From Haloglomus salinum (GTDB lineage Archaea > Halobacteriota > Halobacteria > Halobacteriales > Haloarculaceae), in NCBI RefSeq assembly GCF_024298825.1, contig NZ_CP101153.1, positions 4,092,001-4,156,000 of the forward strand: a stretch of 64,000 nucleotides of DNA, read 5' to 3'. Below are positions 1-64,000 of the stretch, one piece after another. The notes beneath the pieces are model-generated. The model saw only the letters and a list, made by a program, of their open reading frames with translations, did not search any database and was not told where the DNA came from. Both the position numbers and the translations under genes were made by a program. How positions within the stretch are numbered: the first letter of the stretch is position 1; each line of letters starts with the position of its first letter.

Positions 1-1
1 C

Positions 2-358
2 GCGGTCGTCATCGGGCTCCCCGTGGCGTTCTCGCTCGGGGGGCGACTCCGCTATCTGGCTCTCGCTGCGGTCGGGACGCTCCTGCTCGTGGGGTTCATC
101 CTGCTGGGACTCCAGCAGGCCCATCGGTCCGGGACGCTCGTCCAGCACGCCACGTTCCTCGTGGTCTGGCTTGTCGGCGCCGCCGTCGCGGATGGGCTGG
201 CGAAACGGGCGGCCGAGTGGTTGCCGGAGCCCCTCCCGTTCCTGCTCGGGGTCGGTATCGGACTGGGGGCGCTCTGGTTCGGCGCACGCCTCGCCTACGA
301 CGACGGCTCCGTGCGCGGGCTGCTCGCACGTTCAGAGACCGACGCTGACAGGGACTGA
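2..358 (+). CDS. Small integral membrane protein, 5' end outside the window
   Basis: The reading frame is open to the left edge of the window, so the GTG at 23 is probably an internal codon and the true start lies upstream. The visible part has three hydrophobic segments: one around the Arg-Tyr-Leu-Ala-Leu region, a second beginning Ala-Thr-Phe-Leu-Val-Val, and a third beginning Pro-Leu-Pro-Phe-Leu. A short acidic tail ends in Asp-Arg-Asp. It lies in the cell membrane. I do not recognise a family. It converges on pelA with only three bases between the two stop codons. Confidence 0.6.
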   Translation, partial: AVVIGLPVAFSLGGRLRYLALAAVGTLLLVGFILLGLQQAHRSGTLVQHATFLVVWLVGAAVADGLAKRAAEWLPEPLPFLLGVGIGLGALWFGARLAYDDGSVRGLLARSETDADRD

Positions 359-361
359 GTC

Positions 362-1429
362 TCAGTCGATGCGGTAGCGCAACAGCGCCGCCACACCGCC
401 GAGGTTCTTCAGCTGCTGGCCAGGGTCGAACTCGTTGGAGAACACCGTCACCTGGCCGCCCTTCTGCTCGACCGTCTCGACGAGGTCGTTGGCGTTCACA
501 TCCCAGTCGCCCTCGCCGGCACGTTCGGCGCGCAGGCGCTCGTCGAGGATGAGCAGCTCGTCGATGGCACCGAACTCGGCGGCCTCCATCACGCCCTCGA
601 TGCCGTACGCGGCCTCGTGGCCCTGCGCGATGCGCTCCATCAGCTCGTCGATGTACTCGGCCTCCTCCGCGATGCGCGTCTCGGCCTGCACCTCGTCGAC
701 GGCACCGCGCTTGAGCACCTCGTGGACGCCGCGGTCCCCGACGCCGGCGGTGTCGACGGTCGTGATGAGCTTCGCGACATCCGGCGCCTCCTCCTCGATG
801 TACTCCAGTGCGTCCTGTTTGGTGAAGCCGGGGCCAGCGAGGATGATGGCGTCGACGTCCATCCGCGCGAGCACGTCGGTCAGCTCGGCGAACAGCTGGG
901 TCCGGGGCTGGGCGTACTCGCCCTTGCCCGTGGTGGCGGTGATGGCGGCGCGCTCCTCGACGCCGTACTGGGCGACGGTGTGGACGTAGGCCTCGCCCTC
1001 CTCGACGGTAGCGATGGCGACGTCGGGGTTCTCGGCGGCCTCGACGGCCTCCTGGAGGCGTTCGAGCTGGTCTGTCTTCCACCACTTGGTGATCTCGATC
1101 TCCGTGCGCTCCTCGACGTTGAGGGTGTGGTGGAGCCCGAGCTGGTCCTCGCGCGAGCAGTCGACGATCTCGCCCCCGATGCGGAGCCGGTTGGCGAACT
1201 TCGCGAACTCCGTGGTCTCGACCTCGATGGTGACGTACATGTGCTCGCGCTCGCCACCGGTGTCGCGCATCTGGTCGTCGTTGCGCTGGATGCGGCGGGT
1301 CGTGTCACCGCCGACCTCGTCACCGGGTTCGATGATGTAGGTCAGGTGCCACAGGTCGTCCAGACTCTCGGGGACCACCTCTATCTTCTCTCGCCCCTCG
1401 CCGACAGCGTGGCGGTCCTGGATTCGCAT
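362..1429 (-). CDS. pelA: Pelota (Dom34-like) mRNA surveillance and ribosome rescue factor
   Basis: The 355-residue length and full sequence fit archaeal Pelota, the paralogue of release factor aRF1. The family binds the A site of stalled ribosomes and, with ABCE1, splits them in no-go and non-stop decay. The N-terminal Sm-like part (starting Met-Arg-Ile-Gln-Asp, with the Pelota-typical stretch Thr-Tyr-Ile-Ile-Glu-Pro-Gly-Asp) is followed by two eRF1-like domains; there is no GGQ peptide-release motif, as expected for Pelota. The start ATG at 1429 gives the usual N-terminus. The neighbour across the divergent promoter is unrelated. Another quality-control factor, RqcH, lies about 2.4 kb downstream of the pelA start on the same strand. 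Confidence 0.93.
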
Positions 1430-1527
1430 ATCCGGACTCGGCGGGCCGGGCGCAAAGACCCTGCCGTTCCCGCCCGCCGGGGCGGCGCCAGCCTTTATCA
1501 GCCGGCTGGCCGCAGTCGGACACGACG

Positions 1528-2868
1528 ATGCGCGAGACCCTGCCGTTCACCCTCATCGAGGAGATGACACACCACCTCGAGCGGCGGTTCCAGCCGCTCA
1601 ACATGCAGGGCGAAATCGCGTCCTCGGCCACGGTCGACATCGACGAACTGCGGGCGGCCACCAGCACCGCGATGGAACTCCACCCTATGTCGCGGGCCCG
1701 ACGCCGCCCGTCGCGCCCCACCGACAGCCGGTACTGGTGGGAGATTCCGACCGAGCCGGGCCGGGTCCCCATCTACGAGGTCGACAGCGAGGAGTACGAC
1801 CTCCGGACGGTCCGGAACCGCCTCTACGGCCACCAGTTCGACCTGACCCAGGAACCGCCCTTCGGGATGGTCGTCTACCGCGGTGGCGGGGTCGACGGTG
1901 GGGACCGTATCCTCCAGTCGACCAGCCACGTGGTCGCCGACGGCGTGGGTGTACTCCGGTTCAGTCACGCCACCTGGACGGCCTACCGGGGCGAGGAGCC
2001 GGTCGGGGACACGGTCGGCCTGCACGAGTCCCGCTCGTTGCTAGAGAATCTCCGCCCCACGACGGTGGGGGACGCCTGCGAAGCGGCCGAGACGGTGGGG
2101 CGACGGCTCCGCGATGGCGTCCTGAGCCCGACCGACATCGCGAGCGACGGCGGCTCGGACCGGGCCGGCTGGGGCTACGAGCGCCGCGTGCTCGACGCCG
2201 ACCTGACGGGTCGGCTCATCGCCACCCGCCCACCGGGCGTCTCGGTCAACGACGTTCTCCTGACCGCCCTCCACCTCGCCATCGAGGCGTGGAACGACGC
2301 ACACGGGACACCGACCGGCTGGCTCGGCGTCATGATGCCGGTCAACGTCAGGCCCGACGACTGGTTCTACCAGGTGATGGCGATGTACACGCTGTTCGAG
2401 CGGGTGCGGACGAACCGGGCCCACAGACGGAACCCCGGCACCGCGCTGGCCAGGGTGGCCCGGCAGACGACCCGTATCAAGGAGCGCGACCTTCCCGAAC
2501 GGACCTACGAGGTGCTGGCGCTGCTCCCCGACGGTCTGCCTGTCGCCCTGAAGCACCACCTCCCCGACCTCCTCCGCGACGGTGGTGCACGACTGCTGGA
2601 TACGGCCGTCCTGACCAACCTCGGAAACGTCCCCGTCTCCCCGTCACTGGGCGAAGGAACCGAGAGCGAGGTCTGGTTCTCGCCGCCGACCTGGCGGCAG
2701 ATTCCCGTCGGCGTCGCGGTGGGAACGTTCGACGGTGAACTCCACCTGTTCTGCCGGTACCTGCTGGAGCAGTTCGACGAGCCCGCGGCGGCGCGGTTCG
2801 TCGACACGTACGTGACCCACATCGAGCGGCTCGTGGACGAGGTGGTGCCGGCAGCGACGGCGGACTGA
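1528..2868 (+). CDS. Condensation-domain or alcohol-acyltransferase-like enzyme
   Basis: This 446-residue protein carries the HxxxDG catalytic signature of the chloramphenicol-acetyltransferase/condensation/WS-DGAT superfamily, with His134 and Asp138-Gly139. It also has the later family-typical stretch starting Met-Met-Pro-Val-Asn-Val-Arg near residue 270. Members transfer acyl groups from CoA or carrier-protein thioesters to alcohols or amines; the substrate here cannot be read from sequence. It stands alone, with no carrier protein or adenylation domain beside it, which argues against a peptide-synthetase line. A TATA-like box (around 1492-1498) precedes the ATG by about 33 bases, so a very short leader is likely. 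Confidence 0.72.
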
Positions 2869-2990
2869 CTCCGAGAGCAGAGAATAATAATCCAAGAACC
2901 CCGATATTGTGCTTATTGAGAACATTATTTCCCTGATTGGGGATCTGAGAAGGTAATTGCTGCCGGATGGAGGCACCCCCGTCCGAACGC

Positions 2991-3695
2991 TCAGATGGCC
3001 TGTCCGGCAGTGGGGTCCGGATCCGCCTCGTCGGCCCCCGGCTCGACGACGCCGACCGCTCCACCGTACAGGTAGTACGCCGAGACCATCCCGTAGAACG
3101 AGACGAACGGGACGACCAGCGCGCCGATGCCGGTTGCACTGAGGACGCTGGTGATGGCGCCGACGACGACGAGGACGCCCAGCGCGACGAGCCAGCGGAC
3201 GGCGTACTCGCGGGTCGTCACGAGCGCGCGGATACGCCCGATTGCGAACCCGTCGGCCACGCTCCCCGACATCGCCACGAACGTCAGTGCCGCCGGCAGG
3301 AAGTAGTAGATGAGCAGGGTCAGGAGGCCGGCGACGACGAACCCGCCGAGGGCACCGAGGATAGCCCCGGCGGTCAGGCTCTGACTCCCGGTGAGGATCG
3401 CGACGACCAGCCCACCGGTGGTGACGCCGAAGATGACCAGGGGCACGAGGAGATAGGCCAACGAGACCACGAACAGCTTCAGGCCATCCACGAGCAGCTC
3501 GCCCCAGTCGTCGAAGACGGGGGCGCTCTCGGTCCCGGGGTCGTCCGCCGCGTCCCGGAGGACACGTGCCCCGTAGCCCAGCACCAGGAACACGGGAACG
3601 ACCAGGAACGACAGGATTCCCAGAACCCCACCGATGGCGATAGTCTTCCAGCTGTCCCCTCCCTCTCGCGGATAGTTGATGGATTCCTCGAACAT
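2991..3695 (-). CDS. DUF4013-type integral membrane protein
   Basis: The 234 residues contain about five or six hydrophobic segments separated by short loops. One soluble loop (Ala-Asp-Asp-Pro-Gly-Thr through Asp-Asp-Trp-Gly) carries the Phe-Asp-Asp-Trp-Gly-Glu-Leu motif that I associate with DUF4013. The family is widespread in haloarchaea and has no established function. The start ATG at 3695 gives a short cytoplasmic N-terminus before the first membrane span. It faces the preceding acyltransferase gene tail to tail across about 120 AT-rich bases. Confidence 0.7.
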   Translation of the reverse strand: MFEESINYPREGGDSWKTIAIGGVLGILSFLVVPVFLVLGYGARVLRDAADDPGTESAPVFDDWGELLVDGLKLFVVSLAYLLVPLVIFGVTTGGLVVAILTGSQSLTAGAILGALGGFVVAGLLTLLIYYFLPAALTFVAMSGSVADGFAIGRIRALVTTREYAVRWLVALGVLVVVGAITSVLSATGIGALVVPFVSFYGMVSAYYLYGGAVGVVEPGADEADPDPTAGQAI

Positions 3696-3857
3696 TGTGT
3701 CTCACCGTCCGTGCTGGCCACGCGAATCTTAACCTTTCGCGCGCGCTACGGCTGGAAGTTTCTACACTCTTCTGGGATATAAACTTATACCGGGCGACGA
3801 TACGTAGTCGGGCGCCTCGATACTGACGGAAGTGACCGTTTCGTCGGGGAGAACGCC

Positions 3858-6035
3858 CTACTCGTCGACTACCGTGGAGCCGCCGGGCGGACAGAACTCC
3901 TGGACGCGGTCGGCGCTGGCGACCTTCCGGACGAACGACTGGTCGGCGAAGCGCTCGCGGAACTTCCGGTAGACCATCTTCGCGATATCGTTTTGGGCGT
4001 ACTGCCCGGGTTCGAGGCGAACGCTGGTCACGGTCCGCTCCTCGATGGGGGCGGGCGGGCCGCCGACGACCCTCGATTCGGGTTCGACCTGGATGCCGAC
4101 GGCGACCTCCGCCTCGACATCCTCGAAGTAGGTGCGGTCGCCACGGACGGCGAAGCCGCCCTTCTCCAGGTACTCGCCGGATTCGGGCGTCTTCGACACC
4201 TGGTCGGGGTCGACCATGTAGGCGTCCCCCGCGAAGCGGCCGTCCTTCCAGACCGAGGAGTAGGCGACGGCGAACTGTGCGGCCTCCTCCTTCGATCGCT
4301 GTGGGATGTCGATGTCCGTCGCGGCCTCGCTCGGGCCGGTCGCCTTCAGAATCGTGACTGGGCCGCCGTGGGCCTGCGTGTGGAAGAACAGGTCTCCGCG
4401 GTCCATGTACTTCTTGACGAGTTCCTCGTTCTGGTCGGCGTTGCGCCCACCGATGACGAGGAAGCCGTCGGAGGTGTGGAACCAGCGGAACCGCTCGTAC
4501 CACTGCTCGTCGCTCCGGATGGGGATGGAGCTCCGCTGGAGCCACTCCGCGTCGCTCACCTCGTCGTCCCCGTCCCCCTCCTGGTCGTCGACCTCCTCCT
4601 CCTCGTCGCGGGCCTGCCACTCCTCGCGGCGCCGCTTCACCGCCTCGAGGTCCTCGCGGGTGTCCTCGATGGCGGCCTGTGCGCCCTCCTTCTTGTCGGC
4701 GATGCGCTTGGCCTCGGTATAGAGCCGGTCGGCGTTCTTCTCGACGCCGTCCGCGACCTCGACGGTCACCTCGTGGTCGTCCAGCGCGAGCGTAACGGTC
4801 CCCTCGGCTCCGTCCACGCCCACGACGGCCTCCGCGGCCGGAATGCCCTGCTCGGCGCCCTCGGCGAACCGCTCCTCGATAGCGTCCCAGGCGCGGTCCT
4901 CCTCGCGGGCCGCGCGCACGGTCGAGAGCACGTCGTCGACGAGGTCGTAGTTGGCGTACAGCAGTTCGGCCTTCTCGCGCTCCTGCTGGGCCTGCTCCTC
5001 GAACTCCTCGATGGCGTTCTCCTGCTGCTCGATGATGCGCTCGTGTTTGGCGATCTCCGACTCGAAGTCCGGGCGGTCACGTCCGCCACCACCGCCACCC
5101 TCTCCCGCGCCGACCGATTCGTGTTCCAGTCGGTGGAAGTAGTCCGCCAGCGCCTCGTTGAAGTCGTCGAACGCCTCGGCGTGGAGCCCCTCGGCCTCGT
5201 GTTCCTCCATCGGGACGGGCGTCACGTCCACGACGCGGCGGGGCGGTTCTTCCTCCGCTTTCCCACCCTCGGCCGCGTCCTCGACCGCTTCCGTGTACAC
5301 GCGCGGGTCGAGGTCGCCCTCCTTGATGCGGGCCCGGAGGCGGTCCCAGGCGTCGTAGAGGGCGTCGTACTCCTCGCGCTCGGCGGCCGCGATGTCCTTG
5401 ACCATCTCGACGCCGGCGCGCCGGCAGAGCTCCTCGGCCCAGAGGCCCCCGAAGTTGAGCTGCGTCGCGACGGTGCGGACGATGTCCGAGTCCGACTGGT
5501 CCATCCGTCGGGCGAACGCCTCCTGGTCGGCTTCGAGGGGGTCGAACCGGGAGTCGGGGAAGTCGTAGGTCGAGCCCGGAGCGACGGTCCGGGACTTCAA
5601 CCGGACGGTGTCGAGCGAGGAGACGACCTCGCGCTCGGGGTCCAGCACCGCGACGTTGCCGTCACCGAACAGCTCGAAGACCAGCGTCGTGTTCTCGTCG
5701 TCGCGCTCGAACTCCACGCTGATGATGCGGTCGAACTCGAACTGGCGTACGTCGACGAGGTCGGCACCCGACAGACGGTTGCGCAGCATCATCGCGAAGT
5801 TCGGTGGCCGCCCCGGCGCGTCCGGAACGCGTTCGGGGTCGACGAGATGGACCCGTTTCGGGTCGCGTACCTCCGCCAGTAGTTCGAGGCGGCCGGCGTC
5901 GAAGTCCCGCAGCTTCAGCCGGACGAGGTCGTCCTCGTACAGGTAGGCCTTGTCCAGCTTGGCCCCCCGGTAGCTCCGGAGTTCGCGGACCAGCGCCGCA
6001 CAGTCCACGCTGGTCAGGGCGCGTTTCTGCTCCAT
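3858..6035 (-). CDS. rqcH: RqcH/NEMF-family ribosome quality-control protein
   Basis: The 725-residue protein has the NEMF/RqcH layout. An NFACT-N domain comes first (starting Met-Glu-Gln-Lys-Arg) and contains the conserved Asp102-Arg103 pair, which is needed in the family for adding untemplated C-terminal tails. A long charged coiled coil follows (about residues 320-430), then an NFACT-R domain (about 500-620) with the signature Trp-Phe-His-Thr-Ser-Asp-Gly-Phe-Leu-Val-Ile-Gly-Gly. The family binds large subunits blocked by peptidyl-tRNA and marks the nascent chain for degradation. I chose the ATG at 6035 because it gives the canonical N-terminus; the open frame continues 124 codons further upstream with non-coding character. 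Confidence 0.9.
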   Translation of the reverse strand: MEQKRALTSVDCAALVRELRSYRGAKLDKAYLYEDDLVRLKLRDFDAGRLELLAEVRDPKRVHLVDPERVPDAPGRPPNFAMMLRNRLSGADLVDVRQFEFDRIISVEFERDDENTTLVFELFGDGNVAVLDPEREVVSSLDTVRLKSRTVAPGSTYDFPDSRFDPLEADQEAFARRMDQSDSDIVRTVATQLNFGGLWAEELCRRAGVEMVKDIAAAEREEYDALYDAWDRLRARIKEGDLDPRVYTEAVEDAAEGGKAEEEPPRRVVDVTPVPMEEHEAEGLHAEAFDDFNEALADYFHRLEHESVGAGEGGGGGGRDRPDFESEIAKHERIIEQQENAIEEFEEQAQQEREKAELLYANYDLVDDVLSTVRAAREEDRAWDAIEERFAEGAEQGIPAAEAVVGVDGAEGTVTLALDDHEVTVEVADGVEKNADRLYTEAKRIADKKEGAQAAIEDTREDLEAVKRRREEWQARDEEEEVDDQEGDGDDEVSDAEWLQRSSIPIRSDEQWYERFRWFHTSDGFLVIGGRNADQNEELVKKYMDRGDLFFHTQAHGGPVTILKATGPSEAATDIDIPQRSKEEAAQFAVAYSSVWKDGRFAGDAYMVDPDQVSKTPESGEYLEKGGFAVRGDRTYFEDVEAEVAVGIQVEPESRVVGGPPAPIEERTVTSVRLEPGQYAQNDIAKMVYRKFRERFADQSFVRKVASADRVQEFCPPGGSTVVDE

Positions 6036-6433
6036 GCCCGGACTGTGGCGGTCGCTCGGATAGGCGTGTCGGGTCGGGGACCCGACTCGCCCCGGGCCGG
6101 GAAGGGGGCCTCGAATCAAAACGAACCGCAGAACTGCGGGCACAGGGTCGAGTGGATGGCTCGCCTGGAACAGGTATGAACGACGACGTACGGAGAGCGA
6201 TGCGGCGGGTGGTGAAGCAGGAGGTCGAGGCGGCGGACAGCGTCGTCCGGAAAGGGGAGCTCCCCGAGCGGCGGCTCGCCGAGCGGGTCGACTCGTACGG
6301 TGACGTGGCCCGGGCGTGGCTTCGGGGGCGGGCCCGCGACCGTTTCTCACCGATGGCGACCGGACTCGGACTAAAAAACCCGCAGTTGACAGGCAGTAAT
6401 GATACACCCGAGGGCGACGAGATGCAGGTTGCT

Positions 6434-6688
6434 ATGGCGGACAAGGAGAACGTACGACAGCAGTTCCGTGAAGCGTTCGAGGGTGCGGATTACCCCGTCA
6501 ACAGCCCGATGGACCTCGTGCCGGCCCTGCCGAACGGCCCCGGCACGACGTTCGAGATCGGCGACGAGACCATCACCGCGATGGAGCTCAACCAGGAGGC
6601 CTCCGGGCAGGCCGACTATCCCTACGATAGCGTCGACGAGCTGGTCGACGCCCTCGTCGACGGGATGGAAGACGAAGGCTACTTCTAG
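6434..6688 (+). CDS. MTH865-like small protein
   Basis: The 84 residues match the MTH865-like fold family, a small helical domain first solved from a methanogen and of unknown biochemical function. The typical run is Val-Arg-Gln-Gln-Phe through Asn-Ser-Pro-Met-Asp-Leu, followed by a Thr-Thr-Phe-Glu-Ile-Gly strand. I placed the start at ATG 6434 because the family begins there. The frame is open upstream for 86 more codons to ATG 6176, and that stretch has coding-like third positions; a longer 170-residue product is possible. AT-rich sequence around 6368-6405 may hold the promoter for the short form. Confidence 0.7.
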   Translation: MADKENVRQQFREAFEGADYPVNSPMDLVPALPNGPGTTFEIGDETITAMELNQEASGQADYPYDSVDELVDALVDGMEDEGYF

Positions 6689-6886
6689 AGCCACGCGCTC
6701 TCCCGAGCGCGGACTTCTCGCCCGTGTCGTCGACCAGCGACGGCAGTGGGTGTGTCGGCACGAGCCCGCCCCAATGAGTGACCCGGTTATCCCCGGATTG
6801 TGGCGGGTAGCGGCCGCGCTCGCGCCGAAGCGCGATGTGCGAACCGAAGGACATAGGGTGCCACGGTCGACAAGCCGGGCGTATAG

Positions 6887-8902
6887 ATGCAGGACCTGGA
6901 TGGGACCATCGGATACGGACGGGGGGAGCCGGACTGGCTCCGCGCAGAACGGGAGTACGACGACGAGGTCATCGGCGACGACACGCTGGGCGAGCTCTTC
7001 GTCGCCAGCGCCCGCCGGAACGGCCGCCGGGACGCACAGTGGTACAAGGGCGGGGTCTACGACCGCACGATGGCCGGTGTCGCCTACCCGGAGGCGCTCG
7101 ACGGCGAGTTCGCCTCGCTCACGTACGCGGATATGCTGGACGTGGTCCAGAACCTCTCGGCCGGCTTCGTCGACATCGGCGTCGAGCACGGCGACCGCGT
7201 CGGGATGTTCGCCAACACGCGGATGGAGTGGGCCCAGTGTGACTTCGCACTGCTGTCGGCCGGCGCGACCGTCACGACGGTCTACACGGAGTCCGAGCCG
7301 CCGCGGGTGCAGTACCTGCTGGGCGACCCCGGTGCGACGGGGGTCGTCTGCGAGAACGCGGAACTGCTGAGCCGGGTCGTCGAGGTGGAGGACGAACTGG
7401 ATGTCGAGTTCGCCGTCGTGATGGACGAGTTCGAGGCGCCGGAGACGGACCTCGACGTGTACTCGCTCGCGGACGTGTACGAGCGCGGGCAGTCCGCCTT
7501 CGACGAGGACGCGTTCGAGGCGCGTCTCGACGCCTGCGAACTCGACGACCTCGCCTCGCTGGTCTACACCTCCGGGACGACCGGCGACCCGAAGGGCGTG
7601 ATGTTGACCCACGGGAACTTCCGCGCGAACGTCAACCAGGTCCGCAAGCGCTTCGGCCCCCGGCCCGACAAGGACGAGGACACGCCGGTCATCGACAGGA
7701 ACACCCGCACGCTCTCCTTCCTGCCGCTGGCGCACGTCTTCGAGCGGCTGGCCGGGCACTTCTCGATGTTCGCGACCGGCGGCACCGTCGCGTACGCCGA
7801 GTCGCCGGACACGGTGGGCGACGACCTGGAGAAGGTCCAGCCCTCGGGCGCGACCAGCGTCCCGCGCGTCTACGAGCGCATCTTCGACCAGATGCGCGAG
7901 CAGGCCTCCGGGTCCGACGTGAAAGAACGCATCTTCCAGTGGTCGCTCGACGTGGCCCGCGACTACGGCCGTATCAAGCGCGACCCCGACGAGGAACCGG
8001 ACCTCGGCCTGCGCGTCAAGCACGCCATCGCCGACAAACTGGTGTACAGCGACGTCCGCGAGGGCGTGGGCGGGCGCATCGACTCGTTCATCTCCGGTGG
8101 CGGCTCGCTCTCGAAGGAACTCGCCCAGATGTTCGACGGGATGGACATCCCCATCAACGAGGGGTACGGGCTGACCGAGACCTCGCCCGTCGTCTCTACG
8201 AACCCGGCCGAGGCGCCCAAGCACGGCACACTGGGCCCGCCGGTCGTGGATTGTGAGGTGACGGTCGACGAGTCGGTCGTCAGCCAGGAGCGCCGCGAGA
8301 ACGCCGACGGGCAGGTGGGCGAACTGCTCGTCCGCGGGCCGAACGTCACGCAGGGCTACTGGAACAAGCCCGAGGCGACCGAGGACGCGTTCACCGAGGC
8401 CGAGGACGGCGGCGACCCGTGGTTCCGGACCGGCGACATCATCACGATCGACGAGGACGGCTACCTCGTCTACACGGACCGGCTGAAGACGCTGGTCGTG
8501 CTGGACACCGGGAAGAACGTCGCTCCACAGCCCATCGAGGACGAGTTCTCCACCTCCGAGCGCGTCGAGCAGGTGATGGTGACCGGCGACGACGAGAAGT
8601 TCATCGGCGCCATCATCGTCCCGAACTTCGAACAGGTGCGCCGCTGGGCCGACAAGCAGGGTATCGACCTCCCCGACGACAGCGAGGGCATCTGCGAGGA
8701 CGACCGCGTCCGCGAGTACATCGAGGAGGAGGTCGACCGCGTCAACGCCGAGTTCCCGAAGCACTCCCGCATCAAGCAGTTCGAACTCGTCCCGGTCGAG
8801 TGGACCGCCGAGAACGACTACCTCACGCCGTCGATGAAGAAGAAACGCCGCGCCATCCGCGACGGCTTCCAGGAGTACATCGACAGCATCTACGAGGACT
8901 GA
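6887..8902 (+). CDS. Long-chain fatty acid-CoA ligase (AMP-forming)
   Basis: This 671-residue protein is a long-chain acyl-CoA synthetase of the ANL superfamily. The AMP-binding P-loop motif Tyr-Thr-Ser-Gly-Thr-Thr-Gly-Asp-Pro-Lys-Gly lies at residues 227-237. The A5-type motif Gly-Tyr-Gly-Leu-Thr-Glu-Thr-Ser-Pro and the hinge region Trp-Phe-Arg-Thr-Gly-Asp follow, with a C-terminal lid containing the conserved Lys-Asn region. It activates fatty acids with ATP and CoA; haloarchaea use such enzymes mainly for fatty acid or carboxylic acid catabolism, since their lipids are isoprenoid. The gene is monocistronic. A T-tract plus hairpin element starts 46 bases after its stop. Confidence 0.92.
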   Translation: MQDLDGTIGYGRGEPDWLRAEREYDDEVIGDDTLGELFVASARRNGRRDAQWYKGGVYDRTMAGVAYPEALDGEFASLTYADMLDVVQNLSAGFVDIGVEHGDRVGMFANTRMEWAQCDFALLSAGATVTTVYTESEPPRVQYLLGDPGATGVVCENAELLSRVVEVEDELDVEFAVVMDEFEAPETDLDVYSLADVYERGQSAFDEDAFEARLDACELDDLASLVYTSGTTGDPKGVMLTHGNFRANVNQVRKRFGPRPDKDEDTPVIDRNTRTLSFLPLAHVFERLAGHFSMFATGGTVAYAESPDTVGDDLEKVQPSGATSVPRVYERIFDQMREQASGSDVKERIFQWSLDVARDYGRIKRDPDEEPDLGLRVKHAIADKLVYSDVREGVGGRIDSFISGGGSLSKELAQMFDGMDIPINEGYGLTETSPVVSTNPAEAPKHGTLGPPVVDCEVTVDESVVSQERRENADGQVGELLVRGPNVTQGYWNKPEATEDAFTEAEDGGDPWFRTGDIITIDEDGYLVYTDRLKTLVVLDTGKNVAPQPIEDEFSTSERVEQVMVTGDDEKFIGAIIVPNFEQVRRWADKQGIDLPDDSEGICEDDRVREYIEEEVDRVNAEFPKHSRIKQFELVPVEWTAENDYLTPSMKKKRRAIRDGFQEYIDSIYED

Positions 8903-9225
8903 GCGGGCGTTTCGGTGGTGAGCTCGGCAACGTCAGCGTGCATAGTCGAGCTTTTTTGACGGCTCGGGTACCGCTTGCCCGGCGGCCCATGGCCGCCGGG
9001 CTGCGGGTACCACTCGCCGCAAAAAACATTCAGAAAAAATGCCTGCCCTCGACTCGGGCCCGACGGCCTCCTGCCGCCAGGACCCTCGTCTCGGGCAGGA
9101 GGAACTCGCTCGCTTCGCTCGCGAGTATGCACCAGCACAGACCGGCTGCCCGGATTCATTTCGAATGGATTGGTGGTGGAACCCAATTGTAACTACACGC
9201 CCTACAGTCACAGAACCAGCCCGTT
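8903..9225. other. Intergenic region with hairpins between acyl-CoA ligase and bat-type regulator
   Basis: The two flanking genes converge on this 323-base stretch. It holds a T-tract and hairpin element (8948-9040) followed by several shorter GC-rich inverted repeats, such as the Gctcgcttcgctcgcgag-type palindrome near 9107-9124. Short open frames cross it on both strands but none has coding character or a promoter. I see no gene here. Confidence 0.6.
8948..9040 (+). terminator. Structured 3' element, copy A (T-tract, hairpin, A-rich tail)
   Basis: The order is GAGCTTTTTT, a short spacer, CTCGGGT, a long hairpin (8966-9011, arms starting GGTACC and closing GGTACC with a GC-rich inner stem), then ACCACTCG, a CAAAAAAC run, and TTCA followed by A's. 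The T-tract could act as the archaeal termination signal for the acyl-CoA ligase. The same order with a different stem occurs after the FKBP gene and the KaiC-like gene, which suggests a related family of elements rather than a chance terminator. Confidence 0.6.
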
Positions 9226-9876
9226 CTACGGCACGAGCCGCTTCAGCACCGTCGACTCGATCTTCCGGAGGTGCTCGCCGACCGTCCCCGAGGAGAGGTC
9301 CAGTTCGTCGGCGAGTTCCTGGTAGTTGGTCTGCCGGGGCTCCTCGTAGTAGCCCATCTCGACCGCGGTCCGGAGGATCTCCCGCTGGCGCTCGGTGAGC
9401 TGGTCGCCGGACTCGGACTGTTCGGGGTCGTACTCGCCGGTCGAGAGGAACTTCAGCCCCAGCCCGTCGGGCACGTCCTTGATGGCCTCGCGGATGGCAC
9501 GCTGGTTGCCGATGGCCCGGACCTCCAGCGCCCCGCGGTCGGTGTAGCGCATCGGCGTGTCCAGCACCAGCTCGCGACGCTGGGGCACGCTGTACAGCTG
9601 CTGGAGCTCCTCATCGGCGGTGATGCGCGAGTACGAGAAGATGCCCGTCTCCGAGACCGAGAGGTCGTACGAGATGATGTCCGGGTCGTCGCCGACGAGC
9701 TCCTCCAGCCGGTCGGCGTCGCCGGAGAACTCCAGCAGCACGACCGCGGAGCCGTCTTCGAGGACGTTGAAGTGGTGGATGGCCTCCCGGTGCACGTCGG
9801 GGTCGTCGGCGACGGCCGCGACGGCCGGGTGGAGATATCGACCCCGCGGGATGAGTAGAAAATCGACGTACCTCAT
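9226..9876 (-). CDS. Bacterio-opsin-activator-type HTH transcription regulator
   Basis: The 216-residue protein ends in the HTH domain found in haloarchaeal Bat-like regulators. The signature Leu-Thr-Glu-Arg-Gln-Arg-Glu-Ile-Leu is followed by Gly-Tyr-Tyr-Glu-Glu-Pro-Arg and a recognition helix with Ser-Ser-Gly-Thr-Val-Gly-Glu-His-Leu-Arg. The N-terminal part resembles the GAF-like or ligand-sensing half of these proteins. The target is unknown. I chose ATG 9876 (Met-Arg-Tyr-Val-Asp-Phe), which gives the family N-terminus; the 37 codons further upstream look non-coding. TATA-like sequences near 9973-9995 would leave a leader of 70-100 bases, rich in C and T, which is unusual here. Confidence 0.85.
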   Translation of the reverse strand: MRYVDFLLIPRGRYLHPAVAAVADDPDVHREAIHHFNVLEDGSAVVLLEFSGDADRLEELVGDDPDIISYDLSVSETGIFSYSRITADEELQQLYSVPQRRELVLDTPMRYTDRGALEVRAIGNQRAIREAIKDVPDGLGLKFLSTGEYDPEQSESGDQLTERQREILRTAVEMGYYEEPRQTNYQELADELDLSSGTVGEHLRKIESTVLKRLVP

Positions 9877-10511
9877 ATCTGCGGTTCGAGGGGTCCAGCG
9901 TCTTGAGGGTTGCGGGCTGCAGGGAGGAGGAGGAGAGGTGGCAGCACACTTTCCAGACCCCGGTACTTCACCATTTATCCAGCGCATATATCCTCAGTTA
10001 CTCCCACTGGAAGTGGAATTTCGTGGTACAATGATTATCGTCGGCTCGGTTCAGCACGACGGCGGGAATAGCTCCGAAGCCCTCGCACGCTGCGGGGCCG
10101 GGCCTCACTGTCTCCGGAAATCGAAGGTTTCCGGGATGACGAGAGAGCTTTGCTCTCTCGAACCACGCTCCTCGCTCACTGGCTTCGCTCGTCCGCTGTG
10201 GTGCTTACGTCGGCCGGGCTCCCGGAGAGTGCTCGCCCTTCGAGTCCGCCAGGGACCGCAGATTCGTCAGTCGGGTCGTACGAGCCTCACGCCTCCCCAA
10301 CCGCCTGCACTCCTCGCTCCGGTCGCTTCGCTCCCGTCGCTGCGGTGCTCAGCCACCGGCAGAGCAAGCTCTGCCGAGCCCTCGCTCGCTTACACTCGCG
10401 AGGACCTCGCACGGTGTGCGGCGGCTGGCCTCCGGCACAGCCGCCAGCGCGCGCCCGTTCGACTGACGGAGAGTGATGGGCGGGAGAGAACATCGGTCAC
10501 GCTCGGGGACG
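9877..10511. other. Long intergenic region with many short palindromes
   Basis: The first 150 bases hold the promoter and pyrimidine-rich leader of the bat-type gene. From about 10110 onward the sequence is a string of short inverted repeats with tiny loops, for example around 10140-10160 (GAGAGAGC, TTT, GCTCTCTC) and 10360-10380 (GCAGAGC, AA, GCTCTGC), plus cttcgctc-type repeats. Open frames cross it but their amino acid composition is Ser/Arg/Pro-rich and unlike the acidic neighbours. I see no supported gene. It may be a decayed region or a run of RNA hairpins. Confidence 0.5.
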
Positions 10512-11705
10512 CTAGTTGCTCCGCAGCGACTCGCGGACGGTCGCGAGTCCGGCGTCGGCGTCGACGTCGACGCCCAGCGCGAGCAGCGAGTCGCCCAGCG
10601 CGGCCACGAGTGCGGTCACGTTGTCCGGCGTGGCGCCGTGGCCCATACAGCCCACACGCAGCACCTCGCCCGCGAGGTCGCCGAGGCCGCCGGCAATCTC
10701 GATTCCGTGCTCCTCCAGCATCCGGTCGATGACATCGCCCGGTTCGACGTGGGCGGCCTCGGGGAGGCGGGCGGTGTTGAGCGAGGGGAGCCACCAGTCC
10801 GGCTCGGCGACGGGGGCGAGCCCCATCGCGGCCAGGCCCTCGCGGAGCGCGCCAGCGACGCGCTCGTGGCGGGCCCACCGGTCTTCGAGGCCCTCCTCGG
10901 CGACGAGTCGGAGCGATTCGCGCAGCGCGTACACGTTGGAGACGGGCGCAGTGTGGTGGTAGGCCCGCTCCTCACCCCAGTAGTCGTCCAGCAGCGTGAG
11001 GTCGAGATACCACGAGCGCGGGCGCTCCTCGCGGGACTGCACCCGTTCCATCGCCGCGTGGTTGAGCGAGAGCGGCGACGCACCCGGCGGACAGGAGAGG
11101 CACTTCTGCCCGGCCGAGTACGCGGCGTCGACACCCCAGTCGTCCATCCGGAACTCCACGCCGCCCAGCGAGGTGACCACGTCCGCGACGACGAGCGCGT
11201 CGTTGTCGTGGGCGATGTCGGTGAGTGCGGGCACGTCGGGCTGGCGGACGCCCGTCGAGGTCTCGGCGTGGACGAACCCGAACAGGTCCGGGTCGTGCTC
11301 GGCGAAGGCCGCCTGCACGTCGTCGGGGTCGAGCGGTTCGCCCCAGGGCGCGTCGACCCGCACGGGGTCGCCACCGGCACGCCGGACCATCGCGGCCATC
11401 CGGCCACCGAAGTAGCCGTTCGAGGGCACGAGAACGGTGTCACCGGGGCGCGTGAGGTTGCCGATGGCGGCCTCCATCGCCGCGCTCCCGGTGCCCGAAA
11501 CCGGGATGGTCCACTTGTTGTCGGTCTGGAGGACGTAGCGCAGCAGCTCCTGGGTCTCGTCCATCACGTCGAGGAACGCGGGGTCGAGGTGGCCGACGGG
11601 CGGGGCCGCCATCGCGCGGAGGGTGCGCGGATGGACCTCACTCGGGCCGGGACCCATCAGCAGGCGGTCCGGTGGCGACAGTTCGCCGACCTGTGGGCGT
11701 TGCAT
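10512..11705 (-). CDS. Class V aminotransferase (alanine-glyoxylate aminotransferase family)
   Basis: A 397-residue PLP enzyme of the class V group. The N-terminal signature Leu-Met-Gly-Pro-Gly-Pro-Ser is followed by the cofactor phosphate site Ser-Gly-Thr-Gly-Ser-Ala-Ala-Met-Glu. The Schiff-base lysine sits in Ser-Ala-Gly-Gln-Lys-Cys-Leu-Ser. Relatives transfer amino groups from alanine or serine to glyoxylate or pyruvate, and some serve serine or phosphonate metabolism, so the substrate is open. I chose ATG 11705 rather than the ATG at 11732: a TTTAT box (complement of 11731-11735) lies 28 bases before 11705, which implies a leaderless transcript. Confidence 0.88.
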   Translation of the reverse strand: MQRPQVGELSPPDRLLMGPGPSEVHPRTLRAMAAPPVGHLDPAFLDVMDETQELLRYVLQTDNKWTIPVSGTGSAAMEAAIGNLTRPGDTVLVPSNGYFGGRMAAMVRRAGGDPVRVDAPWGEPLDPDDVQAAFAEHDPDLFGFVHAETSTGVRQPDVPALTDIAHDNDALVVADVVTSLGGVEFRMDDWGVDAAYSAGQKCLSCPPGASPLSLNHAAMERVQSREERPRSWYLDLTLLDDYWGEERAYHHTAPVSNVYALRESLRLVAEEGLEDRWARHERVAGALREGLAAMGLAPVAEPDWWLPSLNTARLPEAAHVEPGDVIDRMLEEHGIEIAGGLGDLAGEVLRVGCMGHGATPDNVTALVAALGDSLLALGVDVDADAGLATVRESLRSN

Positions 11706-11730
11706 GTGCGGCCGTCCGGGACCCGGCGAC

Positions 11731-11736
11731 ATAAAC
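11731..11736 (-). promoter_or_regulatory. TATA-like box for the aminotransferase gene
   Basis: TTTAT on the minus strand, centred 28 bases before the ATG at 11705. This spacing is typical of leaderless haloarchaeal genes and decides the start codon chosen. Confidence 0.55.
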
Positions 11737-11781
11737 GCGGCCGTTCAGGACGACCCCGGTGATTTCCGTGAGCAGGACGCC

Positions 11782-13224
11782 TCAATCGTCGGCTGTGCCC
11801 TCGCGCTCGTCGCCCCGTGGCCACTCCGGAACCTGGCTGGTGTCGTGGCTCCCGGTCGGGGGCAGGTTCACGGCGGCCGCCGCCGACGTCTCGAGGTCGG
11901 TCTCCTGACCGATGGCGTCCAGTTCGTCGGCGCCGTCGGTGTCACGGGCGTCCTGGTCGATGCGCATCGAACAGAACTCCGCACCGCACATCGAGCAGAA
12001 GCGCGCCTCCTTGTAGTTGTCACCCGGGAGCGACTGGTCGTGGAACGCCCGGGCACGCTCGGGGTCCAGTGCCAGCTCGAACTGCCGGCGCCAGTCGAAC
12101 GCGTACCGGGCCTCGGAGAGGGCGTCGTCCCAGTCGCGGGCACCGGGCCGGCCGTTCGCAACGTCGGCTGCGTGGGCGGCGATACGGTAGGCCGCCAGCC
12201 CGTCACGGACATCCTCGCGCTCGGGCAGCCCGAGATGCTCTTTGGGCGTGACGTAGCAGAGCATCGCGGCGCCTGCACGAGCGGCCTCCGTCGCACCGAT
12301 GGCACTGGTGATGTGGTCGTAGCCCGGCGCCACGTCGGTCACCAGCGGCCCGAGCACGTAGAACGGCGCCCCGTCACAGACCTCCTGCTGGCGTTCGACG
12401 TTGTCGGCCACCTCGTCGAGCGGGACGTGGCCCGGCCCCTCGACCATCACCTGCACCCCGTGGCTCCACGCGGTCCGGGTCAGCTCGCCGAGAGTCTCGA
12501 GTTCGGCGAACTGGGCGGCGTCGGAGGCGTCCGCCAGGCTCCCCGGGCGGAGTCCGTCGCCCAGCGAGACCGTCACGTCGTGCTCGACGAACACCTCGCA
12601 GATATCCTCGAACGCCGTGAACAGCGGGTTCTGCTCGCCGTGGGCCTCCATCCACTTCGCGAGGATGGACCCGCCACGGGAGACGATACCCGTCGTCCGG
12701 CCGTCGGTCAGAGGGAGATGCTCCAGCAGCACGCCGGCGTGGATGGTCATGTAGTCGACACCCTGGCGGGCCTGCTTCTCGATGACCTCGAGGAGCAGGT
12801 CGGGCGTGATGTCCTCGGGGCTGCCGGCCCGCTTGAGCGCCTCGTAGATGGGCACCGTCCCCACCGGGACGGGCGAGTGCTCGACGTTGGCCGCCCGGAT
12901 GGCGTCGAGGTTCTCGCCGGTCGAGAGGTCCATCACCGTGTCCGCACCGTAATGGACCGCGGTGTGAAGCTTCTCCAGCTCCGTCTCGGGGTCGCTGGTC
13001 GTCTCGCTGTTCCCGATGTTGGCGTTGACCTTCGTCGCGAACTCGCGGCCGATGCCCATCGGGTCCAGAGACTCGTGGGCGTGGTTGCTGGGGACGACGG
13101 CCTGCCCCTCGGCGACCTGCTCGCGGACGAACTCGGCGTCTCGATTCTCGCGCGCTGCAACGCGCTCCATCGCCGGCGTGACCTCCCCGGCACGAGCCCG
13201 CTGGAGCTGGGTGCGGTTCGACAT
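11782..13224 (-). CDS. thiC: Phosphomethylpyrimidine synthase (HMP-P synthase)
   Basis: The 480-residue sequence is a clear ThiC, the radical SAM enzyme that rearranges aminoimidazole ribotide into hydroxymethylpyrimidine phosphate for thiamine synthesis. The diagnostic C-terminal iron-sulfur motif CX2CX4C (Cys-Ser-Met-Cys-Gly-Ala-Glu-Phe-Cys) is present near residues 410-418, as are Asn-Ala-Asn-Ile-Gly-Asn-Ser near the N-terminus and Met-Val-Glu-Gly-Pro-Gly-His-Val-Pro. I chose ATG 13224 because it gives the family N-terminus and lies about 27 bases after an AT-rich box (13247-13257). It is divergent from a ThiR-like regulator, so it is probably repressed by thiamine phosphates. Confidence 0.95.
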
Positions 13225-13226
13225 GG

Positions 13227-13241
13227 TACAACTAGCTTGTA
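13227..13241. promoter_or_regulatory. Candidate operator, inverted repeat TACAA-N5-TTGTA
   Basis: A perfect 5-base inverted repeat lies 3 bases upstream of the thiC start codon, between its probable TATA box and the start. A repressor bound here would cover the transcription start. The gene on the other side is a ThiR-like regulator. The match to the real ThiR site is inferred, not known to me. Confidence 0.4.
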
Positions 13242-13345
13242 TTATCGAGTTATTGTAAAGCCGGCGGTGGGCGCGGTACCCGCCGTCGTCGGGGGCCCCG
13301 GCGTCGACCCGTGCGTTGAAGCGGGGTGGGGTCGACGTGTCGGCC

Positions 13346-14293
13346 ATGTCGCTGGTGCTGCCCGAGGAGATAGTCGTCGAGCGCCTCCTCCCGACGCTAC
13401 GGGTGGAACTCGCCCGTGACCTCTCGGACCGCGGCCTCACGCAGGCCGACATCGCCGACCGGCTCGGCGTGACCCAGGCCGCCGTCAGCAACTACCTCTC
13501 GGGCGACCCGGCCGTGGAGGAACGCTTCGTCGAGAACGAGCGGTTCCAGCGGACCGTCGAGCACATCGGCGCCGGCTTCGCTGACGGCTCGATGGACGGG
13601 TACGAGGCGCTCGCGGAGACGATGGAACTGGTGCGCGCGTTCGAGGACCGAGGACCGATCTGTGCCGTTCACGAGGCGGAGATGCCGGCGCTGGAGGGAC
13701 TGGGCTGTGACCTCTGCGTCCGCGGCGCCGACGAGGCCCTCTCCGAGGAGCGTCGCGTCCTGGCGAACGTCCGGAAGGCGACCCGCCGGTTGCAGGACAT
13801 CGAGGGCGCGGCGAGGTTCATCCCGAGCGTCGGGACCAACGTCGGGATGGGACTTCCCGCCCCCGCGGACCCGACGGACGTGGCGGCGGTCCCGGGGCGG
13901 GTCATCGCCGTCCGAGGGCGCGTGACGGTCCCTGCGAACCCGGAGTTCGGCGCGAGCGAACACGTCGCGAACGCGGTGCTCGCCGCCACGGCCGCCGACC
14001 CGACGGTCCGGGGAGCGCTCAACGTGGCGACCGACGACCGGCTGCTGGCGGCCGCACGCGAGGCGGGGTACGACCCGCTGCTGGTGGACGCGGAGGCGGA
14101 CGCTCGCGACCGGTTCACGACCCCGTTCGCCGAGCACGGGGACGTGCCGCCTGTGGTCTACCACCGCGGCGCGTACGGCGTCGAGCCCATCACCTACGTG
14201 TTCGGACCGTCGGCCGTCGACGCGGTCGCCCGACTGGGCGAACTGGTCGGGCGCGCCATCGGACCCGCCGACGGCGACGGCCCCGGCGAGTAG
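13346..14293 (+). CDS. thiR: ThiR-like thiamine regulator (HTH plus ThiN domain)
   Basis: The 315-residue protein starts with a helix-turn-helix (about residues 31-52, Leu-Thr-Gln-Ala-Asp-Ile-Ala then Gln-Ala-Ala-Val-Ser-Asn-Tyr-Leu-Ser). A middle linker has a CxxC pair. The C-terminal ThiN domain (from about 140) includes the Phe-Ile-Pro-Ser-Val-Gly-Thr-Asn start and His-Arg-Gly-x-x-Gly-Val-Glu-Pro. In archaea, HTH-ThiN fusions are known as ThiR, thiamine-phosphate-sensing repressors; the ThiN domain otherwise makes thiamine phosphate. Its divergent position next to thiC supports the regulator role. ATG 13346 was chosen over the TTG at 13316. Confidence 0.8.
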
Positions 14294-14320
14294 CATACGG
14301 TCGCCGACTCGCGGAGGACG

Positions 14321-14528
14321 CCCCCGCTCCCCTGCCCCCGCCCCCGCTCCCCTGCCCCCGCCCCCGCTCCCCTGCCCCCGCCCCCGCTCCCCTGCCCCCG
14401 CCCCCGCTCCCCTGCCCCCGCCCCCGCTCCCCTGCCCCCGCCCCCGCTCCCCTGCCCCCGCCCCCGCTCCCCTGCCCCCGCCCCCGCTCCCCTGCCCCCG
14501 CCCCCGCTCCCCTGCCCCCGCCCCCGCC
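14321..14528. repeat. Perfect 20-bp tandem repeat, ten full copies plus a partial
   Basis: The unit CCCCCGCTCCCCTGCCCCCG is repeated ten times without a single mismatch from 14321 to 14520, followed by eight bases of an eleventh copy. The complementary strand is a regular series of runs of four or five G's, so it can form G-quadruplexes and the shown strand i-motifs. The array starts 27 bases after the thiR stop codon. Open frames across it, rich in Gly and Arg on the minus strand, follow from the repeat itself and are not taken as genes. Confidence 0.98.
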
Positions 14529-14584
14529 GACACCCGATGGTACACGCCTGCTTGCGGCCGTGACGCCGTGACCACGACCCCACA

Positions 14585-14592
14585 TTTATATA
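14585..14592 (+). promoter_or_regulatory. TATA box TTTATATA upstream of the DUF7522-like gene
   Basis: A near-consensus archaeal TATA box. Its centre lies 25-26 bases before the ATG at 14614, which is the normal spacing for a leaderless start, and 63 bases before the ATG of the main gene at 14652. Confidence 0.7.
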
Positions 14593-14613
14593 CGCACACA
14601 AGAGATTGGAAAT

Positions 14614-14655
14614 ATGGCTCGGAAGGGAGGCACCGAGGTGGAGCCGGGGTCATGA
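14614..14655 (+). CDS. Possible leaderless 13-codon upstream ORF
   Basis: ATG at 14614 opens a 13-residue frame, Met-Ala-Arg-Lys-Gly-Gly-Thr-Glu-Val-Glu-Pro-Gly-Ser. Its TGA (14653-14655) overlaps the ATG of the following gene as ATGA. The ATG sits at the expected transcription start behind the TATA box. If used, ribosomes would load on this frame and then re-initiate at 14652. The alternative is that transcription starts near here and the main gene simply uses the purine-rich GGGAGG stretch (14623-14630) as a leader. Confidence 0.35.
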   Translation: MARKGGTEVEPGS

Positions 14656-15032
14656 CCGAGGCCGCTGCACGACGTATCGTGGAGTACCTCCGGGACCGTA
14701 TCGGACGAGAGCTCCGGACGGTCGTCATCGTCCGGGAGGCGGACTGGGAGATCTACTACCTCCGGGACGACCTCCAGCGCGAGTACACACGTGAGTCCTT
14801 CGGCGAGGTCGTCGACCACTTCCAGCTCGACGCTCCGAAACAGCCCCCCGACGTGGCGGAGTGGCCCGTCGGGGGGCGTCGCGGGGTCGTCCACTACCAC
14901 GAGACGGCGTTCGTCGTCCAGTTTCCGGTATCGGATACGGAGAGCATCCTGATCAGTCTCACGCCGGAGGTCGGCCAGGACCTGCTGGCGTTCATGGAGG
15001 CCTGCCGGAACCTCATCGAGGACGACGGCTGA
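14652..15032 (+). CDS. Haloarchaeal DUF7522-like protein
   Basis: A 126-residue soluble, acidic protein. It starts Met-Thr-Glu-Ala-Ala-Ala-Arg-Arg-Ile-Val-Glu-Tyr and has the run Trp-Glu-Ile-Tyr-Tyr-Leu-Arg-Asp-Asp-Leu that I associate with this haloarchaeal family. The family has no known function; the compact alpha/beta pattern looks like a small regulatory or binding domain. It is convergent with pyrI, 12 bases apart. Its start overlaps the stop of a possible upstream ORF. Confidence 0.6.
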   Translation: MTEAAARRIVEYLRDRIGRELRTVVIVREADWEIYYLRDDLQREYTRESFGEVVDHFQLDAPKQPPDVAEWPVGGRRGVVHYHETAFVVQFPVSDTESILISLTPEVGQDLLAFMEACRNLIEDDG

Positions 15033-15044
15033 GGGCAGGCGGAG

Positions 15045-15512
15045 TCAGTCGGTCGCGATGTGTTCCGCGAGGTCCTCGCGGAGGATGGTGTCACAGTACC
15101 CACAGCGGACGGCGTCGTCGAGCACGTCGAAGCGGGACTCGACCGGTTCGCCCTCCGTGCTGATACAGTTCGCGTTCGGACAGGAGAGGATGCCCGTCAC
15201 GACCTCCGGCCGGGTGACACGGGACTTCTCGACCACGTCGTACTCGCGGACGATATTGATGCTCGCGGCCGGAGCGATGAGCGAGAGCACGTCGACCTCC
15301 GCGGGGCTCAACTCGCGTCCCTCCACCTTCACGATGTCCTTGCGCCCGAGACGGTCGGAGGGGACGTTCATCCCGACCGAAATCTCCTCGCCGCCGGAGC
15401 CGTCGATGCCGAGGATGGCCAGCACGTTGAGCGCCTGCCCGGCCGCGATGTGGTCGATGACGGTGCCGTTCTTGATCTTCGAGACGCGGAGCTCCTGGTT
15501 CGAGTCGCTCAT
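15045..15512 (-). CDS. pyrI: Aspartate carbamoyltransferase regulatory subunit
   Basis: The 155-residue protein is the nucleotide-binding regulatory chain of aspartate transcarbamoylase. The N-terminal allosteric domain begins with the family-typical [13 protein letters not shown]. The C-terminal zinc domain has all four ligands, Cys111, Cys116, Cys137 and Cys140. It assembles with PyrB and adjusts pyrimidine synthesis to nucleotide levels. Its ATG overlaps the pyrB stop codon by four bases (ATGA), so the two are translationally coupled. Confidence 0.95.
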
Positions 15513-16426
15513 CGCCCATCACCCCCATCACCGGGGAGCATCATGTCCAGTAGCGCCATCCGCACGGGGACGCCGTTGTGTGCCTGGTCGAAGTAGGTGG
15601 CGTACTCCGTCTCGTCGACATCCGGGGCGATCTCGTCGACGCGGGGGAGCGGATGCATCACGGTCAGGTCGTCCCTGGCGGCGTCGAGCGTCTCGGCGTC
15701 GATACGGTACTCGCCGGCGACCTGGCGGTACTCGTTCTCGTCGGGGAAGCGCTCGCGCTGGATGCGCGTGACGTACAGCACGTCGAGTTCGGGGAGGACT
15801 CCCCCCAGCTCCGTGTGCTCGCGCACGTCGGCGCCTGCCTCGTGGAGGTCGTAGCGGACGTTCTTCGGGAGGCGGAGCGACTCGGGGCTGATGAAGTGCT
15901 GGCGGACGTCGAACTCGGTGAGCGCGCCCGCGAGCGAGTGGACCGTCCGGCCGTACTTCAGGTCGCCCATGATGCCGACCGTGATATCGTCGAGGCCGGC
16001 GTTCTCCCGGATGGTGTACAGGTCGAGCAGCGTCTGGGTCGGGTGCTGGCCGGCACCGTCGCCCGCGTTGATGACCGGCACGTCGACGAACTCGCTGGCC
16101 AGTTTGGCGGCACCTTCGCTGGGATGCCGGAGGACGAGCGCGTCGGCGTAGCCCGCCACAACGCGGACGGTGTCGGCGAGCGACTCGCCCTTCTTGACCG
16201 ACGAGGACTCGACGGTCCCCATGTCGACGGTGTCGCCGCCGAGGCGTTTCATCGCGGTGTCGAAGCTCATCTTCGTCCGCGTGGACGGCTCGAAGAACAG
16301 CAGCCCGAGCAGGTCGTCGTCCCGGGCGACGCGCTCGCCGGCATCGAACTCGGCGGCGCGGTCCAGCACCGCCTCCACGTCGCCCCGCGACAGCTGTCTG
16401 GCGCTGATGAGGTGATCGTGCCGCAT
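15509..16426 (-). CDS. pyrB: Aspartate carbamoyltransferase catalytic subunit
   Basis: The 305-residue enzyme condenses carbamoyl phosphate and aspartate in pyrimidine synthesis. The carbamoyl-phosphate loop Phe-Phe-Glu-Pro-Ser-Thr-Arg-Thr is at residues 44-51. The His-Pro-Thr-Gln-Thr-Leu-Leu-Asp-Leu motif and the C-terminal Met-His-Pro-Leu-Pro-Arg are also present. ATG 16426 gives the normal N-terminus and lies about 28 bases after a TTCAAG box; the open frame upstream is non-coding. It is the first gene of pyrBI and is divergent from a RAD55-family gene. Confidence 0.95.
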
Positions 16427-16650
16427 TACCGGAACCGCCGCCCCCCGCCGCCTTGAATCTCCCGACCCCACGGACCGTATTTGAAGCCGCGTTGATGTCC
16501 GGGCGTAGCTCCGCCGTTCGCCGTCCTGGGCGCCCACCAGATATCGGCCATAGACGCCCACAGACGCCACAATTCGACAGTCCCCGGTTCGAGATATCGC
16601 CCCGAAAAGGCCAGAACTGTTAAACCGAAGTAGATAGTAACCACTCCTCA

Positions 16651-17277
16651 ATGGCGGACCGGCTACGGACAGGAATCGAGGTGCTCGACCGCAAGCTCGA
16701 TGGAGGAATCCCTGCCGGTAGCATCGTCGCCCTCACCGCCGACCCCGCAAGTCAGGCCGAACTGTTCCTCTACGAACTCACGGCCACACGCGGGACGCTC
16801 TACATCTCCCTCGACCGGACCGGCGACGCCGTCACGGACTCCATCGCCAACTCCCCCACCGCGACCGGGAGCCCGACGGTCCGCGACGTGGCCGGCGAGG
16901 CACCGCTGGACAACGCGGCCAAACTGGTCTCGGCGCTCCCCGAATCGTCGAACCTCATCGTCGACCCGCTGAACATCCTCGAGAGCCAGGAGCCCGCCCG
17001 CTTCCGGAACTTCATGAACGAGCTCCAGAACCACATCTACAACACGGGCTCGCTGGCGCTCCTGCACTGTCTCGATGGCCACTACATCCCGGACCTGCGC
17101 GATACGACACTCCACATGTCGGATATCGTCTTCGACCTGAAGACCATCGAGAGCGGCGACAACATCGAGAACCGCCTCGCCGTCCCCAAGTTCCGCGGCG
17201 GGCGGGCGCTCAACGACATCATCAAGCTGGAGCTGTCCGAGGAGGTCGCCATCGACACCTCCCGGGACATCGCGTAG
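16651..17277 (+). CDS. RAD55/KaiC-family ATPase homologue with degenerate Walker A
   Basis: The 208 residues follow the RecA/RAD55 fold: [17 protein letters not shown] at the start, a Walker B-like Asn-Leu-Ile-Val-Asp-Pro strand, and the later Asp-Ile-Val-Phe-Asp-Leu strand. The Walker A position reads Thr-Ala-Asp-Pro-Ala-Ser-Gln-Ala-Glu, without the Gly-Lys-Thr needed to hold ATP phosphates. It is therefore probably a non-hydrolysing relative acting through protein contacts. Function is unknown. A TTAAA box 29 bases before ATG 16651 suggests a leaderless transcript. Confidence 0.75.
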
Positions 17278-17363
17278 GAACCCCAGACACTCGGGTGGGC
17301 CCGTCCCCTCGGGCGGTTGAACCGTCGCCAGATTCACCATCGGCGCGCGTCGACCCTCGACCG

Positions 17364-17786
17364 ATGACCGGGACCCTGGACGAGACATACGTCGCGGCGC
17401 TCCAGCACGACCTGGTCGAGCCCGGGGATGCGACGCTCGTCGGGGTCGTCCGTCGCCCGACGGGCTGGTTCCGGGCCGCGACCGACGAGAACCGGCCGGC
17501 ACTCGGCCCCCCGGAGGCACTCCTCGAGGAAGCCAAGGACCGGACCGAGGAGCTGAAGCGCCGGGGGATGTGCGACGAGGGGGCGCACAACGCTGCGTGG
17601 GAGGAGACCGACTTCGCTCGGCGCTACCGCGAGTTCCTCGACGCCGACGACACGGCACACGACGCCCTCGACAACCTCGCCGCCCGTGTCGACGACGGCG
17701 AGGACGTCTGGCTGGTCTGCTTCGAGGGCGACGGGAAGCGGTGTCACCGCCACACGCTCCTCGCGTACCTCCGCGAGCAGTTCTGA
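17364..17786 (+). CDS. DUF488-family protein
   Basis: A 140-residue protein of the DUF488 type. The C-terminal core Glu-Asp-Val-Trp-Leu-Val-Cys-Phe-Glu-Gly-Asp-Gly-Lys-Arg-Cys-His-Arg-His is the family hallmark (cysteine followed by Cys-His-Arg). DUF488 has no settled function, although the paired cysteine and histidine hint at catalysis or metal binding. I chose ATG 17364 over the open frame from 17295. It is preceded by the RAD55-like gene and followed, 67 bases on, by a thioredoxin gene on the same strand. Confidence 0.75.
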   Translation: MTGTLDETYVAALQHDLVEPGDATLVGVVRRPTGWFRAATDENRPALGPPEALLEEAKDRTEELKRRGMCDEGAHNAAWEETDFARRYREFLDADDTAHDALDNLAARVDDGEDVWLVCFEGDGKRCHRHTLLAYLREQF

Positions 17787-17853
17787 CGCCGGCCGGTCGG
17801 CGGCGACTCCCGGGAGCGCGGCGCTTAACCCGCGCGGCGCCGTCACTCCGTGT

Positions 17854-18279
17854 ATGGTCGACCAACGCAACGAGGCGACGGAGCCCGCCGGTGACCGACT
17901 GGAGACGATGCGGCCGAATCCGGCCTGGGACGAGGAGTCCTACGCCGACGCCGTGGAGACGCTGGCGGCACTCCCCGGCGATACCGTCGTGAAGGTGTGG
18001 GGCGGCGACTGGTGCAAGGACTGCCGCAAGCAGCTCCCGGACTTCGGCGCCGCCCTGGAGGCCGCCGGCATCACCGGCGACCGCGTCGAACACCACCCCG
18101 TCGAGAAGGCCGAGGACGGCTCGAAGGTCGGCCCGCAGGTCGAGGCGTACGACATCGAACTCATCCCGACCGTCGTGGTCGAAGCCGGCGACGGCGAGGA
18201 GCTCGCGCGCTTCGTCGAGGAGGAGCCCGTCCCCATCGTCGTCGCGCTCGCCGAGCAACTCGGCTCCCGGGATAGCTGA
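17854..18279 (+). CDS. Thioredoxin-family protein
   Basis: The 141-residue protein has a thioredoxin fold with the redox motif Trp-Cys54-Lys-Asp-Cys57 and the cis-proline segment Glu-Leu-Ile-Pro-Thr-Val-Val-Val. The Trp-Cys-Lys-Asp-Cys core is unlike the usual Trp-Cys-Gly-Pro-Cys, so its redox potential and partners may differ. No signal peptide is seen, so it acts in the cytoplasm. It converges on a much larger thioredoxin-domain protein. Confidence 0.85.
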   Translation: MVDQRNEATEPAGDRLETMRPNPAWDEESYADAVETLAALPGDTVVKVWGGDWCKDCRKQLPDFGAALEAAGITGDRVEHHPVEKAEDGSKVGPQVEAYDIELIPTVVVEAGDGEELARFVEEEPVPIVVALAEQLGSRDS

Positions 18280-18395
18280 CGACGACACAACAGCTGCCGA
18301 GCCATATTCGTAAACCGATAATAGTTTTAATTACTTGCCTATTTCTCTTTTTCCCGTCCGAATATCGAGACATCAGCAGAACGCAGCGGGACGGC

Positions 18396-20606
18396 TCAGT
18401 CCTCGCTTCCAGGCCCGAGGTCCGCTGCCCACTCCAGGGCTTCCGCGAGGTCGTGGGTCGGCGGCGAGCAGGTCCGCGACCGGCAGGCGTACACCGTCGG
18501 CTCGCCGTCGCGGGCCTCGCGGCCGGCCCAGATGGGCGGTGCCGCGTCGACGCCGAGGGTGTCGAGCCAGTCGCCGAGCGCGCCGTCCGCCGCGGGCCGT
18601 CGGGCGAGCAGGCGCTCGGGCAGGTAGGTGGTCGCGAGCGTGGTCCGCCACGCCTCGGGCAGGTCACCAGCGACGGTGAGTTCCAGCGGCCCGACGGCCA
18701 CGTCGTCGGCCGCCAGCGTCAGCGTCGGGTGCTTGAGCGGGTTCTCCTCCAGGGTAGTGGCGTGGGTTCCGACGACGCTCGCAGCGACCTCGCCGAATCG
18801 GTCGTGGTCGACGAAGCCGTCGAGGGCGGCGAGCAGGCGGGTGGCGACGCCCGCGCTGGACGGTGTCGAGGAGTCACCGAGCTCCTGCGGCCGCGCGACC
18901 AGCGACTCCCCGCCGGCGGGCGTGAAGTAGAGCGTTCCCTGCTCCGCGTCCCAGAAGGAGTCCTCGATGCACCGTGCCAGGTCGAGTGCGAACGCGAGGT
19001 GCTCGACATCGCCGGTCGCCTCGTAGCACGCCAGCGCGCCGCGGCCGAGGAAGGCGTAGTCCTCGAGGTAGCCGTCGATGCCGGCGTCGCCGTCCTTCCA
19101 GCGCCGCTGGAGGCGACCGACCGTGTCGTCGGCATCCGCGTCGGCGCCGGCGGCCGGCACGCCCTCGGGGTCCCACAGTCGCTCGTGCACGAACGCGAGC
19201 GCGTCCGTGGCGAGGTCGGCCCAGCGGTCGTCCTCAAGGACGAGCGCCCCCTCGGCGAGGGCGGCGACAGCGAGGCCGTTCCAGCCCGCGAGGACCTTCT
19301 CGTCGCGTCGCGGCCGGGGTCGGTCGGAGCGAGCTGCCTGCAGCGTCCCGGTGGCCGCATCGAGACGCTCGCGGGCCGCTGCCTCGTCGAGACCGTGCTC
19401 GTCGGCGAGGGCCGGGACCGACGTGGCGAGCGTCAACACCGATAGCCCAGCCTCGAAGTTGCCGGGCTCGGTCACGCCGAAGCGGTCACAGCAGAGGTCG
19501 GCGTCGAGGTCGTCGTGGTCGCCGTACTCGTCGAGGGCGTTCCGTATCTCGTCGGGTGTCCAGGCGTAGAAGGCGCCCTCCTCGACCTCACCGGCCCCGC
19601 CCTCACGGTGGTCGAGTGGCGGGCTCCGGGCGTCGAGCGTGGCGTAGAAACCGCCCTCGGGGTGGCGCATCTCGGCGTCGAGGAAGTCGAACGTCTCCCG
19701 GACGACCTCGGCGTAGCGCTCGTCGCCCGTGACCTGGTAGCCGGCGAGGAACGCGCGGGGGATCTCGGCGTTGTCGTACAGCATCTTCTCGAAGTGGGGA
19801 ACCGTCCACGAGCGGTCCGTACAGTAGCGGTGGAAGCCGCCGCCGAGGTGGTCGTACAGGCCACGGTTCGCCATCGCGACCAGCGTCTCCTCGACGACCG
19901 CGCGGTAGGGTCCGCGTCCCGTGCGCTGGTGGGCACGCAGGAGGACGTGGAGGCGGCCGGGCTGGGGGAACTTCTGTCCCCGGCCGAAGCCGCCGTGCTC
20001 GCGGTCGGCCGACCGGAGCGCCGCGGACGCGGCCACGTCGAGGAAGTCGGCGTCCGGCGACTCGGCGGGCTGGTCGGGCACCGCCTCCAGTTCGCCGCGG
20101 GCAGCGGCAGCCCACTGCTCGGCGCGGTCCTCGATATCCTCGCGCTCCGCGGGGTCCGACCAGTTCTCCCGGACGTCGCGCAGCAGCTGCAGGAAACCGG
20201 GCTGGCCCCGTTTCGGTTCCTTCGGGAAGTAGGTTCCCACGTAGAACGGCTTCCCCTCGGGCGTGAGGAACACGGAGAGGGGCCACCCCGCCTGCCCGCG
20301 GACGAGCTGGCAGACGGTGATGTACAGCGAGTCGATGTCCGGGCGCTCCTCGCGGTCGACCTTGATGGGAACGAACGACTCGTTGAGAACCTCGGCCACC
20401 TCCTCGTCCTCGAAGCTCTCCTCTTCCATCACGTGACACCAGTGGCAGGCCGAGTAGCCGATAGAGAGGAAGATGGGGACGTCCTGCTCGCGGGCGGCCG
20501 CGAGCGCCTCGTCGTCCCAGGGCTGCCAGTTGACGGGGTTGTCGGCGTGCTGCTGGAGGTACGGGGAGGCGGCGTCGTCCAGACGATTGCGGTCGACGGT
20601 GGGCAT
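18396..20606 (-). CDS. Thioredoxin-domain protein of the YyaL/SPATA20 family
   Basis: A 736-residue protein of the DUF255 type. The N-terminal thioredoxin-like domain carries the family signature Tyr-Ser-Ala-Cys54-His-Trp-Cys57-His-Val-Met-Glu-Glu-Glu-Ser-Phe. The rest is a six-hairpin alpha/alpha-toroid resembling sugar epimerases (segments such as Gly-Gly-Phe-His-Arg-Tyr and Leu-Ala-Gly-Trp-Asn-Gly-Leu). Human SPATA20 and bacterial YyaL belong here; the role is unsettled. ATG 20606 gives the usual Met-Pro-x-x-Asp-Arg-Asn-Arg-Leu start. The next gene is divergent. Confidence 0.9.
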   Translation of the reverse strand: MPTVDRNRLDDAASPYLQQHADNPVNWQPWDDEALAAAREQDVPIFLSIGYSACHWCHVMEEESFEDEEVAEVLNESFVPIKVDREERPDIDSLYITVCQLVRGQAGWPLSVFLTPEGKPFYVGTYFPKEPKRGQPGFLQLLRDVRENWSDPAEREDIEDRAEQWAAAARGELEAVPDQPAESPDADFLDVAASAALRSADREHGGFGRGQKFPQPGRLHVLLRAHQRTGRGPYRAVVEETLVAMANRGLYDHLGGGFHRYCTDRSWTVPHFEKMLYDNAEIPRAFLAGYQVTGDERYAEVVRETFDFLDAEMRHPEGGFYATLDARSPPLDHREGGAGEVEEGAFYAWTPDEIRNALDEYGDHDDLDADLCCDRFGVTEPGNFEAGLSVLTLATSVPALADEHGLDEAAARERLDAATGTLQAARSDRPRPRRDEKVLAGWNGLAVAALAEGALVLEDDRWADLATDALAFVHERLWDPEGVPAAGADADADDTVGRLQRRWKDGDAGIDGYLEDYAFLGRGALACYEATGDVEHLAFALDLARCIEDSFWDAEQGTLYFTPAGGESLVARPQELGDSSTPSSAGVATRLLAALDGFVDHDRFGEVAASVVGTHATTLEENPLKHPTLTLAADDVAVGPLELTVAGDLPEAWRTTLATTYLPERLLARRPAADGALGDWLDTLGVDAAPPIWAGREARDGEPTVYACRSRTCSPPTHDLAEALEWAADLGPGSED

Positions 20607-20687
20607 GGACGGGGGTTCGGCGGGGACGCGCAAAAGGCATCTGCCGAGCAGTTGCCAGCGGCCGACAGCCGCCGAGTGAACGAAACA

Positions 20688-20693
20688 CATATA
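20688..20693 (+). promoter_or_regulatory. TATA-like box for the lipase-like gene
   Basis: CATATA centred 26 bases before the GTG at 20717. The spacing supports a leaderless GTG start. Confidence 0.55.
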
Positions 20694-20716
20694 CGGCCCG
20701 GGCGTGCCGTGCGAAC

Positions 20717-21613
20717 GTGTCTCTTGCCAACGGCTCACAGACCTGGCCGTTCTCTGCCGACCTGCGGGCGAACCTGCGGGAACTGAAGCGAGCACGGCGG
20801 CACGGTGGCTGTCACGTCGAGTGCGACCGCGAGCGGGGCAACGCCACGCGGCTCCCCTGGAACACCGGCGGACTGTACGGCGGCTGGGGTGGGCACGCCC
20901 ACCACGGCACCGAACCGGGGACGGAACGGACGCCCGTCGTGTTCGTCCACGGGAACCAGCGCGACGCCTGCGACTGGGAGGCCCACGCCGAGTTCTTCCT
21001 GCAGCGCGGCTATCTCGGCGACGAGTTGTGGGCCGTGACCTTCCGCGACGGGAGCCCCAGCCACCGCGAGATGGCGGCATCGCTGGCGGACTTCGTCGAC
21101 CAGGTCCGCAACGAGACGGGTGCCGACGAGGTGTCGGTGGTAGCCCACAGCCTCGGGGTGACCGGCGTCCGGTGGTGGCTCTCGGAGTACGACGAGCACG
21201 ACCACGTCGACAGCATGGTCGGCCTCGCCGGCGCCAACCATGGCTCCGTACTGAACCGGTGGGCCGACCGGGCCGGGATGTCCGATGGGACCTACAAGAT
21301 GAGCCCGTTCCTCCGGGACGATTACCACCGTGACGAGGACCACCCGCTCGCGCGGCTGAACGCCGACGAGACGCCGGGCGACGTGGACTACTACACGCTC
21401 CGCGGGACCGAGGACCCGCTGTTCTGGGGCTGTCCGGAGAGTCCCGAGCTGGAGGGCGCGACCAACGTCGCGCTGGAGACCGACCACGACGGCGTCCGGA
21501 CCGACCGGCGCGCCCGGGAACTGGTCTTCGAGTGGGTCGCCGGCGAGCATCCGTACGACCTCACCCTGCAGGTCGGCCTCCCCGACGGGGCGACGCGGTC
21601 CGACGACAGGTGA
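20717..21613 (+). CDS. Alpha/beta hydrolase, lipase-like
   Basis: The 298-residue protein has the alpha/beta-hydrolase nucleophile elbow Ala-His-Ser145-Leu-Gly and the oxyanion strand Val-Phe-Val-His-Gly-Asn (residues 75-80), as in class 2 lipases. The middle segment Gly-Leu-Ala-Gly-Ala-Asn-His-Gly is lipase-like, and a late Glu-Thr-Asp-His-Asp-Gly supplies a candidate catalytic histidine. There is no clear signal peptide, so it may be cytoplasmic. The substrate is not visible. It is followed by purD on the same strand after 57 bases. Confidence 0.8.
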   Translation: MSLANGSQTWPFSADLRANLRELKRARRHGGCHVECDRERGNATRLPWNTGGLYGGWGGHAHHGTEPGTERTPVVFVHGNQRDACDWEAHAEFFLQRGYLGDELWAVTFRDGSPSHREMAASLADFVDQVRNETGADEVSVVAHSLGVTGVRWWLSEYDEHDHVDSMVGLAGANHGSVLNRWADRAGMSDGTYKMSPFLRDDYHRDEDHPLARLNADETPGDVDYYTLRGTEDPLFWGCPESPELEGATNVALETDHDGVRTDRRARELVFEWVAGEHPYDLTLQVGLPDGATRSDDR

Positions 21614-21670
21614 CGCGGCCGCCACGGTCGGAAAGCAACCCTTAGGGGGCACCCGAACCCCGACTCGCCT

Positions 21671-22987
21671 ATGAGCACGAGCAAGCACGAGCGGGTCCTG
21701 CTGGTCGGCGGCGGCGGGCGCGAGCACGCCGTCGCTCGGGCCGTCGACCGCGCCCAGGACGCCACGCTGTACGCCTGCGCGTCGAATCGAAATCCGGGCA
21801 TCGACGCGCTGGCCGAGGAGTACCACCTCGTCGAGGCAGAGACCGACCCCGACGCGGTGGTCGGTGTCGCGCAGGACGTCGGCGCGACGCTGGCCGTCGT
21901 CGGGCCGGAGGCACCACTGCAGGCCGGCGTCACGGACGCCCTGGACGAGGCCGGCATCTACGCGTTCGCGCCGAAGGCCGACGAAGCCCGCATCGAGACG
22001 GACAAGCGCTTCCAGCGCGAGTTCATGCGCGATGAGGACATCCCGGGCTGCCCGGCGTTCGAAGCGTTCGAGGACGCCGACGAAGCCGCCGACTACGTTG
22101 CCTCGGTGGACCACGACGTCGCGGTCAAGCCCCGCGGACTCACGGGCGGCAAGGGCGTCCGCGTGACGGGCGACCAGCTCACCCAGTCCGAGGCCGTCGA
22201 CTACGTCCGCGAGAGCGACTACGACGAGTGGGTCGTCGAGGAGCGCCTCGTCGGCGAGGAGTTCACCGTCCAGGCGTTCGTCGCCAACGGCTCGGTTCGC
22301 ACCTCCCCAGCGGTGCAGGACCACAAGCGCGCCTACGAGGGCGACGAGGGGCCCAACACCGGCGGGATGGGCTCGTACACGGACGCCTCGTTCGAACTGC
22401 CATTCATGACCGGCGCCGACTACGACGCCGCCGTCGAGGTCATCGAGGCCGTCGTCGAGGCGCTGCCGGACTACAAGGGCATCCTCTACGGTCAGTTCAT
22501 GCTGACCGCCGAGGGGCCGAAGGTGGTCGAGTTCAACGCCCGCTTCGGCGACCCGGAGGCGATGAACACGCTGCCCGTGCTGGAGACGGACTTCGTGGAC
22601 CTCCTGCGTGACGCCCGCGCCGGGACGGAGCTCCCGGAACTCGCGTTCGACGCGCAGGCCACCGTCTGCAAGTACGCGGTGCCCGACGGCTACCCCACCG
22701 ACCCCGAAGCGGGGGCGGAGGTCCGCATCGACGAGGCGTCCGCCGCTGACGTGGGAGCCCAGCTGTTCTACGCGAGCGTCGACGCCCGCGACGACGGCAT
22801 CTTCACGACGACCTCCCGGTCGTTCGCGGTGGTCGGCGTCGCCGACACCATCGCCGCGGCCGAGGAACTCGCCGAGGCCGCGCTCGCCGAGGCCGGCGAG
22901 GAAGGACTGCGCGTGCGCCACGACATCGGGACGGCCGACCTCGTCCAGTCGCGTATCGACCACATGAACGAGCTGCGCGGCGAGTAA
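21671..22987 (+). CDS. purD: Phosphoribosylamine-glycine ligase (GAR synthetase)
   Basis: The 438-residue enzyme joins glycine to phosphoribosylamine in purine synthesis. Features in order are the N-terminal Gly-Gly-Gly-Gly-Arg-Glu-His-Ala motif, the ATP-grasp region with Lys-Pro-Arg-Gly-Leu-Thr-Gly-Gly-Lys-Gly-Val, the diagnostic Gly-Pro-Asn-Thr-Gly-Gly-Met-Gly, and Glu-Phe-Asn-Ala-Arg-Phe-Gly-Asp-Pro-Glu. Length and motifs are complete. It stands alone, as purine genes are scattered in haloarchaea. Confidence 0.95.
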   Translation: MSTSKHERVLLVGGGGREHAVARAVDRAQDATLYACASNRNPGIDALAEEYHLVEAETDPDAVVGVAQDVGATLAVVGPEAPLQAGVTDALDEAGIYAFAPKADEARIETDKRFQREFMRDEDIPGCPAFEAFEDADEAADYVASVDHDVAVKPRGLTGGKGVRVTGDQLTQSEAVDYVRESDYDEWVVEERLVGEEFTVQAFVANGSVRTSPAVQDHKRAYEGDEGPNTGGMGSYTDASFELPFMTGADYDAAVEVIEAVVEALPDYKGILYGQFMLTAEGPKVVEFNARFGDPEAMNTLPVLETDFVDLLRDARAGTELPELAFDAQATVCKYAVPDGYPTDPEAGAEVRIDEASAADVGAQLFYASVDARDDGIFTTTSRSFAVVGVADTIAAAEELAEAALAEAGEEGLRVRHDIGTADLVQSRIDHMNELRGE

Positions 22988-23169
22988 GTCTGAGGGGTAC
23001 GCTCTTCTCGATTTTTCTTCCAGATTCTCGTCGAAATCTCGCCGTATATCGAGAATCCTCTGCTGCCATCGATACCTGAACGGCGGCGGCACGACCACCC
23101 GAACCAGTCACTCCCAGTGCCGCCCTCGACACGTCGGGCTTTTGCGCACCGACCACCTACGATGCTCCA

Positions 23170-25089
23170 GTGACCGATTCGCAGGAGGAGGCCGACTCCG
23201 ACCCCGACGGGGACGAGTCCCCCGAGGAACCCCACGCCGACTTCCCCATCGACGCGTTCTACGACCTGCTGGAGGACCGCGAGCGGCCCGTCGTGACGGC
23301 CACGGAGGTCGCGACGGCGCTGGACTGCTCGCACGCGACCGCCGAGGACGCCCTGGCCGAACTCGTCGCGGAGGGCCGCGTCGAGCGCCAGTCCGTCGAG
23401 AACGACCCGGTCGTCTTCTACCCGACCGACTGGAAGGAGACGCAGGGGCGCGAGCGGACCGTCGTCTTCCCGAACCGGCGCGAGGTCATCATCGACCAGC
23501 CGAGCCAGTTCACCCGCGCACAGCTCTCGACGTTCGCGCGGCTGGAGGATGTCAACGGCGAGCGCGGCTACCGCTACGTCGTCCGCGAAGACGACATCTG
23601 GCGCGCGCCCCAGGAGACGTTCGAGGGGCTCCAGCGCTCGATGCGGCAGGCGCTCGGCGGCCAGTACGAGGCGCTGGAGGAGTGGGCCGAGGGGCAGTGG
23701 GAGCGCGCCCGCAAGTTCCGGCTCTACACGCACGACGAGGGGTACGTCGTTCTCGCGGCGGCGAGCGCCGACCTGCTCGGCAACGTCGCCGAACAGCACC
23801 TCGAAGAGGGTGTCCTCCGGGCGCGCATCGACGACACGGAGGCGTGGGTCGCCGAGGACCGCACCGCCGAGGTCAAGCGGGCGCTGTACGAGGCCGGCTA
23901 CCCGGTGCTGGACGAGCGCTCGCTCGACGAGGGCGATACGTTGCCGATGGACCTGCACCTGCAGCTACGCGACTACCAGAACGACTGGGTCAAGCGGTTC
24001 ATCTCGAAGGGCTCGGGCGTCCTCGTCGGGCCACCGGGCTCCGGGAAGACCGTCGCCGCGATGGGCATCATGGCGGCCATCGAGGGCGAGACGCTCATCC
24101 TCGTCCCCTCGCGCGAACTCGCGAGCCAGTGGCACGACGAGTTGCTCACCCAGACCTCGCTCACCGAGGAGCAGGTCGGCGAGTACCACGGTGGCCGCAA
24201 GGAGGTCCGGCCGGTGACCATCGCCACCTACCAGACCGCCGGGATGGACCGCCACCGGCACCTGTTCGACGACCGCAAGTGGGGCCTCATCGTCTACGAC
24301 GAGGTGCATCACATCCCGGCGCCCATCGCCCGGCGGAGCGCACAGTTGCAGACCAAACACCGGCTCGGGCTCAGCGCGAGCCCCATCCGGGAGGACGAGA
24401 AGGAGGACGAGATATTCACCCTCGTCGGGCCGCCCGTCGGGACGAACTGGGAGGCGCTGTTCGAGGCCGGCTACGTCGCCGAGCCCGAGGTGGAGATCCG
24501 CTTCGTCCCGTGGGCCAGCGACCTCCACGAGGACGAGTACGCCGCCGAGCACGGCCACGAACGCCGGATGGTCGCCGCCACCAACCCGGCGAAGGCCGCC
24601 GAGATAGCGGCCATCCGCCGCGACCACGTCGGCGAGAAGACGCTCATCTTCGTCGAGTACATCGACCAGGGGAACCGCCTGGCCGACGAACTCGACATCC
24701 CGTTCGTGAGCGGCGAGACGCCACACGCGCGCCGCCGCAAGCTGTTCGAGGAGTTCCGAACGGGGCCACGCGACGCGCTCATCGTGAGCCGCGTCGGCGA
24801 CGAGGGCATCGACCTGCCCGGCGCGGAGGTGGCCATCGCCGCCTCGGGTCTGGGTGGCTCGCGACGGCAGGGCGCCCAGCGCGCCGGGCGGACGATGCGC
24901 CCGGTCGGGAAGGCCCGGATGTACGTGCTGGCGACACGGGGGACGAAGGAGGAGGAGTTCGCCCGCCAGCGAACCCGCCACCTCGCCGCGAAGGGCGTCC
25001 GGGTCCGGGAGCGCGACAGCGTCGCGTGGTCGTTCGAGGCCGGCGAAGCGACACAGGTCGAGGACCGGGACGCGTCGGCGGAGGACTGA
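23170..25089 (+). CDS. DEAD/DEAH-box helicase, XPB-like
   Basis: A 639-residue superfamily 2 helicase. An N-terminal winged-helix-like segment (about residues 25-75, Val-Val-Thr-Ala-Thr-Glu-Val-Ala) precedes a damage-recognition-like region. The motor has Walker A Gly-Pro-Pro-Gly-Ser-Gly-Lys-Thr at 287-294, motif II Asp-Glu-Val-His at 377-380, and the motif VI stretch Gln-Arg-Ala-Gly-Arg-Thr. The layout is that of archaeal XPB/RAD25-type proteins acting in DNA repair or transcription. Start GTG 23170 lies about 26-29 bases after a CTTTTGC box. A two-gene unit with the following SRPBCC gene is likely (one-base gap). Confidence 0.87.
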   Translation: MTDSQEEADSDPDGDESPEEPHADFPIDAFYDLLEDRERPVVTATEVATALDCSHATAEDALAELVAEGRVERQSVENDPVVFYPTDWKETQGRERTVVFPNRREVIIDQPSQFTRAQLSTFARLEDVNGERGYRYVVREDDIWRAPQETFEGLQRSMRQALGGQYEALEEWAEGQWERARKFRLYTHDEGYVVLAAASADLLGNVAEQHLEEGVLRARIDDTEAWVAEDRTAEVKRALYEAGYPVLDERSLDEGDTLPMDLHLQLRDYQNDWVKRFISKGSGVLVGPPGSGKTVAAMGIMAAIEGETLILVPSRELASQWHDELLTQTSLTEEQVGEYHGGRKEVRPVTIATYQTAGMDRHRHLFDDRKWGLIVYDEVHHIPAPIARRSAQLQTKHRLGLSASPIREDEKEDEIFTLVGPPVGTNWEALFEAGYVAEPEVEIRFVPWASDLHEDEYAAEHGHERRMVAATNPAKAAEIAAIRRDHVGEKTLIFVEYIDQGNRLADELDIPFVSGETPHARRRKLFEEFRTGPRDALIVSRVGDEGIDLPGAEVAIAASGLGGSRRQGAQRAGRTMRPVGKARMYVLATRGTKEEEFARQRTRHLAAKGVRVRERDSVAWSFEAGEATQVEDRDASAED

Positions 25090-25090
25090 G

Positions 25091-25549
25091 ATGGGCCACG
25101 TCCACCGCCGGACCCGAATCGCCGCGCCGCGCGAGCGCGTGTTCGACCTCGCGCGACACGTCGAGGCGCACGTCGCCACGATGCCCGAGGAGGAAGCCGT
25201 CGAGGGGACCGGCCTGCTCGAACTCGGGGACCGGGTCACCTTCCGCCAGCGGCAGTTCGGCGTTCCCTTCGAGCTCACGGCCGAGGTCGTCGCGATGGAC
25301 CGCCCGCGCTCGTTCCGCGACGAACAGGTGAGGGGCGTGTTCAGCGCACTCACGCACGAGCACACGTTCGAGCGGGATGGCGACGGGACCGTGATGGTCG
25401 ACGAGGTGCGGTTCGAGCCACCCTTCGGCCCGCTGGGACCGCTCGTCGAGCCAGTCGCCGAGCACCGACTCCGGCAACTGGTGGATTACCACGCCGAGGC
25501 GCTGCGGCGGGTCGCCGAGGGCGACGACTGGCGTCGCTTCCTGGAGTGA
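25091..25549 (+). CDS. SRPBCC (START-like) domain protein
   Basis: A 152-residue SRPBCC-fold protein of the polyketide-cyclase/coenzyme Q-binding type. The fold signature is the beta-rich start His-Arg-Arg-Thr-Arg-Ile-Ala-Ala-Pro-Arg-Glu-Arg-Val-Phe-Asp-Leu, the central Pro-Arg-Ser-Phe-Arg-Asp-Glu-Gln strand and the long C-terminal helix. Such proteins bind hydrophobic ligands in a deep cavity; the ligand is unknown. It begins one base after the helicase stop codon, which implies co-transcription but no obvious functional link. Confidence 0.8.
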   Translation: MGHVHRRTRIAAPRERVFDLARHVEAHVATMPEEEAVEGTGLLELGDRVTFRQRQFGVPFELTAEVVAMDRPRSFRDEQVRGVFSALTHEHTFERDGDGTVMVDEVRFEPPFGPLGPLVEPVAEHRLRQLVDYHAEALRRVAEGDDWRRFLE

Positions 25550-25595
25550 GAGGGGGCGGCCAAACTACAAGCCACCACCCCATCAACGGCGGGAC

Positions 25596-26177
25596 GTGAG
25601 CGACGACACCGAGTCGGACGGCGGCGACATCGACGCCGGCGAGCGGTCGGGGGACGGCGACCCCGGACGCGGCCACCGCCACGAGCGACTGGAACGCCAC
25701 GCGACACCGGGGCCGAAGAACTCGCTCCAGCACTGGCGCGAGGCCAAATCCATCCCCACCATCGTCGTCAACTACCTCCTCGTCCTCGTGGCGCGGCTGG
25801 CGCCCGCGCTCCCGGTGAAGGCGTGGGCGCTCCGGCGCCTCGGCGTCACCGTCGGTTCGGGCGTCTCGTGGGGGCTCGAAGCGACGCCGGACGTGTTCTG
25901 GCCGGAGCACATCACCCTCGAGGACCACGTCATCGTCGGCTACGACGCGACCCTGCTCTGTCACGAGTTCCTGCAGGACGAGTACCGGACCGGCGAGGTC
26001 GTGCTCCGCGAACGCGCGATGCTCGGCGCGGGCGCCACCGTGCTCCCGGGCGTCGAAATCGGCGAGGGCGCCCAGGTCGCGGCCAACTCGCTGGTCGCCG
26101 AGGACGTTCCCGCCGGCGAGACGTGGGCCGGCGTGCCCGCCGAGCGGGTCGATGCGGACGGAACAGCGTCGGAGTGA
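25596..26177 (+). CDS. Hexapeptide-repeat acyltransferase-like protein
   Basis: The 193-residue protein has left-handed beta-helix repeats, for example Ile-Thr-Leu-Glu-Asp-His-Val-Ile-Val-Gly and Ala-Met-Leu-Gly-Ala-Gly-Ala-Thr-Val-Leu-Pro-Gly-Val, ending in the family tail Ala-Gly-Glu-Thr-Trp-Ala-Gly-Val-Pro-Ala. An acidic, disordered N-terminus (about 45 residues) precedes a hydrophobic stretch that may touch the membrane. It resembles WcaF/LpxA-like O-acetyltransferases, which act on sugars or lipids. The GTG at 25596 is the start. It converges on the mscS gene with a 12-base gap. Confidence 0.78.
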   Translation: MSDDTESDGGDIDAGERSGDGDPGRGHRHERLERHATPGPKNSLQHWREAKSIPTIVVNYLLVLVARLAPALPVKAWALRRLGVTVGSGVSWGLEATPDVFWPEHITLEDHVIVGYDATLLCHEFLQDEYRTGEVVLRERAMLGAGATVLPGVEIGEGAQVAANSLVAEDVPAGETWAGVPAERVDADGTASE

Positions 26178-26189
26178 GGGGTCACCGGG

Positions 26190-26987
26190 TCAGTCCCGGA
26201 CGCGGACGATGCCGTTCTTGAACACCTGCCGGTTGGGCAGGATGAACTCGCGGCCGTCGCTCTCGATGCGCGTGACGAACACGTCCACCTCCTGGACGAT
26301 GCCGCGCTGCCCGTCGATGACGACCTCGTCGCCGATGGTGTACGGCTCGTTGAGGACGAGGTAGAAGCCGGCCGCCGCCGAGGAGAGCATATCCTTGAAC
26401 GCCAGCCCGCCGATGAAGAACACGCCGAAGGCGTAGGCGGCGAGCAGCACCAGCAACGCGGCGGTCGCGACGCCCAGCTGGCCGAGCGCGACGAGTGCTG
26501 CGACGTAGAAGATGCTGTACTTGACGACGAGCGGGAGCGCGTTCACCTCGGGGAGTTTCACGGAGCGGAGCCGCTCGCCGACGACGAGTTCGGCCTTGTC
26601 ACCCAGAACGAGCCCGAGGATGACGACCAGCGCCGCCACGAACAGGCTCGGGAGGAAGTCCGCGAGCCGCTCGATGAGCAGCCCGGCGTTCACGACGCCC
26701 GCCACGCGGAGTGCGAAGACGGTGCCGACGGCGACGATGAACAGGCCGGAGAGCCGCGAGACGAGATTCACCGTCGAGGTGCCGAGCCGGCGGGCCGTCC
26801 GATCGAACAGTGTCCCCTCGACCTCCTCCGGAACGCCAGCATCCGTGAGCAGGCTGTTCAGGAGACGGGTGACGGCCAGCCCGAGCAGGAGCGCGGTGAC
26901 GACGATGAGGCTGGCGACGAACAGCTCCAGCTCGCTCGTGAGCAGGCGCCGTAGGAGCCGGCGGAGCGCGGCGATCTGTCCGACCAT
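26190..26987 (-). CDS. mscS: Mechanosensitive ion channel, MscS family
   Basis: The 265-residue protein has three or four membrane spans followed by the MscS beta domain. The pore-lining/TM3 segment is Gly-Gly-Leu-Ala-Phe-Lys-Asp-Met-Leu-Ser-Ser-Ala-Ala-Ala-Gly, and the signature Glu-Pro-Tyr-Thr-Ile-Gly-Asp-Glu-Val is followed by Gly-Gln-Arg-Gly-Ile-Val. It releases osmolytes under hypo-osmotic stress. It starts three bases after the dacZ stop codon, so the two genes form an operon; c-di-AMP control of turgor makes that pairing meaningful. Confidence 0.9.
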   Translation of the reverse strand: MVGQIAALRRLLRRLLTSELELFVASLIVVTALLLGLAVTRLLNSLLTDAGVPEEVEGTLFDRTARRLGTSTVNLVSRLSGLFIVAVGTVFALRVAGVVNAGLLIERLADFLPSLFVAALVVILGLVLGDKAELVVGERLRSVKLPEVNALPLVVKYSIFYVAALVALGQLGVATAALLVLLAAYAFGVFFIGGLAFKDMLSSAAAGFYLVLNEPYTIGDEVVIDGQRGIVQEVDVFVTRIESDGREFILPNRQVFKNGIVRVRD

Positions 26988-26990
26988 GGC

Positions 26991-27800
26991 TCAGTAGTCC
27001 TCCGGGTCGATCTCCAGGACGAGTTCCCCGCCCGAGAACGCTCGCACCAGCCCGTCGGACTCGGAGAGGACGATGGCGACGGCGTTCGTATCGCGCGTGA
27101 TGGCGCCGCCGGCCATGTGGCGGGCCCCGAGCCCCTTGGGGATGTCCACGCCCTCCGCGGACGGTTCGAGGTAGCGGTACGCCGAGACGATCTTCCCCGA
27201 GTCCGAGATGATGAAGGCCCCGTCCAGCCGCGAGAACTCCTTCAGCATCACGTTCACGATGGGGTCCCCGACGTGGACGTGGCTCTTCTCGAACGGGTTG
27301 TACGAGAGGGGCCGGGACTTGTTCATCACCTTGCCCGCGTCGCCGACGACGAACAGCGCGCCGACGGGCTTCCCTTTCTGTCCCTTCTTGCCGAGTTCGA
27401 TGGCCACCTCCAGCACGTCCCGGATGACGGAGGCTTCGGCCCGCGAATCGGCGAACAGCCCGTAGACGCCCGAGCGGACGAAGTCACCCGCACGCACGCG
27501 GACGAGGCTGTCGATGTCCTCGGCGAAGGTTTTGGCCGCGCACAGCACGGCGTCGCCCTCCTCGATGACGCCGTTCTCGAGGGCGCCCTCCAGTCCGAAC
27601 CGGATACGCTGGGCCACGTCCGAGAACTCCAGCGGCAACTCGACGTAGTGTTCCGCGTCGACCGTGTTCTCGCCGGAGACCACCACGACAGGCTGGTCCG
27701 CCTCCACGACCCGCTCGTAGTAGGACCCGCTCGGGCTGAACAGCAACACGGCTTCCACGCCGTCCGTCATCTCGCCGACCAGGTCGGGCAGGTCGCTCAT
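26991..27800 (-). CDS. dacZ: Diadenylate cyclase (c-di-AMP synthase) DacZ
   Basis: The 269-residue protein is an archaeal DacZ. The C-terminal DAC (DisA_N) domain has the Asp-Gly-Ala motif (193-195, Leu-Asp-Gly-Ala-Phe-Ile-Ile-Ser) and the Gly-Ala-Arg-His-Met-Ala-Gly-Gly motif (225-232). The latter varies from the bacterial Arg-His-Arg-Ala-Ala but is in the same place. The N-terminal half is the alpha/beta domain typical of archaeal members. DacZ makes c-di-AMP from two ATP, and in Haloferax volcanii it is essential and linked to osmotic balance. It is the first gene of dacZ-mscS. Confidence 0.93.
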   Translation of the reverse strand: MSDLPDLVGEMTDGVEAVLLFSPSGSYYERVVEADQPVVVVSGENTVDAEHYVELPLEFSDVAQRIRFGLEGALENGVIEEGDAVLCAAKTFAEDIDSLVRVRAGDFVRSGVYGLFADSRAEASVIRDVLEVAIELGKKGQKGKPVGALFVVGDAGKVMNKSRPLSYNPFEKSHVHVGDPIVNVMLKEFSRLDGAFIISDSGKIVSAYRYLEPSAEGVDIPKGLGARHMAGGAITRDTNAVAIVLSESDGLVRAFSGGELVLEIDPEDY

Positions 27801-27934
27801 CGCTCACTACCTCTCGCACGACACGTAAGAGGTTTATGGGCCGTCAGGCGCGCGTCTCACGCGTACCAGTCAGCGGACAGATCGGCGTCCCGGTTGCACC
27901 ACGATATTTGGTAGCGGGGGCCGAGCCATCCGGC

Positions 27935-28756
27935 ATGACCACCGACGAACCACCGGCCACCCGGATGTACCGTCACCGCCACGACACGCTCGTCACCGAG
28001 CGCGGCGACCCCTCGGACCCCTCGCTTGTGTGCGCCCACGGGACGCTGATGGACCGGACGATGTTCGACCCGCAACTCGATGCGCTCTCGGACGACTACC
28101 ACGTCCTCGCGTACGACCTGCGGGCGCGGACGGAGCAGTACGCCACCGAGTACGACCTGTACGACCTCGCGGACGACTGCGAGGCCCTGCTCGACGCCCG
28201 CGGCATCGACTCGTGTACGCTGGCGGGGATGTCGATGGGCGGGTTCACCGCGCTCCGGGTCGCCGACCGCTACCCCGAGCGGCTGGACGGCATCGTCATG
28301 GTCGACTCCATCGCACAGCCCCACGAGGAGAGCGACATCGAACAGTACGGGCAGATGATAGACACCGCCCGCGAGATGGGCGAGGTGCCCGAACCGATGG
28401 GGGAGACGGTCCGGCACATCCTGTTCGGCGCCACCTCCAATCAGGAGCGGACGGACCTCGTCGACCGCTGGGTCCAGCGATGGCTCACCTACCCCGGGGA
28501 AGCCGTCTACCAGGAGGTCTCCTCGTGGCTCGAACGCCCGGATTTCACCGACGAACTCGCCGACATCGAGGTGCCCGTGCTGGCCATCCACGGCGAGGAG
28601 GATACCGCGCTGGAGATGGCAAAAGCCGAGGACATGGTCGAACACCTGCCGGACGCGTCACTGGAACCGATTCCGGAGGCCGGCCACTCCTCGAACACGG
28701 AGAACCCCGAGGCCGCGAACGCCGCCATCCGGGAGTTCCTCGGAGAAGTGTACTGA
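27935..28756 (+). CDS. Alpha/beta hydrolase
   Basis: The 273-residue protein has the nucleophile elbow Gly-Met-Ser-Met-Gly-Gly near residue 98, the oxyanion strand Val-Cys-Ala-His-Gly-Thr, the acidic residue in His-Gly-Glu-Glu-Asp-Thr-Ala and the late Glu-Ala-Gly-His-Ser histidine. It is a plain alpha/beta hydrolase of the 3-oxoadipate enol-lactonase/epoxide-hydrolase group, with no specific substrate visible. ATG 27935 lies about 29 bases after a GATATTTGG box. A serine tRNA gene follows on the opposite strand. Confidence 0.85.
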   Translation: MTTDEPPATRMYRHRHDTLVTERGDPSDPSLVCAHGTLMDRTMFDPQLDALSDDYHVLAYDLRARTEQYATEYDLYDLADDCEALLDARGIDSCTLAGMSMGGFTALRVADRYPERLDGIVMVDSIAQPHEESDIEQYGQMIDTAREMGEVPEPMGETVRHILFGATSNQERTDLVDRWVQRWLTYPGEAVYQEVSSWLERPDFTDELADIEVPVLAIHGEEDTALEMAKAEDMVEHLPDASLEPIPEAGHSSNTENPEAANAAIREFLGEVY

Positions 28757-28786
28757 GAGTTCAGTGGCGAACCGGTCCGCAGGATG

Positions 28787-28871
28787 CGGTGGGGATGGGA
28801 TTTGAACCCATGAGGCGCGAAGCGCCAGTTGCTCTCAAGGCAACCACCTTGGGCCACTCGGTCACCCCACC
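28787..28871 (-). tRNA. tRNA-Ser (anticodon UGA)
   Basis: On the minus strand the 85-base gene folds as a long-variable-arm tRNA. The acceptor stem is GGTGGGG/CCCCACC with discriminator G. The anticodon stem-loop is GTTGC-CTTGAGA-GCAAC with anticodon TGA, reading UCA serine codons. The variable arm is GGCGC-TTCG-GCGCC-like, and the T arm is ATGGG-TTCAAAT-CCCAT. CCA is not encoded. No intron is seen. Confidence 0.95.
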
Positions 28872-28929
28872 TCGTGCCGATATAGCGCCGGGGGTCGCTA
28901 AGACCTGTCGGTGACGCCCGCCCGTGGGA

Positions 28930-29691
28930 CTACTCGCCGGCCAGTTCCAGCCCGCCCTCGCCGTCCGCGACCACCGTCAGCCCCGAGTCGTCGAGCCACT
29001 CGGCGACGTGCGTGGGGACGGGGCGCCCCGCGGCCCGGCGCGTCTCGACCTGCAGCAGGGCCTCGGCGAGGTCGGCGCCGGTCTCCAGCACCGGGAGCGA
29101 GTTCAGGAAGTCCACCTCATGGCCGGCGTCCCCCGCGCGGTCCGTCAGCGTGCGGAGCGCGGGCGGCGTGTACGCCCCCTCGAAGTCGATGGTATCGGTG
29201 AAGCCGGCGAAGTACACCCGGCCCCCGGTCGAGGGGCCGAGGACGACGGGGGTGCGCCGGAGTTTCATCGCGGCCTCGTCGACCTCCTGCCGCGAGCAGA
29301 AGGCGGCCGCCGGCTCGGTCACCGCGGCCGAGGCGACCTCCTCCTGCTCCAGCAGGTGCGTGACGGTGTTCCCGGCGCGCCCGGCGAACGTCTCGCCGAC
29401 CTGTACCTCGAACCGCGCCTCGCCCGGTGCGTCGAGCGCCGGTTCGAGAGCGTCCCGGACCTCCCCCTCGGCGTCGGCATCCGCCGGGACGTGCTCGTCC
29501 GGGATGGCGTCGTCCGGGCGGTAGTTGACCAGCAGGTCGCCGCCGCTCCCCTCGACGGCGGTACAGACATCCCGTAGGGCAGCCGCGTACAGTTCGGCCA
29601 CGTCGACCTCGGAGAGGGGCGACGTGTCGACGAGGTCGGGGAAGACGAGACCAGAGCGGGGCGGGTCGGCCAGTACGCAGACGACGGTCAT
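28930..29691 (-). CDS. DUF2064-like GT-A-fold protein
   Basis: The 253-residue protein starts with a Rossmann-like strand (Thr-Val-Val-Cys-Val-Leu-Ala-Asp) and later has the segment Val-Val-Leu-Gly-Pro-Ser-Thr-Gly-Gly-Arg-Val-Tyr-Phe-Ala-Gly-Phe. This resembles the Leu-Gly-Pro-x-x-Asp-Gly-Gly-Tyr-Tyr signature of the TIGR04282/DUF2064 nucleotide-sugar-transferase-like family, but the acidic residue of that motif is Gly here. It may be a degenerate transferase. ATG 29691 gives the shortest sensible N-terminus. Confidence 0.55.
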   Translation of the reverse strand: MTVVCVLADPPRSGLVFPDLVDTSPLSEVDVAELYAAALRDVCTAVEGSGGDLLVNYRPDDAIPDEHVPADADAEGEVRDALEPALDAPGEARFEVQVGETFAGRAGNTVTHLLEQEEVASAAVTEPAAAFCSRQEVDEAAMKLRRTPVVLGPSTGGRVYFAGFTDTIDFEGAYTPPALRTLTDRAGDAGHEVDFLNSLPVLETGADLAEALLQVETRRAAGRPVPTHVAEWLDDSGLTVVADGEGGLELAGE

Positions 29692-29720
29692 ACCGACCGG
29701 TGACGCCGACGAGTCTTGAG

Positions 29721-29728
29721 TTTTATAC
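29721..29728 (+). promoter_or_regulatory. TATA-like box for a small membrane protein gene
   Basis: TTTTATAC centred 26 bases before the ATG at 29751, consistent with a leaderless transcript and supporting that the small ORF is real. Confidence 0.5.
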
Positions 29729-29750
29729 TCCAGCGGCGTCAGCCAGGGGT

Positions 29751-29966
29751 ATGGACTGGACCCAACCACTCGGCTTCCTCTGTGCCCTCGGAGTCGGCCT
29801 GACCGTCATCGGCGCACTGCTCTCGCTCGTCACCGGCCCGCTCGCAGGGTCGCGAGCGGTCGCCGCCATCGCCACCGTCGCCGTCGTCGTCGTCAGCGTG
29901 GTTGCGATGGTCGGTATCGGCACGCGCTTCAGCGGCGAGTGGCTGGCGAACAGCGGCTACTGGTGA
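29751..29966 (+). CDS. Small two-span membrane protein
   Basis: The 71-residue protein has two hydrophobic spans: one from Pro-Leu-Gly-Phe-Leu-Cys, and one of Ala-Val-Ala-Ala-Ile-Ala-Thr-Val-Ala-Val-Val-Val-Val-Ser-Val-Val. A short loop with Gly-Ser-Arg separates them. I do not recognise a family. A TATA-like box at the right distance and the GC-rich third positions make it a likely gene. It is divergent from the DUF2064-like gene. Confidence 0.65.
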   Translation: MDWTQPLGFLCALGVGLTVIGALLSLVTGPLAGSRAVAAIATVAVVVVSVVAMVGIGTRFSGEWLANSGYW

Positions 29967-30158
29967 GCCTGCTGACCGCATGACGCAGTTACCGGCGAAG
30001 GGCGCCACTATTTTCCATATATCAGATATATATCCAGAAAGCCCAATCACCCCGACATATCGGGTGAATATCTCATTGATGGATAGCTGAGGTGGTTACG
30101 AGCGGATTCGGCGACCATCGCCGGACCGTCGACAGGCCGGTAGTGGAGCGGTTCCAAG

Positions 30159-30166
30159 ACTTATGC
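30159..30166 (+). promoter_or_regulatory. TATA-like box for the lipoprotein gene
   Basis: ACTTATGC centred about 27 bases before the ATG at 30189, suggesting a leaderless transcript. Confidence 0.5.
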
Positions 30167-30188
30167 CGGGCCGTCGACAGACTCCGAT

Positions 30189-30638
30189 ATGCGATTCGAA
30201 GCCCTCCTGCTGGCGGCACTCCTGCTGCTAGCCGGTTGCAGTGGATTCATCGGCGGCACACCGACAGCGACCTCTGACGGGGCCGACGAGCCGGTCCGGT
30301 ACGGCATCGCGGTCCAGAGCGACTACCCCGACGAGCAGACGTTCGGCGTCCGCGTCCGCGACGGCGAGACGACGCGGTTGAACCGCTCGAAGCGGCTCGC
30401 GGGCGGCGAACGGTGGCACGTCGCCAACCTGAGCGCCGAGAACTACGGCGACCGGGAGTACGAACTGCAGCTCCTCGTGGACGGTGAGGTGCGCGGCACC
30501 TCGTCGTTCAGCTTCCGGGAGTCCGAGAACGTCGAGCGACGGAGCGGCGCGACGTTACTGGTGCAGGGCCCATCGTCGGCCGAAACCCACGTCTGCGGCG
30601 GGAACGTGACCTGCTACCGGATGGCGGTGGACGGGTAG
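30189..30638 (+). CDS. Haloarchaeal lipoprotein
   Basis: The 149-residue protein has a Sec-type signal ending in the lipobox Leu-Leu-Ala-Gly-Cys at residues 13-17, followed by an acidic Thr/Ser-rich linker and a small beta-rich domain. Asn-Leu-Ser and Asn-Val-Thr are possible N-glycosylation sites. A disulfide is possible between the two late cysteines (Cys-Gly-Gly-Asn-Val-Thr-Cys). It should be anchored on the outer face of the membrane. No family is recognised. It converges on an R2-like oxidase gene with seven bases between them. Confidence 0.75.
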   Translation: MRFEALLLAALLLLAGCSGFIGGTPTATSDGADEPVRYGIAVQSDYPDEQTFGVRVRDGETTRLNRSKRLAGGERWHVANLSAENYGDREYELQLLVDGEVRGTSSFSFRESENVERRSGATLLVQGPSSAETHVCGGNVTCYRMAVDG

Positions 30639-30645
30639 GCCGGGC

Positions 30646-31614
30646 TCAGTCGGCGCCGACCCGGTCGGCGCCCTCGATGTGGACCAGTTCCTCGACCGGC
30701 GGCAGCTCGGCGTCCCGGGAGGTGATGATCTCGATACGCTTGGAGAGCTTCTCGCTGGCGTACTCGACCAGCGGCGTCGAATCGAAGTCGGTGTCGTACT
30801 GGTCGTCGTCGACGACGCCCGCGATGTGGGGGAGGAGTTCCTGCAGCGTCTCCTGGATGATGGCCTCGTCGACATCGCCGGCCTCGACGTGCTGCTGGAC
30901 CTTGTGCATCCCGAACCCGACGTGACGACCCTCGTCGGAGCGGATACGGGTGATTCCCTCGATGAGCCCATCGAGCATCGTCTGCTCGCGCCCCTCCTCC
31001 TCGAACTGCTCGAACTGCGGCCCGGTGTCGGAGTACTGGGCCTGGTAGCCGTAGTAGGCCGTCTGTGCGAGCACCGACTCGACCGCGAGGTGGTAGTGAC
31101 AGTAGGCGATGACACGGTTCCGGGCCGTGTTCTCGCCGTCCTCGAGCAGTTTGTGCATCGCGGCCTCGGTCCTGTCGAACAGCTGCTCGTAGGCCTCGTT
31201 GAAGAACTCGTCCGCCGTCGGCGGGAGCCGCTCGATGCCCCGGGCCTCGGCGACCGGGTCGATGACCTCGCGCCAGTAGCGGTCGAAGAAGACCGCGTGC
31301 TTTGCCTCCTCGTAGATCTGACTGGAGACGAACATCTGGTCGTTGATGTCGTCGAGCGCGATGGCCAGCGGCGCGAGGTCCTCGGTCACGGCCTCCTCAC
31401 CGGCGCCGAACTTCGCGATGGAGGAACGGAAGCCACGGAACTCCTCGTCGGTCCAGTCCGAGTCGAGGATGCGCTCGCGGTCCTGTTCGAGCAGCTCCCC
31501 CGGGATGTCCTCGTACGGGTCCCAGTGCCGGTAGACGGCGTTCTTGAAGTACCCACCCGCGAAGGAGTCGGGGTCCAGTCGCATCGTCCGCTCGCTGTCC
31601 GCGTAGCGTGACAT
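30646..31614 (-). CDS. R2-like ligand-binding oxidase (ribonucleotide reductase R2 homologue)
   Basis: The 322-residue protein has the ferritin-like four-helix fold of R2/R2lox proteins. All six metal ligands are visible in spacing: Glu73 (Gly-Glu-Glu-Ala-Val-Thr), Glu103-x-x-His106 (Tyr-Glu-Glu-Ala-Lys-His), Glu179, and a second ExxH in Asp-Glu-Gly-Arg-His. The Gly-Glu-Glu-Ala-Val-Thr start is typical of R2lox, the Mn/Fe oxidase group with a bound fatty acid, rather than a true reductase subunit. No partner R1 gene is beside it. A role in fatty-ligand oxidation is likely but unproven. Confidence 0.75.
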   Translation of the reverse strand: MSRYADSERTMRLDPDSFAGGYFKNAVYRHWDPYEDIPGELLEQDRERILDSDWTDEEFRGFRSSIAKFGAGEEAVTEDLAPLAIALDDINDQMFVSSQIYEEAKHAVFFDRYWREVIDPVAEARGIERLPPTADEFFNEAYEQLFDRTEAAMHKLLEDGENTARNRVIAYCHYHLAVESVLAQTAYYGYQAQYSDTGPQFEQFEEEGREQTMLDGLIEGITRIRSDEGRHVGFGMHKVQQHVEAGDVDEAIIQETLQELLPHIAGVVDDDQYDTDFDSTPLVEYASEKLSKRIEIITSRDAELPPVEELVHIEGADRVGAD

Positions 31615-31755
31615 ACCATCACGTACGGGGTGGTCAGCATCAAGCCTTCGCCGTGCAATCGAGAGTGGTTAAATATGGGGCGTCGATATCCGGTCGTCCG
31701 TGGACGTTCGGGGACTCCGACCACCGATACCCTGGATGGAGCCCCGACGGGTCCG

Positions 31756-32223
31756 TCAGTCGGCGCCCTCGTCGGCGAGGTCGGCGAACGTCTCCCGGGC
31801 GTTCTCGATGGCGGTCTCGCGTTTGGCGGGGTACGCCTCGACCTTCGCGCGGAGGGTGATTCCCTCGCCGAGTTCCGTGCGGCCGCCGAACGCGGCCTGC
31901 TTGTCCAGCGAGAGGAAAAAGGAGCAGTTGTCGTCGACCCGGTCGTCGAGTTCGTCGAGGACCCGGTCCATCGCGTCGGCCTCGGCCAGCACGGAGAGGA
32001 CCTCCCGGACATCGTCGGCCCGCTCCAGTCGCGTCGAGAACACGAGGATGCGGTCGCCGTTGAACCCCTCCGTCTCCGTCCGCTCCAGCTCCGGCGGGTC
32101 CCGCGGGTCGTCGTCGCCCCGCTCGGGGAGGAAGTGGTCGAGCGCGTCCGCCACGCGGTGCTCGTCCTCGGTCGCGTAGCAGAACGTCCGCAGTTCGACG
32201 TAGTGGAAGGGGACCGACGCCAT
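31756..32223 (-). CDS. COG1325-type RNA-binding protein (predicted exosome-associated)
   Basis: The 155-residue protein starts Val-Pro-Phe-His-Tyr-Val-Glu-Leu-Arg-Thr-Phe-Cys-Tyr-Ala-Thr-Glu, as in the archaeal family COG1325, which has been predicted to bind RNA with the exosome. A central Asn-Gly-Asp-Arg-Ile strand and the Cys-Ser-Phe-Phe-Leu-Ser-Leu-Asp-Lys-Gln stretch fit. It follows the DUF1918 gene by 10 bases on the same strand, so both belong to one transcript. The RNA role is a family prediction. Confidence 0.75.
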   Translation of the reverse strand: MASVPFHYVELRTFCYATEDEHRVADALDHFLPERGDDDPRDPPELERTETEGFNGDRILVFSTRLERADDVREVLSVLAEADAMDRVLDELDDRVDDNCSFFLSLDKQAAFGGRTELGEGITLRAKVEAYPAKRETAIENARETFADLADEGAD

Positions 32224-32233
32224 CGAGCGTGCG

Positions 32234-32446
32234 CTACTCCTCCTCGTCTTCGTCGCCGAGCTCCTCGTCGGGGGCGGCCTCGATAGCGTCCTCGGAGATG
32301 CCGGCCTCCTGGCCGTCCTCGAACTGGATCATGTAGGTGGCGTCGCCGAACATCGTCTCGGAGACCTGCGAGACCTCCCCGACCTGCCCGTCGTACTCGC
32401 TGTGTTCGTCGTGCAGCACGACCGTGTCGCCCTTCTCGAAGCTCAT
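32234..32446 (-). CDS. DUF1918-family SH3-like small protein
   Basis: A 70-residue, very acidic protein with an SH3-like beta-barrel beginning Ser-Phe-Glu-Lys-Gly-Asp-Thr-Val-Val-Leu-His-Asp and ending in a poly-Glu tail. DUF1918 is common in haloarchaea and actinobacteria with no fixed function. ATG 32446 is the start; a GTTTTTGC box about 26 bases upstream (complement near 32470-32476) suggests a leaderless transcript. It is the first gene of a unit with the COG1325 protein. Confidence 0.8.
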   Translation of the reverse strand: MSFEKGDTVVLHDEHSEYDGQVGEVSQVSETMFGDATYMIQFEDGQEAGISEDAIEAAPDEELGDEDEEE

Positions 32447-32745
32447 GCCCGCGAGTTCTCCACGGCGGCGCAAAAACACGTTGGTTCGTGGCGCGCGGCC
32501 GAGCGACGGCGGCCGTGCGTCCGCCTGTGCGTGGTGGTGCGCGTGGGTAGGCGGTTCGCAAGCGAGAGCGCGGGCGCGTGAACGACCAGGGAGCCGGAGT
32601 GCCTGGCGACTGTCGAACAGTTTTTGCGACGGCATACCGTACCTGCGGCCATGCACGCTCTCGCTCGCCCTCTCCCGCGGTTCGCGACCGCGGGGCCCCC
32701 GCCAGCCTCGCCGCCGACCCGTCCCGCACCGAGCGGGGTGGCCTG
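32447..32745. other. Divergent promoter region between DUF1918 and Nudix genes
   Basis: About 300 bases. It holds the DUF1918 promoter on the left and a T-rich box near 32617-32626 on the right. The right-hand half contains a possible upstream ORF (32651-32746) for the Nudix gene. The rest is GC-rich with no other supported feature. Confidence 0.5.
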
Positions 32746-32746
32746 A
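32651..32746 (+). CDS. Possible 31-codon upstream ORF of the Nudix gene
   Basis: ATG 32651 opens a 31-residue frame rich in Pro, Ala and Arg. Its TGA (32744-32746) overlaps the Nudix start as TGATG. A T-rich box (around 32617-32626) lies about 26-30 bases before this ATG, so the transcript may begin here without a leader. The peptide is not acidic, unlike most local proteins, which speaks against a functional product and for a regulatory or chance frame. Confidence 0.28.
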   Translation: MHALARPLPRFATAGPPPASPPTRPAPSGVA

Positions 32747-33315
32747 TGGCGCTCGACGACCTGTGGTACCTTGCTGACGAGGCCGACCAGCACGCAGAGC
32801 AGGCCTACCACCGACTCCGGGAGCGCCACGACGCCTTCCTCGAGCGGACCCGAGAGAAACACGTCTCTCGCGGGCGCTTCCGGACGCTCGCGCGCCGCAT
32901 CCGCGAGACCGGGACCCCGTACGGCGCACACACCATCGTCTACCGGCCCACGGGGGAGCTCCTGCTCGTCCGACACGACGGGGTCGACATGTGGGTCCTT
33001 CCGGGCGGCGAGGTGGACCCGGGCGAATCCTTCCGTGAGACAGCCCGGCGCGAACTCGGAGAGGAGGCCGGTATCGAGGCCGAGTACGAGGGACTCGGCG
33101 TCCTCGGGCGCGTGGAGGTCAGCGCCGGGAGCTACGATACCTGGGGCGTCCTCCCGGTGTACGCAGCACGCGCGGCCGAGGGCGGCGCGAAACCGCGGGT
33201 CCGCGACCCCGACGACGAGATAAGCGACGCCCGCTGGTTCGACGCCCTCCCCGAGGACACTCGTGACCGCGACATCCTCCGCGCGTGGCGCAGGACGTGG
33301 CTCGGGGAGCGGTAG
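32746..33315 (+). CDS. Nudix hydrolase
   Basis: The 189-residue protein has a full Nudix box, Gly-x5-Glu-x7-Arg-Glu-Leu-Gly-Glu-Glu-Ala-Gly-Ile, at residues 88-110, in a domain that starts near Gly-Ala-His-Thr-Ile-Val-Tyr. An N-terminal 55-residue helical region rich in Arg and Glu precedes it and is not part of the catalytic core. Nudix enzymes cleave nucleoside diphosphates linked to other groups; the substrate is unknown. The start ATG 32746 overlaps the end of a small upstream frame. Confidence 0.88.
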   Translation: MALDDLWYLADEADQHAEQAYHRLRERHDAFLERTREKHVSRGRFRTLARRIRETGTPYGAHTIVYRPTGELLLVRHDGVDMWVLPGGEVDPGESFRETARRELGEEAGIEAEYEGLGVLGRVEVSAGSYDTWGVLPVYAARAAEGGAKPRVRDPDDEISDARWFDALPEDTRDRDILRAWRRTWLGER

Positions 33316-33323
33316 CTGTCCCG

Positions 33324-33740
33324 CTACCGGAGCCCCGCACGTGAGACCAGCACCCCGTCACGGCTGACCGCGACACGGATGTAGCCACGGACGCCGCTCC
33401 CGTCCTCGGCGGCCGGGAACCGGAGCGTCCGCTCCGAGCTGTCGCCGTCGACGGCCGTACGGACCCGGTACTCGCCGGCCGCCGGCATGACCACGGCCGA
33501 GGTCTCGCGGGACCCGGACGGGACCGTGAACGTCCGGTCCAGCAACGACTCGCCATCCGCCGCGGCGACCCGCACATCGACCGCTTTCTCGAAGTTCGTC
33601 TGGTTGAACAGGTGGACGGTTCCGTCGGGTGGCCCCTCGGCCTCGGTGCTACAGCCGGCTGTCAGCAACGTCCCGGCGGCGAGCCCACCCAGCAACGCCC
33701 GGCGCGTGGTCGGTGCCACGCGACGGGTGGGGTGGGCCAT
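33324..33740 (-). CDS. Tat-exported lipoprotein
   Basis: The 138-residue protein has a twin-arginine signal (Thr-Thr-Arg-Arg-Ala-Leu-Leu) ending in a lipobox Leu-Thr-Ala-Gly-Cys near residue 30, the usual haloarchaeal route for lipoproteins. The mature part is a beta-sandwich-like domain with an Asn-Gln-Thr glycosylation site. No family is recognised. It lies 85 bases downstream of the glycosidase-fold gene on the same strand, so both may be co-expressed. Confidence 0.72.
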   Translation of the reverse strand: MAHPTRRVAPTTRRALLGGLAAGTLLTAGCSTEAEGPPDGTVHLFNQTNFEKAVDVRVAAADGESLLDRTFTVPSGSRETSAVVMPAAGEYRVRTAVDGDSSERTLRFPAAEDGSGVRGYIRVAVSRDGVLVSRAGLR

Positions 33741-33825
33741 CGACAAGTGCGTTCCGGGGCGCCGTTGCGGACGGTGTCCGGGATGTGGCAGACGGGGGCG
33801 GTCCAGCCCGGGGGCGGACCCGCGG

Positions 33826-34668
33826 TCACGCCCCCCCGCCGTGGTCGACGCCCGGCCGCGACTCGGCGTCCATCCGGCGGAGCGTCGCCCGCGCCTGGGA
33901 CGCATCGTACCCGAACAGCACCCGGTCGCTGTACTCCCCGGCGACGCGGACGGCCTTCGTGAGGTTGTCCAGGTCGACGTTGACGGCGTACAGCTCGACC
34001 GAGAACGGCGTGTCGAGTTCCTCGCACCGGTCGGCCCACGCGGAGGCGAGAATCTCCAGCCAGTAGGTTGTCGAGTACGCCATGTCGTAGATGGGGACGA
34101 CGAACTCGTCGACGTACTCGGCGAGCGCGTCGAGGTCGAGCCCGCTCCGCTCGTACAGGTGGCCGGGGTAGGGGTCGGGATAGACGGTGAGGTAGAGGTC
34201 GCCCGGGACGTGCTCACGCGCCGTGGCGACGAAATCAGTGATGACCTCGGCGCGCCACGCCTCGCGGTCGTCGAAGCCGCTGTCCGCGAACGCCTCGTCA
34301 CAGCGGTCACAGTGGCAGAACTCCCCCCGCGGCCAGCCCACGTCGTCGAGGCGGACATCACCGTTCACGTCCGCACAGTCCTCGATGATGTCGAGCAGGC
34401 CGCGCTTGTAGTCCGCGACGGAGGGGTCGATGTAGTCCCAGTCGAAGTAGTCGCGTTCGCGGGTGGCCTTGCGCCCCTCGGGGTCCTCGGGAACGAGGTC
34501 CGGATTCCCGGTGGCGGCGGCGTTGTCGGCGAAGCAGGATACCATGTTGACCGCCTCGGGTTCCGGCTCGGAGGGTTTGCCGGCGACGGACTTCACCTCG
34601 TAGAACCCGACATCGAACTCCGGCCACTCCAGCTCCTCGGCGTTGCGCGTGACGACCCCGTACTCCAT
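33826..34668 (-). CDS. Glycosidase-fold (GHL-type) protein with Cys cluster
   Basis: The 280-residue protein resembles the TIM-barrel glycoside-hydrolase-like families. The central part has Arg-Leu-Asp-Asp-Val-Gly-Trp-Pro-Arg followed by the cysteine cluster Cys118-His-Cys120-Asp-Arg-Cys123 and Ala-Phe. The same layout (Asp-Asp-x-x-x-Pro then CxCxxC and Phe) is typical of several GHL families. Later barrel strands include Leu-Tyr-Leu-Thr-Val-Tyr-Pro-Asp and Glu-Phe-Val-Val-Pro-Ile-Tyr-Asp-Met. No signal peptide is seen, so it would act in the cell; activity is unproven. Confidence 0.6.
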   Translation of the reverse strand: MEYGVVTRNAEELEWPEFDVGFYEVKSVAGKPSEPEPEAVNMVSCFADNAAATGNPDLVPEDPEGRKATRERDYFDWDYIDPSVADYKRGLLDIIEDCADVNGDVRLDDVGWPRGEFCHCDRCDEAFADSGFDDREAWRAEVITDFVATAREHVPGDLYLTVYPDPYPGHLYERSGLDLDALAEYVDEFVVPIYDMAYSTTYWLEILASAWADRCEELDTPFSVELYAVNVDLDNLTKAVRVAGEYSDRVLFGYDASQARATLRRMDAESRPGVDHGGGA

Positions 34669-34758
34669 ACCCGTCGGTGGCGGGGGCGGACGGTAAGTAG
34701 TGTCGTTCGCCGGCGCGGGCAGGGACCCGGCGCCGGGACCAGTACGGGAGCGTCGGTC

Positions 34759-34827
34759 CTACCGGCGCACGAGGTAGATAGCGACGACTGCGAGCAGGAC
34801 CACCGCGGCAAGTACCTTTTTGGACAT
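34759..34827 (-). CDS. 22-residue single-span membrane miniprotein
   Basis: This frame encodes 22 residues: Met-Ser-Lys-Lys, then a hydrophobic run Val-Leu-Ala-Ala-Val-Val-Leu-Leu-Ala-Val-Val-Ala-Ile-Tyr-Leu-Val, then Arg-Arg and a TAG stop. Positive charges flank a single membrane span. A TATA-like box (minus strand, complement of 34852-34857) lies 27 bases before the ATG, the spacing of leaderless genes. It is too short to be found by usual gene callers. No function is known. Confidence 0.5.
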   Translation of the reverse strand: MSKKVLAAVVLLAVVAIYLVRR

Positions 34828-34851
34828 ACCTGATGGGTCGTCGGGTCGCGA

Positions 34852-34857
34852 CATAAT
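34852..34857 (-). promoter_or_regulatory. TATA-like box for the 22-residue miniprotein
   Basis: GATTAT-type box on the minus strand, 27 bases before ATG 34827. It is the main evidence that the tiny frame is transcribed as a leaderless mRNA. Confidence 0.45.
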
Positions 34858-34941
34858 CCTTGTGGAGGACCCACTCACCGGGCACGCCGAACTCGTCGGT
34901 CGCCCGCGTCCCTTTTCAGGCCGAGCGATGTATCGCCGCCC

Positions 34942-35430
34942 ATGAGCAGTGCCAACCGGAGCGACGTGCCACCGGAGACGGTCGGCGTCTCACTCGAACC
35001 TGAGGGCGTCGAGGTGACCTACACCGACGGGCGGTCGGTGTTCTACCACGGCGTCCCGGAGCGGGCCGAGGAGCGGGTCGTCTCCGCCCCCGGCAAGGAG
35101 GTCCACGTCCTCGTCACCGACCCGACGGAGACGGAGGGCGTCATCGTGTACGTCAACGACCGGAAGACCGACGACGAGATCCTCGAGTCGACCGGCGTGG
35201 GGCGGGTCATCCTCGAACGCGGCGAGACCGACTCCATCTTCCCGGGCGTCGAGGCCACCAACAAGGGCTACCGTGTCGAGGTGGCGGCCGACCCCGAACA
35301 GGCCCGCGGCCGCGTGTTCGTCTTCGTCGAGGACGAACTCTCCGAGCAGGCCTACGAGATCGTCGCCCCCGAGGAGGACGCCGATGGTGCCGACGAGTCA
35401 TCCAGCGATGAGGACGACGGGGCCGCCTGA
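34942..35430 (+). CDS. DUF5796-family haloarchaeal protein
   Basis: The 162-residue acidic protein has the family opening Val-Gly-Val-Ser-Leu-Glu-Pro-Glu-Gly-Val-Glu-Val-x-Tyr-x-Asp-Gly-Arg and a conserved middle, ending in a long Asp/Glu/Ser tail. DUF5796 is found only in haloarchaea and has no known function. Its last base overlaps the next gene (TGATG), so the two are translationally linked. Confidence 0.8.
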   Translation: MSSANRSDVPPETVGVSLEPEGVEVTYTDGRSVFYHGVPERAEERVVSAPGKEVHVLVTDPTETEGVIVYVNDRKTDDEILESTGVGRVILERGETDSIFPGVEATNKGYRVEVAADPEQARGRVFVFVEDELSEQAYEIVAPEEDADGADESSSDEDDGAA

Positions 35431-35672
35431 TGCCACTCAAGAAACGCTGGGAGCCCCTCGAACGGGGGACCATCGGCAAGGTCCCGGACCGGTACGGGGT
35501 GTACGAGCTCGGCGACGAGGACGGGACGGTCGTCGCCGTCGACTACGGTCCGCTCCGCGACGAACTGAAGGAGATTCTCGCCTACCGTGACGCCCCGAAG
35601 GTCCGCTGGGAGGCCTGTCAGAACCGTGAGCACGCCGAACGGCTGGCCGAGGAGCACCGCGAACGGCTGTGA
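35430..35672 (+). CDS. Small DUF7508-like protein resembling a degenerate GIY-YIG domain
   Basis: An 80-residue protein with Tyr-Gly-Val-Tyr-Glu-Leu-Gly-Asp-Glu-Asp-Gly, then Ala-Val-Asp-Tyr-Gly-Pro-Leu-Arg-Asp-Glu-Leu, then a late Glu-Ala-x-x-Asn-x-x-Glu-His-Ala-Glu-Arg-Leu-Ala-Glu-Glu. The layout mirrors GIY-YIG nucleases: a first beta strand ending in Val-Tyr, a second strand ending in Tyr-Gly, an Arg in the following helix and a late Glu. The match is by eye and the catalytic first motif is altered. It starts at ATG 35430 inside the DUF5796 stop. Confidence 0.6.
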   Translation: MPLKKRWEPLERGTIGKVPDRYGVYELGDEDGTVVAVDYGPLRDELKEILAYRDAPKVRWEACQNREHAERLAEEHRERL

Positions 35673-36095
35673 CCGAAGTCCCCGCGACAGCCCGACGCAT
35701 TGCGCCAGGGCTGTGAGAAGGGTGACCGAGGCATGGATGAGAAGCACTGTATTACGGTCATAATCAACCATCTGACTACATTCAGCCCCTATTCAGAATA
35801 TATTCGATAAAACCAGGCCTTCGGATGGAAATGGGACGTTAACGGAGACGGGCGCGCCGCTCCGTGACACAGACAACAGACGCCGCTCCGTGACACGTAT
35901 ACCAGTTCTCGCATCCGCGCGAGCAGGGCGGGACTCCGTCCCGCTTGCAGTCGGACGTAGTCCGACGACGAAGCGAGCGCGGTTCACCGCCACGGAGGTC
36001 GCCGAAGGCGACCGGAGTGGCGGCTTTTTTGGTGCAGATTTTTTGGCCGAGTGGTTCCGCGCCTCCGGCGCAGAACCCGAACCGGAAAAAGCTCC
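35673..36095. other. Intergenic region between converging genes, rich in palindromes
   Basis: The left third is AT-rich with no clear feature. From 35855 the same 16-base run CGCCGCTCCGTGACAC occurs twice, 27 bases apart. From 35925 to 36023 follow three nearly perfect inverted repeats with three-base loops (near 35928-35950, 35948-35972 and 35986-36023), and then the structured 3' element of the KaiC-like gene. An open frame (35890-36099) crosses the whole array but looks like a by-product of the palindromes. Confidence 0.5.
36023..36094 (-). terminator. Structured 3' element, copy C (minus strand)
   Basis: Read on the minus strand, the order is GAGCTTTTT, spacer, TTCGGGTT, a hairpin (complement of 36053-36077, arms GGTTC-GCGCC and GGCGC-GAACC), ACCACTCGG, a CAAAAAA run, and a second A-run. 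It begins one base after the stop codon of the KaiC-like ATPase. The flanks match the elements downstream of the acyl-CoA ligase and FKBP genes, while the stem sequence differs. Confidence 0.6.
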
Positions 36096-36995
36096 CTAGA
36101 AGATATTCGCCTGCTGGTACACCGAGATGCCGTCGCTGGTGATCTCGTAGGGCTTGGTCTCGCGGGAGTGGTTGGCGTTCCGGATCTTCTGGATCTCGAC
36201 GGCCAGGCGGGTCTCTCGGAACTCCGAGCGGACGTACTGGAGGACGAACACGCCGTCGGTGAGGTACTCGATGATGCCGTGGCGTGAGGCGTAGGGGTTG
36301 TTCTGGTCGGCCTCGGAGGTAACCATCGTCGTGACGCCGGCGCTCTTGAGCGCCTTGGTGAAGTCGAACACCTCCGTCCGGCGGTCGGGCTGGTTGTCGT
36401 ACATCATCTCGAGCAGTGAGACCGAGTCCAGCACCAGCCGTTCGGCCTCGAACTCGTCGATGAGCCGGGGCAGGTCGCTCCGGATGGAGGCCAGCGAGTT
36501 GGCCATCTCGACCGGGTCGAGGTCGATGATAGCGAGCTGGTCGTTCTCGAGGTACTCGTCGAACCCCCAGCCCTTCTCGGTTGCCGCCTCGACGATGGCC
36601 TCGCGGGACTCCTCGAGGGTGATGTAGACGGTGCGCTCGCCCTCCTCGAGGCCCTTCTGGAGGAACTGGAGGCCGAACGTCGTCTTCCCGGTCCCGGCCG
36701 AGCCGATGACGACCAGTAGCGACCGCTCCGGGACGCCACCCTGGATCATGTCGTCGAGGCCGGTGATTCCGAGGTCGATCCGCGGGATGTCGGACTCGAA
36801 CTCCTCGTCGAAGCCCGAGGAGCCGCCCCCCTCGAACGCCGAGGCGAAGTCCTCCTCGAACAGTTCGTCGCCCTCACCCCCTGGAGGACCACCACCCATC
36901 CCGCCGCCGCCAGCATCCGGGGCACCGCCCTCGCCGAAGGAGGCGTCCTCGTCGAGTCCGCTCTCGAACCAGTCGTCGTCCCCCTCGTCGCTCAC
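36096..36995 (-). CDS. KaiC-like RecA-superfamily ATPase
   Basis: A 299-residue single-domain KaiC/RAD55 ATPase. The N-terminus (about 65 residues) is Gly- and Asp/Glu-rich and likely disordered. Walker A Gly-Ser-Ala-Gly-Thr-Gly-Lys-Thr-Thr is at 98-106 and a Walker B Leu-Val-Leu-Asp-Ser strand near 190. Relatives act in signalling and clock-like switches; the archaeal role is not fixed. GTG 36995 is the start. It is divergent from NAD kinase. A structured 3' element begins directly after its stop. Confidence 0.85.
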   Translation of the reverse strand: MSDEGDDDWFESGLDEDASFGEGGAPDAGGGGMGGGPPGGEGDELFEEDFASAFEGGGSSGFDEEFESDIPRIDLGITGLDDMIQGGVPERSLLVVIGSAGTGKTTFGLQFLQKGLEEGERTVYITLEESREAIVEAATEKGWGFDEYLENDQLAIIDLDPVEMANSLASIRSDLPRLIDEFEAERLVLDSVSLLEMMYDNQPDRRTEVFDFTKALKSAGVTTMVTSEADQNNPYASRHGIIEYLTDGVFVLQYVRSEFRETRLAVEIQKIRNANHSRETKPYEITSDGISVYQQANIF

Positions 36996-37181
36996 GGCCC
37001 CACCTCTCCGTCAGCGCGATCGTTCATGCGGTCGGGTTGGATGTGGTAACTGATTAACTTTGCCCGCCCAGCGGCCAGCGGGCCTCGGACTCGACCGCCA
37101 CCGAGAGCCGCGTCCCGACGACCACCGGCCGCCGGGTCGCTCCCGCGGGGTTCTTGACGGCGGGGGGCGAACGCCCGGCCG

Positions 37182-38006
37182 ATGCATCTCGGCATCGTGG
37201 CGCAGCGCGACAACCCCCGGGCCGTAGAGCTGGCAGAGCGCATCCGGGGTGCGGTTCCGGAGGCGCGCATCGCGCTCGACGAGACGACTGCCGAGGCCGT
37301 CGAAGAGCCCGACATCGGCGTGCCGGTCGACCGGATGTCGGCCTGCGACCTCGTCGTGAGTATCGGCGGCGACGGGACCTTCCTGTTCGCGGCTCGCGGC
37401 GCCGACACGACGCCGATGATGGGCGTCAATCTCGGCGAGGTCGGCTTCCTCAACGCCGTTCCACCCGAGGAGGCTGTCGATGCCGTGCGGGGTGTGGTCT
37501 CCGAGATTCGTGGGCGGGGCGAGCCGTCCGTCTACGAACTCCCCCGCGTCGTCGCCGAGAACGACGACTGGGCGCTCTCGCCGGCACTCAACGAGATCGC
37601 GGTGATGGGTCCCCAGCGAGGCCGGGCGAACGGTATCGGCCTCGAGATCCGGGTCGATGGGTCACTGTACGCCGGGAGCCGGGCCGACGGCGCCCTCGTC
37701 GCCACGCCCGCCGGAAGTACGGCGTACAACCTCAGCGAGGACGGCCCGCTGGTCCATCCGGGGACCGACGCGCTCGTCCTGACGGAGATGTGTGCGCGCT
37801 CGCCGATGCCGTCGCTGGTACTGGGGCCCGGCAGCGACGTGACGATCAGGGTCGAGGAGGCCGACCACGCCATCGTCGTTGCCGACGGGCGGCGCTCCGA
37901 GGAGGTGACGCCACCCACGCAGATCGCCGTGCGTCGCGCCGACGAGCCGCTCCGGGTCGCGGGGCCGCCGCTGGATTTCTTCGCCGCGCTGGGCAAGCTG
38001 GACTGA
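37182..38006 (+). CDS. nadK: NAD kinase
   Basis: The 274-residue enzyme phosphorylates NAD to NADP. The hallmark Gly-Gly-Asp-Gly-Thr is at residues 62-66, followed by Gly-Val-Asn-Leu-Gly-Glu-Val-Gly-Phe-Leu and the Thr-Pro-Ala-Gly-Ser-Thr-Ala-Tyr motif. The full length is normal for archaeal NadK. It stands alone and is read away from the KaiC-like gene. Confidence 0.93.
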   Translation: MHLGIVAQRDNPRAVELAERIRGAVPEARIALDETTAEAVEEPDIGVPVDRMSACDLVVSIGGDGTFLFAARGADTTPMMGVNLGEVGFLNAVPPEEAVDAVRGVVSEIRGRGEPSVYELPRVVAENDDWALSPALNEIAVMGPQRGRANGIGLEIRVDGSLYAGSRADGALVATPAGSTAYNLSEDGPLVHPGTDALVLTEMCARSPMPSLVLGPGSDVTIRVEEADHAIVVADGRRSEEVTPPTQIAVRRADEPLRVAGPPLDFFAALGKLD

Positions 38007-38102
38007 CGCGCCGTTCAGCCCGTGGAAACCACCGGACGGTATCGAGATAGCCAGTCTCCGGTGTCGTAAGTGCTAACAGCGTCGCGGCCCTCCTTCGGCG
38101 TA

Positions 38103-39038
38103 ATGAGTGAGCAACTCCCGGACGTGCAGGCCTCGCGTCCGGAGGTGAGCGTCGGCCTGAACCGGGTGGGTGTGACGGGTGTCGAGAAGCTCGTCAAACT
38201 CGACCGCGACGAGCGCCGGCCCATCGTCCTGATGGCGGAGTTCGAGGTGTACGTCGACCTTCCGAAGTGGCGCAAGGGCATCGACATGAGCCGGAACATG
38301 GAGGTCGTCGACGAGATCATCGAGGAGGCGCTGGAAGACCGGCACGTCCGGATCGAGGACCTCTGTGGCGACGTGGCCGAGCGCCTGCTCGACAAGCACG
38401 ACTACACCTCCCGCGCAGAGGTGACCATGGACGCCGAGTACGTCCAGCGCGAGGAGACCCCCGAGAGCGACCGCCCGACGCAGTTCACCGCCGACATCCA
38501 CGCCTCCGCCACCGCCAACGGCGGCGGCACCCACGAGGAGGTCGGCACTACGGTGACGGGGATGACGGTCTGTCCCTGCTCACAGGGGATGAGCGAGGCC
38601 CGCGCCCGCGAGACGCTCGCGGACCTCGGCGTCGAGGACGAGGTCGTCGAGTCGTTCCTCGACGAGGTGCCCCAGCCGGGCCACTCCCAGCGCGGGCACG
38701 CCACGCTGAAGGTCCGGAGCAAGGGCTCGCCGGACGTCGACCTCGAGGACCTCATCGACGTGGCCCGTGACTCGATGTCCGCACGCATCTACAACATGGC
38801 CAAGCGCCCGGACGAGGACCACATGACGTACCACTCGCACGCGAACGCGAAGTTCGTCGAGGACTGCGTGCGCTCGCTCGCCGAGGGAACCGTCGAGCGC
38901 TTCGATCTCCCCGACGACGCCATCGTGACGATGAAGCAGTCCAACGACGAGTCCATCCACCAGCACAACGCCCACGCAGAACGCGTCGCCGAGTTCGGGC
39001 AGCTGAAGGACGAGCTGAACGGGAGTCTGGACGACTGA
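38103..39038 (+). CDS. mptA: GTP cyclohydrolase MptA (type IB family)
   Basis: The 311-residue enzyme belongs to the GTP cyclohydrolase IB/MptA group, which makes the first pterin intermediate for the archaeal tetrahydrofolate or tetrahydromethanopterin route. Family marks are the early [11 protein letters not shown], the core Thr-Val-Cys-Pro-Cys-Ser-Gln-Gly-Met with paired cysteines near the metal site, and the late Glu-Ser-Ile-His-Gln-His-Asn-Ala-His. ATG 38103 gives the family N-terminus. It converges on the SAM synthetase gene with a 30-base gap. Confidence 0.92.
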
Positions 39039-39068
39039 ATCGTCCCCTTTCCTGCAAGAGCGACGACC

Positions 39069-40274
39069 CTAGAACGTCGTCAGCTCGCCCGCGATGACGC
39101 GCTCGGTGATGCTCGTCACGTCGGCGAGTTCGCGGTCGATGATGCGGCTCACCTCGTCCTCGATATCACCGACGGAGACGCCGTCCTCGGTGACGAGCGA
39201 TGCGTCGGCCACGTGGGGGTCGTCGATGGGCTCGCCGATCTGGCTGAGCAGGCGGATGCGGATCTCCCGGATGCCGTCCACCTCGGCGACGACGCTCTCG
39301 GCGATCTGGGTCGAGAGGAGGTTGTAGATCTTGCCGATGTGGTTGACGGGGTTCTTCCCGGAGGTGGCCTCCATGCTCATCGAGCGGTTCGGGGTGATGA
39401 GACCGTTGGCGCGGTTGCCACGGCCGACGGAACCGTCGTCGCCCTGCTCGGCCGAGGTACCGGTCGTGGTGAGGTAGATGGAGCCCTCGTCGTAGTCGTC
39501 GGCGGTGTTGACGTGGACGCGGACCTCGCGGTCGGTGATGTCGGCGGCGAGGTCGCTGACGAACTCGCGGATGCCGGCGACGGCGTCGTCGTAGTCGTCG
39601 TAGCCCTCGACGTAGCTGTCGATGATGGCGACCGCGACCGTCACGTCGATGTGGTCGCCCTCACGCTTGCCCATCACCTTGATGTCGGGGCCGACGACGG
39701 GGTGCTCGTCGGCGTAGTGGCCGTTGAGCTGGCGCTCGGTCTCCAGCACGACCTGCTCGGTCTCGGTGAGCGGCGCGTGGCCCACGCCGAACGAGGTGTC
39801 GTTGGCCATCGGAATCCGTCGCCCTTCGTCGTCGAAGACGTCCTGCAGGTCGCCGCTCCCTTCGCCCAGCTTGATGTCGACGACGACGTCCGTCCCGAAG
39901 TCCAGTTCGGGGAAGTTCTCGGCGAGGTACTCGCGGGCAGCCCGGAGCGCGATGGTCTCGGCGGGGATCCGCTGGCCGTCGTACTTCTTCGTGGCGCGGC
40001 CGGTGATGAGGAGATAGATCGGTTCCAGCACCTCGCCACCACCGAAGGTCGGCGCCGCGCTTCCGGCCACGAGCTGCGTCTCGTCGGTGTTGTAGTGGAG
40101 AACCTCACCGAACCGCTCGAGATAGGTCCGTGCCAGCGCTTTCGAGACGGCCTCGGCGATCCCGTCACAGATGGAGTCGGGATGGCCGAGCCCCTTCCGT
40201 TCGACGATCTCCACCTCCTGGTCCTCGACTGCACGGCCCACGACGGGCTCTACGCGGATGTTCCGGTCGGTCAT
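39069..40274 (-). CDS. mat: Archaeal S-adenosylmethionine synthetase
   Basis: The 401-residue protein is the archaeal-type MAT, which makes S-adenosylmethionine from methionine and ATP. It has [13 protein letters not shown] near the N-terminus and [14 protein letters not shown] in the middle. I prefer ATG 40274 over the in-frame ATG at 40301: the TTATAT box (complement of 40300-40306) overlaps the upstream ATG and lies about 29 bases before 40274, which gives the usual Met-Thr-Asp-Arg-Asn-Ile start. Confidence 0.93.
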
Positions 40275-40364
40275 TACCAGCAGTTTCGCTGGCGCGGACA
40301 TATAACCTACGGAAACACCAGCATCAGAATTAATAACTGGGGTGCATAAACCGAGCCGCGACCG

Positions 40365-40964
40365 CTATCCGTCGGCGAGCAGCAGGCCGAGATACGACGT
40401 GCGTATCTGCTCGCCCGGGTCGAGCCCGAGGTCAGCCATCACGGCGATGGCCCCCTCACGGGCCGCTTCGACGGCCTCGGCCTCGGCCTCGGCCTCGACC
40501 TCGACGAACTCGCCCAGTCCGTCGACCCGGTCCAGCGTCACCGTGTACCCCTCGTACCGGAAGAATCGGCGGTGCTTCTCGACGGTGGCCGCCGGCTCGA
40601 AGCCCAGCCCCGAGAGGATAGCCATCGCCTCGTCGTCGTCCAGCACCTCGGTCTCGTGTTCCCGGCGGGTCTTCGACTCGGCCTCGACGAGCGGGCCCTT
40701 GTAGGTGAGCTTCGTCACCGTCTCCCCGTCCACGTCGGGCACGGCGCCCCCGCCGCCCTCGTCGCGCTCACCGCCCGCTCCGCCCTCGGCCGGCCGCTCC
40801 CGCCGGAGCCGCAGGGCTTCGTCGGTGCTGGCGAAGTCGCGGTGGGGGGCGTCGTAGTAGGTATCGACCTGCGTGACGCCACCGGCGTCCGTCGCCTCCA
40901 CCTCGGCCAGTCGCTCCCGGACTCGGTCGTGGTCGGCCCGGACCTTGAGTTCGACCTCGTACAT
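40365..40964 (-). CDS. cyaB: CYTH-domain (class IV adenylate cyclase-like) protein
   Basis: The 199-residue protein has the CYTH signature: Glu-Val-Glu-Leu-Lys-Val-Arg at the start (the ExExK motif), Tyr-Tyr-Asp-Ala-Pro, then Leu-Arg-Leu-Arg-Arg-Glu-Arg. Lys-Leu-Thr-Tyr-Lys-Gly-Pro and the late Glu-Val-Glu-Ala-Glu follow. An insertion rich in Gly and Glu interrupts the first half. CYTH proteins bind triphosphates and include adenylate cyclase IV and thiamine or inorganic triphosphatases; the archaeal substrate is open. It is divergent from the FKBP gene. Confidence 0.85.
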   Translation of the reverse strand: MYEVELKVRADHDRVRERLAEVEATDAGGVTQVDTYYDAPHRDFASTDEALRLRRERPAEGGAGGERDEGGGGAVPDVDGETVTKLTYKGPLVEAESKTRREHETEVLDDDEAMAILSGLGFEPAATVEKHRRFFRYEGYTVTLDRVDGLGEFVEVEAEAEAEAVEAAREGAIAVMADLGLDPGEQIRTSYLGLLLADG

Positions 40965-41082
40965 GGGCGCTGGGAGGCGGCGCGGTGGCAAAAACACCCG
41001 GATGCGACCGCCCCGGTCGCGGAAATGCGGTTTGTAGGCCCGAAACGTGACCGTTAAGGATGCGTCGGGAGTCGGTCGTGCT

Positions 41083-42078
41083 ATGAGCGAGGAATCCGAC
41101 GAGGACGTCGAAGAGACAGAAGCGGAGACCGAAGAGGAAGTAGCCGAGCCGGAAGCCGAGTCGGAGGCCGACGAGGAGGAGCCCGAGGGACTCCAGGACG
41201 GGGACTTCGTCCGCATCGACTACACCGCGCGCACGGTCGAGGGCGACCAGCTGGTCGACACCACCGACCCCGAGGTCGCCGAGGAGGAGGGCGTCGCCGA
41301 CCAGGGCACCTTCGAGCCCCGCGTCATCGTGCTCGGCGCCGGCCACCTGTTCGAGTCGGTCGAGGACGACATCATCGGCGGTGAGGCCGGTGACTCCGGG
41401 ACCGTGACCATCCCCGCCGAGGAAGCTTTCGGCGAGTACGACGAGGAGCGCGTCCGCACCGTCTCGGCCGACAAGATCGACGAGGACGACCGCTACCCCG
41501 GCGCCCGCGTCCAGATCGACGGCGAACAGGGCGTCCTCGAGACCATCGTCGGCGGCCGGGCCCGGGTCGACTTCAACCACCCGCTCGCGGGCGAGGAGAT
41601 CGAGTACGACTACGAGATTCTCGAGGAGGTCACCGACCAGCTCGAGCGGGCACAGGGCCTGTTCGGCATGTTCCTCGATATGGAGCTGGAGATGCACCTC
41701 GAGACCGACGAGGTCGAGGAGACCCACGTCGAGGAGCCCGACGAGGACGACGAGGACGCAGAGCCCGAGACGGTCACGGAGACCGTCGAGAAGCTCACCC
41801 TCTACGTCGAGTCCAACCCGCAGCTCTCGATGAACCAGCAGTGGATGATGCAGAAGACCCAGATCGCCCAGGAGATCATCGAGAAGACGGGCATCGACCG
41901 CATCATCGTCCAGGACATCCTCGACGGTTCCGGCGGCATGATGGGCGGCATGGGCGGCATGATGGGCGGCATGGGCGGCGGCGCCCCCGGCGGCGAGGAC
42001 GTCGACGAGGCCGACATCGAGGCCGCGCTGGAGGAAGCGGACATCGACGCCGACGAGATCGCCGAAGAGATCGAATAG
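41083..42078 (+). CDS. Long FKBP-type peptidyl-prolyl isomerase with GGM tail
   Basis: The 331-residue protein starts with an acidic stretch (about 45 residues) and an SlyD-like FKBP domain (about 47-185) containing Phe-Val-Arg-Ile-Asp-Tyr-Thr-Ala and the inserted-flap region. A helical domain follows, then a Gly-Met repeat tail (about 286-303, Gly-Gly-Met-Met-Gly-Gly-Met type) before an acidic C-terminus. It is an isomerase and probably a chaperone. The Gly-Gly-Met tail recalls the C-termini of chaperonins. ATG 41083 was chosen; a GTTAAGG box lies about 30 bases before it. A structured 3' element starts at its stop codon. Confidence 0.85.
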   Translation: MSEESDEDVEETEAETEEEVAEPEAESEADEEEPEGLQDGDFVRIDYTARTVEGDQLVDTTDPEVAEEEGVADQGTFEPRVIVLGAGHLFESVEDDIIGGEAGDSGTVTIPAEEAFGEYDEERVRTVSADKIDEDDRYPGARVQIDGEQGVLETIVGGRARVDFNHPLAGEEIEYDYEILEEVTDQLERAQGLFGMFLDMELEMHLETDEVEETHVEEPDEDDEDAEPETVTETVEKLTLYVESNPQLSMNQQWMMQKTQIAQEIIEKTGIDRIIVQDILDGSGGMMGGMGGMMGGMGGGAPGGEDVDEADIEAALEEADIDADEIAEEIE

Positions 42079-42140
42079 AGCTTTTTTCCGACTCGGGTGG
42101 CCTTCGGCCACCACTCGTCACAAGAAACGTTCACAAAAAG
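42078..42140 (+). terminator. Structured 3' element, copy B
   Basis: The order is GAGCTTTTTT, CCGA, CTCGGG, a perfect 7-bp hairpin GGTGGCC-TTC-GGCCACC (42096-42112), ACTCGTCACAAGAAACGTTC and an A-run. The GAG overlaps the TAG stop codon of the FKBP gene. The flanks match the elements near 8948 and 36094 while the stem is a different sequence. A further palindrome (around 42158-42180, ggcgcgcc repeat) follows. Confidence 0.6.
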
Positions 42141-42335
42141 GCCGCGCCTCGCGACGCTCGGCGCGCCGCAGGCGCGCCGATGCTACATACGGTTTCTGCG
42201 TCACCGAGCCAAGCCTGTTGTCTGCATCACCGAGCGAATCTCATCCTCAAAACCACTCAGCAAGATTCGCTATTCCTGTCAAACCTATATCTGCGGAACA
42301 TACAGAACGAACCACAAATGGCATATATTGGAGTA

Positions 42336-43217
42336 TTACTCGTCGAACATCTCAGCACCACGGCCGACTCGCGTCTGGTAGGCGCGGGCTTCGGTGCCGC
42401 GGTCGTCGAACGCGTCGAGCATCGCGTTGGCGATGTCGCGGCGGTCGCCCGCGTCGCAGGCGGCGATGACGGTCGGACCGGCACCGGAGATGGTGACCCC
42501 GCAGGCGCCGGCGGCCATCGCGGCGGTGCAGACCTCGTTGTAGCCGTCGATGAGTTCCGCGCGAGCCGGCGTGACGACCGAGTCGCTCATCCCACGGCCG
42601 ACGAGTTTCGGGTCGTCGCGTGCCATCCCGGCGGTGAGGGTGGCGGCGTTCGCGACCGTCTCGACCAGCTGGTCGACGGTCGCCGTCTCCGGAACGACCC
42701 GGCGGGCGTCGCGTGTGGAGACGACGATCTCGGGGAGGACCGCGACGAGCGGGATGTCGGCGTCGATACCGGTGACGCCGTCCTCGCGGGCGATGGTGAA
42801 GCCGCCGATGATGGAGGGCGCAACGTTGTCGGCGTGGGCAGTGCCTGAGACGACCGCCTCGCCCTCCGCGGCGATGGGGACCAGTTCCTCGCGGGTGAGG
42901 CCGCGGTCGTACAGTTCGTTGAGCGCGACGGCCGCGGCCGCAGCGCTCGCCGCGGAGGAGCCCAGCCCCGACGCCGGGCGGACGCCCTTGTCGATCTGGA
43001 TGTGCGCGGGGGCATCGAGCGCCTCCGCGACGGCCCCGACGGTGTTCTTCTCCGGGTCTTCGGGGATGTACTGCGAGCCGACGCCGGACACGTCGATGGT
43101 GGTCCGGTCGGCCCGCTCCACGCGGATGACGTCTGCCGGGCGCTCGAGGGCGACCCCGAACACGTCGAACCCGCTCCCGAGGTTCGCACTCGTGGCCGGC
43201 GCCCGGACGGTCAGCAT
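42336..43217 (-). CDS. thrB: Homoserine kinase
   Basis: The 293-residue GHMP kinase phosphorylates homoserine for threonine synthesis. The ATP loop Gly-Leu-Gly-Ser-Ser-Ala-Ala-Ser is at residues 84-91, and Pro-Ala-Thr-Ser-Ala-Asn-Leu-Gly-Ser-Gly-Phe-Asp is at the start. The C-terminal Gly-Ala-Gly-Pro-Thr-Val closes the active site. ATG 43217 was chosen; the frame upstream is non-coding. It is divergent from the pilin-like block. Confidence 0.93.
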   Translation of the reverse strand: MLTVRAPATSANLGSGFDVFGVALERPADVIRVERADRTTIDVSGVGSQYIPEDPEKNTVGAVAEALDAPAHIQIDKGVRPASGLGSSAASAAAAAVALNELYDRGLTREELVPIAAEGEAVVSGTAHADNVAPSIIGGFTIAREDGVTGIDADIPLVAVLPEIVVSTRDARRVVPETATVDQLVETVANAATLTAGMARDDPKLVGRGMSDSVVTPARAELIDGYNEVCTAAMAAGACGVTISGAGPTVIAACDAGDRRDIANAMLDAFDDRGTEARAYQTRVGRGAEMFDE

Positions 43218-43332
43218 GAGGCCGGATTGTCGGTAGCGTCGCAAAAACTTGGCGACATGTCGGGTGCCTGCTGGCGTTCGGTCGCACGACCCCCGAACCG
43301 TTCGCTGGAGTCTCCGGGAGCGCCGGCGAAGG

Positions 43333-43340
43333 TTCAAGTA
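43333..43340 (+). promoter_or_regulatory. TATA-like box of the pilin-like gene block
   Basis: TTCAAGTA centred 26 bases before the ATG at 43363. It would drive all four overlapping genes to 48218, since no other promoter is seen between them. Confidence 0.45.
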
Positions 43341-43362
43341 CCGGAACGGGACCAGCACCCCC

Positions 43363-43833
43363 ATGCTCGGAACCCCTGCCGATTCGTGGTACGTATGGCT
43401 CGGTCTCGCGACCGTGAGCGTGGCAGTCCTCGGAACGGCGACGGGACTCCCTACGGCAGCCCCGCCCGACCCCACGCCCGTCGCCCGGACGGTCGACGCG
43501 GTGGCATCGAGCCCGCGGCCGGCGACCGCCGAACACCCGCTCGAAGCGACCGCCGTGCGGGTCGACCCGGACGGCATCTCGCTCCGGACGGACGGTGGGT
43601 CGGCCCGTGAGTCGCTGGCCTACGGTCCGGTGACGCCGGTCCCGCCGGACGCGTCGCCCTTGCGTGCCATCCTGACCGGCGACCGACCGGGTCGGGTTCT
43701 CGGCTCGCCGACGGCACTCGCGGGGCGTGCTGCCGCCGCCCGACGAACCGACCCGGACTGGCGACCAGCACCCGACAAGCTACTCGTCCGACGTGTCATC
43801 TGGAGGGGGGTCGATGTCACGCTCGTCGGCTGA
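43363..43833 (+). CDS. DUF7283-like membrane-anchored protein, pilin-like block
   Basis: The 156-residue protein has one N-terminal membrane span (about residues 9-30, Tyr-Val-Trp-Leu-Gly-Leu-Ala-Thr) and an external part rich in Arg, Ala and Pro. It ends in an Arg-rich core (Leu-Leu-Val-Arg-Arg-Val-Ile-Trp-Arg). It is the first of four tightly packed genes. The family assignment is by position and overall similarity to haloarchaeal DUF7283. It overlaps the next gene by 20 bases. Confidence 0.6.
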   Translation: MLGTPADSWYVWLGLATVSVAVLGTATGLPTAAPPDPTPVARTVDAVASSPRPATAEHPLEATAVRVDPDGISLRTDGGSARESLAYGPVTPVPPDASPLRAILTGDRPGRVLGSPTALAGRAAAARRTDPDWRPAPDKLLVRRVIWRGVDVTLVG

Positions 43834-44242
43834 ATGCAGTGGTCCGTACGGCTGGGCACCCGTCAGCCGCGGGCAGGTGGAACCGCTCGCGGCCCTGGCG
43901 GCCGTCTTCGCGGTGACGGCCGCGCTCGGTCTCTACACGGGGGCACTCCAGGCCGCGATTCCAGAACCGACCGGTGCCGACCTCGCGCCGACCGCGCTCG
44001 ATGCGGTCGCCGAGGCGGTGAGCGACCGGACCGGCGTCGTCGACCCGACGCGCCTGTCCGCCGCGCCGGGCGCCGGACCCGAGGGACGCCGACTGAACGC
44101 GACGCTCACCGCCGCCGACCGGCGGTGGTGCGCCGGTCCGCCGATACCAGCCGCTGCATCCGACCGGGCTGCTCGTCGCATCGCCGTCGACACCGCCGTG
44201 AGCCGGACTACCGTGGGCCGACTCCGGGTGGTCGTCTGGTGA
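43814..44242 (+). CDS. DUF7285-like pilin-type protein
   Basis: The 142-residue protein has a hydrophobic span preceded by Ser-Arg-Gly-Gln-Val-Glu-Pro-Leu-Ala-Ala-Leu, which resembles the class III signal of archaeal pilins (cleavage before Gln, Glu at position +3, then a hydrophobic helix). The external part is small and carries Asn-Ala-Thr and several Arg residues. This suggests a pseudopilin processed by the prepilin peptidase. It starts at ATG 43814 inside the preceding gene and shares a GTGA with the following one. Confidence 0.6.
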   Translation: MSRSSAECSGPYGWAPVSRGQVEPLAALAAVFAVTAALGLYTGALQAAIPEPTGADLAPTALDAVAEAVSDRTGVVDPTRLSAAPGAGPEGRRLNATLTAADRRWCAGPPIPAAASDRAARRIAVDTAVSRTTVGRLRVVVW

Positions 44243-45138
44243 TCCGTAGCGCCCGCGCCGGGACCGACCGTGCCATCAGCACCGTCGTCGACGTGAGCCT
44301 CTGTCTGCTGCTGGTGTCGGCGGCCATCGGGACGCTCGTCCTACCGCAAGCGGTTCCGGGTACACCCCACGACGGCCCCGACCCGTCGGCCACCGTCGAG
44401 GCGCTCGCGACGGGGACCGTCTCGGTTGCCTACGAGCTCGAGACCGGCCATCTGGAAGCCCCCGTCGACCACGCGAGCGGGGCCGGCGAGGCGGAGCGGG
44501 TCGCTCACGGGAGCTACGCGGAGTTGCTCGCCGAGGCGGCGGTCGAGAACGCGACCCTCCACGGGCGCGCACTCTCCGGCGCCAGTGACGGGTTCGAGCG
44601 ACGGGTCGCCACCGCCATCCGGAACGCGACCCGCGCGACCGGCGGTCGAACACGCGTCACCGCGACCTGGGCCCCCTACCCGGGAGCGCCGACACGAGGT
44701 GTCGCGAGCGCGGGCCCCCGGCCGCCACCGGAGGCGAGCGTGGCAGCCGCGACACTCACCGTTCCGAGCCGGTTCCGGGCCACGCGCGAGCGTGCCCGCC
44801 GGCTGGCACGACGCGACGGCTACCCCGGCGTCGCCCGGGCGCTCGCGCGAGCCACGATCGCCGGCTGGTTCCCGCCACAGGACGCCCGGCTCGCGCTCCG
44901 GGGTGACCACCCCGTCGACGCGCTGCTGACGCGCCGCTACCGGCGGACAGCCACAGGACTCGGGACCAGCGTGGCCGACCCCGTCCGGGCGGTCGAGCCA
45001 CGGCGGGCGAACGCACGGCTCACGACCGCGCTCGCCCGACGGTACGAGACGGACCTGCGGAAGCGGTTCGACTCCCCCGCCGCGGCCGCCCGCGCGGTCC
45101 GTATCGGCGAGGTCCGGGTGGTGGTCGCCACGTGGTGA
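44239..45138 (+). CDS. DUF7284-like pilin-type protein
   Basis: The 299-residue product begins Ile-Arg-Ser-Ala-Arg-Ala-Gly-Thr-Asp-Arg-Ala-Ile-Ser-Thr-Val-Val-Asp-Val-Ser-Leu. The Arg-Ala-Ile-Ser start followed by a hydrophobic span recalls archaeal pilin N-termini. The rest is Arg- and Ala-rich and far less acidic than local cytoplasmic proteins, with Asn-Ala-Thr sites for glycosylation. GTG 44239 overlaps the previous stop codon (GTGA). The family assignment is by order and likeness, not by search. Confidence 0.6.
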   Translation: MIRSARAGTDRAISTVVDVSLCLLLVSAAIGTLVLPQAVPGTPHDGPDPSATVEALATGTVSVAYELETGHLEAPVDHASGAGEAERVAHGSYAELLAEAAVENATLHGRALSGASDGFERRVATAIRNATRATGGRTRVTATWAPYPGAPTRGVASAGPRPPPEASVAAATLTVPSRFRATRERARRLARRDGYPGVARALARATIAGWFPPQDARLALRGDHPVDALLTRRYRRTATGLGTSVADPVRAVEPRRANARLTTALARRYETDLRKRFDSPAAAARAVRIGEVRVVVATW

Positions 45139-48100
45139 CCACCCTGGGGACCGACGACCGTGCCCGGGTTCCGTTCGCCCTCGTCGGCGTCGTCCTGCTC
45201 GTGACGAGTACCGCGTTCCACGCCTCCCTGGGGGCAGCTCCGGCGGTTCGGGAACCAGCGACGGAGGCCGCACTGGAGCGGGCCGGCGCGGCTACCGTAC
45301 CAGCGCTCCGTGTCGCCGTCCGGCGGGCCGCCCGCGCGACCGCGGCGGACCCGGTTCTGACGACGGCGAACACCACGGCCGGGCGAGCGCTGAACGACTC
45401 GCATGCCTTCCGAGACGCCCTCCGGCTCCGGATATATCTGTCAGCCGCCAGGAGGCTCGACACCGTTCATATCCGGGAGGCGTCCGTCCGTGCCAGCACC
45501 ACGCTACCGGCGGTCGAGGACGACGGAACGAGTGCCCTTCGCCGGGCCATCGAGCGGGTCGAACTCCGCCGAGCCGGGGCGAACGGGACCCGGCTCCGTG
45601 TCCGGGTGCAGAACGTGCAGCTCCGCGCGACCCGCGACGGCCAGGTAGTTGCCCGCGAGTCGCTCACACCGAACGTGACCGTCTCGACCCCGGTCCTCGC
45701 CGTCCATGACCGCACGACGCGGTACCAGCGCCGCCTGGACGCCCGAACGCTGTCCCCCGAGAGTGCCGGGGCACGTCTCACCTTCGGGACCTATCTCACT
45801 GCGTATGGCCGCGGCACGGCGCAGTGGGCCGGCGCCCCGATCAGCAACGTGCTCGCCAACAGGCATCTCGCCCTCGCCACCGACGCCGCGGTGTACGACG
45901 CGCAGGCCCGGGCGTTCGGCGCGAGGGACCCGGCGTGGAAAGAGGCGTTCGCCACGACCGCCGCACGGACGCTCGGCAAGGACGCCGTCGCCTTCGGCTT
46001 CGGGCAGGTCAAGCAGAATCGCTCCCGCGGCACCGCCCGCGCGATGGACATGCTACGGACGTTCCTGGTGAGGCAGAGTCGGAAGGGAAGTCGGAGCGCG
46101 GGGCCGTTCGAGGACGAACCCGTCACCGTCGATGTCGGCGAGAGTGCCGACGGTGCGCTGGCCGCGATGCTTCGGCGACCGACCAGCGGAACGCGAAACC
46201 TCACCGACGTACTCCGGGCGTCCTACACGGTTCGGGCCCGGCTCACGACGACGACCCGGCGGGTCGGCACGAGCCAGTCCGGACGGCGCCGACCCGTATC
46301 CCCCGGCGACTGGCGCCTCGTCGACCGCGACCGACAGGTAGACAGACGGAGCCGTGGGGGGACCGACAACGAGCGTGCCGAACTTCAGGCCCCCCCGGAA
46401 CCATGGCACCGCCTGTCCACGGCCCACCGTCACGTCGTCGTTCGGGAGACGGTCGCCCGTCACTGGCGCGACGGGAACCGCACGGTGACGACCAGCCGTG
46501 ACACTACGACCAGATACGCGGTGGCCGTCGCGGTGCTGGGTCAGCATCCCCCGTCGAGCAGTTCGATTCCCCGGCGCCCGGTGCGTCCGGTCCACGAACG
46601 CGGTGGCGCCCTCGGCGGTCCGAACCTCGCGGGCGTCGCGGAACAGGCCACCGCCAAACTGGTGGCGGCCCGTGGTGGCTACGACCGGCTCGCGGCGCGA
46701 GCCACGGCTGATGCGGTGAATACGACCACAGTGCGGGTGGTGGGGCGGCGGCCGCCCGGGCTGGAGCGATGGGTAGTGCGCGACCTCACAGCCCTCAACC
46801 GACGTGTTCGAAACGTCTCCGTCCGGACCTCGCGCCGTGACCTGGGAACGCTCGCGGCGAGCCCCGCAGCCGACCTCGCGGCCACGCTGCGACAGCGGCG
46901 GCGGTCGTTGCTCGACCCCCCACGGGCCTACCACGGTGTATCCGAGCGGGCTCGCGTCGCCGTCCGGGCGGCCTACCTCGACCGCGTCATCGAACGGCTC
47001 GAGGACCAGGCCGACCGCCGGAAGCGTGCCCGGCGGCAACTGAACGACTCGCTCGTCTCCCGGGGGCTCCCCTCGCTGGCACGTATCGAGCGCCAGCGAG
47101 CGGTCGCCGCGAACGCGACGGCAGACGGGAAGCGGCCGTCATCCGCCGTGGCTTCGTCCCGGTTCGTCCCGGACGTGACGCCGAATCGGCTCACGCTCAC
47201 GGCGGTTTCACGGTCGGCAGTCGGTCTTCGGGGTGGCGGGACGGTCCGACCACTCGCTGCCCGGAATCTGAACGTGTTCACGCTGCCGTACGTCGACATC
47301 GCGTCGTTCGTCCGGAGTGGGGGGCGAGAGACGGTGTCGCTTCGAACGGCCGCACGGACCCTGCAGGCCGCGACGGCAGTGAACGGTACGCATCCGGCGA
47401 ACGGAACGACATCAGTGAATGCGTCGCTCCCGGCCGCACGCGACCACCTTCGGGGTGCCGTACGCGACGCGAACGAGGCGCTCGGCGACCGGGCCAGGGC
47501 GCTCCTTCGTCGGGAGGGGGTAGAGGGAGCCACGCGACGGCAGGCCGTGGTCACGTCCGCGCTCGCCCGGTGGGACACGCCGGCAGCCCGTGCGCTAGCG
47601 CTGGTGAACGGGTCGGCAGCGAGCGCCATCGCGGAGACGGCGGTCGACCGGGACCCGACGCTCGGCCGCACGAGTGCCGGCCGGCTCGGCCTCCTGCTCC
47701 GGGACGAACTCCGGCGGGCCAGCGAGGGGGCGGCAGGCCGTGTTCCCCGACGGCCGACCGAGCGGACGGGTCGTCTCGCACGCGACCTGGTCGACGTGGC
47801 GGCCACCGAGGCCGTGAAGACGACCGCCGAGCGCGGTGCGACGGTCGCCCGGGAGCGGCTCTACGAGGGCCCAGCGCGGACGGTGCCTGCCGGGCTCCCG
47901 GTCCTGCCGCCGGTGCAGCCGTGGTACGCGACGGCCAACATCTGGTACGTCCGCGTACGCGGTGTCCATCCGTCGCTGGTGGTCAGAGCGCGCGGCCGAG
48001 GTCGACCGGGGCCACCGCTGGCGTACGAGCGCGACGGCCGGCCGGTCCGGCTCGATGTGGACGACGACGGAACGAGCGAGCGGCTCGGCCGAGCGGCCCG

Positions 48101-48218
48101 TGTGTCGTTCGACATCGAGACGACGGTGCTCGTCGTGGTTCCGCCGGGCGGCCGCGGCGTCGGCGACACGAACGGGAAGGCCGACGAACGGACCGGCTGG
48201 CCGACCCCTCGCCCGTGA
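45135..48218 (+). CDS. DUF7286-like giant pilin-associated protein
   Basis: A 1027-residue protein with one N-terminal membrane span (about residues 12-30, Pro-Phe-Ala-Leu-Val-Gly-Val-Val-Leu-Leu-Val) preceded by Asp-Asp-Arg-Ala-Arg-Val, again pilin-like. At least fifteen Asn-x-Ser/Thr sites are spread along the chain, and the protein is strongly Arg-rich with few Asp and Glu. It is probably external and glycosylated. GTG 45135 overlaps the previous stop (GTGA); GTG 45132 is equally in frame. Near the C-terminus, an Asp-Val-Asp-Asp-Asp-Gly-Thr loop may bind calcium. Function is unknown. Confidence 0.65.
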   Translation: MTTLGTDDRARVPFALVGVVLLVTSTAFHASLGAAPAVREPATEAALERAGAATVPALRVAVRRAARATAADPVLTTANTTAGRALNDSHAFRDALRLRIYLSAARRLDTVHIREASVRASTTLPAVEDDGTSALRRAIERVELRRAGANGTRLRVRVQNVQLRATRDGQVVARESLTPNVTVSTPVLAVHDRTTRYQRRLDARTLSPESAGARLTFGTYLTAYGRGTAQWAGAPISNVLANRHLALATDAAVYDAQARAFGARDPAWKEAFATTAARTLGKDAVAFGFGQVKQNRSRGTARAMDMLRTFLVRQSRKGSRSAGPFEDEPVTVDVGESADGALAAMLRRPTSGTRNLTDVLRASYTVRARLTTTTRRVGTSQSGRRRPVSPGDWRLVDRDRQVDRRSRGGTDNERAELQAPPEPWHRLSTAHRHVVVRETVARHWRDGNRTVTTSRDTTTRYAVAVAVLGQHPPSSSSIPRRPVRPVHERGGALGGPNLAGVAEQATAKLVAARGGYDRLAARATADAVNTTTVRVVGRRPPGLERWVVRDLTALNRRVRNVSVRTSRRDLGTLAASPAADLAATLRQRRRSLLDPPRAYHGVSERARVAVRAAYLDRVIERLEDQADRRKRARRQLNDSLVSRGLPSLARIERQRAVAANATADGKRPSSAVASSRFVPDVTPNRLTLTAVSRSAVGLRGGGTVRPLAARNLNVFTLPYVDIASFVRSGGRETVSLRTAARTLQAATAVNGTHPANGTTSVNASLPAARDHLRGAVRDANEALGDRARALLRREGVEGATRRQAVVTSALARWDTPAARALALVNGSAASAIAETAVDRDPTLGRTSAGRLGLLLRDELRRASEGAAGRVPRRPTERTGRLARDLVDVAATEAVKTTAERGATVARERLYEGPARTVPAGLPVLPPVQPWYATANIWYVRVRGVHPSLVVRARGRGRPGPPLAYERDGRPVRLDVDDDGTSERLGRAARVSFDIETTVLVVVPPGGRGVGDTNGKADERTGWPTPRP

Positions 48219-48293
48219 GTGCTCGAGCGGCGGGTGGCGCGCCCGTCCGGGACGTGACGTGACTCGTGACCCGGCGACCCGTGACCCAGCGAC

Positions 48294-48299
48294 CTTATA
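48294..48299 (+). promoter_or_regulatory. TATA-like box for the DUF5791 gene
   Basis: CTTATA centred 25-26 bases before the GTG at 48322, supporting a leaderless GTG start. Confidence 0.5.
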
Positions 48300-48321
48300 C
48301 GTTCACCGCGTACGCCCTCCC

Positions 48322-48747
48322 GTGTTCCACGACGTTGTGCCGAACCCCGGCGAACTGGGGCCAGACGAACTGTACGAACGGTACGTGGCCGAACTGGTGG
48401 CGGTCATCGAGGGCCACGGGGTCGAGACGGTGGCCGCCCGAAGCGGCGTCGGCACGGCGACCCTGCGCGCGCTGCGCGATGGAGAGTCCCCCGAACTCGA
48501 CCACGAAGACGCCGTGGCGATACTCGCAGTGGACGCCGACATCGACCCGGACACGGCCGTCCAGCTCGACCGCGACGCCCTGTTGATGGGGATGACCAAC
48601 GCCGTCCTCGACGTGGAGGCACTCGCCGCGGAGACCGACGGGGCCCTAGAGGGGCGCGAAATCCAGTCGAAGGTCGAGGGGCGCTTCCCGATGACGCTCC
48701 GGGAGTTCGCGCTGCTCCACGCAACCATCCAGGCGCGGGGCCCCTGA
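48322..48747 (+). CDS. DUF5791-family haloarchaeal protein
   Basis: The 141-residue acidic protein begins Phe-His-Asp-Val-Val-Pro-Asn-Pro-Gly-Glu-Leu-Gly-Pro, as in the haloarchaeal family DUF5791. The middle contains an HTH-like stretch (Thr-Val-Ala-Ala-Arg-Ser-Gly-Val-Gly-Thr-Ala-Thr-Leu-Arg-Ala-Leu) that could bind DNA. The function is unknown. GTG 48322 is preferred from the TATA spacing. The next gene starts two bases after its stop. Confidence 0.75.
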   Translation: MFHDVVPNPGELGPDELYERYVAELVAVIEGHGVETVAARSGVGTATLRALRDGESPELDHEDAVAILAVDADIDPDTAVQLDRDALLMGMTNAVLDVEALAAETDGALEGREIQSKVEGRFPMTLREFALLHATIQARGP

Positions 48748-48748
48748 C

Positions 48749-49627
48749 GTGCGCGTCTGCATCCTCGGCTGTGGCTACGTCGGGCTGGAGCTCGCCCGAC
48801 AGCTCCAGCCGGACCACGAGGTCGTCGGCGTCAGGCGGTCCCCGTCCGGCGTGGAGGCCGTCGAGGCGACCGGGGCGACCGCAGCCCGGGCGGACGTGAC
48901 CGACGCGGACGACCTGGCGGCCGTGCCGGACGCCGACGCACTCGTCTTCGCCGCCAGCTCGGGCGGGCGCGGTGCCGCGGCCGCCCGCGAGGTCTACGTC
49001 GACGGCCTCCGGACGGCCATCGAGGCGTTCGGCACGCGTGACGGCGCGCCGGACCAGCTGGTGTACACCTCCAGCACGGGCGTCTACGGTGACCACGACG
49101 GCGGCTGGGTCGACGAGACGACACCGCTCGACCCGACGACGGAGAAGACGCGCGTGCTCGCCGAGGCCGAACGGGTCGCCCAGGAGGTCGCTGCCGACTA
49201 CGGCATCGACGGTCGGGTCGCACGGTTCGCCGGCCTCTACGGGCCGGACCGCTACCGGCTGGAGCGCTACATCGAGGGACCGGTGACGGCGGGGTATCTG
49301 AACATGCTTCACCGTGACGATGCCGCCGGCATCGTCCGGTTCATGCTGGAAGCCGTCGACGAGGACATCCTGCTCGCCGTCGACGACGAACCGGTCGACA
49401 AGCACGCGTTCGCGGACTGGCTGGCCGACGAGTGCGGTGTCGACCACCCGCCGAAGCGGAGCAAGGACGAACGGCTCGACGACTCCGGCCTCTCGGCGGC
49501 GGCACGGCGGCGCATCCTGACGAGCAAGCGCTGTTCGAACGACCGCCTCCGTGAGCTCGGCTACGAGTTCCGGTTCCCGACGTTCCGTGAGGGGTACCGG
49601 GCGGCCATCGAGGCGTATCGCGACTGA
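48749..49627 (+). CDS. NAD-dependent epimerase/dehydratase (SDR family)
   Basis: The 292-residue protein has the Rossmann loop Gly-Cys-Gly-Tyr-Val-Gly at residues 7-12 and the catalytic-type Tyr in Thr-Ser-Ser-Thr-Gly-Val-Tyr-Gly. The following Arg-Phe-Ala-Gly-Leu-Tyr-Gly is also typical of extended SDR sugar epimerases. The lysine expected at YxxxK is not obvious, so the activity is uncertain. GTG 48749 starts two bases after the DUF5791 stop, so both share a transcript. Confidence 0.8.
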   Translation: MRVCILGCGYVGLELARQLQPDHEVVGVRRSPSGVEAVEATGATAARADVTDADDLAAVPDADALVFAASSGGRGAAAAREVYVDGLRTAIEAFGTRDGAPDQLVYTSSTGVYGDHDGGWVDETTPLDPTTEKTRVLAEAERVAQEVAADYGIDGRVARFAGLYGPDRYRLERYIEGPVTAGYLNMLHRDDAAGIVRFMLEAVDEDILLAVDDEPVDKHAFADWLADECGVDHPPKRSKDERLDDSGLSAAARRRILTSKRCSNDRLRELGYEFRFPTFREGYRAAIEAYRD

Positions 49628-49695
49628 GAGCGATTCGTCGGCCTCCAGGCTTTTTCCGGGCCGTTTCCGCCGAAGTCAGGGGTGCGTTTCAGGTG

Positions 49696-49718
49696 GAGGG
49701 GAAGCTTCATTTCCCCTC
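49696..49718. terminator. Perfect 8-bp hairpin between epimerase and DHH genes
   Basis: Arms GAGGGGAA and TTCCCCTC with a seven-base loop. It lies just upstream of the DHH phosphoesterase start (49739). It could end the previous transcript, whose T-rich region is near 49650-49656, or sit in the leader of the next gene. Confidence 0.4.
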
Positions 49719-49738
49719 GACGACAAGCCGCACGGGAG

Positions 49739-51061
49739 ATGGGTCTCGTGAGTGGGAGGACCGTACCAGCGGCTGCGGACGCAATCGGTCCACCACTCGT
49801 AGCCGAGCCCGTTCTGCTCGGTGGCGTCGCCGTGGCCGTCCTCGCAGCAGTCGGCGTCGTCCTCTTCGTGAAGGTTCGCGGGGCCCGGACGCCGGGGCGT
49901 CGGCTCCGCGCCACGCTGGCGGCCAGCGACGAGATCGCGGTGCTGACACACCCGAACCCGGACCCGGACGCCCTCGCCTGTGCGCTGGCGGTTCGGGAGC
50001 TGGCCGAGACGGTCGAGACGGAAACCACCATCTACTACCCCGGCGAGATACGCCACGAGGAGAACCTCGCACTCGTCAGCGAGCTGGGTATCCAGGCGAC
50101 CCGGCTCCGGGACGCCAGCGACCTCGCCGAGCGGGACGTGGTGCTGGTCGACCACAACCAGCCCCGCGGGTTCGCGGGCGCCGGCGGGGTCGAGGCATAC
50201 GCGGTCATCGACCACCATCCCGGCGACGGCGAGGGGGCGGCGTTCACCGACGTTCGGTCGGAGTACGGCGCCTGCGCGAGCCTGATGGCCGAGTACCTGC
50301 AGAGACTGGGCTGGCGGACCACCGACGACGGCGCGGACGAATCGCGGCCGTCGATGCCGGAATCGCTGGCGACGGCACTGGTGTACGGTATCCGAACCGA
50401 CACAGCTGGCTTCACACGCGGCTGTACGGCGGCGGAATTCGACGCGGCAGCGTACTGTTCCTCGCGCGCCGACCCCGACACAATCGAGCGCGTGTCGAAC
50501 CCACCGATGCCACCGGAGACGATGGACGTGCGGGCCCGGGCCGTGCTGGACCGCGTCCAGCGGGGGGCGTTCGTCTGTACCCACGCTGGGGAGGTCCCGA
50601 GCCCGGACGCGGTGACCCAGGCCGCCGACGACCTGCTCCGGATGAAGGAGGTCCGGGCGGTTGTCGTCGGCGGAACGTGTGACGGGACGCTCCATCTCTC
50701 CGGCCGCGCCATCGAGGGGAGCGTCGATATCGGCGAGACGCTCTCGACGGCCATCGAGGGCATCCCGATGGCGGACGCGGGCGGCCACACCCGGATGGGT
50801 GGTGGACAGCTCTCCGTCGACCACATGGCCGGGCTCGGCCCCGGCGACGGCGTGAGCATCGAGCGGTTCTTCGAGAGCATCTTCGCCGTCATGGCGAGTC
50901 AGGACCCCGAGGGCGCCCCCGACGAGATGGCCGAGCCGGTCGACCCGGGGACGGTCGGGGCGAGCGATGTGGATGCCAGGGAAGCGCTGGCGGCCGTCGA
51001 CAGCGACGACGAGGGGGATGCCGGAGGGCCCGTCGACAGGCCCGAAGCCAGCGGCGGCTGA
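49739..51061 (+). CDS. Membrane-anchored DHH-family phosphoesterase
   Basis: The 440-residue protein has one N-terminal membrane span (about 22-42) and then a DHH domain with His-Pro-Asn-Pro-Asp-Pro-Asp-Ala and the Asp-His-His motif (Val-Ile-Asp-His-His-Pro-Gly). A DHHA1-like C-terminal domain ends in Gly-Gly-His-Thr-Arg-Met-Gly-Gly-Gly. DHH/DHHA1 proteins cleave c-di-AMP, pAp or nanoRNA. A membrane form with c-di-AMP activity would counter DacZ, which is in this window, but the substrate is not proven. I chose ATG 49739; the 19 codons before it are AT-poor and basic. Confidence 0.82.
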
Positions 51062-51122
51062 TTCCGGTTGGGCGCTCGACCGGACCCGGAAACGTTTAAC
51101 CGCCGCGCACGGAAGCCAGGGT

Positions 51123-51272
51123 ATGGCCCAGTTCGACAAAGCGGAGGACCGCATGCTGAAGAAGATGATCTGTATGCGCTGTAACGCCCGGAACCCGGAG
51201 CGGGCCGACAGCTGCCGGAAGTGCGGTTACAAGAACCTCCGTCCGAAGGCGACCGAGCGGCGCGCGGCCTGA
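51123..51272 (+). CDS. rpl40e: Ribosomal protein eL40
   Basis: The 49-residue protein is the archaeal large-subunit protein L40e, a zinc ribbon with Cys17-Met-Arg-Cys20 and Cys31-Arg-Lys-Cys34 and a very basic C-terminus. The short length is normal. A TTTAA box (51095-51099) lies 26 bases before ATG 51123, so the transcript is leaderless. It is preceded by a DHH gene and followed by a converging histidine kinase. Confidence 0.95.
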
Positions 51273-51423
51273 AGCCGACCGCCGCGGCCGCTCGCCAGGC
51301 GCGGACAGACGCCTGCATTTCTACATCGTCAAGGGAACAGTAGAATAATCTACACGATTCCTGATCGGACTGTACTGTTACCGCACAATAGCAGAGGTTC
51401 GAGATGTGTCCGACACCCCCAGG

Positions 51424-52884
51424 TCAGTGGGCCGGGGGGTCACTCGGGTCGAACCGGAGCGCGACATCCGCGCCGTCGCTCGCGGGGGCGAAGTCGAGGC
51501 GGCCGCCGGCAGCGTCGACGACCCAGCGGACGATCCAGAGCCCGAGGCCGGTCGAGTGGTCGAGCTGTGACATCTCTCGGGAGCCGGTCAGTACCTCACG
51601 TTCGCGCGCCGGGATGCCGGGGCCATCGTCGCTGATGTGGAGGACGATGCGGTCGTCCTGCTCGGTCAGCCAGACGTGGACGTTGTCAGCCCCGTGGACG
51701 ATGGCGTTCTCGACGACGTTGTCGATGGCACGCCCGAGTTCCGGGATGCCGACGACCCAGCACTCCGACGGCAGGTCGGTACTGAGGGTCGTCTCGGACG
51801 CCACGTCCTGGTGCCCTTCGACGATACGTCGGGCGAGTGCGGCCAGTTCGACTGGAACCGTTCCAGGCTGGCGGTCGATGAGCCGCTGGAGGTCACGCGC
51901 CTGTTCGGAGAGGTCCGCGACCGAGCGGGCGGTCTCGACGATGCGACTCGCCATCCGGGCTGCCTCGCCATCGAGGTCGTCGACGAGGTCGGTCGCGTTC
52001 CCGATGATGACGCCCATATCGTTCCGGAGGTTGTGCCGGAGGACGCGGTGGAGCACCTGGAGCTGGCGCTCGCGGAGTTGCTGGTCGGTGATGTCCGTGT
52101 AGATGGCGAAGCCACGGGTCACGTCGGGTGAAACGTGGTACGGAACACCGGAGAAGAGGAACTGGCGGAGGCCATCGGCCGTCAGCCGTCTGACCTCCTC
52201 GCGGACGATCTCCCCATCGCCGGTCCGGCGGTCCAGGTCCCGCCCTTCGGACGTGTGGCTCGCCGGGAGGATGAAGTCGTTGAGCGACTCGCCACGGATG
52301 GTCGCGGTGTCCCAGCCGAACAGCTGTTGGAACGCGGGATTGACCGCCAGTACGCGCGGTTCACCGTCGACCTGCTCGATCTCGACGACGGCGTCCTGGG
52401 CCTCGTCGAACAGCGCGCGGAACCGGTCACTGTCGGCGGCAACCCGGGCGACCGCCGCCCGGATGCGGTCGTGGAATGACTCCCCGTGCTCGGCCAGCAG
52501 GTCGAGCGGTGCGTACTCGGTGACACCACACCGGGTGGCTACGGCCGCGAGGCGGCCATCGGCAGCCTCGCCCCACAGGACCGTCGCCACGCCGTCGTAC
52601 TCCTCGGCCACGCTGTCCAGCACGGCGAGCGCCTGGTCGTCGTGGGCCGTCGCCTCCGCACAGACGCAGTCGGGGGACCTCGTGGCGATGGTCCGGCGCA
52701 ACTCGCTCGGTGTCCGGACCACCGCCACCTCGATCGGCGGGAGGCCCGGAGGCGAGTCAGCGACACCACTCTCGCTGTCTGCCTGCTCCCGGTCGCTGCC
52801 CGCCCCGGCGGAAGGGAGTGCTGCCCCCCCGTTGGGCTGGAACGAGACGACACTGATGGAACCACCGGCAGCGACCGAGTCCAT
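51424..52884 (-). CDS. Sensor histidine kinase with receiver-like and PAS domains
   Basis: The 486-residue cytoplasmic kinase has a receiver-like or REC-related region (about 50-150), a PAS domain (about 152-270, Phe-Arg-Ala-Leu-Phe-Asp-Glu-Ala-Gln-Asp-Ala) and an H-box with His284 in Leu-Arg-His-Asn-Leu-Arg-Asn-Asp, the typical haloarchaeal form. A HATPase domain follows, with Asn-Val-Val-Glu-Asn-Ala, Asp-Asp-Gly-Pro-Gly-Ile-Pro and Gly-Leu-Gly-Leu-Trp-Ile. There are no membrane spans, so it senses an internal signal. I chose ATG 52884; ATG 52905 is an alternative. No response regulator is beside it. Confidence 0.88.
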   Translation of the reverse strand: MDSVAAGGSISVVSFQPNGGAALPSAGAGSDREQADSESGVADSPPGLPPIEVAVVRTPSELRRTIATRSPDCVCAEATAHDDQALAVLDSVAEEYDGVATVLWGEAADGRLAAVATRCGVTEYAPLDLLAEHGESFHDRIRAAVARVAADSDRFRALFDEAQDAVVEIEQVDGEPRVLAVNPAFQQLFGWDTATIRGESLNDFILPASHTSEGRDLDRRTGDGEIVREEVRRLTADGLRQFLFSGVPYHVSPDVTRGFAIYTDITDQQLRERQLQVLHRVLRHNLRNDMGVIIGNATDLVDDLDGEAARMASRIVETARSVADLSEQARDLQRLIDRQPGTVPVELAALARRIVEGHQDVASETTLSTDLPSECWVVGIPELGRAIDNVVENAIVHGADNVHVWLTEQDDRIVLHISDDGPGIPAREREVLTGSREMSQLDHSTGLGLWIVRWVVDAAGGRLDFAPASDGADVALRFDPSDPPAH

Positions 52885-53002
52885 CCGGGGTCCGTAGCCC
52901 CCCATATTGCGGTGTGTTATCCCCCAACAGGCAAAACCGTACCGGCAGGTACGGTAGCACCACGCGGATTCTGATTCCTGGACACTGGCTCTCCAGTACG
53001 CG

Positions 53003-53623
53003 TCAGTCGTCGGGGTACTTCGGCTCGTGCTGCTCGGCGCGTTCGAGGGCCGTCTCGACCACGTCACGCACGTCGCCGTGGAAGACGCCGCCGTGGCCGG
53101 CGTACATGTGTTCGACGCCCTCCGGGAGCCGGTCGAGGAGGTCGCGGATGGACTCGATGAGTCGCTCGCGGGACTGCCCGGCCATGTCCGTGCGGCCGAA
53201 GGAGCCGTAGTCGAACGCGCCGTCGTCGTGGACCACCACGTCGCCGGAGTAGAGGCTCGTGGGCGAGACGAATGAGACGTGGTCGTCGGCGTGACCGGGC
53301 GTGTAGACCACGTCGCAGTCCTCGTCACCGACCTGCACCGTGTCACCGTCGTCGATGGCGTGGGTTCGGCACGAGTGGTCGGCGTAGGCGTACACGTCCG
53401 GGTCGAAGGCGTCGCAGACGGCGTCCAGCTGCGCGACGTGGTCGCCGTGCTGGTGGGTCATCACGACCCGGTCCAGGCCGTCGACGTGCTCGCGGACGGC
53501 ATCGACGACGCCGTCCCAGGCGCCCGCGTCGACCAGCGTCGTGACCTCGCCCGGCACCAGATAGGCGTTGCAGGTGAACGTCTCGGCCTCGTTCGTCACG
53601 CAGACGACATCGGGGTCGCTCAT
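53003..53623 (-). CDS. MBL-fold metallo-hydrolase
   Basis: The 206-residue protein has the metal motif Thr-His57-Gln-His59-Gly-Asp61-His62, then Thr-Pro-Gly-His-Ala-Asp-Asp-His, Ser-Gly-Asp and a late Ala-Gly-His-Gly. This is the glyoxalase II-like layout of the metallo-beta-lactamase superfamily, and the substrate may be a thioester or similar. ATG 53623 gives the common Met-Ser-Asp-Pro start. It is divergent from the ABC1 kinase gene. Confidence 0.85.
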   Translation of the reverse strand: MSDPDVVCVTNEAETFTCNAYLVPGEVTTLVDAGAWDGVVDAVREHVDGLDRVVMTHQHGDHVAQLDAVCDAFDPDVYAYADHSCRTHAIDDGDTVQVGDEDCDVVYTPGHADDHVSFVSPTSLYSGDVVVHDDGAFDYGSFGRTDMAGQSRERLIESIRDLLDRLPEGVEHMYAGHGGVFHGDVRDVVETALERAEQHEPKYPDD

Positions 53624-53715
53624 GGGCGGTCGTGGGGCCGGCGAGCGCAAAGGCGTTTGCCCCGGACTGGGGGGAGTCCACAGCGGCCCCCGGCCGGGGC
53701 TGCCCCGAGCAGGCC

Positions 53716-53723
53716 CTTTATCC
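53716..53723 (+). promoter_or_regulatory. TATA-like box for the ABC1 kinase gene
   Basis: CTTTATCC centred 28 bases before GTG 53747, which supports that GTG as a leaderless start. Confidence 0.5.
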
Positions 53724-53746
53724 GGTCGCCGCGCCCCAGTAGTGAC

Positions 53747-55567
53747 GTGAGCAGTGCGGCCGAGGAGTCGACGGCGGAGTTCCCAGAGGATGCCGAGAGC
53801 GACGCGCTCGACCCGGCGCTCCCGGAGCCGGAACTCGTCGGGGGCGTCACGGACGAGCGGCTCCCGCTCCGCGTGCGGCTCCGGTCGCTGTACCGGTTCT
53901 TCGTGGTCATCGGAGCCTTCCTGCCGTTCGTCGTCGCCTTCCTGCGCGACCGGCGGCGGTGGCTGCTGTTCGGTGACGGCCGCGAACCGACCGACGAGGA
54001 CGACCGGCGCCGGGCACGCAAGCTCCGCGAGACGTTGCTGGAGCTGGGCCCGGCGTTCATCAAGTTCGGGCAGATGCTGTCGACGCGGCCGGACGTCCTC
54101 CCGCCGGCGTACGTCGAGGAGCTGTCGGCGCTCCAGGACCGGGTGCCGGCGGCCCCCTGGTCCGAGGCACGAGAGGTGCTGGAGGGTGAACTCGGGCCCG
54201 TGAACGAGGTGTTCGCCGAGTTCGAGCACGAGCCCATCAGCGGTGCGAGTATCGGGCAGGTGTACGTCGGACGCCTGGCCCCCGACAGCGTCGGGGCCGA
54301 GTCGCCGACCGACGTGGCGGTGAAGGTGCTCCGGCCGGGCGTCCGACCGCGCGTCGAGGCCGACCTGCGCGTCATCCGGACGCTGCTGCCGTTCGTGACC
54401 CGGCTCGCGCCGCCGGGCCAGCGGTTCACCCTGGAGAACCTCGCCGACGAGTACGCCGCGACCATCCGCCAGGAGATGGACTACGCCCACGAGGCCCGCC
54501 GACAGGAACTGGTCCGGACGAACTTCGCCGACACACCGGAGGTCCGCATCCCGCCCGTCGTCGCCGAGTTGACGACCGACCGCGTCATCGTCTCGGAGTA
54601 CATCGAGGGCACGAAGATATCGAACGTCTCGACGCTCCGGTCGATGGGCATCGATACGACCGACCTCGCAGACCGGCTCCTCCGGGCGTACATCCGGATG
54701 ATAATCGAGGACGGTGTGTTCCACGCGGACCCGCACCCCGGCAACCTCGCGGTCCAGTCCGACGGGACCATCGTCTTCTACGACTTCGGGCTGACGGGGA
54801 CGCTGAGCGAGCGTCGGCGGAACGAACTGTTCGAGTTCTACGTCGCCGTCGCGAGCGAGGACATCGAGGGCGTGCTGGACGCGTTCGAGGGGATGGGTGC
54901 GCTGGACCCCGACGCCGACCGCGAGTTCATGCGCGCCGGGATGGAACTCGCCTTCGACAACCTGCGGGGCGGCGAGGTGGATGTGAGCGAGGTACGGGAA
55001 CTCGTGGAGGGGTTCCAGGGGACGCTCCGGGAGTTCCCGATGCGGCTGCCGCGCGACCTCGCACTGATGGTGCGGACATCCACCATCCTCGAGGGGGTGT
55101 GCTACACGCTCGACGACGAGTTCGACTTCGTCGCGGTCGTGACCGACTACGTCCGGAAGGAGCAGGGACAGGAGTCGGCCCAGCGCCTCCTCGAGGCGGG
55201 CATCGACGAGGCAGCCAGAATCGGGCTCGCGGTCTTCCGGGCACCGACGGGTGCGGAACGCGCTCTCGACCACATCGTCCGCGGGAACGTCGCGGTCCGG
55301 GCGACCGTACGCGACGACGGGCGCGTGGTCAGCCGGTTCGGTCGCAGAATCGTACTCGGAGGGCTCGCGACCGGTGGCATCGTCATGACGGCGCTCGCCT
55401 ACGGCTTCCGGGCGACGGTGGGGAACGAGGTCGTCCTGCTGGCGGCCGCTGGGACGCTCGGGCTGCTGGGGCTGACCGGGCTCGCCTTCCGCCGCGACCG
55501 TGGCATCAGCGCGACCCCGCAGTTCACGCGGCAGAACATGCGCGAGCGCCAGCGCGGCGAGGAGTGA
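53747..55567 (+). CDS. ABC1/UbiB-family atypical kinase
   Basis: The 606-residue protein is an ABC1/AarF/UbiB kinase-like protein. After an acidic N-terminus and a span of hydrophobic residues (about 50-65), the core has [15 protein letters not shown] (the KxGQ motif), Val-Lys-Val-Leu-Arg-Pro-Gly and His-Ala-Asp-Pro-His-Pro-Gly-Asn. Asp-Phe-Gly follows. One or two C-terminal hydrophobic segments end the chain. In bacteria and mitochondria these act in quinone synthesis; haloarchaea use menaquinone, so the client here is open. Confidence 0.9.
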
Positions 55568-55647
55568 GGTCGGCGCGGCGGCCGGTGTCGAGATCGGCGT
55601 GTGCCTGCGGCGAAACGGTTTTCCTGCGAACGACACAACGGTCGTCC

Positions 55648-55998
55648 ATGAGTGGGAACGAAGAGGAGATCGACGAACTGCGACAGAAGAAGATGGAGGA
55701 GCTGAAGCAGCGCCAGCAGGAGGGCGGCGCTCCGGACGGGGAGGCCGCCGAGGCCCAGCGCGAGCAGGCCGAGGCCCAGAAGAAGGCGATGCTCCGGAAG
55801 GCGCTGGACGACGGCGCGCGCAAGCGACTCAACACCATCCGGATGAGCAAGCCGGAGTTCGCCGAGAAGGTCGAACAGCAGGTCATCGCGCTCCACCGCT
55901 CGGGCCGGCTCCAGGGCCGCATCGACGAGGAGCAGATGAAGGAGCTCCTGCAGGAGCTCAAGCCGGAGAAGCAGAGCTTCGACATCAAGCGCCGGTAA
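55648..55998 (+). CDS. PDCD5-family DNA-binding protein
   Basis: The 116-residue protein is an archaeal PDCD5 (TFAR19) homologue: a long charged N-terminal helix rich in Gln, Lys and Glu, then the three-helix core with [11 protein letters not shown] and the C-terminal Phe-Asp-Ile-Lys-Arg-Arg. Eukaryotic PDCD5 is linked to apoptosis and prefoldin; the archaeal one binds DNA weakly and its role is unknown. The following gene starts two bases after its stop. Confidence 0.9.
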
Positions 55999-55999
55999 C

Positions 56000-56761
56000 G
56001 TGGCCCCGACCGAGACGGCGTCGGCCGCCCAGCCGCCGGCGTGGGTCCTGTTCAGCGGCGGCAAGGACTCCGCCCTCGCCGCACTCTGCCTCGAGCCGTT
56101 CTACGACGTGACGCTGGTCACCATCGGGTTCGGTATCGACGCGGCGCCCGAGCCAGGCTGGGGAATCGCCCGCGCGACGTATCACGCCCGCGAGGCCGCC
56201 GAGGCCATCGGCCTCCCGCACCGCGTGGTGTCGCTGCCCGAGTCGGTGGCCCACGAGGCCGCCGAGCGGACGCTGGCCGACGGCTACCCGCGGGAGGCCA
56301 TCCAGTCGGTCCACGAGCAGGCGCTGGAGACGGTTGCGGAGGAAGCCGTCGCAGCGGGCGACGACTCGCCCCCGACCATCGCCGACGGCACCCGCCGCGA
56401 CGACCGGGTTCCCCGGCTGGACCGGCCGGCGATACAGAGCCTGGAGGACCGCCACGGTGTGGACTACCTCGTTCCGTTGCGCGGTTTCGGCCGGGACGCA
56501 GTCGACCGCCTCGCCCGCGACCAGCTCGAGGTCGCCATCGGTCCCAGCGACGAGCTGGCGAAGGCCGACTACGAGGCGGCCATCCGGACGCTCATCCGCC
56601 GCGAGCACGGCCACGACCGCGTCGACGAACTGTTCCCCGACCACGTCCAGTCGCGGGTCGTCGGGCGGACCGACGGGTCGGCCCCGGAGTCGGGAGACGG
56701 GCCGGGCGATGGGTCGGACGGCGAGCAGGCCGGCGGGTCGAAATCGCGGAAAACCTCTTGA
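56000..56761 (+). CDS. PP-loop ATP pyrophosphatase-type protein
   Basis: The 253-residue protein has the PP-loop Ser-Gly-Gly-Lys-Asp-Ser at residues 19-24, as in ATP pyrophosphatases that adenylate tRNA or small molecules. Middle blocks such as Ile-Ala-Asp-Gly-Thr-Arg-Arg-Asp-Asp and Tyr-Leu-Val-Pro-Leu-Arg-Gly-Phe resemble COG2117 proteins predicted to help tRNA thiolation. The C-terminus is an acidic, Gly-rich tail. GTG 56000 starts two bases after the PDCD5 stop, so it shares that transcript. Confidence 0.78.
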   Translation: MAPTETASAAQPPAWVLFSGGKDSALAALCLEPFYDVTLVTIGFGIDAAPEPGWGIARATYHAREAAEAIGLPHRVVSLPESVAHEAAERTLADGYPREAIQSVHEQALETVAEEAVAAGDDSPPTIADGTRRDDRVPRLDRPAIQSLEDRHGVDYLVPLRGFGRDAVDRLARDQLEVAIGPSDELAKADYEAAIRTLIRREHGHDRVDELFPDHVQSRVVGRTDGSAPESGDGPGDGSDGEQAGGSKSRKTS

Positions 56762-56783
56762 CGTGGGGGGCTGAAGGGCCGGT

Positions 56784-57470
56784 ATGCGATTCCTCATCGT
56801 CGGCTACGGTCGGGTCGGACTGCGGACCTCCCAGATTCTCGCCTCCGAGGGCCACGAGGTCACCATCGTCGAACAGAACGCCGAGAAGGTCGCGAAGGCC
56901 TCCGACGACGGATTCCAGGCCCACCAGGGCGACGGCCAGGACGAGCGCCTGCTGGAGCAGGCCGGCATCGCCGATGTCGACGCGATAGCCGCGCTCACGG
57001 GCGACCTGAACGCCAACTTCGCCGCCTGCATGGCCGGCAAGGCCCACGACATCCGGACGGTCATGCGCATCGACGAGGACTACCGCGAGGAGATATACGA
57101 GAAGTACGCCGCGGACGTCGACGAGATCGTCTACCCCGAGCGCCTCGGTGCGGCGGGCGCGAAGACGGCGCTGCTGGGCGGCGACCTGAACGTTCTCGCG
57201 GACCTCACCGAGACGCTGACGGCGGCGACCGTCGACGTCCCGGCCGACTCACCGCTCATCGGGAGCCGGGTCGTCGAGGTGGAGTTCCCGTCGGGAGCGC
57301 GGGTGTACGCGCACGGCCGAGTGAACGAGCCGCTGAACATCCCGCTGCCGCAGGCGACCATCGAGGCCGGCGACCGGCTGGCGATCATCGCAGACGGGAG
57401 TTCGCTCGGCGACGTCCGGGCGATGGTTCGCGGGGACGACCCGGACGCCGACGCGGAAGCCGGCGCCTGA
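56784..57470 (+). CDS. trkA: TrkA-type potassium channel regulator
   Basis: The 228-residue protein has an N-terminal RCK Rossmann domain with Gly-Tyr-Gly-Arg-Val-Gly at 7-12 (NAD or ATP binding) and a C-terminal RCK_C domain (from about 145). This is the layout of TrkA regulators of Trk/Ktr K+ transporters. No membrane transporter gene is next to it. c-di-AMP often binds RCK_C domains, which could link it to DacZ, but that is inference. ATG 56784 starts 22 bases after the PP-loop gene. Confidence 0.88.
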   Translation: MRFLIVGYGRVGLRTSQILASEGHEVTIVEQNAEKVAKASDDGFQAHQGDGQDERLLEQAGIADVDAIAALTGDLNANFAACMAGKAHDIRTVMRIDEDYREEIYEKYAADVDEIVYPERLGAAGAKTALLGGDLNVLADLTETLTAATVDVPADSPLIGSRVVEVEFPSGARVYAHGRVNEPLNIPLPQATIEAGDRLAIIADGSSLGDVRAMVRGDDPDADAEAGA

Positions 57471-57811
57471 GCGGGCAGTGACGGCGGTCGGTTCTCGGCA
57501 GCGACGGACCGGCGAGCGACCGCTGCGAGAGCTGTGGCTCCGGGTCGAGGTCGCAGGGAACAGAGAGTGTATGTGGCCTCTGCATCCCCGGAAAGGAGAT
57601 AGGTCCGGGCGCGCGGTGGGGAGGATGGGGATGTGTTGAGGCCGTCAGTGCGCGCCCACCGATAGCCATCCCCGGGAGGAACATAAATCCGCGTCAGACA
57701 GTCGTGTGACCGACGCAATTCGTCGGACGTTCGTCGTGCCTCCGTCTTGCGGTTTCACGGGAGAGGAGCCGCCCGATGGACCGGCGCCACCACATCACGA
57801 AGGTACATAAG
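57471..57811. ncRNA. Intergenic region with candidate structured RNA
   Basis: This 341-base stretch lies between the converging trkA and cupin genes and contains no convincing ORF. Within 57575-57673 are several matching arms: GGCCTC (57575) with GAGGCC (57638), GGGCGCGC (57607) with GCGCGCCC (57650), CCCGGA (57587) with TCCGGG (57604), and GGGGATG (57627) with CATCCCC at both 57583 and 57667. A TATA-like box (57681-57688) lies at the right-hand edge and could drive a minus-strand transcript. The strand and existence of the RNA are not established. Confidence 0.35.
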
Positions 57812-58141
57812 TCAGCTTCCACCGGGAAGGGGGCAGAGGCTGGCCGTGAGGACCGCCGGGTCCTCGCCGTCATTCCGGGCCCCGTGGACGACTCCCCGTT
57901 CGTTGAGGACGACGCCCGGCGCGGGGACCCGCTCCTCCTCGTCGTCTCGGACGACCGTGACGGTCCCCCGCAGGACGTGGAAGACGTTGGTAGCGTCGTC
58001 GTGTTCGTGCGGGTCGACGCGGGCGCCGGGGCCGAGCGCGAACGCCTTCACGAGCACGTCGTCGGTGACGACGAGTTCTGCCGTGAGAACCTCGCCTTCC
58101 TCGGGGTCGAGCGCCGCCGCCTCGGGGTATCGGTCCAGCAT
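57812..58141 (-). CDS. Small cupin-domain protein
   Basis: The 109-residue protein is a single cupin barrel: Gly-Pro-Gly-Ala-Arg-Val-Asp-Pro-His-Glu-His gives the first metal motif (the two His and Glu), and Asn-Val-Phe-His-Val-Leu-Arg-Gly-Thr-Val with Gly-Val-Val-His-Gly form the second. Mono-cupins of this type bind a metal and a small ligand; no specific role is visible. It is downstream of an APC permease gene on the same strand. Confidence 0.82.
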   Translation of the reverse strand: MLDRYPEAAALDPEEGEVLTAELVVTDDVLVKAFALGPGARVDPHEHDDATNVFHVLRGTVTVVRDDEEERVPAPGVVLNERGVVHGARNDGEDPAVLTASLCPLPGGS

Positions 58142-58229
58142 ACCGGACGCGAGGACCGGACGGGACTTAGTCCCACGCGCCGGGACCGTTTCCGGGGACC
58201 CACCGGGTACAGCCCGGGTGCGGTGCCGG

Positions 58230-59621
58230 TCACTCGGCGCCGGGGAGGTAGTCCGCGGCGTCGTCGACGGCGCCGTCGATGCGCTCCTCCTCGATGGGGA
58301 CGACCGTCTCCTCCAGCAGGTCGCGCTTGAAGTAGAGGAGTTCGACGCCCACGACGGCGACCGCCACCACGAGCACCATCACGAACGTGTTCGGTTCGCG
58401 GGTGTAGAGGTTGTAGGCCATCAGCGGGAGGAACGCGGTCGTGCCGAGGAAGCCGACGGCGGGTGGCACCGGGTTGACGGCGTCGTGGTCGCGCTCCCGG
58501 AGACAGAGAAGGCTCATCGCCCCGAAGACGAGGATGAACGCCAGCGAGGCGAAGGAGGTGATTGCCCCGAGGCTCCCGACGGCGGTGAACAGGGCCGTGA
58601 CGCCGCCGATGGCCAGCAGCGTCCGCTCGGGGATGCCGTCGGCGTCGGCGTCGCCGATGTCGTCGGGTAGCAGGTCTTCGGCGAGCATCCCCTTCGCGAA
58701 GTGTGCCGCCGAGAACATGGTCGCGTTGATGGCACTCCCGGTAGAGAACAGCGCCGAGAGTGCGAGCGCGACGCCGCCGGCCGTCGCGAGCCCGTAGGGC
58801 GACAGCATCGTCCGGGCGGCATCCTTCAGGGCGACGTGTGGATGTTGCTGGAGCGCCTGCGGCGCGAGGTTGACCGTCACGACCCCGACGAGGACGTAGA
58901 TGGTGACGGCGACCGGGATGGAGATGTAGACGGCCTTCCGGATGGTCGACTCGGGGTCGGTGATGGAGGCCTGGTCGTAGAACAGGAGCTGCCAGCCCTG
59001 GAACGCGACGAACGAGATGGCCGCGGCCACGACGGGGCCGACTCCGACCAGCGAACCGGTCCCGAAGCGGAGCCCGCCGCTCCCGGGGGCGAACCGGGAC
59101 GCGTAGACGACCCCCAGGACACCGAACGCGACGAGGATGAACACCTTGAGCGCGACGAGGACGTTCTCGGCGGTCCCCGTGGTCCGCGCGCCGGCGAGAT
59201 TGAGCGCGACGAACCCCGCGACGGCCAGCACGGAGATGGCCGGGCGGGCCGGGAGGCTGGCCACACTCGCCGGGACGACCGACAGCGAGACGGTGAACTC
59301 GGCGAACGCGAAGGCGTACATCGCCATGGAGCCGATGTACCCGACGAGCAGCGTCCAGCCGACCATCCCCGCGAGGTCCGAGCTCCCGAGATAACACTGG
59401 ACGAACGTGACCGACCCGCCGCAGTTGTCGGTCATCCGGTCGAGCGTGATGTAGGAGTAGCCGGCACAGAGCGCGACGATGCCGGCCGCGACGAACGCGG
59501 CCCACGTCGCGAATCGCGTGATGCCGGCCACGACCCCCATGACGGCGTAGATGCCGCCGCCGATCATCCCCCCGAGCGCGATGGAGACCGACTCCGTCAG
59601 CCCGAGTTCTTCGGCGGACAT
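58230..59621 (-). CDS. APC-superfamily amino acid permease
   Basis: The 463-residue protein has about 12 membrane spans and the APC opening Gly-Leu-Thr-Glu-Ser-Val-Ser-Ile-Ala-Leu-Gly-Gly-Met-Ile-Gly-Gly-Gly-Ile-Tyr (the unwound TM1 region). It imports amino acids or related compounds with a proton or sodium gradient; the substrate is unknown. The following cupin gene starts about 90 bases downstream, and both may share a transcript. AT-rich sequence near 59690-59720 likely holds its promoter. Confidence 0.88.
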   Translation of the reverse strand: MSAEELGLTESVSIALGGMIGGGIYAVMGVVAGITRFATWAAFVAAGIVALCAGYSYITLDRMTDNCGGSVTFVQCYLGSSDLAGMVGWTLLVGYIGSMAMYAFAFAEFTVSLSVVPASVASLPARPAISVLAVAGFVALNLAGARTTGTAENVLVALKVFILVAFGVLGVVYASRFAPGSGGLRFGTGSLVGVGPVVAAAISFVAFQGWQLLFYDQASITDPESTIRKAVYISIPVAVTIYVLVGVVTVNLAPQALQQHPHVALKDAARTMLSPYGLATAGGVALALSALFSTGSAINATMFSAAHFAKGMLAEDLLPDDIGDADADGIPERTLLAIGGVTALFTAVGSLGAITSFASLAFILVFGAMSLLCLRERDHDAVNPVPPAVGFLGTTAFLPLMAYNLYTREPNTFVMVLVVAVAVVGVELLYFKRDLLEETVVPIEEERIDGAVDDAADYLPGAE

Positions 59622-59746
59622 ACTCGCCCGGCAGGTCCGCCGGAGAGACGGAAATATCTGGTGTAGTGGCCCGTTTTTAGAGATGCCGAATAGTTTGACG
59701 CCATATACACATCTTTTCCCGAATCGTCGGACGGCGGAGCGGTACC

Positions 59747-60544
59747 TTACCAGGACAGCCGGACCGTATCACGGGGCGCAAGGCCGAACGCCTCGTCGCC
59801 CCGGCCCTGGTTGACCGCGAACTCGACGTTGCCGTGGCTGCCGACGGTGACCAGTCGCTCGCCGGTCTCGCGCTCGGCGTAGGCCCGGACGACCGGCGCG
59901 TCGACCCCGTTCACCTCGAGCTGATTGCCGACGTGGTCGGCCAGAGTCTCTCCGGGGATGTTCGTCACGACGTTGCCGAAGTCGTCGACGACCATGACCT
60001 CGCCATCAGCGCCGGCCTCGTCGAGCGACGGGTCGGGAAAGGAGACGGCCTCGTACTCGTCGGTCGGCGTGAGCCGATCGGCTGCGCCGAGGTCGTCGAC
60101 GCCGATCTCGTGGACCGCGGCGGCCGCGGGCGCGAACACGTCCCGGCCGTGGAACGTCCGGCTCGCGGGGTCGCCGTACGCGTAGTCGAACACCTCCACC
60201 TCGCCGTCGCCGTCCCCGTTCCCGCCGTTCGCGGCACCGGCGGCGGTCGCCAGGCGCCGCGCCGCCGGGAGGAGGACACCGTTGTCCGGGCCGACGAGCG
60301 CGTGGTCGCCCGCGCGAACGACGAGCGCCCGGCGGTCCGTGCCGACACCCGGGTCCACGACGACGAGATGGACCGCCGGCGGGAACCAGGGGAGAACCTC
60401 CCGGAGCCAGAACGCCGCCGCACGCACGTCCTGCCGCGGGAACTCGTGGCTCACGTCGACGAGCCGGGTGTCGACGCGCTGCAGGATGACGCCCTTCATC
60501 GCCGCCGGGTACGGCGCCCCGAAGTCCGAACTCAGGGTTATCAT
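59747..60544 (-). CDS. S-adenosylmethionine hydrolase (SAM hydroxide adenosyltransferase)
   Basis: The 265-residue protein begins Met-Ile-Thr-Leu-Ser-Ser-Asp-Phe-Gly and has Val-Val-Val-Asp-Pro-Gly-Val-Gly-Thr, as in the DUF62/SAM hydroxide adenosyltransferase family, relatives of fluorinase. Members split SAM into adenosine and methionine, and the late Asp-Asp-Phe-Gly-Asn-Val-Val-Thr-Asn motif holds the adenosine. An insertion rich in Gly and Asp is in the middle. ATG 60544 is the family start. The window also encodes SAM synthetase, so both making and breaking of SAM are present. Confidence 0.9.
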   Translation of the reverse strand: MITLSSDFGAPYPAAMKGVILQRVDTRLVDVSHEFPRQDVRAAAFWLREVLPWFPPAVHLVVVDPGVGTDRRALVVRAGDHALVGPDNGVLLPAARRLATAAGAANGGNGDGDGEVEVFDYAYGDPASRTFHGRDVFAPAAAAVHEIGVDDLGAADRLTPTDEYEAVSFPDPSLDEAGADGEVMVVDDFGNVVTNIPGETLADHVGNQLEVNGVDAPVVRAYAERETGERLVTVGSHGNVEFAVNQGRGDEAFGLAPRDTVRLSW

Positions 60545-60657
60545 GTGCGGGACTGGGACGGGCGACAACGTAATCGTGGGGGGTCAGCCGGGATCCCACT
60601 CGTGCGTTCCGCCGATTTCGATGCCGGCGAACGGTTCACCGACAGCCTTGACCGTAG

Positions 60658-61128
60658 TCACGGTCCGCGGTCGAATCGGAGCGTGGACCGGACCCCCATC
60701 AGGATCCGGCCGAGCACGTTCCGGCCCAGCCCCGTCTCGATATCGGCGCCCCAGTACGTGTCGTCCCACGAGTTCAGTTCCACGATCGTCCGCCGTCCCG
60801 TCTCGAGCAGGCGCTCCCTGTAGTCCGGGTGCTGCCCGAACTTCGCGGTCACCACCTCCAGCATCACGTACCGTTTCCGGTCCTCCCAGTCGTCCGGGAG
60901 TGCGACCCGGCGACCCAGGCGTTTGGCCTCGTCCGGGTCGGTCGCCGCCGCAATGCGGTCGTAGATATCGGGCTTGTTCCTCGCCTTGGCGGCCTGGTAC
61001 GCGTGTTCTGCCGTCGCGAACTCCGTCCCGTCGTACCGCACGCCGATGGGAGCGAAGTTGGAGAGGAAGCGGGAGTCGCCCTCGAACGGCCCGACAACGT
61101 CCTGGGTCGGCCATCGAACGGTCGCCAT
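60658..61128 (-). CDS. NADAR-family (YbiA-like) protein
   Basis: The 156-residue protein has the NADAR signatures: Arg-Phe-Leu-Ser-Asn-Phe-Ala-Pro-Ile at the start, Thr-Ala-Glu-His-Ala-Tyr-Gln-Ala-Ala-Lys, a Trp-containing middle and the late Asn-Val-Leu-Gly-Arg-Ile-Leu-Met. Members are N-glycosidases; some remove ADP-ribose from guanine or other bases and others act in riboflavin-linked reactions. ATG 61128 was chosen. It is divergent from mre11, sharing a 136-base spacer. Confidence 0.87.
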   Translation of the reverse strand: MATVRWPTQDVVGPFEGDSRFLSNFAPIGVRYDGTEFATAEHAYQAAKARNKPDIYDRIAAATDPDEAKRLGRRVALPDDWEDRKRYVMLEVVTAKFGQHPDYRERLLETGRRTIVELNSWDDTYWGADIETGLGRNVLGRILMGVRSTLRFDRGP

Positions 61129-61264
61129 AGGAGGGAACCGTGCCCGAGCCAGTATGAAACGTCGGCCCGGTCCCCCAGTCGTCGACCGGGCCTCGTGGGC
61201 ACAGGGATTCCACTTCCACCGAGCCCACGACACGTTCTTACGGGGACCCGACCAACCCGCGGCC

Positions 61265-62701
61265 ATGACGCGGTTGCTCCACACGGGGGACACCCATCTC
61301 GGCTACCGGCAGTACAACGAGCCGAAACGCCGAGGGGACTTCCTGGCGGCCTTCCAGCAGGTCATCGAGGACGCCATCGAGGCGGACGTGGACGCAGTCG
61401 TCCACGCCGGCGACCTGTTCCACGACCGCCGGCCGGAACTGGTCGACCTGATGGGCACCATCGGCGTCCTGCGCGACCTCGCCGAGGCCGGTATCCCGTT
61501 CCTCGCGGTGGTCGGGAACCACGAGACGAAGCGGGACGCGCAGTGGCTCGACCTGTTCGCCTCGCTGGGCTACGCAGAGCGGCTGGGCGACGAGCCCCGC
61601 GTGGTCGGCGGCGTCGCGCTGTACGGCCTGGATTTCGTCCCGCGGTCACAGCGCGAGGACCTCGAGTACGAGTTCCACGACCACGACGCCGCGCACGCGG
61701 CGCTGGTCACGCACGGCCTGTTCCAGCCGTTCGACCACGGCGACTGGGACGCCCGCGAGGTGCTCGCCGAGGCCAGTGTCGACTTCGACGCGATGCTGCT
61801 GGGCGACAACCACAAGCCCGGTCGGGAGCGGCTCGACCCCGACGGCGAGGACGGCATGGACGACGCTGTGGACGCGTGGGTCACCTACTGTGGGTCGACC
61901 GAGCGCGCGAGCGCGGACGAGCGCGAGGACCGCGGCTACAACCTCGTCACCTTCGACGGCGACGGGGCCGACGGCGTCCACATCACGCGCCGGTCGCTGC
62001 CGACGCGTGATTTCCAGTTCATCGACGTCGAGTTGCAGGAGGGCGAGGGCGTCGAGCGCGTCAACGAGCAGGTGACCCAGTACGACCTCTCCGACGCCGT
62101 GGCCATCACGACCATCACGGGCGAGGGCGAGCGGGTCGCGCCCGCGCAGGTCGAAGAGCGGATGCGCGAGCAGGGGGCACTCGTCGCGCGGGTGAACGAC
62201 CGCCGCGAGTTCGACGCGGCCGGTGAGGAGGTCGAGGTGTCGTTCGCGGACCCCGACGAGGCCGTCCGCGAGCGCGTCCGCGACCTCGGACTGAGCAGCG
62301 CCGCACGCACGCTCGACGAGACCGTCCGCGAGAGCAAGACCCCCGACTCGCGGGTCGCCGACGACGTGGAACAGCGCGTGCGCGACCTCGTCGACGAGGG
62401 TGACGAGTCGGCCTTCCGACCCGCGCCGGACGTCTCGGAGACGACGGCCGAGCAGACCGGGACGGCCGCGGAGAAACTGGCCGGCGACGGTGGCGCCGAA
62501 GGAGGCGATACCGGCGACGCGGAGAGCCCCGATACCACGGGGACAGACGGCGACGAGCCGACTGCCGCTGACGAGACAGCCGCGAACGGGGACCCGAACG
62601 ACGCCGACACGAGCGCGACGGCTGAGGACGACGACCCGACCGGAGCCGAGACCGATAGCTCGGCCGACGACGGCCAGGGTTCCCTGGGTGATTTCGCGTG
62701 A
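61265..62701 (+). CDS. mre11: Mre11 double-strand break nuclease
   Basis: The 478-residue protein is the Mre11 phosphoesterase that trims DNA ends with Rad50. Metal motifs in order: Gly-Asp-Thr-His (residue 8 region), Gly-Asp-Leu-Phe-His-Asp-Arg, Gly-Asn-His-Glu-Thr-Lys-Arg-Asp, Thr-His-Gly-Leu-Phe and Gly-Asp-Asn-His-Lys-Pro, where haloarchaeal proteins differ from the usual Gly-His-x-His. A helical capping region and a long acidic, Thr/Asp-rich tail follow. ATG 61265 is preceded by a TTCTTACG box at about 29 bases. Its stop codon overlaps the rad50 start (GTGA). Confidence 0.93.
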   Translation: MTRLLHTGDTHLGYRQYNEPKRRGDFLAAFQQVIEDAIEADVDAVVHAGDLFHDRRPELVDLMGTIGVLRDLAEAGIPFLAVVGNHETKRDAQWLDLFASLGYAERLGDEPRVVGGVALYGLDFVPRSQREDLEYEFHDHDAAHAALVTHGLFQPFDHGDWDAREVLAEASVDFDAMLLGDNHKPGRERLDPDGEDGMDDAVDAWVTYCGSTERASADEREDRGYNLVTFDGDGADGVHITRRSLPTRDFQFIDVELQEGEGVERVNEQVTQYDLSDAVAITTITGEGERVAPAQVEERMREQGALVARVNDRREFDAAGEEVEVSFADPDEAVRERVRDLGLSSAARTLDETVRESKTPDSRVADDVEQRVRDLVDEGDESAFRPAPDVSETTAEQTGTAAEKLAGDGGAEGGDTGDAESPDTTGTDGDEPTAADETAANGDPNDADTSATAEDDDPTGAETDSSADDGQGSLGDFA

Positions 62702-64000
62702 GGTTCCGGCGCGTCGCGCTGGAGAACTTCAAGTGCTACGCCGACGCCGACCTCACGCTCGAGGGGGGCGTGACGGTCGTCCACGGCGTGAACGGGAGTG
62801 GGAAATCCTCGCTCCTGGAGGCGTGTTTCTTCGCGCTGTACGGCCACCGGGCGCTGGACGCCAACCTCGACGAGGTGGTGACGACCGGCGCGGAGGAGGC
62901 GACGGTCGAACTCTGGTTCGCGCACGGGGGTGCGGACTACCACATCGAGCGCCGGGTCAAGCTCCGCGGCGGCGGCGCCACCAACGACAAATGCGTGCTG
63001 GAGACACCGGAGGGCCCCGTCGAGGGCGTGAAGGACGTCCGGGCGTACGTAACCGACCTCCTGCGGATGGACACGGACGCGTTCGTCAACTGCGCCTACG
63101 TCCGGCAGGGAGAGGTGAACAAGCTCATCAACGCCGACCCGGGCACGCGACAGGACATGATAGACGACCTCCTGCAGCTCGGGACGCTGGAGGAGTACCG
63201 GGAGCGGGCCTCGGACGCGCGGGTCGGCGTCAAGCGCGTCCGCGATGGGAAGCGCGAGGTGCTCGCGGACGTGGAGTCACAGATAGCGTCGAAGGAGGAC
63301 GAGAACCTCCACGAGCGCCTGAACGGGCTGAAGAGCGACCTCTCGGAGGTGAGCGACGAGATAGAGACACTCGAGGAGGGGCGCGCGACGGCCGTCGAGA
63401 CGCGCGACCAGGCCCGCGAGATTCTCGAGAACCACGAGGCGAAACGCGAGGAGATCGCGGCGCTGGCCGACGACATCGAGGAGCTGGAGGCCGAGATAGC
63501 CGAGACGGAGCAGGAGCGCGAGCAGGCCGCCGAGCGCATCTCGGGGCTGACGACGGCCGCGGAGGAGCACCGAGAGACGGCGCGCGAGGCCGTCCGCGAG
63601 GCGGTCGACGCGAGCGATGCGGACGACCTCGACGTGGCGCCCGCGAATCCGGACCCGGCGTCGCTCGCGGCCGCCGTCGACGACCTCGAATCGCGCATCG
63701 AGGACGTCGACGACCGCATCCAGGAGCGTCTGCTCGAGCGACAGGAGCACGCGGGCGACGCGGAGACGGCCCGGGAGCGGGCCGAGGAACTCGCATCGGA
63801 GGCCGAGGAGAAGCGCGAGGAGGCCGACGAACTCGCGGCCGAACTGGAGGCGGCCCGCCAGACGGTCGCCCAGCAGCGTGAACAGCTCGCCGAACTGGAC
63901 GAGCGAATCGCGGAACTGGAGGCCAGTTTCGAGGACGCTCCCTGCGACCCCGGCGGTGCGGACGCGCTGGTCGAGCAGCGACGCGATGCGCTCGCGGAGG
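62698..64000 (+). CDS. rad50: Rad50 ATPase, N-terminal part (runs off the window)
   Basis: The frame starts at GTG 62698, overlapping the mre11 stop codon by four bases, and stays open to the end of the window (about 434 codons). The N-terminal ABC-type head has Walker A Gly-Val-Asn-Gly-Ser-Gly-Lys-Ser-Ser near residues 32-40, then Phe-Val-Asn-Cys-Ala-Tyr-Val-Arg-Gln-Gly-Glu (the Q-loop). A long heptad-rich coiled coil rich in Glu, Ala and Arg begins near residue 160. The hook, second half of the coil and C-terminal head lie outside the window. Mre11-Rad50 binds and processes DNA ends. Confidence 0.94.
   Translation, partial: MRFRRVALENFKCYADADLTLEGGVTVVHGVNGSGKSSLLEACFFALYGHRALDANLDEVVTTGAEEATVELWFAHGGADYHIERRVKLRGGGATNDKCVLETPEGPVEGVKDVRAYVTDLLRMDTDAFVNCAYVRQGEVNKLINADPGTRQDMIDDLLQLGTLEEYRERASDARVGVKRVRDGKREVLADVESQIASKEDENLHERLNGLKSDLSEVSDEIETLEEGRATAVETRDQAREILENHEAKREEIAALADDIEELEAEIAETEQEREQAAERISGLTTAAEEHRETAREAVREAVDASDADDLDVAPANPDPASLAAAVDDLESRIEDVDDRIQERLLERQEHAGDAETARERAEELASEAEEKREEADELAAELEAARQTVAQQREQLAELDERIAELEASFEDAPCDPGGADALVEQRRDALAE

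Follow-up and report, generated by a model that had tools for sequence, protein, structure and literature searches.

Among haloarchaeal repeats already described, the PATEs of Haloquadratum (PMC3119063) come closest to the element reported here. In Haloferax volcanii, the T5C motif terminates 95% of transcripts, and hairpins lie upstream of many transcript 3' ends in Haloferax (PMC7237163). How transcripts end in archaea is still thinly understood. Here we describe a defined palindromic DNA element with dozens of copies in most haloarchaea, located mostly at gene 3' ends, whose paired T-run and A-run, judging from its sequence, most likely stop transcription from both sides. We found no description of it in the libraries or literature searched. 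At the curated Rfam scores, the window (the whole stretch analysed, 64,000 nucleotides of Haloglomus salinum contig NZ_CP101153.1) returned only a tRNA, and the element regions gave no credible match.

Three copies of a multi-hairpin element in one window

A first-pass annotation of the window had noticed a shared order of blocks, with a hairpin whose stems differ, after three unrelated genes. This order was confirmed by searching for GAGCTTTTT-N0-12-TCGGGT, which occurs three times, exactly at those places, whereas 100 dinucleotide shuffles gave no occurrence. In the whole genome, AGCTTTTTN{0,12}TCGGG was found 17 times and its reversed control not once, and the A-tract block was found in about 20 distinct copies. 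The 3' block ACCACTCG-N-AAAA is exact at two of the three window sites; in the copy next to the FKBP isomerase gene it reads ...ACCACTCGTCACAAGAAA. A chance match of the three hairpins is excluded by the shuffles, the reversed control and the covariation described below.

The core of the element is a single long hairpin, composed of a P0 stem, a run of five or six Ts, a P1 stem, a UC-type internal loop, a variable hairpin (H1) and the mirror arms with a run of five or six As. All copies follow the same order, which is P0 arm, C or CC, T5-6, one or two bases, P1 (4 bp), TC, G, GGT and H1 in the 5' half, and ACC, N, CTC, P1', C, A5-6, two bases, P0', two or three bases, A5, GG/TG CC, H3, GTGAA(A)C, H4 and GG(T)ATGC in the 3' half. 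The element is longer than the first-pass annotation described: two further hairpins follow the second A-run before the (T)ATGC end. Similarly, the flanks that had been described as conserved are so, but they also pair with each other: the T-run with the A-run, and the four bases past the T-run (P1) with the four before the A-run. The 3' tails co-vary with the 5' flank from genus to genus.

Copy A lies between the genes for an AMP-binding acyl-CoA ligase (+) and an HTH_10 regulator (-), and its core reads GAG-C-T6-GA-CGGC-TCGGG-H1-ACC-A-CTC-GCCG-C-A6-CA-TTCAG-A6-T. Copy B, which follows the gene of a KaiC-domain protein, is of hybrid make-up. Its P1 is weak (two G-C pairs plus a wobble) and its P0 arms are unpaired; its 5' half is of the Haloglomus type and its 3' tail, TCTGCACC, resembles those of other genera. 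Copy C stands between the genes for an FKBP isomerase and a homoserine kinase, and its outer P1 pair is a C.A mismatch. A position directly downstream of all three genes had been claimed. This holds for the FKBP gene, at its stop codon, and for the KaiC-like gene (1-2 nt past the stop), but not for the acyl-CoA ligase gene, whose stop codon ends at 8902, about 45 nt before the copy (Table 1).

Table 1. Window coordinates of the element copies, their parts and the inverted segment
Feature	Coordinates	Strand	Basis
Copy A core	8948..9040	+	R1 84.4 bits, E 3e-16; R2 (without Haloglomus) E 6.5e-7
Copy A sense T-tract, pairing with A-tract 9021-9026	8952..8957	+	Sequence; RNAalifold pairs
Copy A P1 5' arm CGGC, pairing with GCCG 9016-9019	8960..8963	+	Sequence, RNAalifold, covariation
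Copy A two A-tracts (minus-strand T-tracts), CATTCAG between	9021..9039	+	Sequence
Copy A downstream hairpins H3 (~9043-9099) and H4 (9104-9126), end ATGC 9127-9130	9041..9130	+	Other copies in same order
Copy B core, 3' of KaiC-like ATPase (-)	36025..36094	-	R1 E 1.6e-7; R2 E 3e-5
Copy B downstream hairpins H3 and H4, nested insert, end GGATGC	35911..36024	-	Sequence L024; end coordinate hand-counted
Copy C core, begins at FKBP isomerase (+) stop codon, opposite homoserine kinase (-)	42078..42140	+	R1 E 7.9e-11; R2 E 1.1e-6
Copy C downstream hairpin region, end GATGC	42141..42183	+	Sequence, L025
6-kb segment with KaiC and FKBP genes, inverted in sister species G002	36086..42098	.	94.7% identity over 6014 bp, reverse orientation

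In Haloglomus copies, nested two-hairpin modules may be accommodated in H1 and in the 3' arm. One such module, GTCGTGGAATCGC..GCGATTCCACGGGCAATCAGAACGC..GCGTTCTGATGACG, sits in the P1 3' arm at eight loci (L012, L016, L019, L020, L189, L191, L193 and L207), its loop tips occurring in both orientations (GCTTCGC with GCGAAGC; GCTCCGC with GCGGAGC). The module GTGGAATCGC...GCGTTCTGAT was considered as an independent mobile unit and rejected, as all four of its exact copies in the genome of the window sit within elements. The 5' block also occurs in partial tandem copies, such as a direct repeat of AGCTTTTTCACGCCTCGG or AGCTTCTTCACCGCG ahead of AGCTTTTTTGACGGC (L015 and L016 near 1480-1500, reverse strand; L183; L201; L204).

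Distribution among haloarchaea

We searched with two covariance models, one built from 27 Haloglomus sequences (R1) and one built without Haloglomus, from other genera only (R2). The first found 30, 33, 39 and 15 copies in four Haloglomus genomes, and matched 132 of 146 genomes in the family, with all 22 genera represented, and 138 of 243 in the order Halobacteriales. In a phylum sample of 247 genomes it matched 16, all of them Halobacteriales, and none beyond the order. The second recovered all three window copies (Table 1). Such a search of haloarchaeal genomes had been proposed in the first-pass annotation; R2 matched 250 of 293 Halobacteriales genomes and 76 of 88 genera, with copy numbers that are lower bounds, since in many genomes nearly all 15 scored candidates match. 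These order-wide matches rule out a repeat confined to one genus, which had been the reading of an exact-pattern scan. Carriers include Halovenus salina and a putative Haloglomus halophilum (NZ_CP101166, G002), and copies were found on plasmids of Halovenus, Natrinema and Natronobeatus.

Position relative to genes

Genes were called by a simple script using GC at codon positions, so that individual cases may be wrong. A same-strand gene lies upstream of 60 of the 65 Haloglomus copies. As anticipated in the first-pass annotation, most lie just past stop codons, with a same-strand stop -11 to +20 nt from AGCTTTTT in 57 of the 65 (mode 0-5 nt). Of the 124 copies in other genera, 83 have a same-strand gene upstream, at a median distance of 2 nt, and 110 face at least one gene end (55 on both sides, 28 on the sense side only and 27 on the antisense side only). 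Ten appear to lie between divergent genes and four have no called upstream gene. Codirectional cases are thus evenly split by orientation (28 vs 27).

Gaps that contain the element are convergent in 45 cases, codirectional in 45 and divergent in 8, against 21, 92 and 43 for gaps without it at the same loci. Convergent gaps are therefore enriched (46% vs 13%, Fisher p 2e-8) and divergent ones depleted (8% vs 28%, p 2e-4). A T5 tract no more than 30 nt past the stop codon was present in 64 of the 77 genes whose 3' end is within 40 nt of an element, compared with 23 of 382 other genes at the same loci.

Inheritance, proposed exchange of stems and an inversion

In 19 groups of related upstream genes the element keeps its place, and 18 of these groups are common to at least two species. 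Orthologous copies differ in their stems, with compensation, as in P1 CCTGC/GCAGC vs CCGAC/GTCGC 3' of the same gene (L009 and L174). In the sister species G002, the segment carrying the KaiC and FKBP genes is inverted between collinear flanks. Both ends of the inversion fall within copies B and C, which point in opposite directions. Recombination between copies would explain both the exchange of stems and this inversion. The element is absent at the acyl-CoA ligase orthologues of three sister species (G001, G002 and G003). Past the acyl-CoA ligase stop codon (window 8902-8950), the first 40-odd bases are near-identical in G002, followed by divergence.

These patterns bear on the possibility that the element is a selfish mobile palindromic repeat, REPIN-like or PATE-like, once moved by a transposase acting on single-stranded hairpins, with its gene-end site tolerated or useful and only secondary. 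We regard this as rather unlikely. It would account for the flank words specific to each genus and the nested two-hairpin modules common to copies in one genome, for the copy 3' of the acyl-CoA ligase gene that the three sister species lack, and for the plasmid copies. However, retention at the same place in 18 orthologous groups argues against it, and a distance of 0-5 nt from the stop codon would not be expected from random insertion. The P0 words are variable and have no common GTAG or CGTC tag; the words at the foot of the hairpin include GTA, CCA, CGA, GAA, GGA and GCA. A transposon end was likewise rejected, as 30 TnpB loci (96 kb) gave one match below E 1e-3 (L442) and one at 0.025, and so was a virus-borne element: 80 viral stretches gave no match, and pattern matches in viral contigs are attributable to chance.

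Covariation with little wobble pairing

The first-pass annotation had claimed that the stems differ and yet compensate, and the alignments bear this out for a structural family. The four bases that end the 5' arm form a perfect match with their own partner in 38 of 59 Haloglomus copies, whereas swapping partners gave a mean of 13 and a maximum of 22 (2000 swaps). From the alignment alone, RNAalifold recovered the T:A stem, P1 and the base of H1, and covariation was 0.324, compared with 0.097 after shuffling and at most 0.08 after sliding. The P0 stem, seen only in other genera, is unpaired in the model that found the copies and was unfiltered; its pairing is perfect in 111 of 123 copies, vs 21 with arms swapped (largest 38), and in 65 of 77 vs 12 after removing repeats. 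In alignment A2 (70 sequences from other genera, preselected for at least three of four P1 pairs), 99.5% of cells are paired, with 192 double changes and a covariation of 0.390 vs 0.084 shuffled; in A3 (119 matches including Haloglomus, fitted to the model), 97.1% are paired, with 334 double changes and 0.411 vs 0.097 shuffled. Sliding again gave values no higher than 0.08.

Covarying RNA helices normally pass through G.U pairs. In A3, G.U occupies 22 of 1975 cells and A.C 14, alongside the 334 double changes, and single mismatches in longer stems are 34 G.T vs 40 A.C (p 0.56). As G.U is nearly absent and no commoner than A.C, the pairing seems to be held on both strands. Watson-Crick pairing kept in this way would be harder to reconcile with an RNA of one strand than with a DNA hairpin or a two-way element, although, given the kinship of the copies, this is suggestive and not decisive. 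In the sense strand, the internal loops TC/CTC and TC/TGC (A1 and A2, columns 17-18 and their partners) correspond to tandem G.A mismatches (CGAG motifs) in the antisense strand, a stable arrangement.

A single-strand RNA element at the 3' end, as first proposed, is not supported. Such an RNA in the 3' UTR of the sense transcript, shielding mRNA ends or binding a protein, seems improbable to us, even though its internal loops are conserved, the downstream hairpins of copy A fold strongly in the sense direction (z -4.7) and many copies have a fixed T.G wobble near the H1 base. Folding is stronger on the antisense strand (z -6.4), G.U is scarcely used, and genes of either strand are served, codirectional cases being equally often in reverse orientation. 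Moreover, the T-tract is 5' of the structure and should end the RNA, so that the sense mRNA may stop before most of the structure is made. Still less probable, in our judgement, is a purely DNA-level site, namely a cruciform or hairpin at convergent ends, where supercoils from two sides meet, to which a chromosome-organising or recombination protein binds: near-pure Watson-Crick covariation, the same on either strand, the enrichment between convergent genes and an inversion with each end within a copy are consistent with it, but alone it leaves the fixed T/A tracts and the T5C preference unexplained, and the inversion is a single event for which ordinary repeat recombination suffices.

Discussion

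We lean, by a modest preference, towards a repetitive palindromic terminator cassette of haloarchaea that acts in both directions and whose copies swap stems through recombination. On the sense side, RNA polymerase would be freed almost at the gene end by the T5-6 tract at or just past the stop codon, which often reads T5C. In the opposite direction, the transcript of a convergent gene would form H4 and H3 and then reach one or two T-tracts, which are the A-runs of the other strand. A single element may thereby end transcription both ways and keep convergent neighbours from colliding. The Watson-Crick palindrome would be kept either because function is needed on both strands or because the DNA itself has to form an extruded hairpin, and stems would be exchanged between copies by recombination.

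Two features in particular lead us to interpret the element as a terminator acting both ways. A C follows the sense tract (T5C) in 72 of 124 copies and faces another C in 58 of them, so that the pair is lost, suggesting that the termination-like base was retained where pairing was possible; on the antisense strand, H3 ends directly before the T-run. Among the roles first proposed, ending transcripts is the one best supported, as far as sequence can tell. Against a terminator, about one third of the 124 copies in other genera lack a same-strand gene upstream, and ten appear to lie between divergent genes. Read from the antisense side, only 51 of the 124 have a C after the first T-run encountered, and 112 have a G after the other T-run. 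In addition, a T-tract alone terminates transcription in archaea, and termination thus leaves the covariation of the long stems unexplained. More tentatively, and with doubt as to the whole, the element may represent an order-wide gene-end DNA palindrome that combines Watson-Crick pairing on both strands, two-way termination from one paired T/A tract and continual rebuilding by recombination among dozens of copies, hence inversions.

The T-tract, P0, P1, H1 and H3 can be tested separately. If confirmed, two-way termination would allow genome-wide terminator annotation across the whole order, provide ready-made two-way terminators for haloarchaeal genetics and explain some genome inversions.

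Among known systems, the PATEs are likewise short and non-coding, occur in haloarchaea, contain palindromes and often carry nested inserts, but their ends are common to IS605-type transposons (PMC3119063), which is not so for our element at the TnpB loci tested. REP, BIME and REPIN sequences with RAYT transposases (PMC3733652) are also repetitive extragenic palindromes near gene ends, whereas the element is much longer, has several hairpins, is tied to stop codons and is retained at orthologous sites. Its antisense strand, with the GC-rich H3 directly before a T-run (T5), resembles a bacterial intrinsic or bidirectional terminator, but the sense order is reversed (T-run, hairpin, A-run) and much of the non-stem sequence is conserved across an order. 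As in the archaeal T-tract terminators (T5C of Haloferax volcanii, PMC7237163; U-tract with aCPSF1, PMC8716108), T5-6 lies close past the stop codon, often followed by C, but in our element the tract forms one side of a palindrome that is conserved and covaries, and the other arm supplies T-tracts to the opposite strand.
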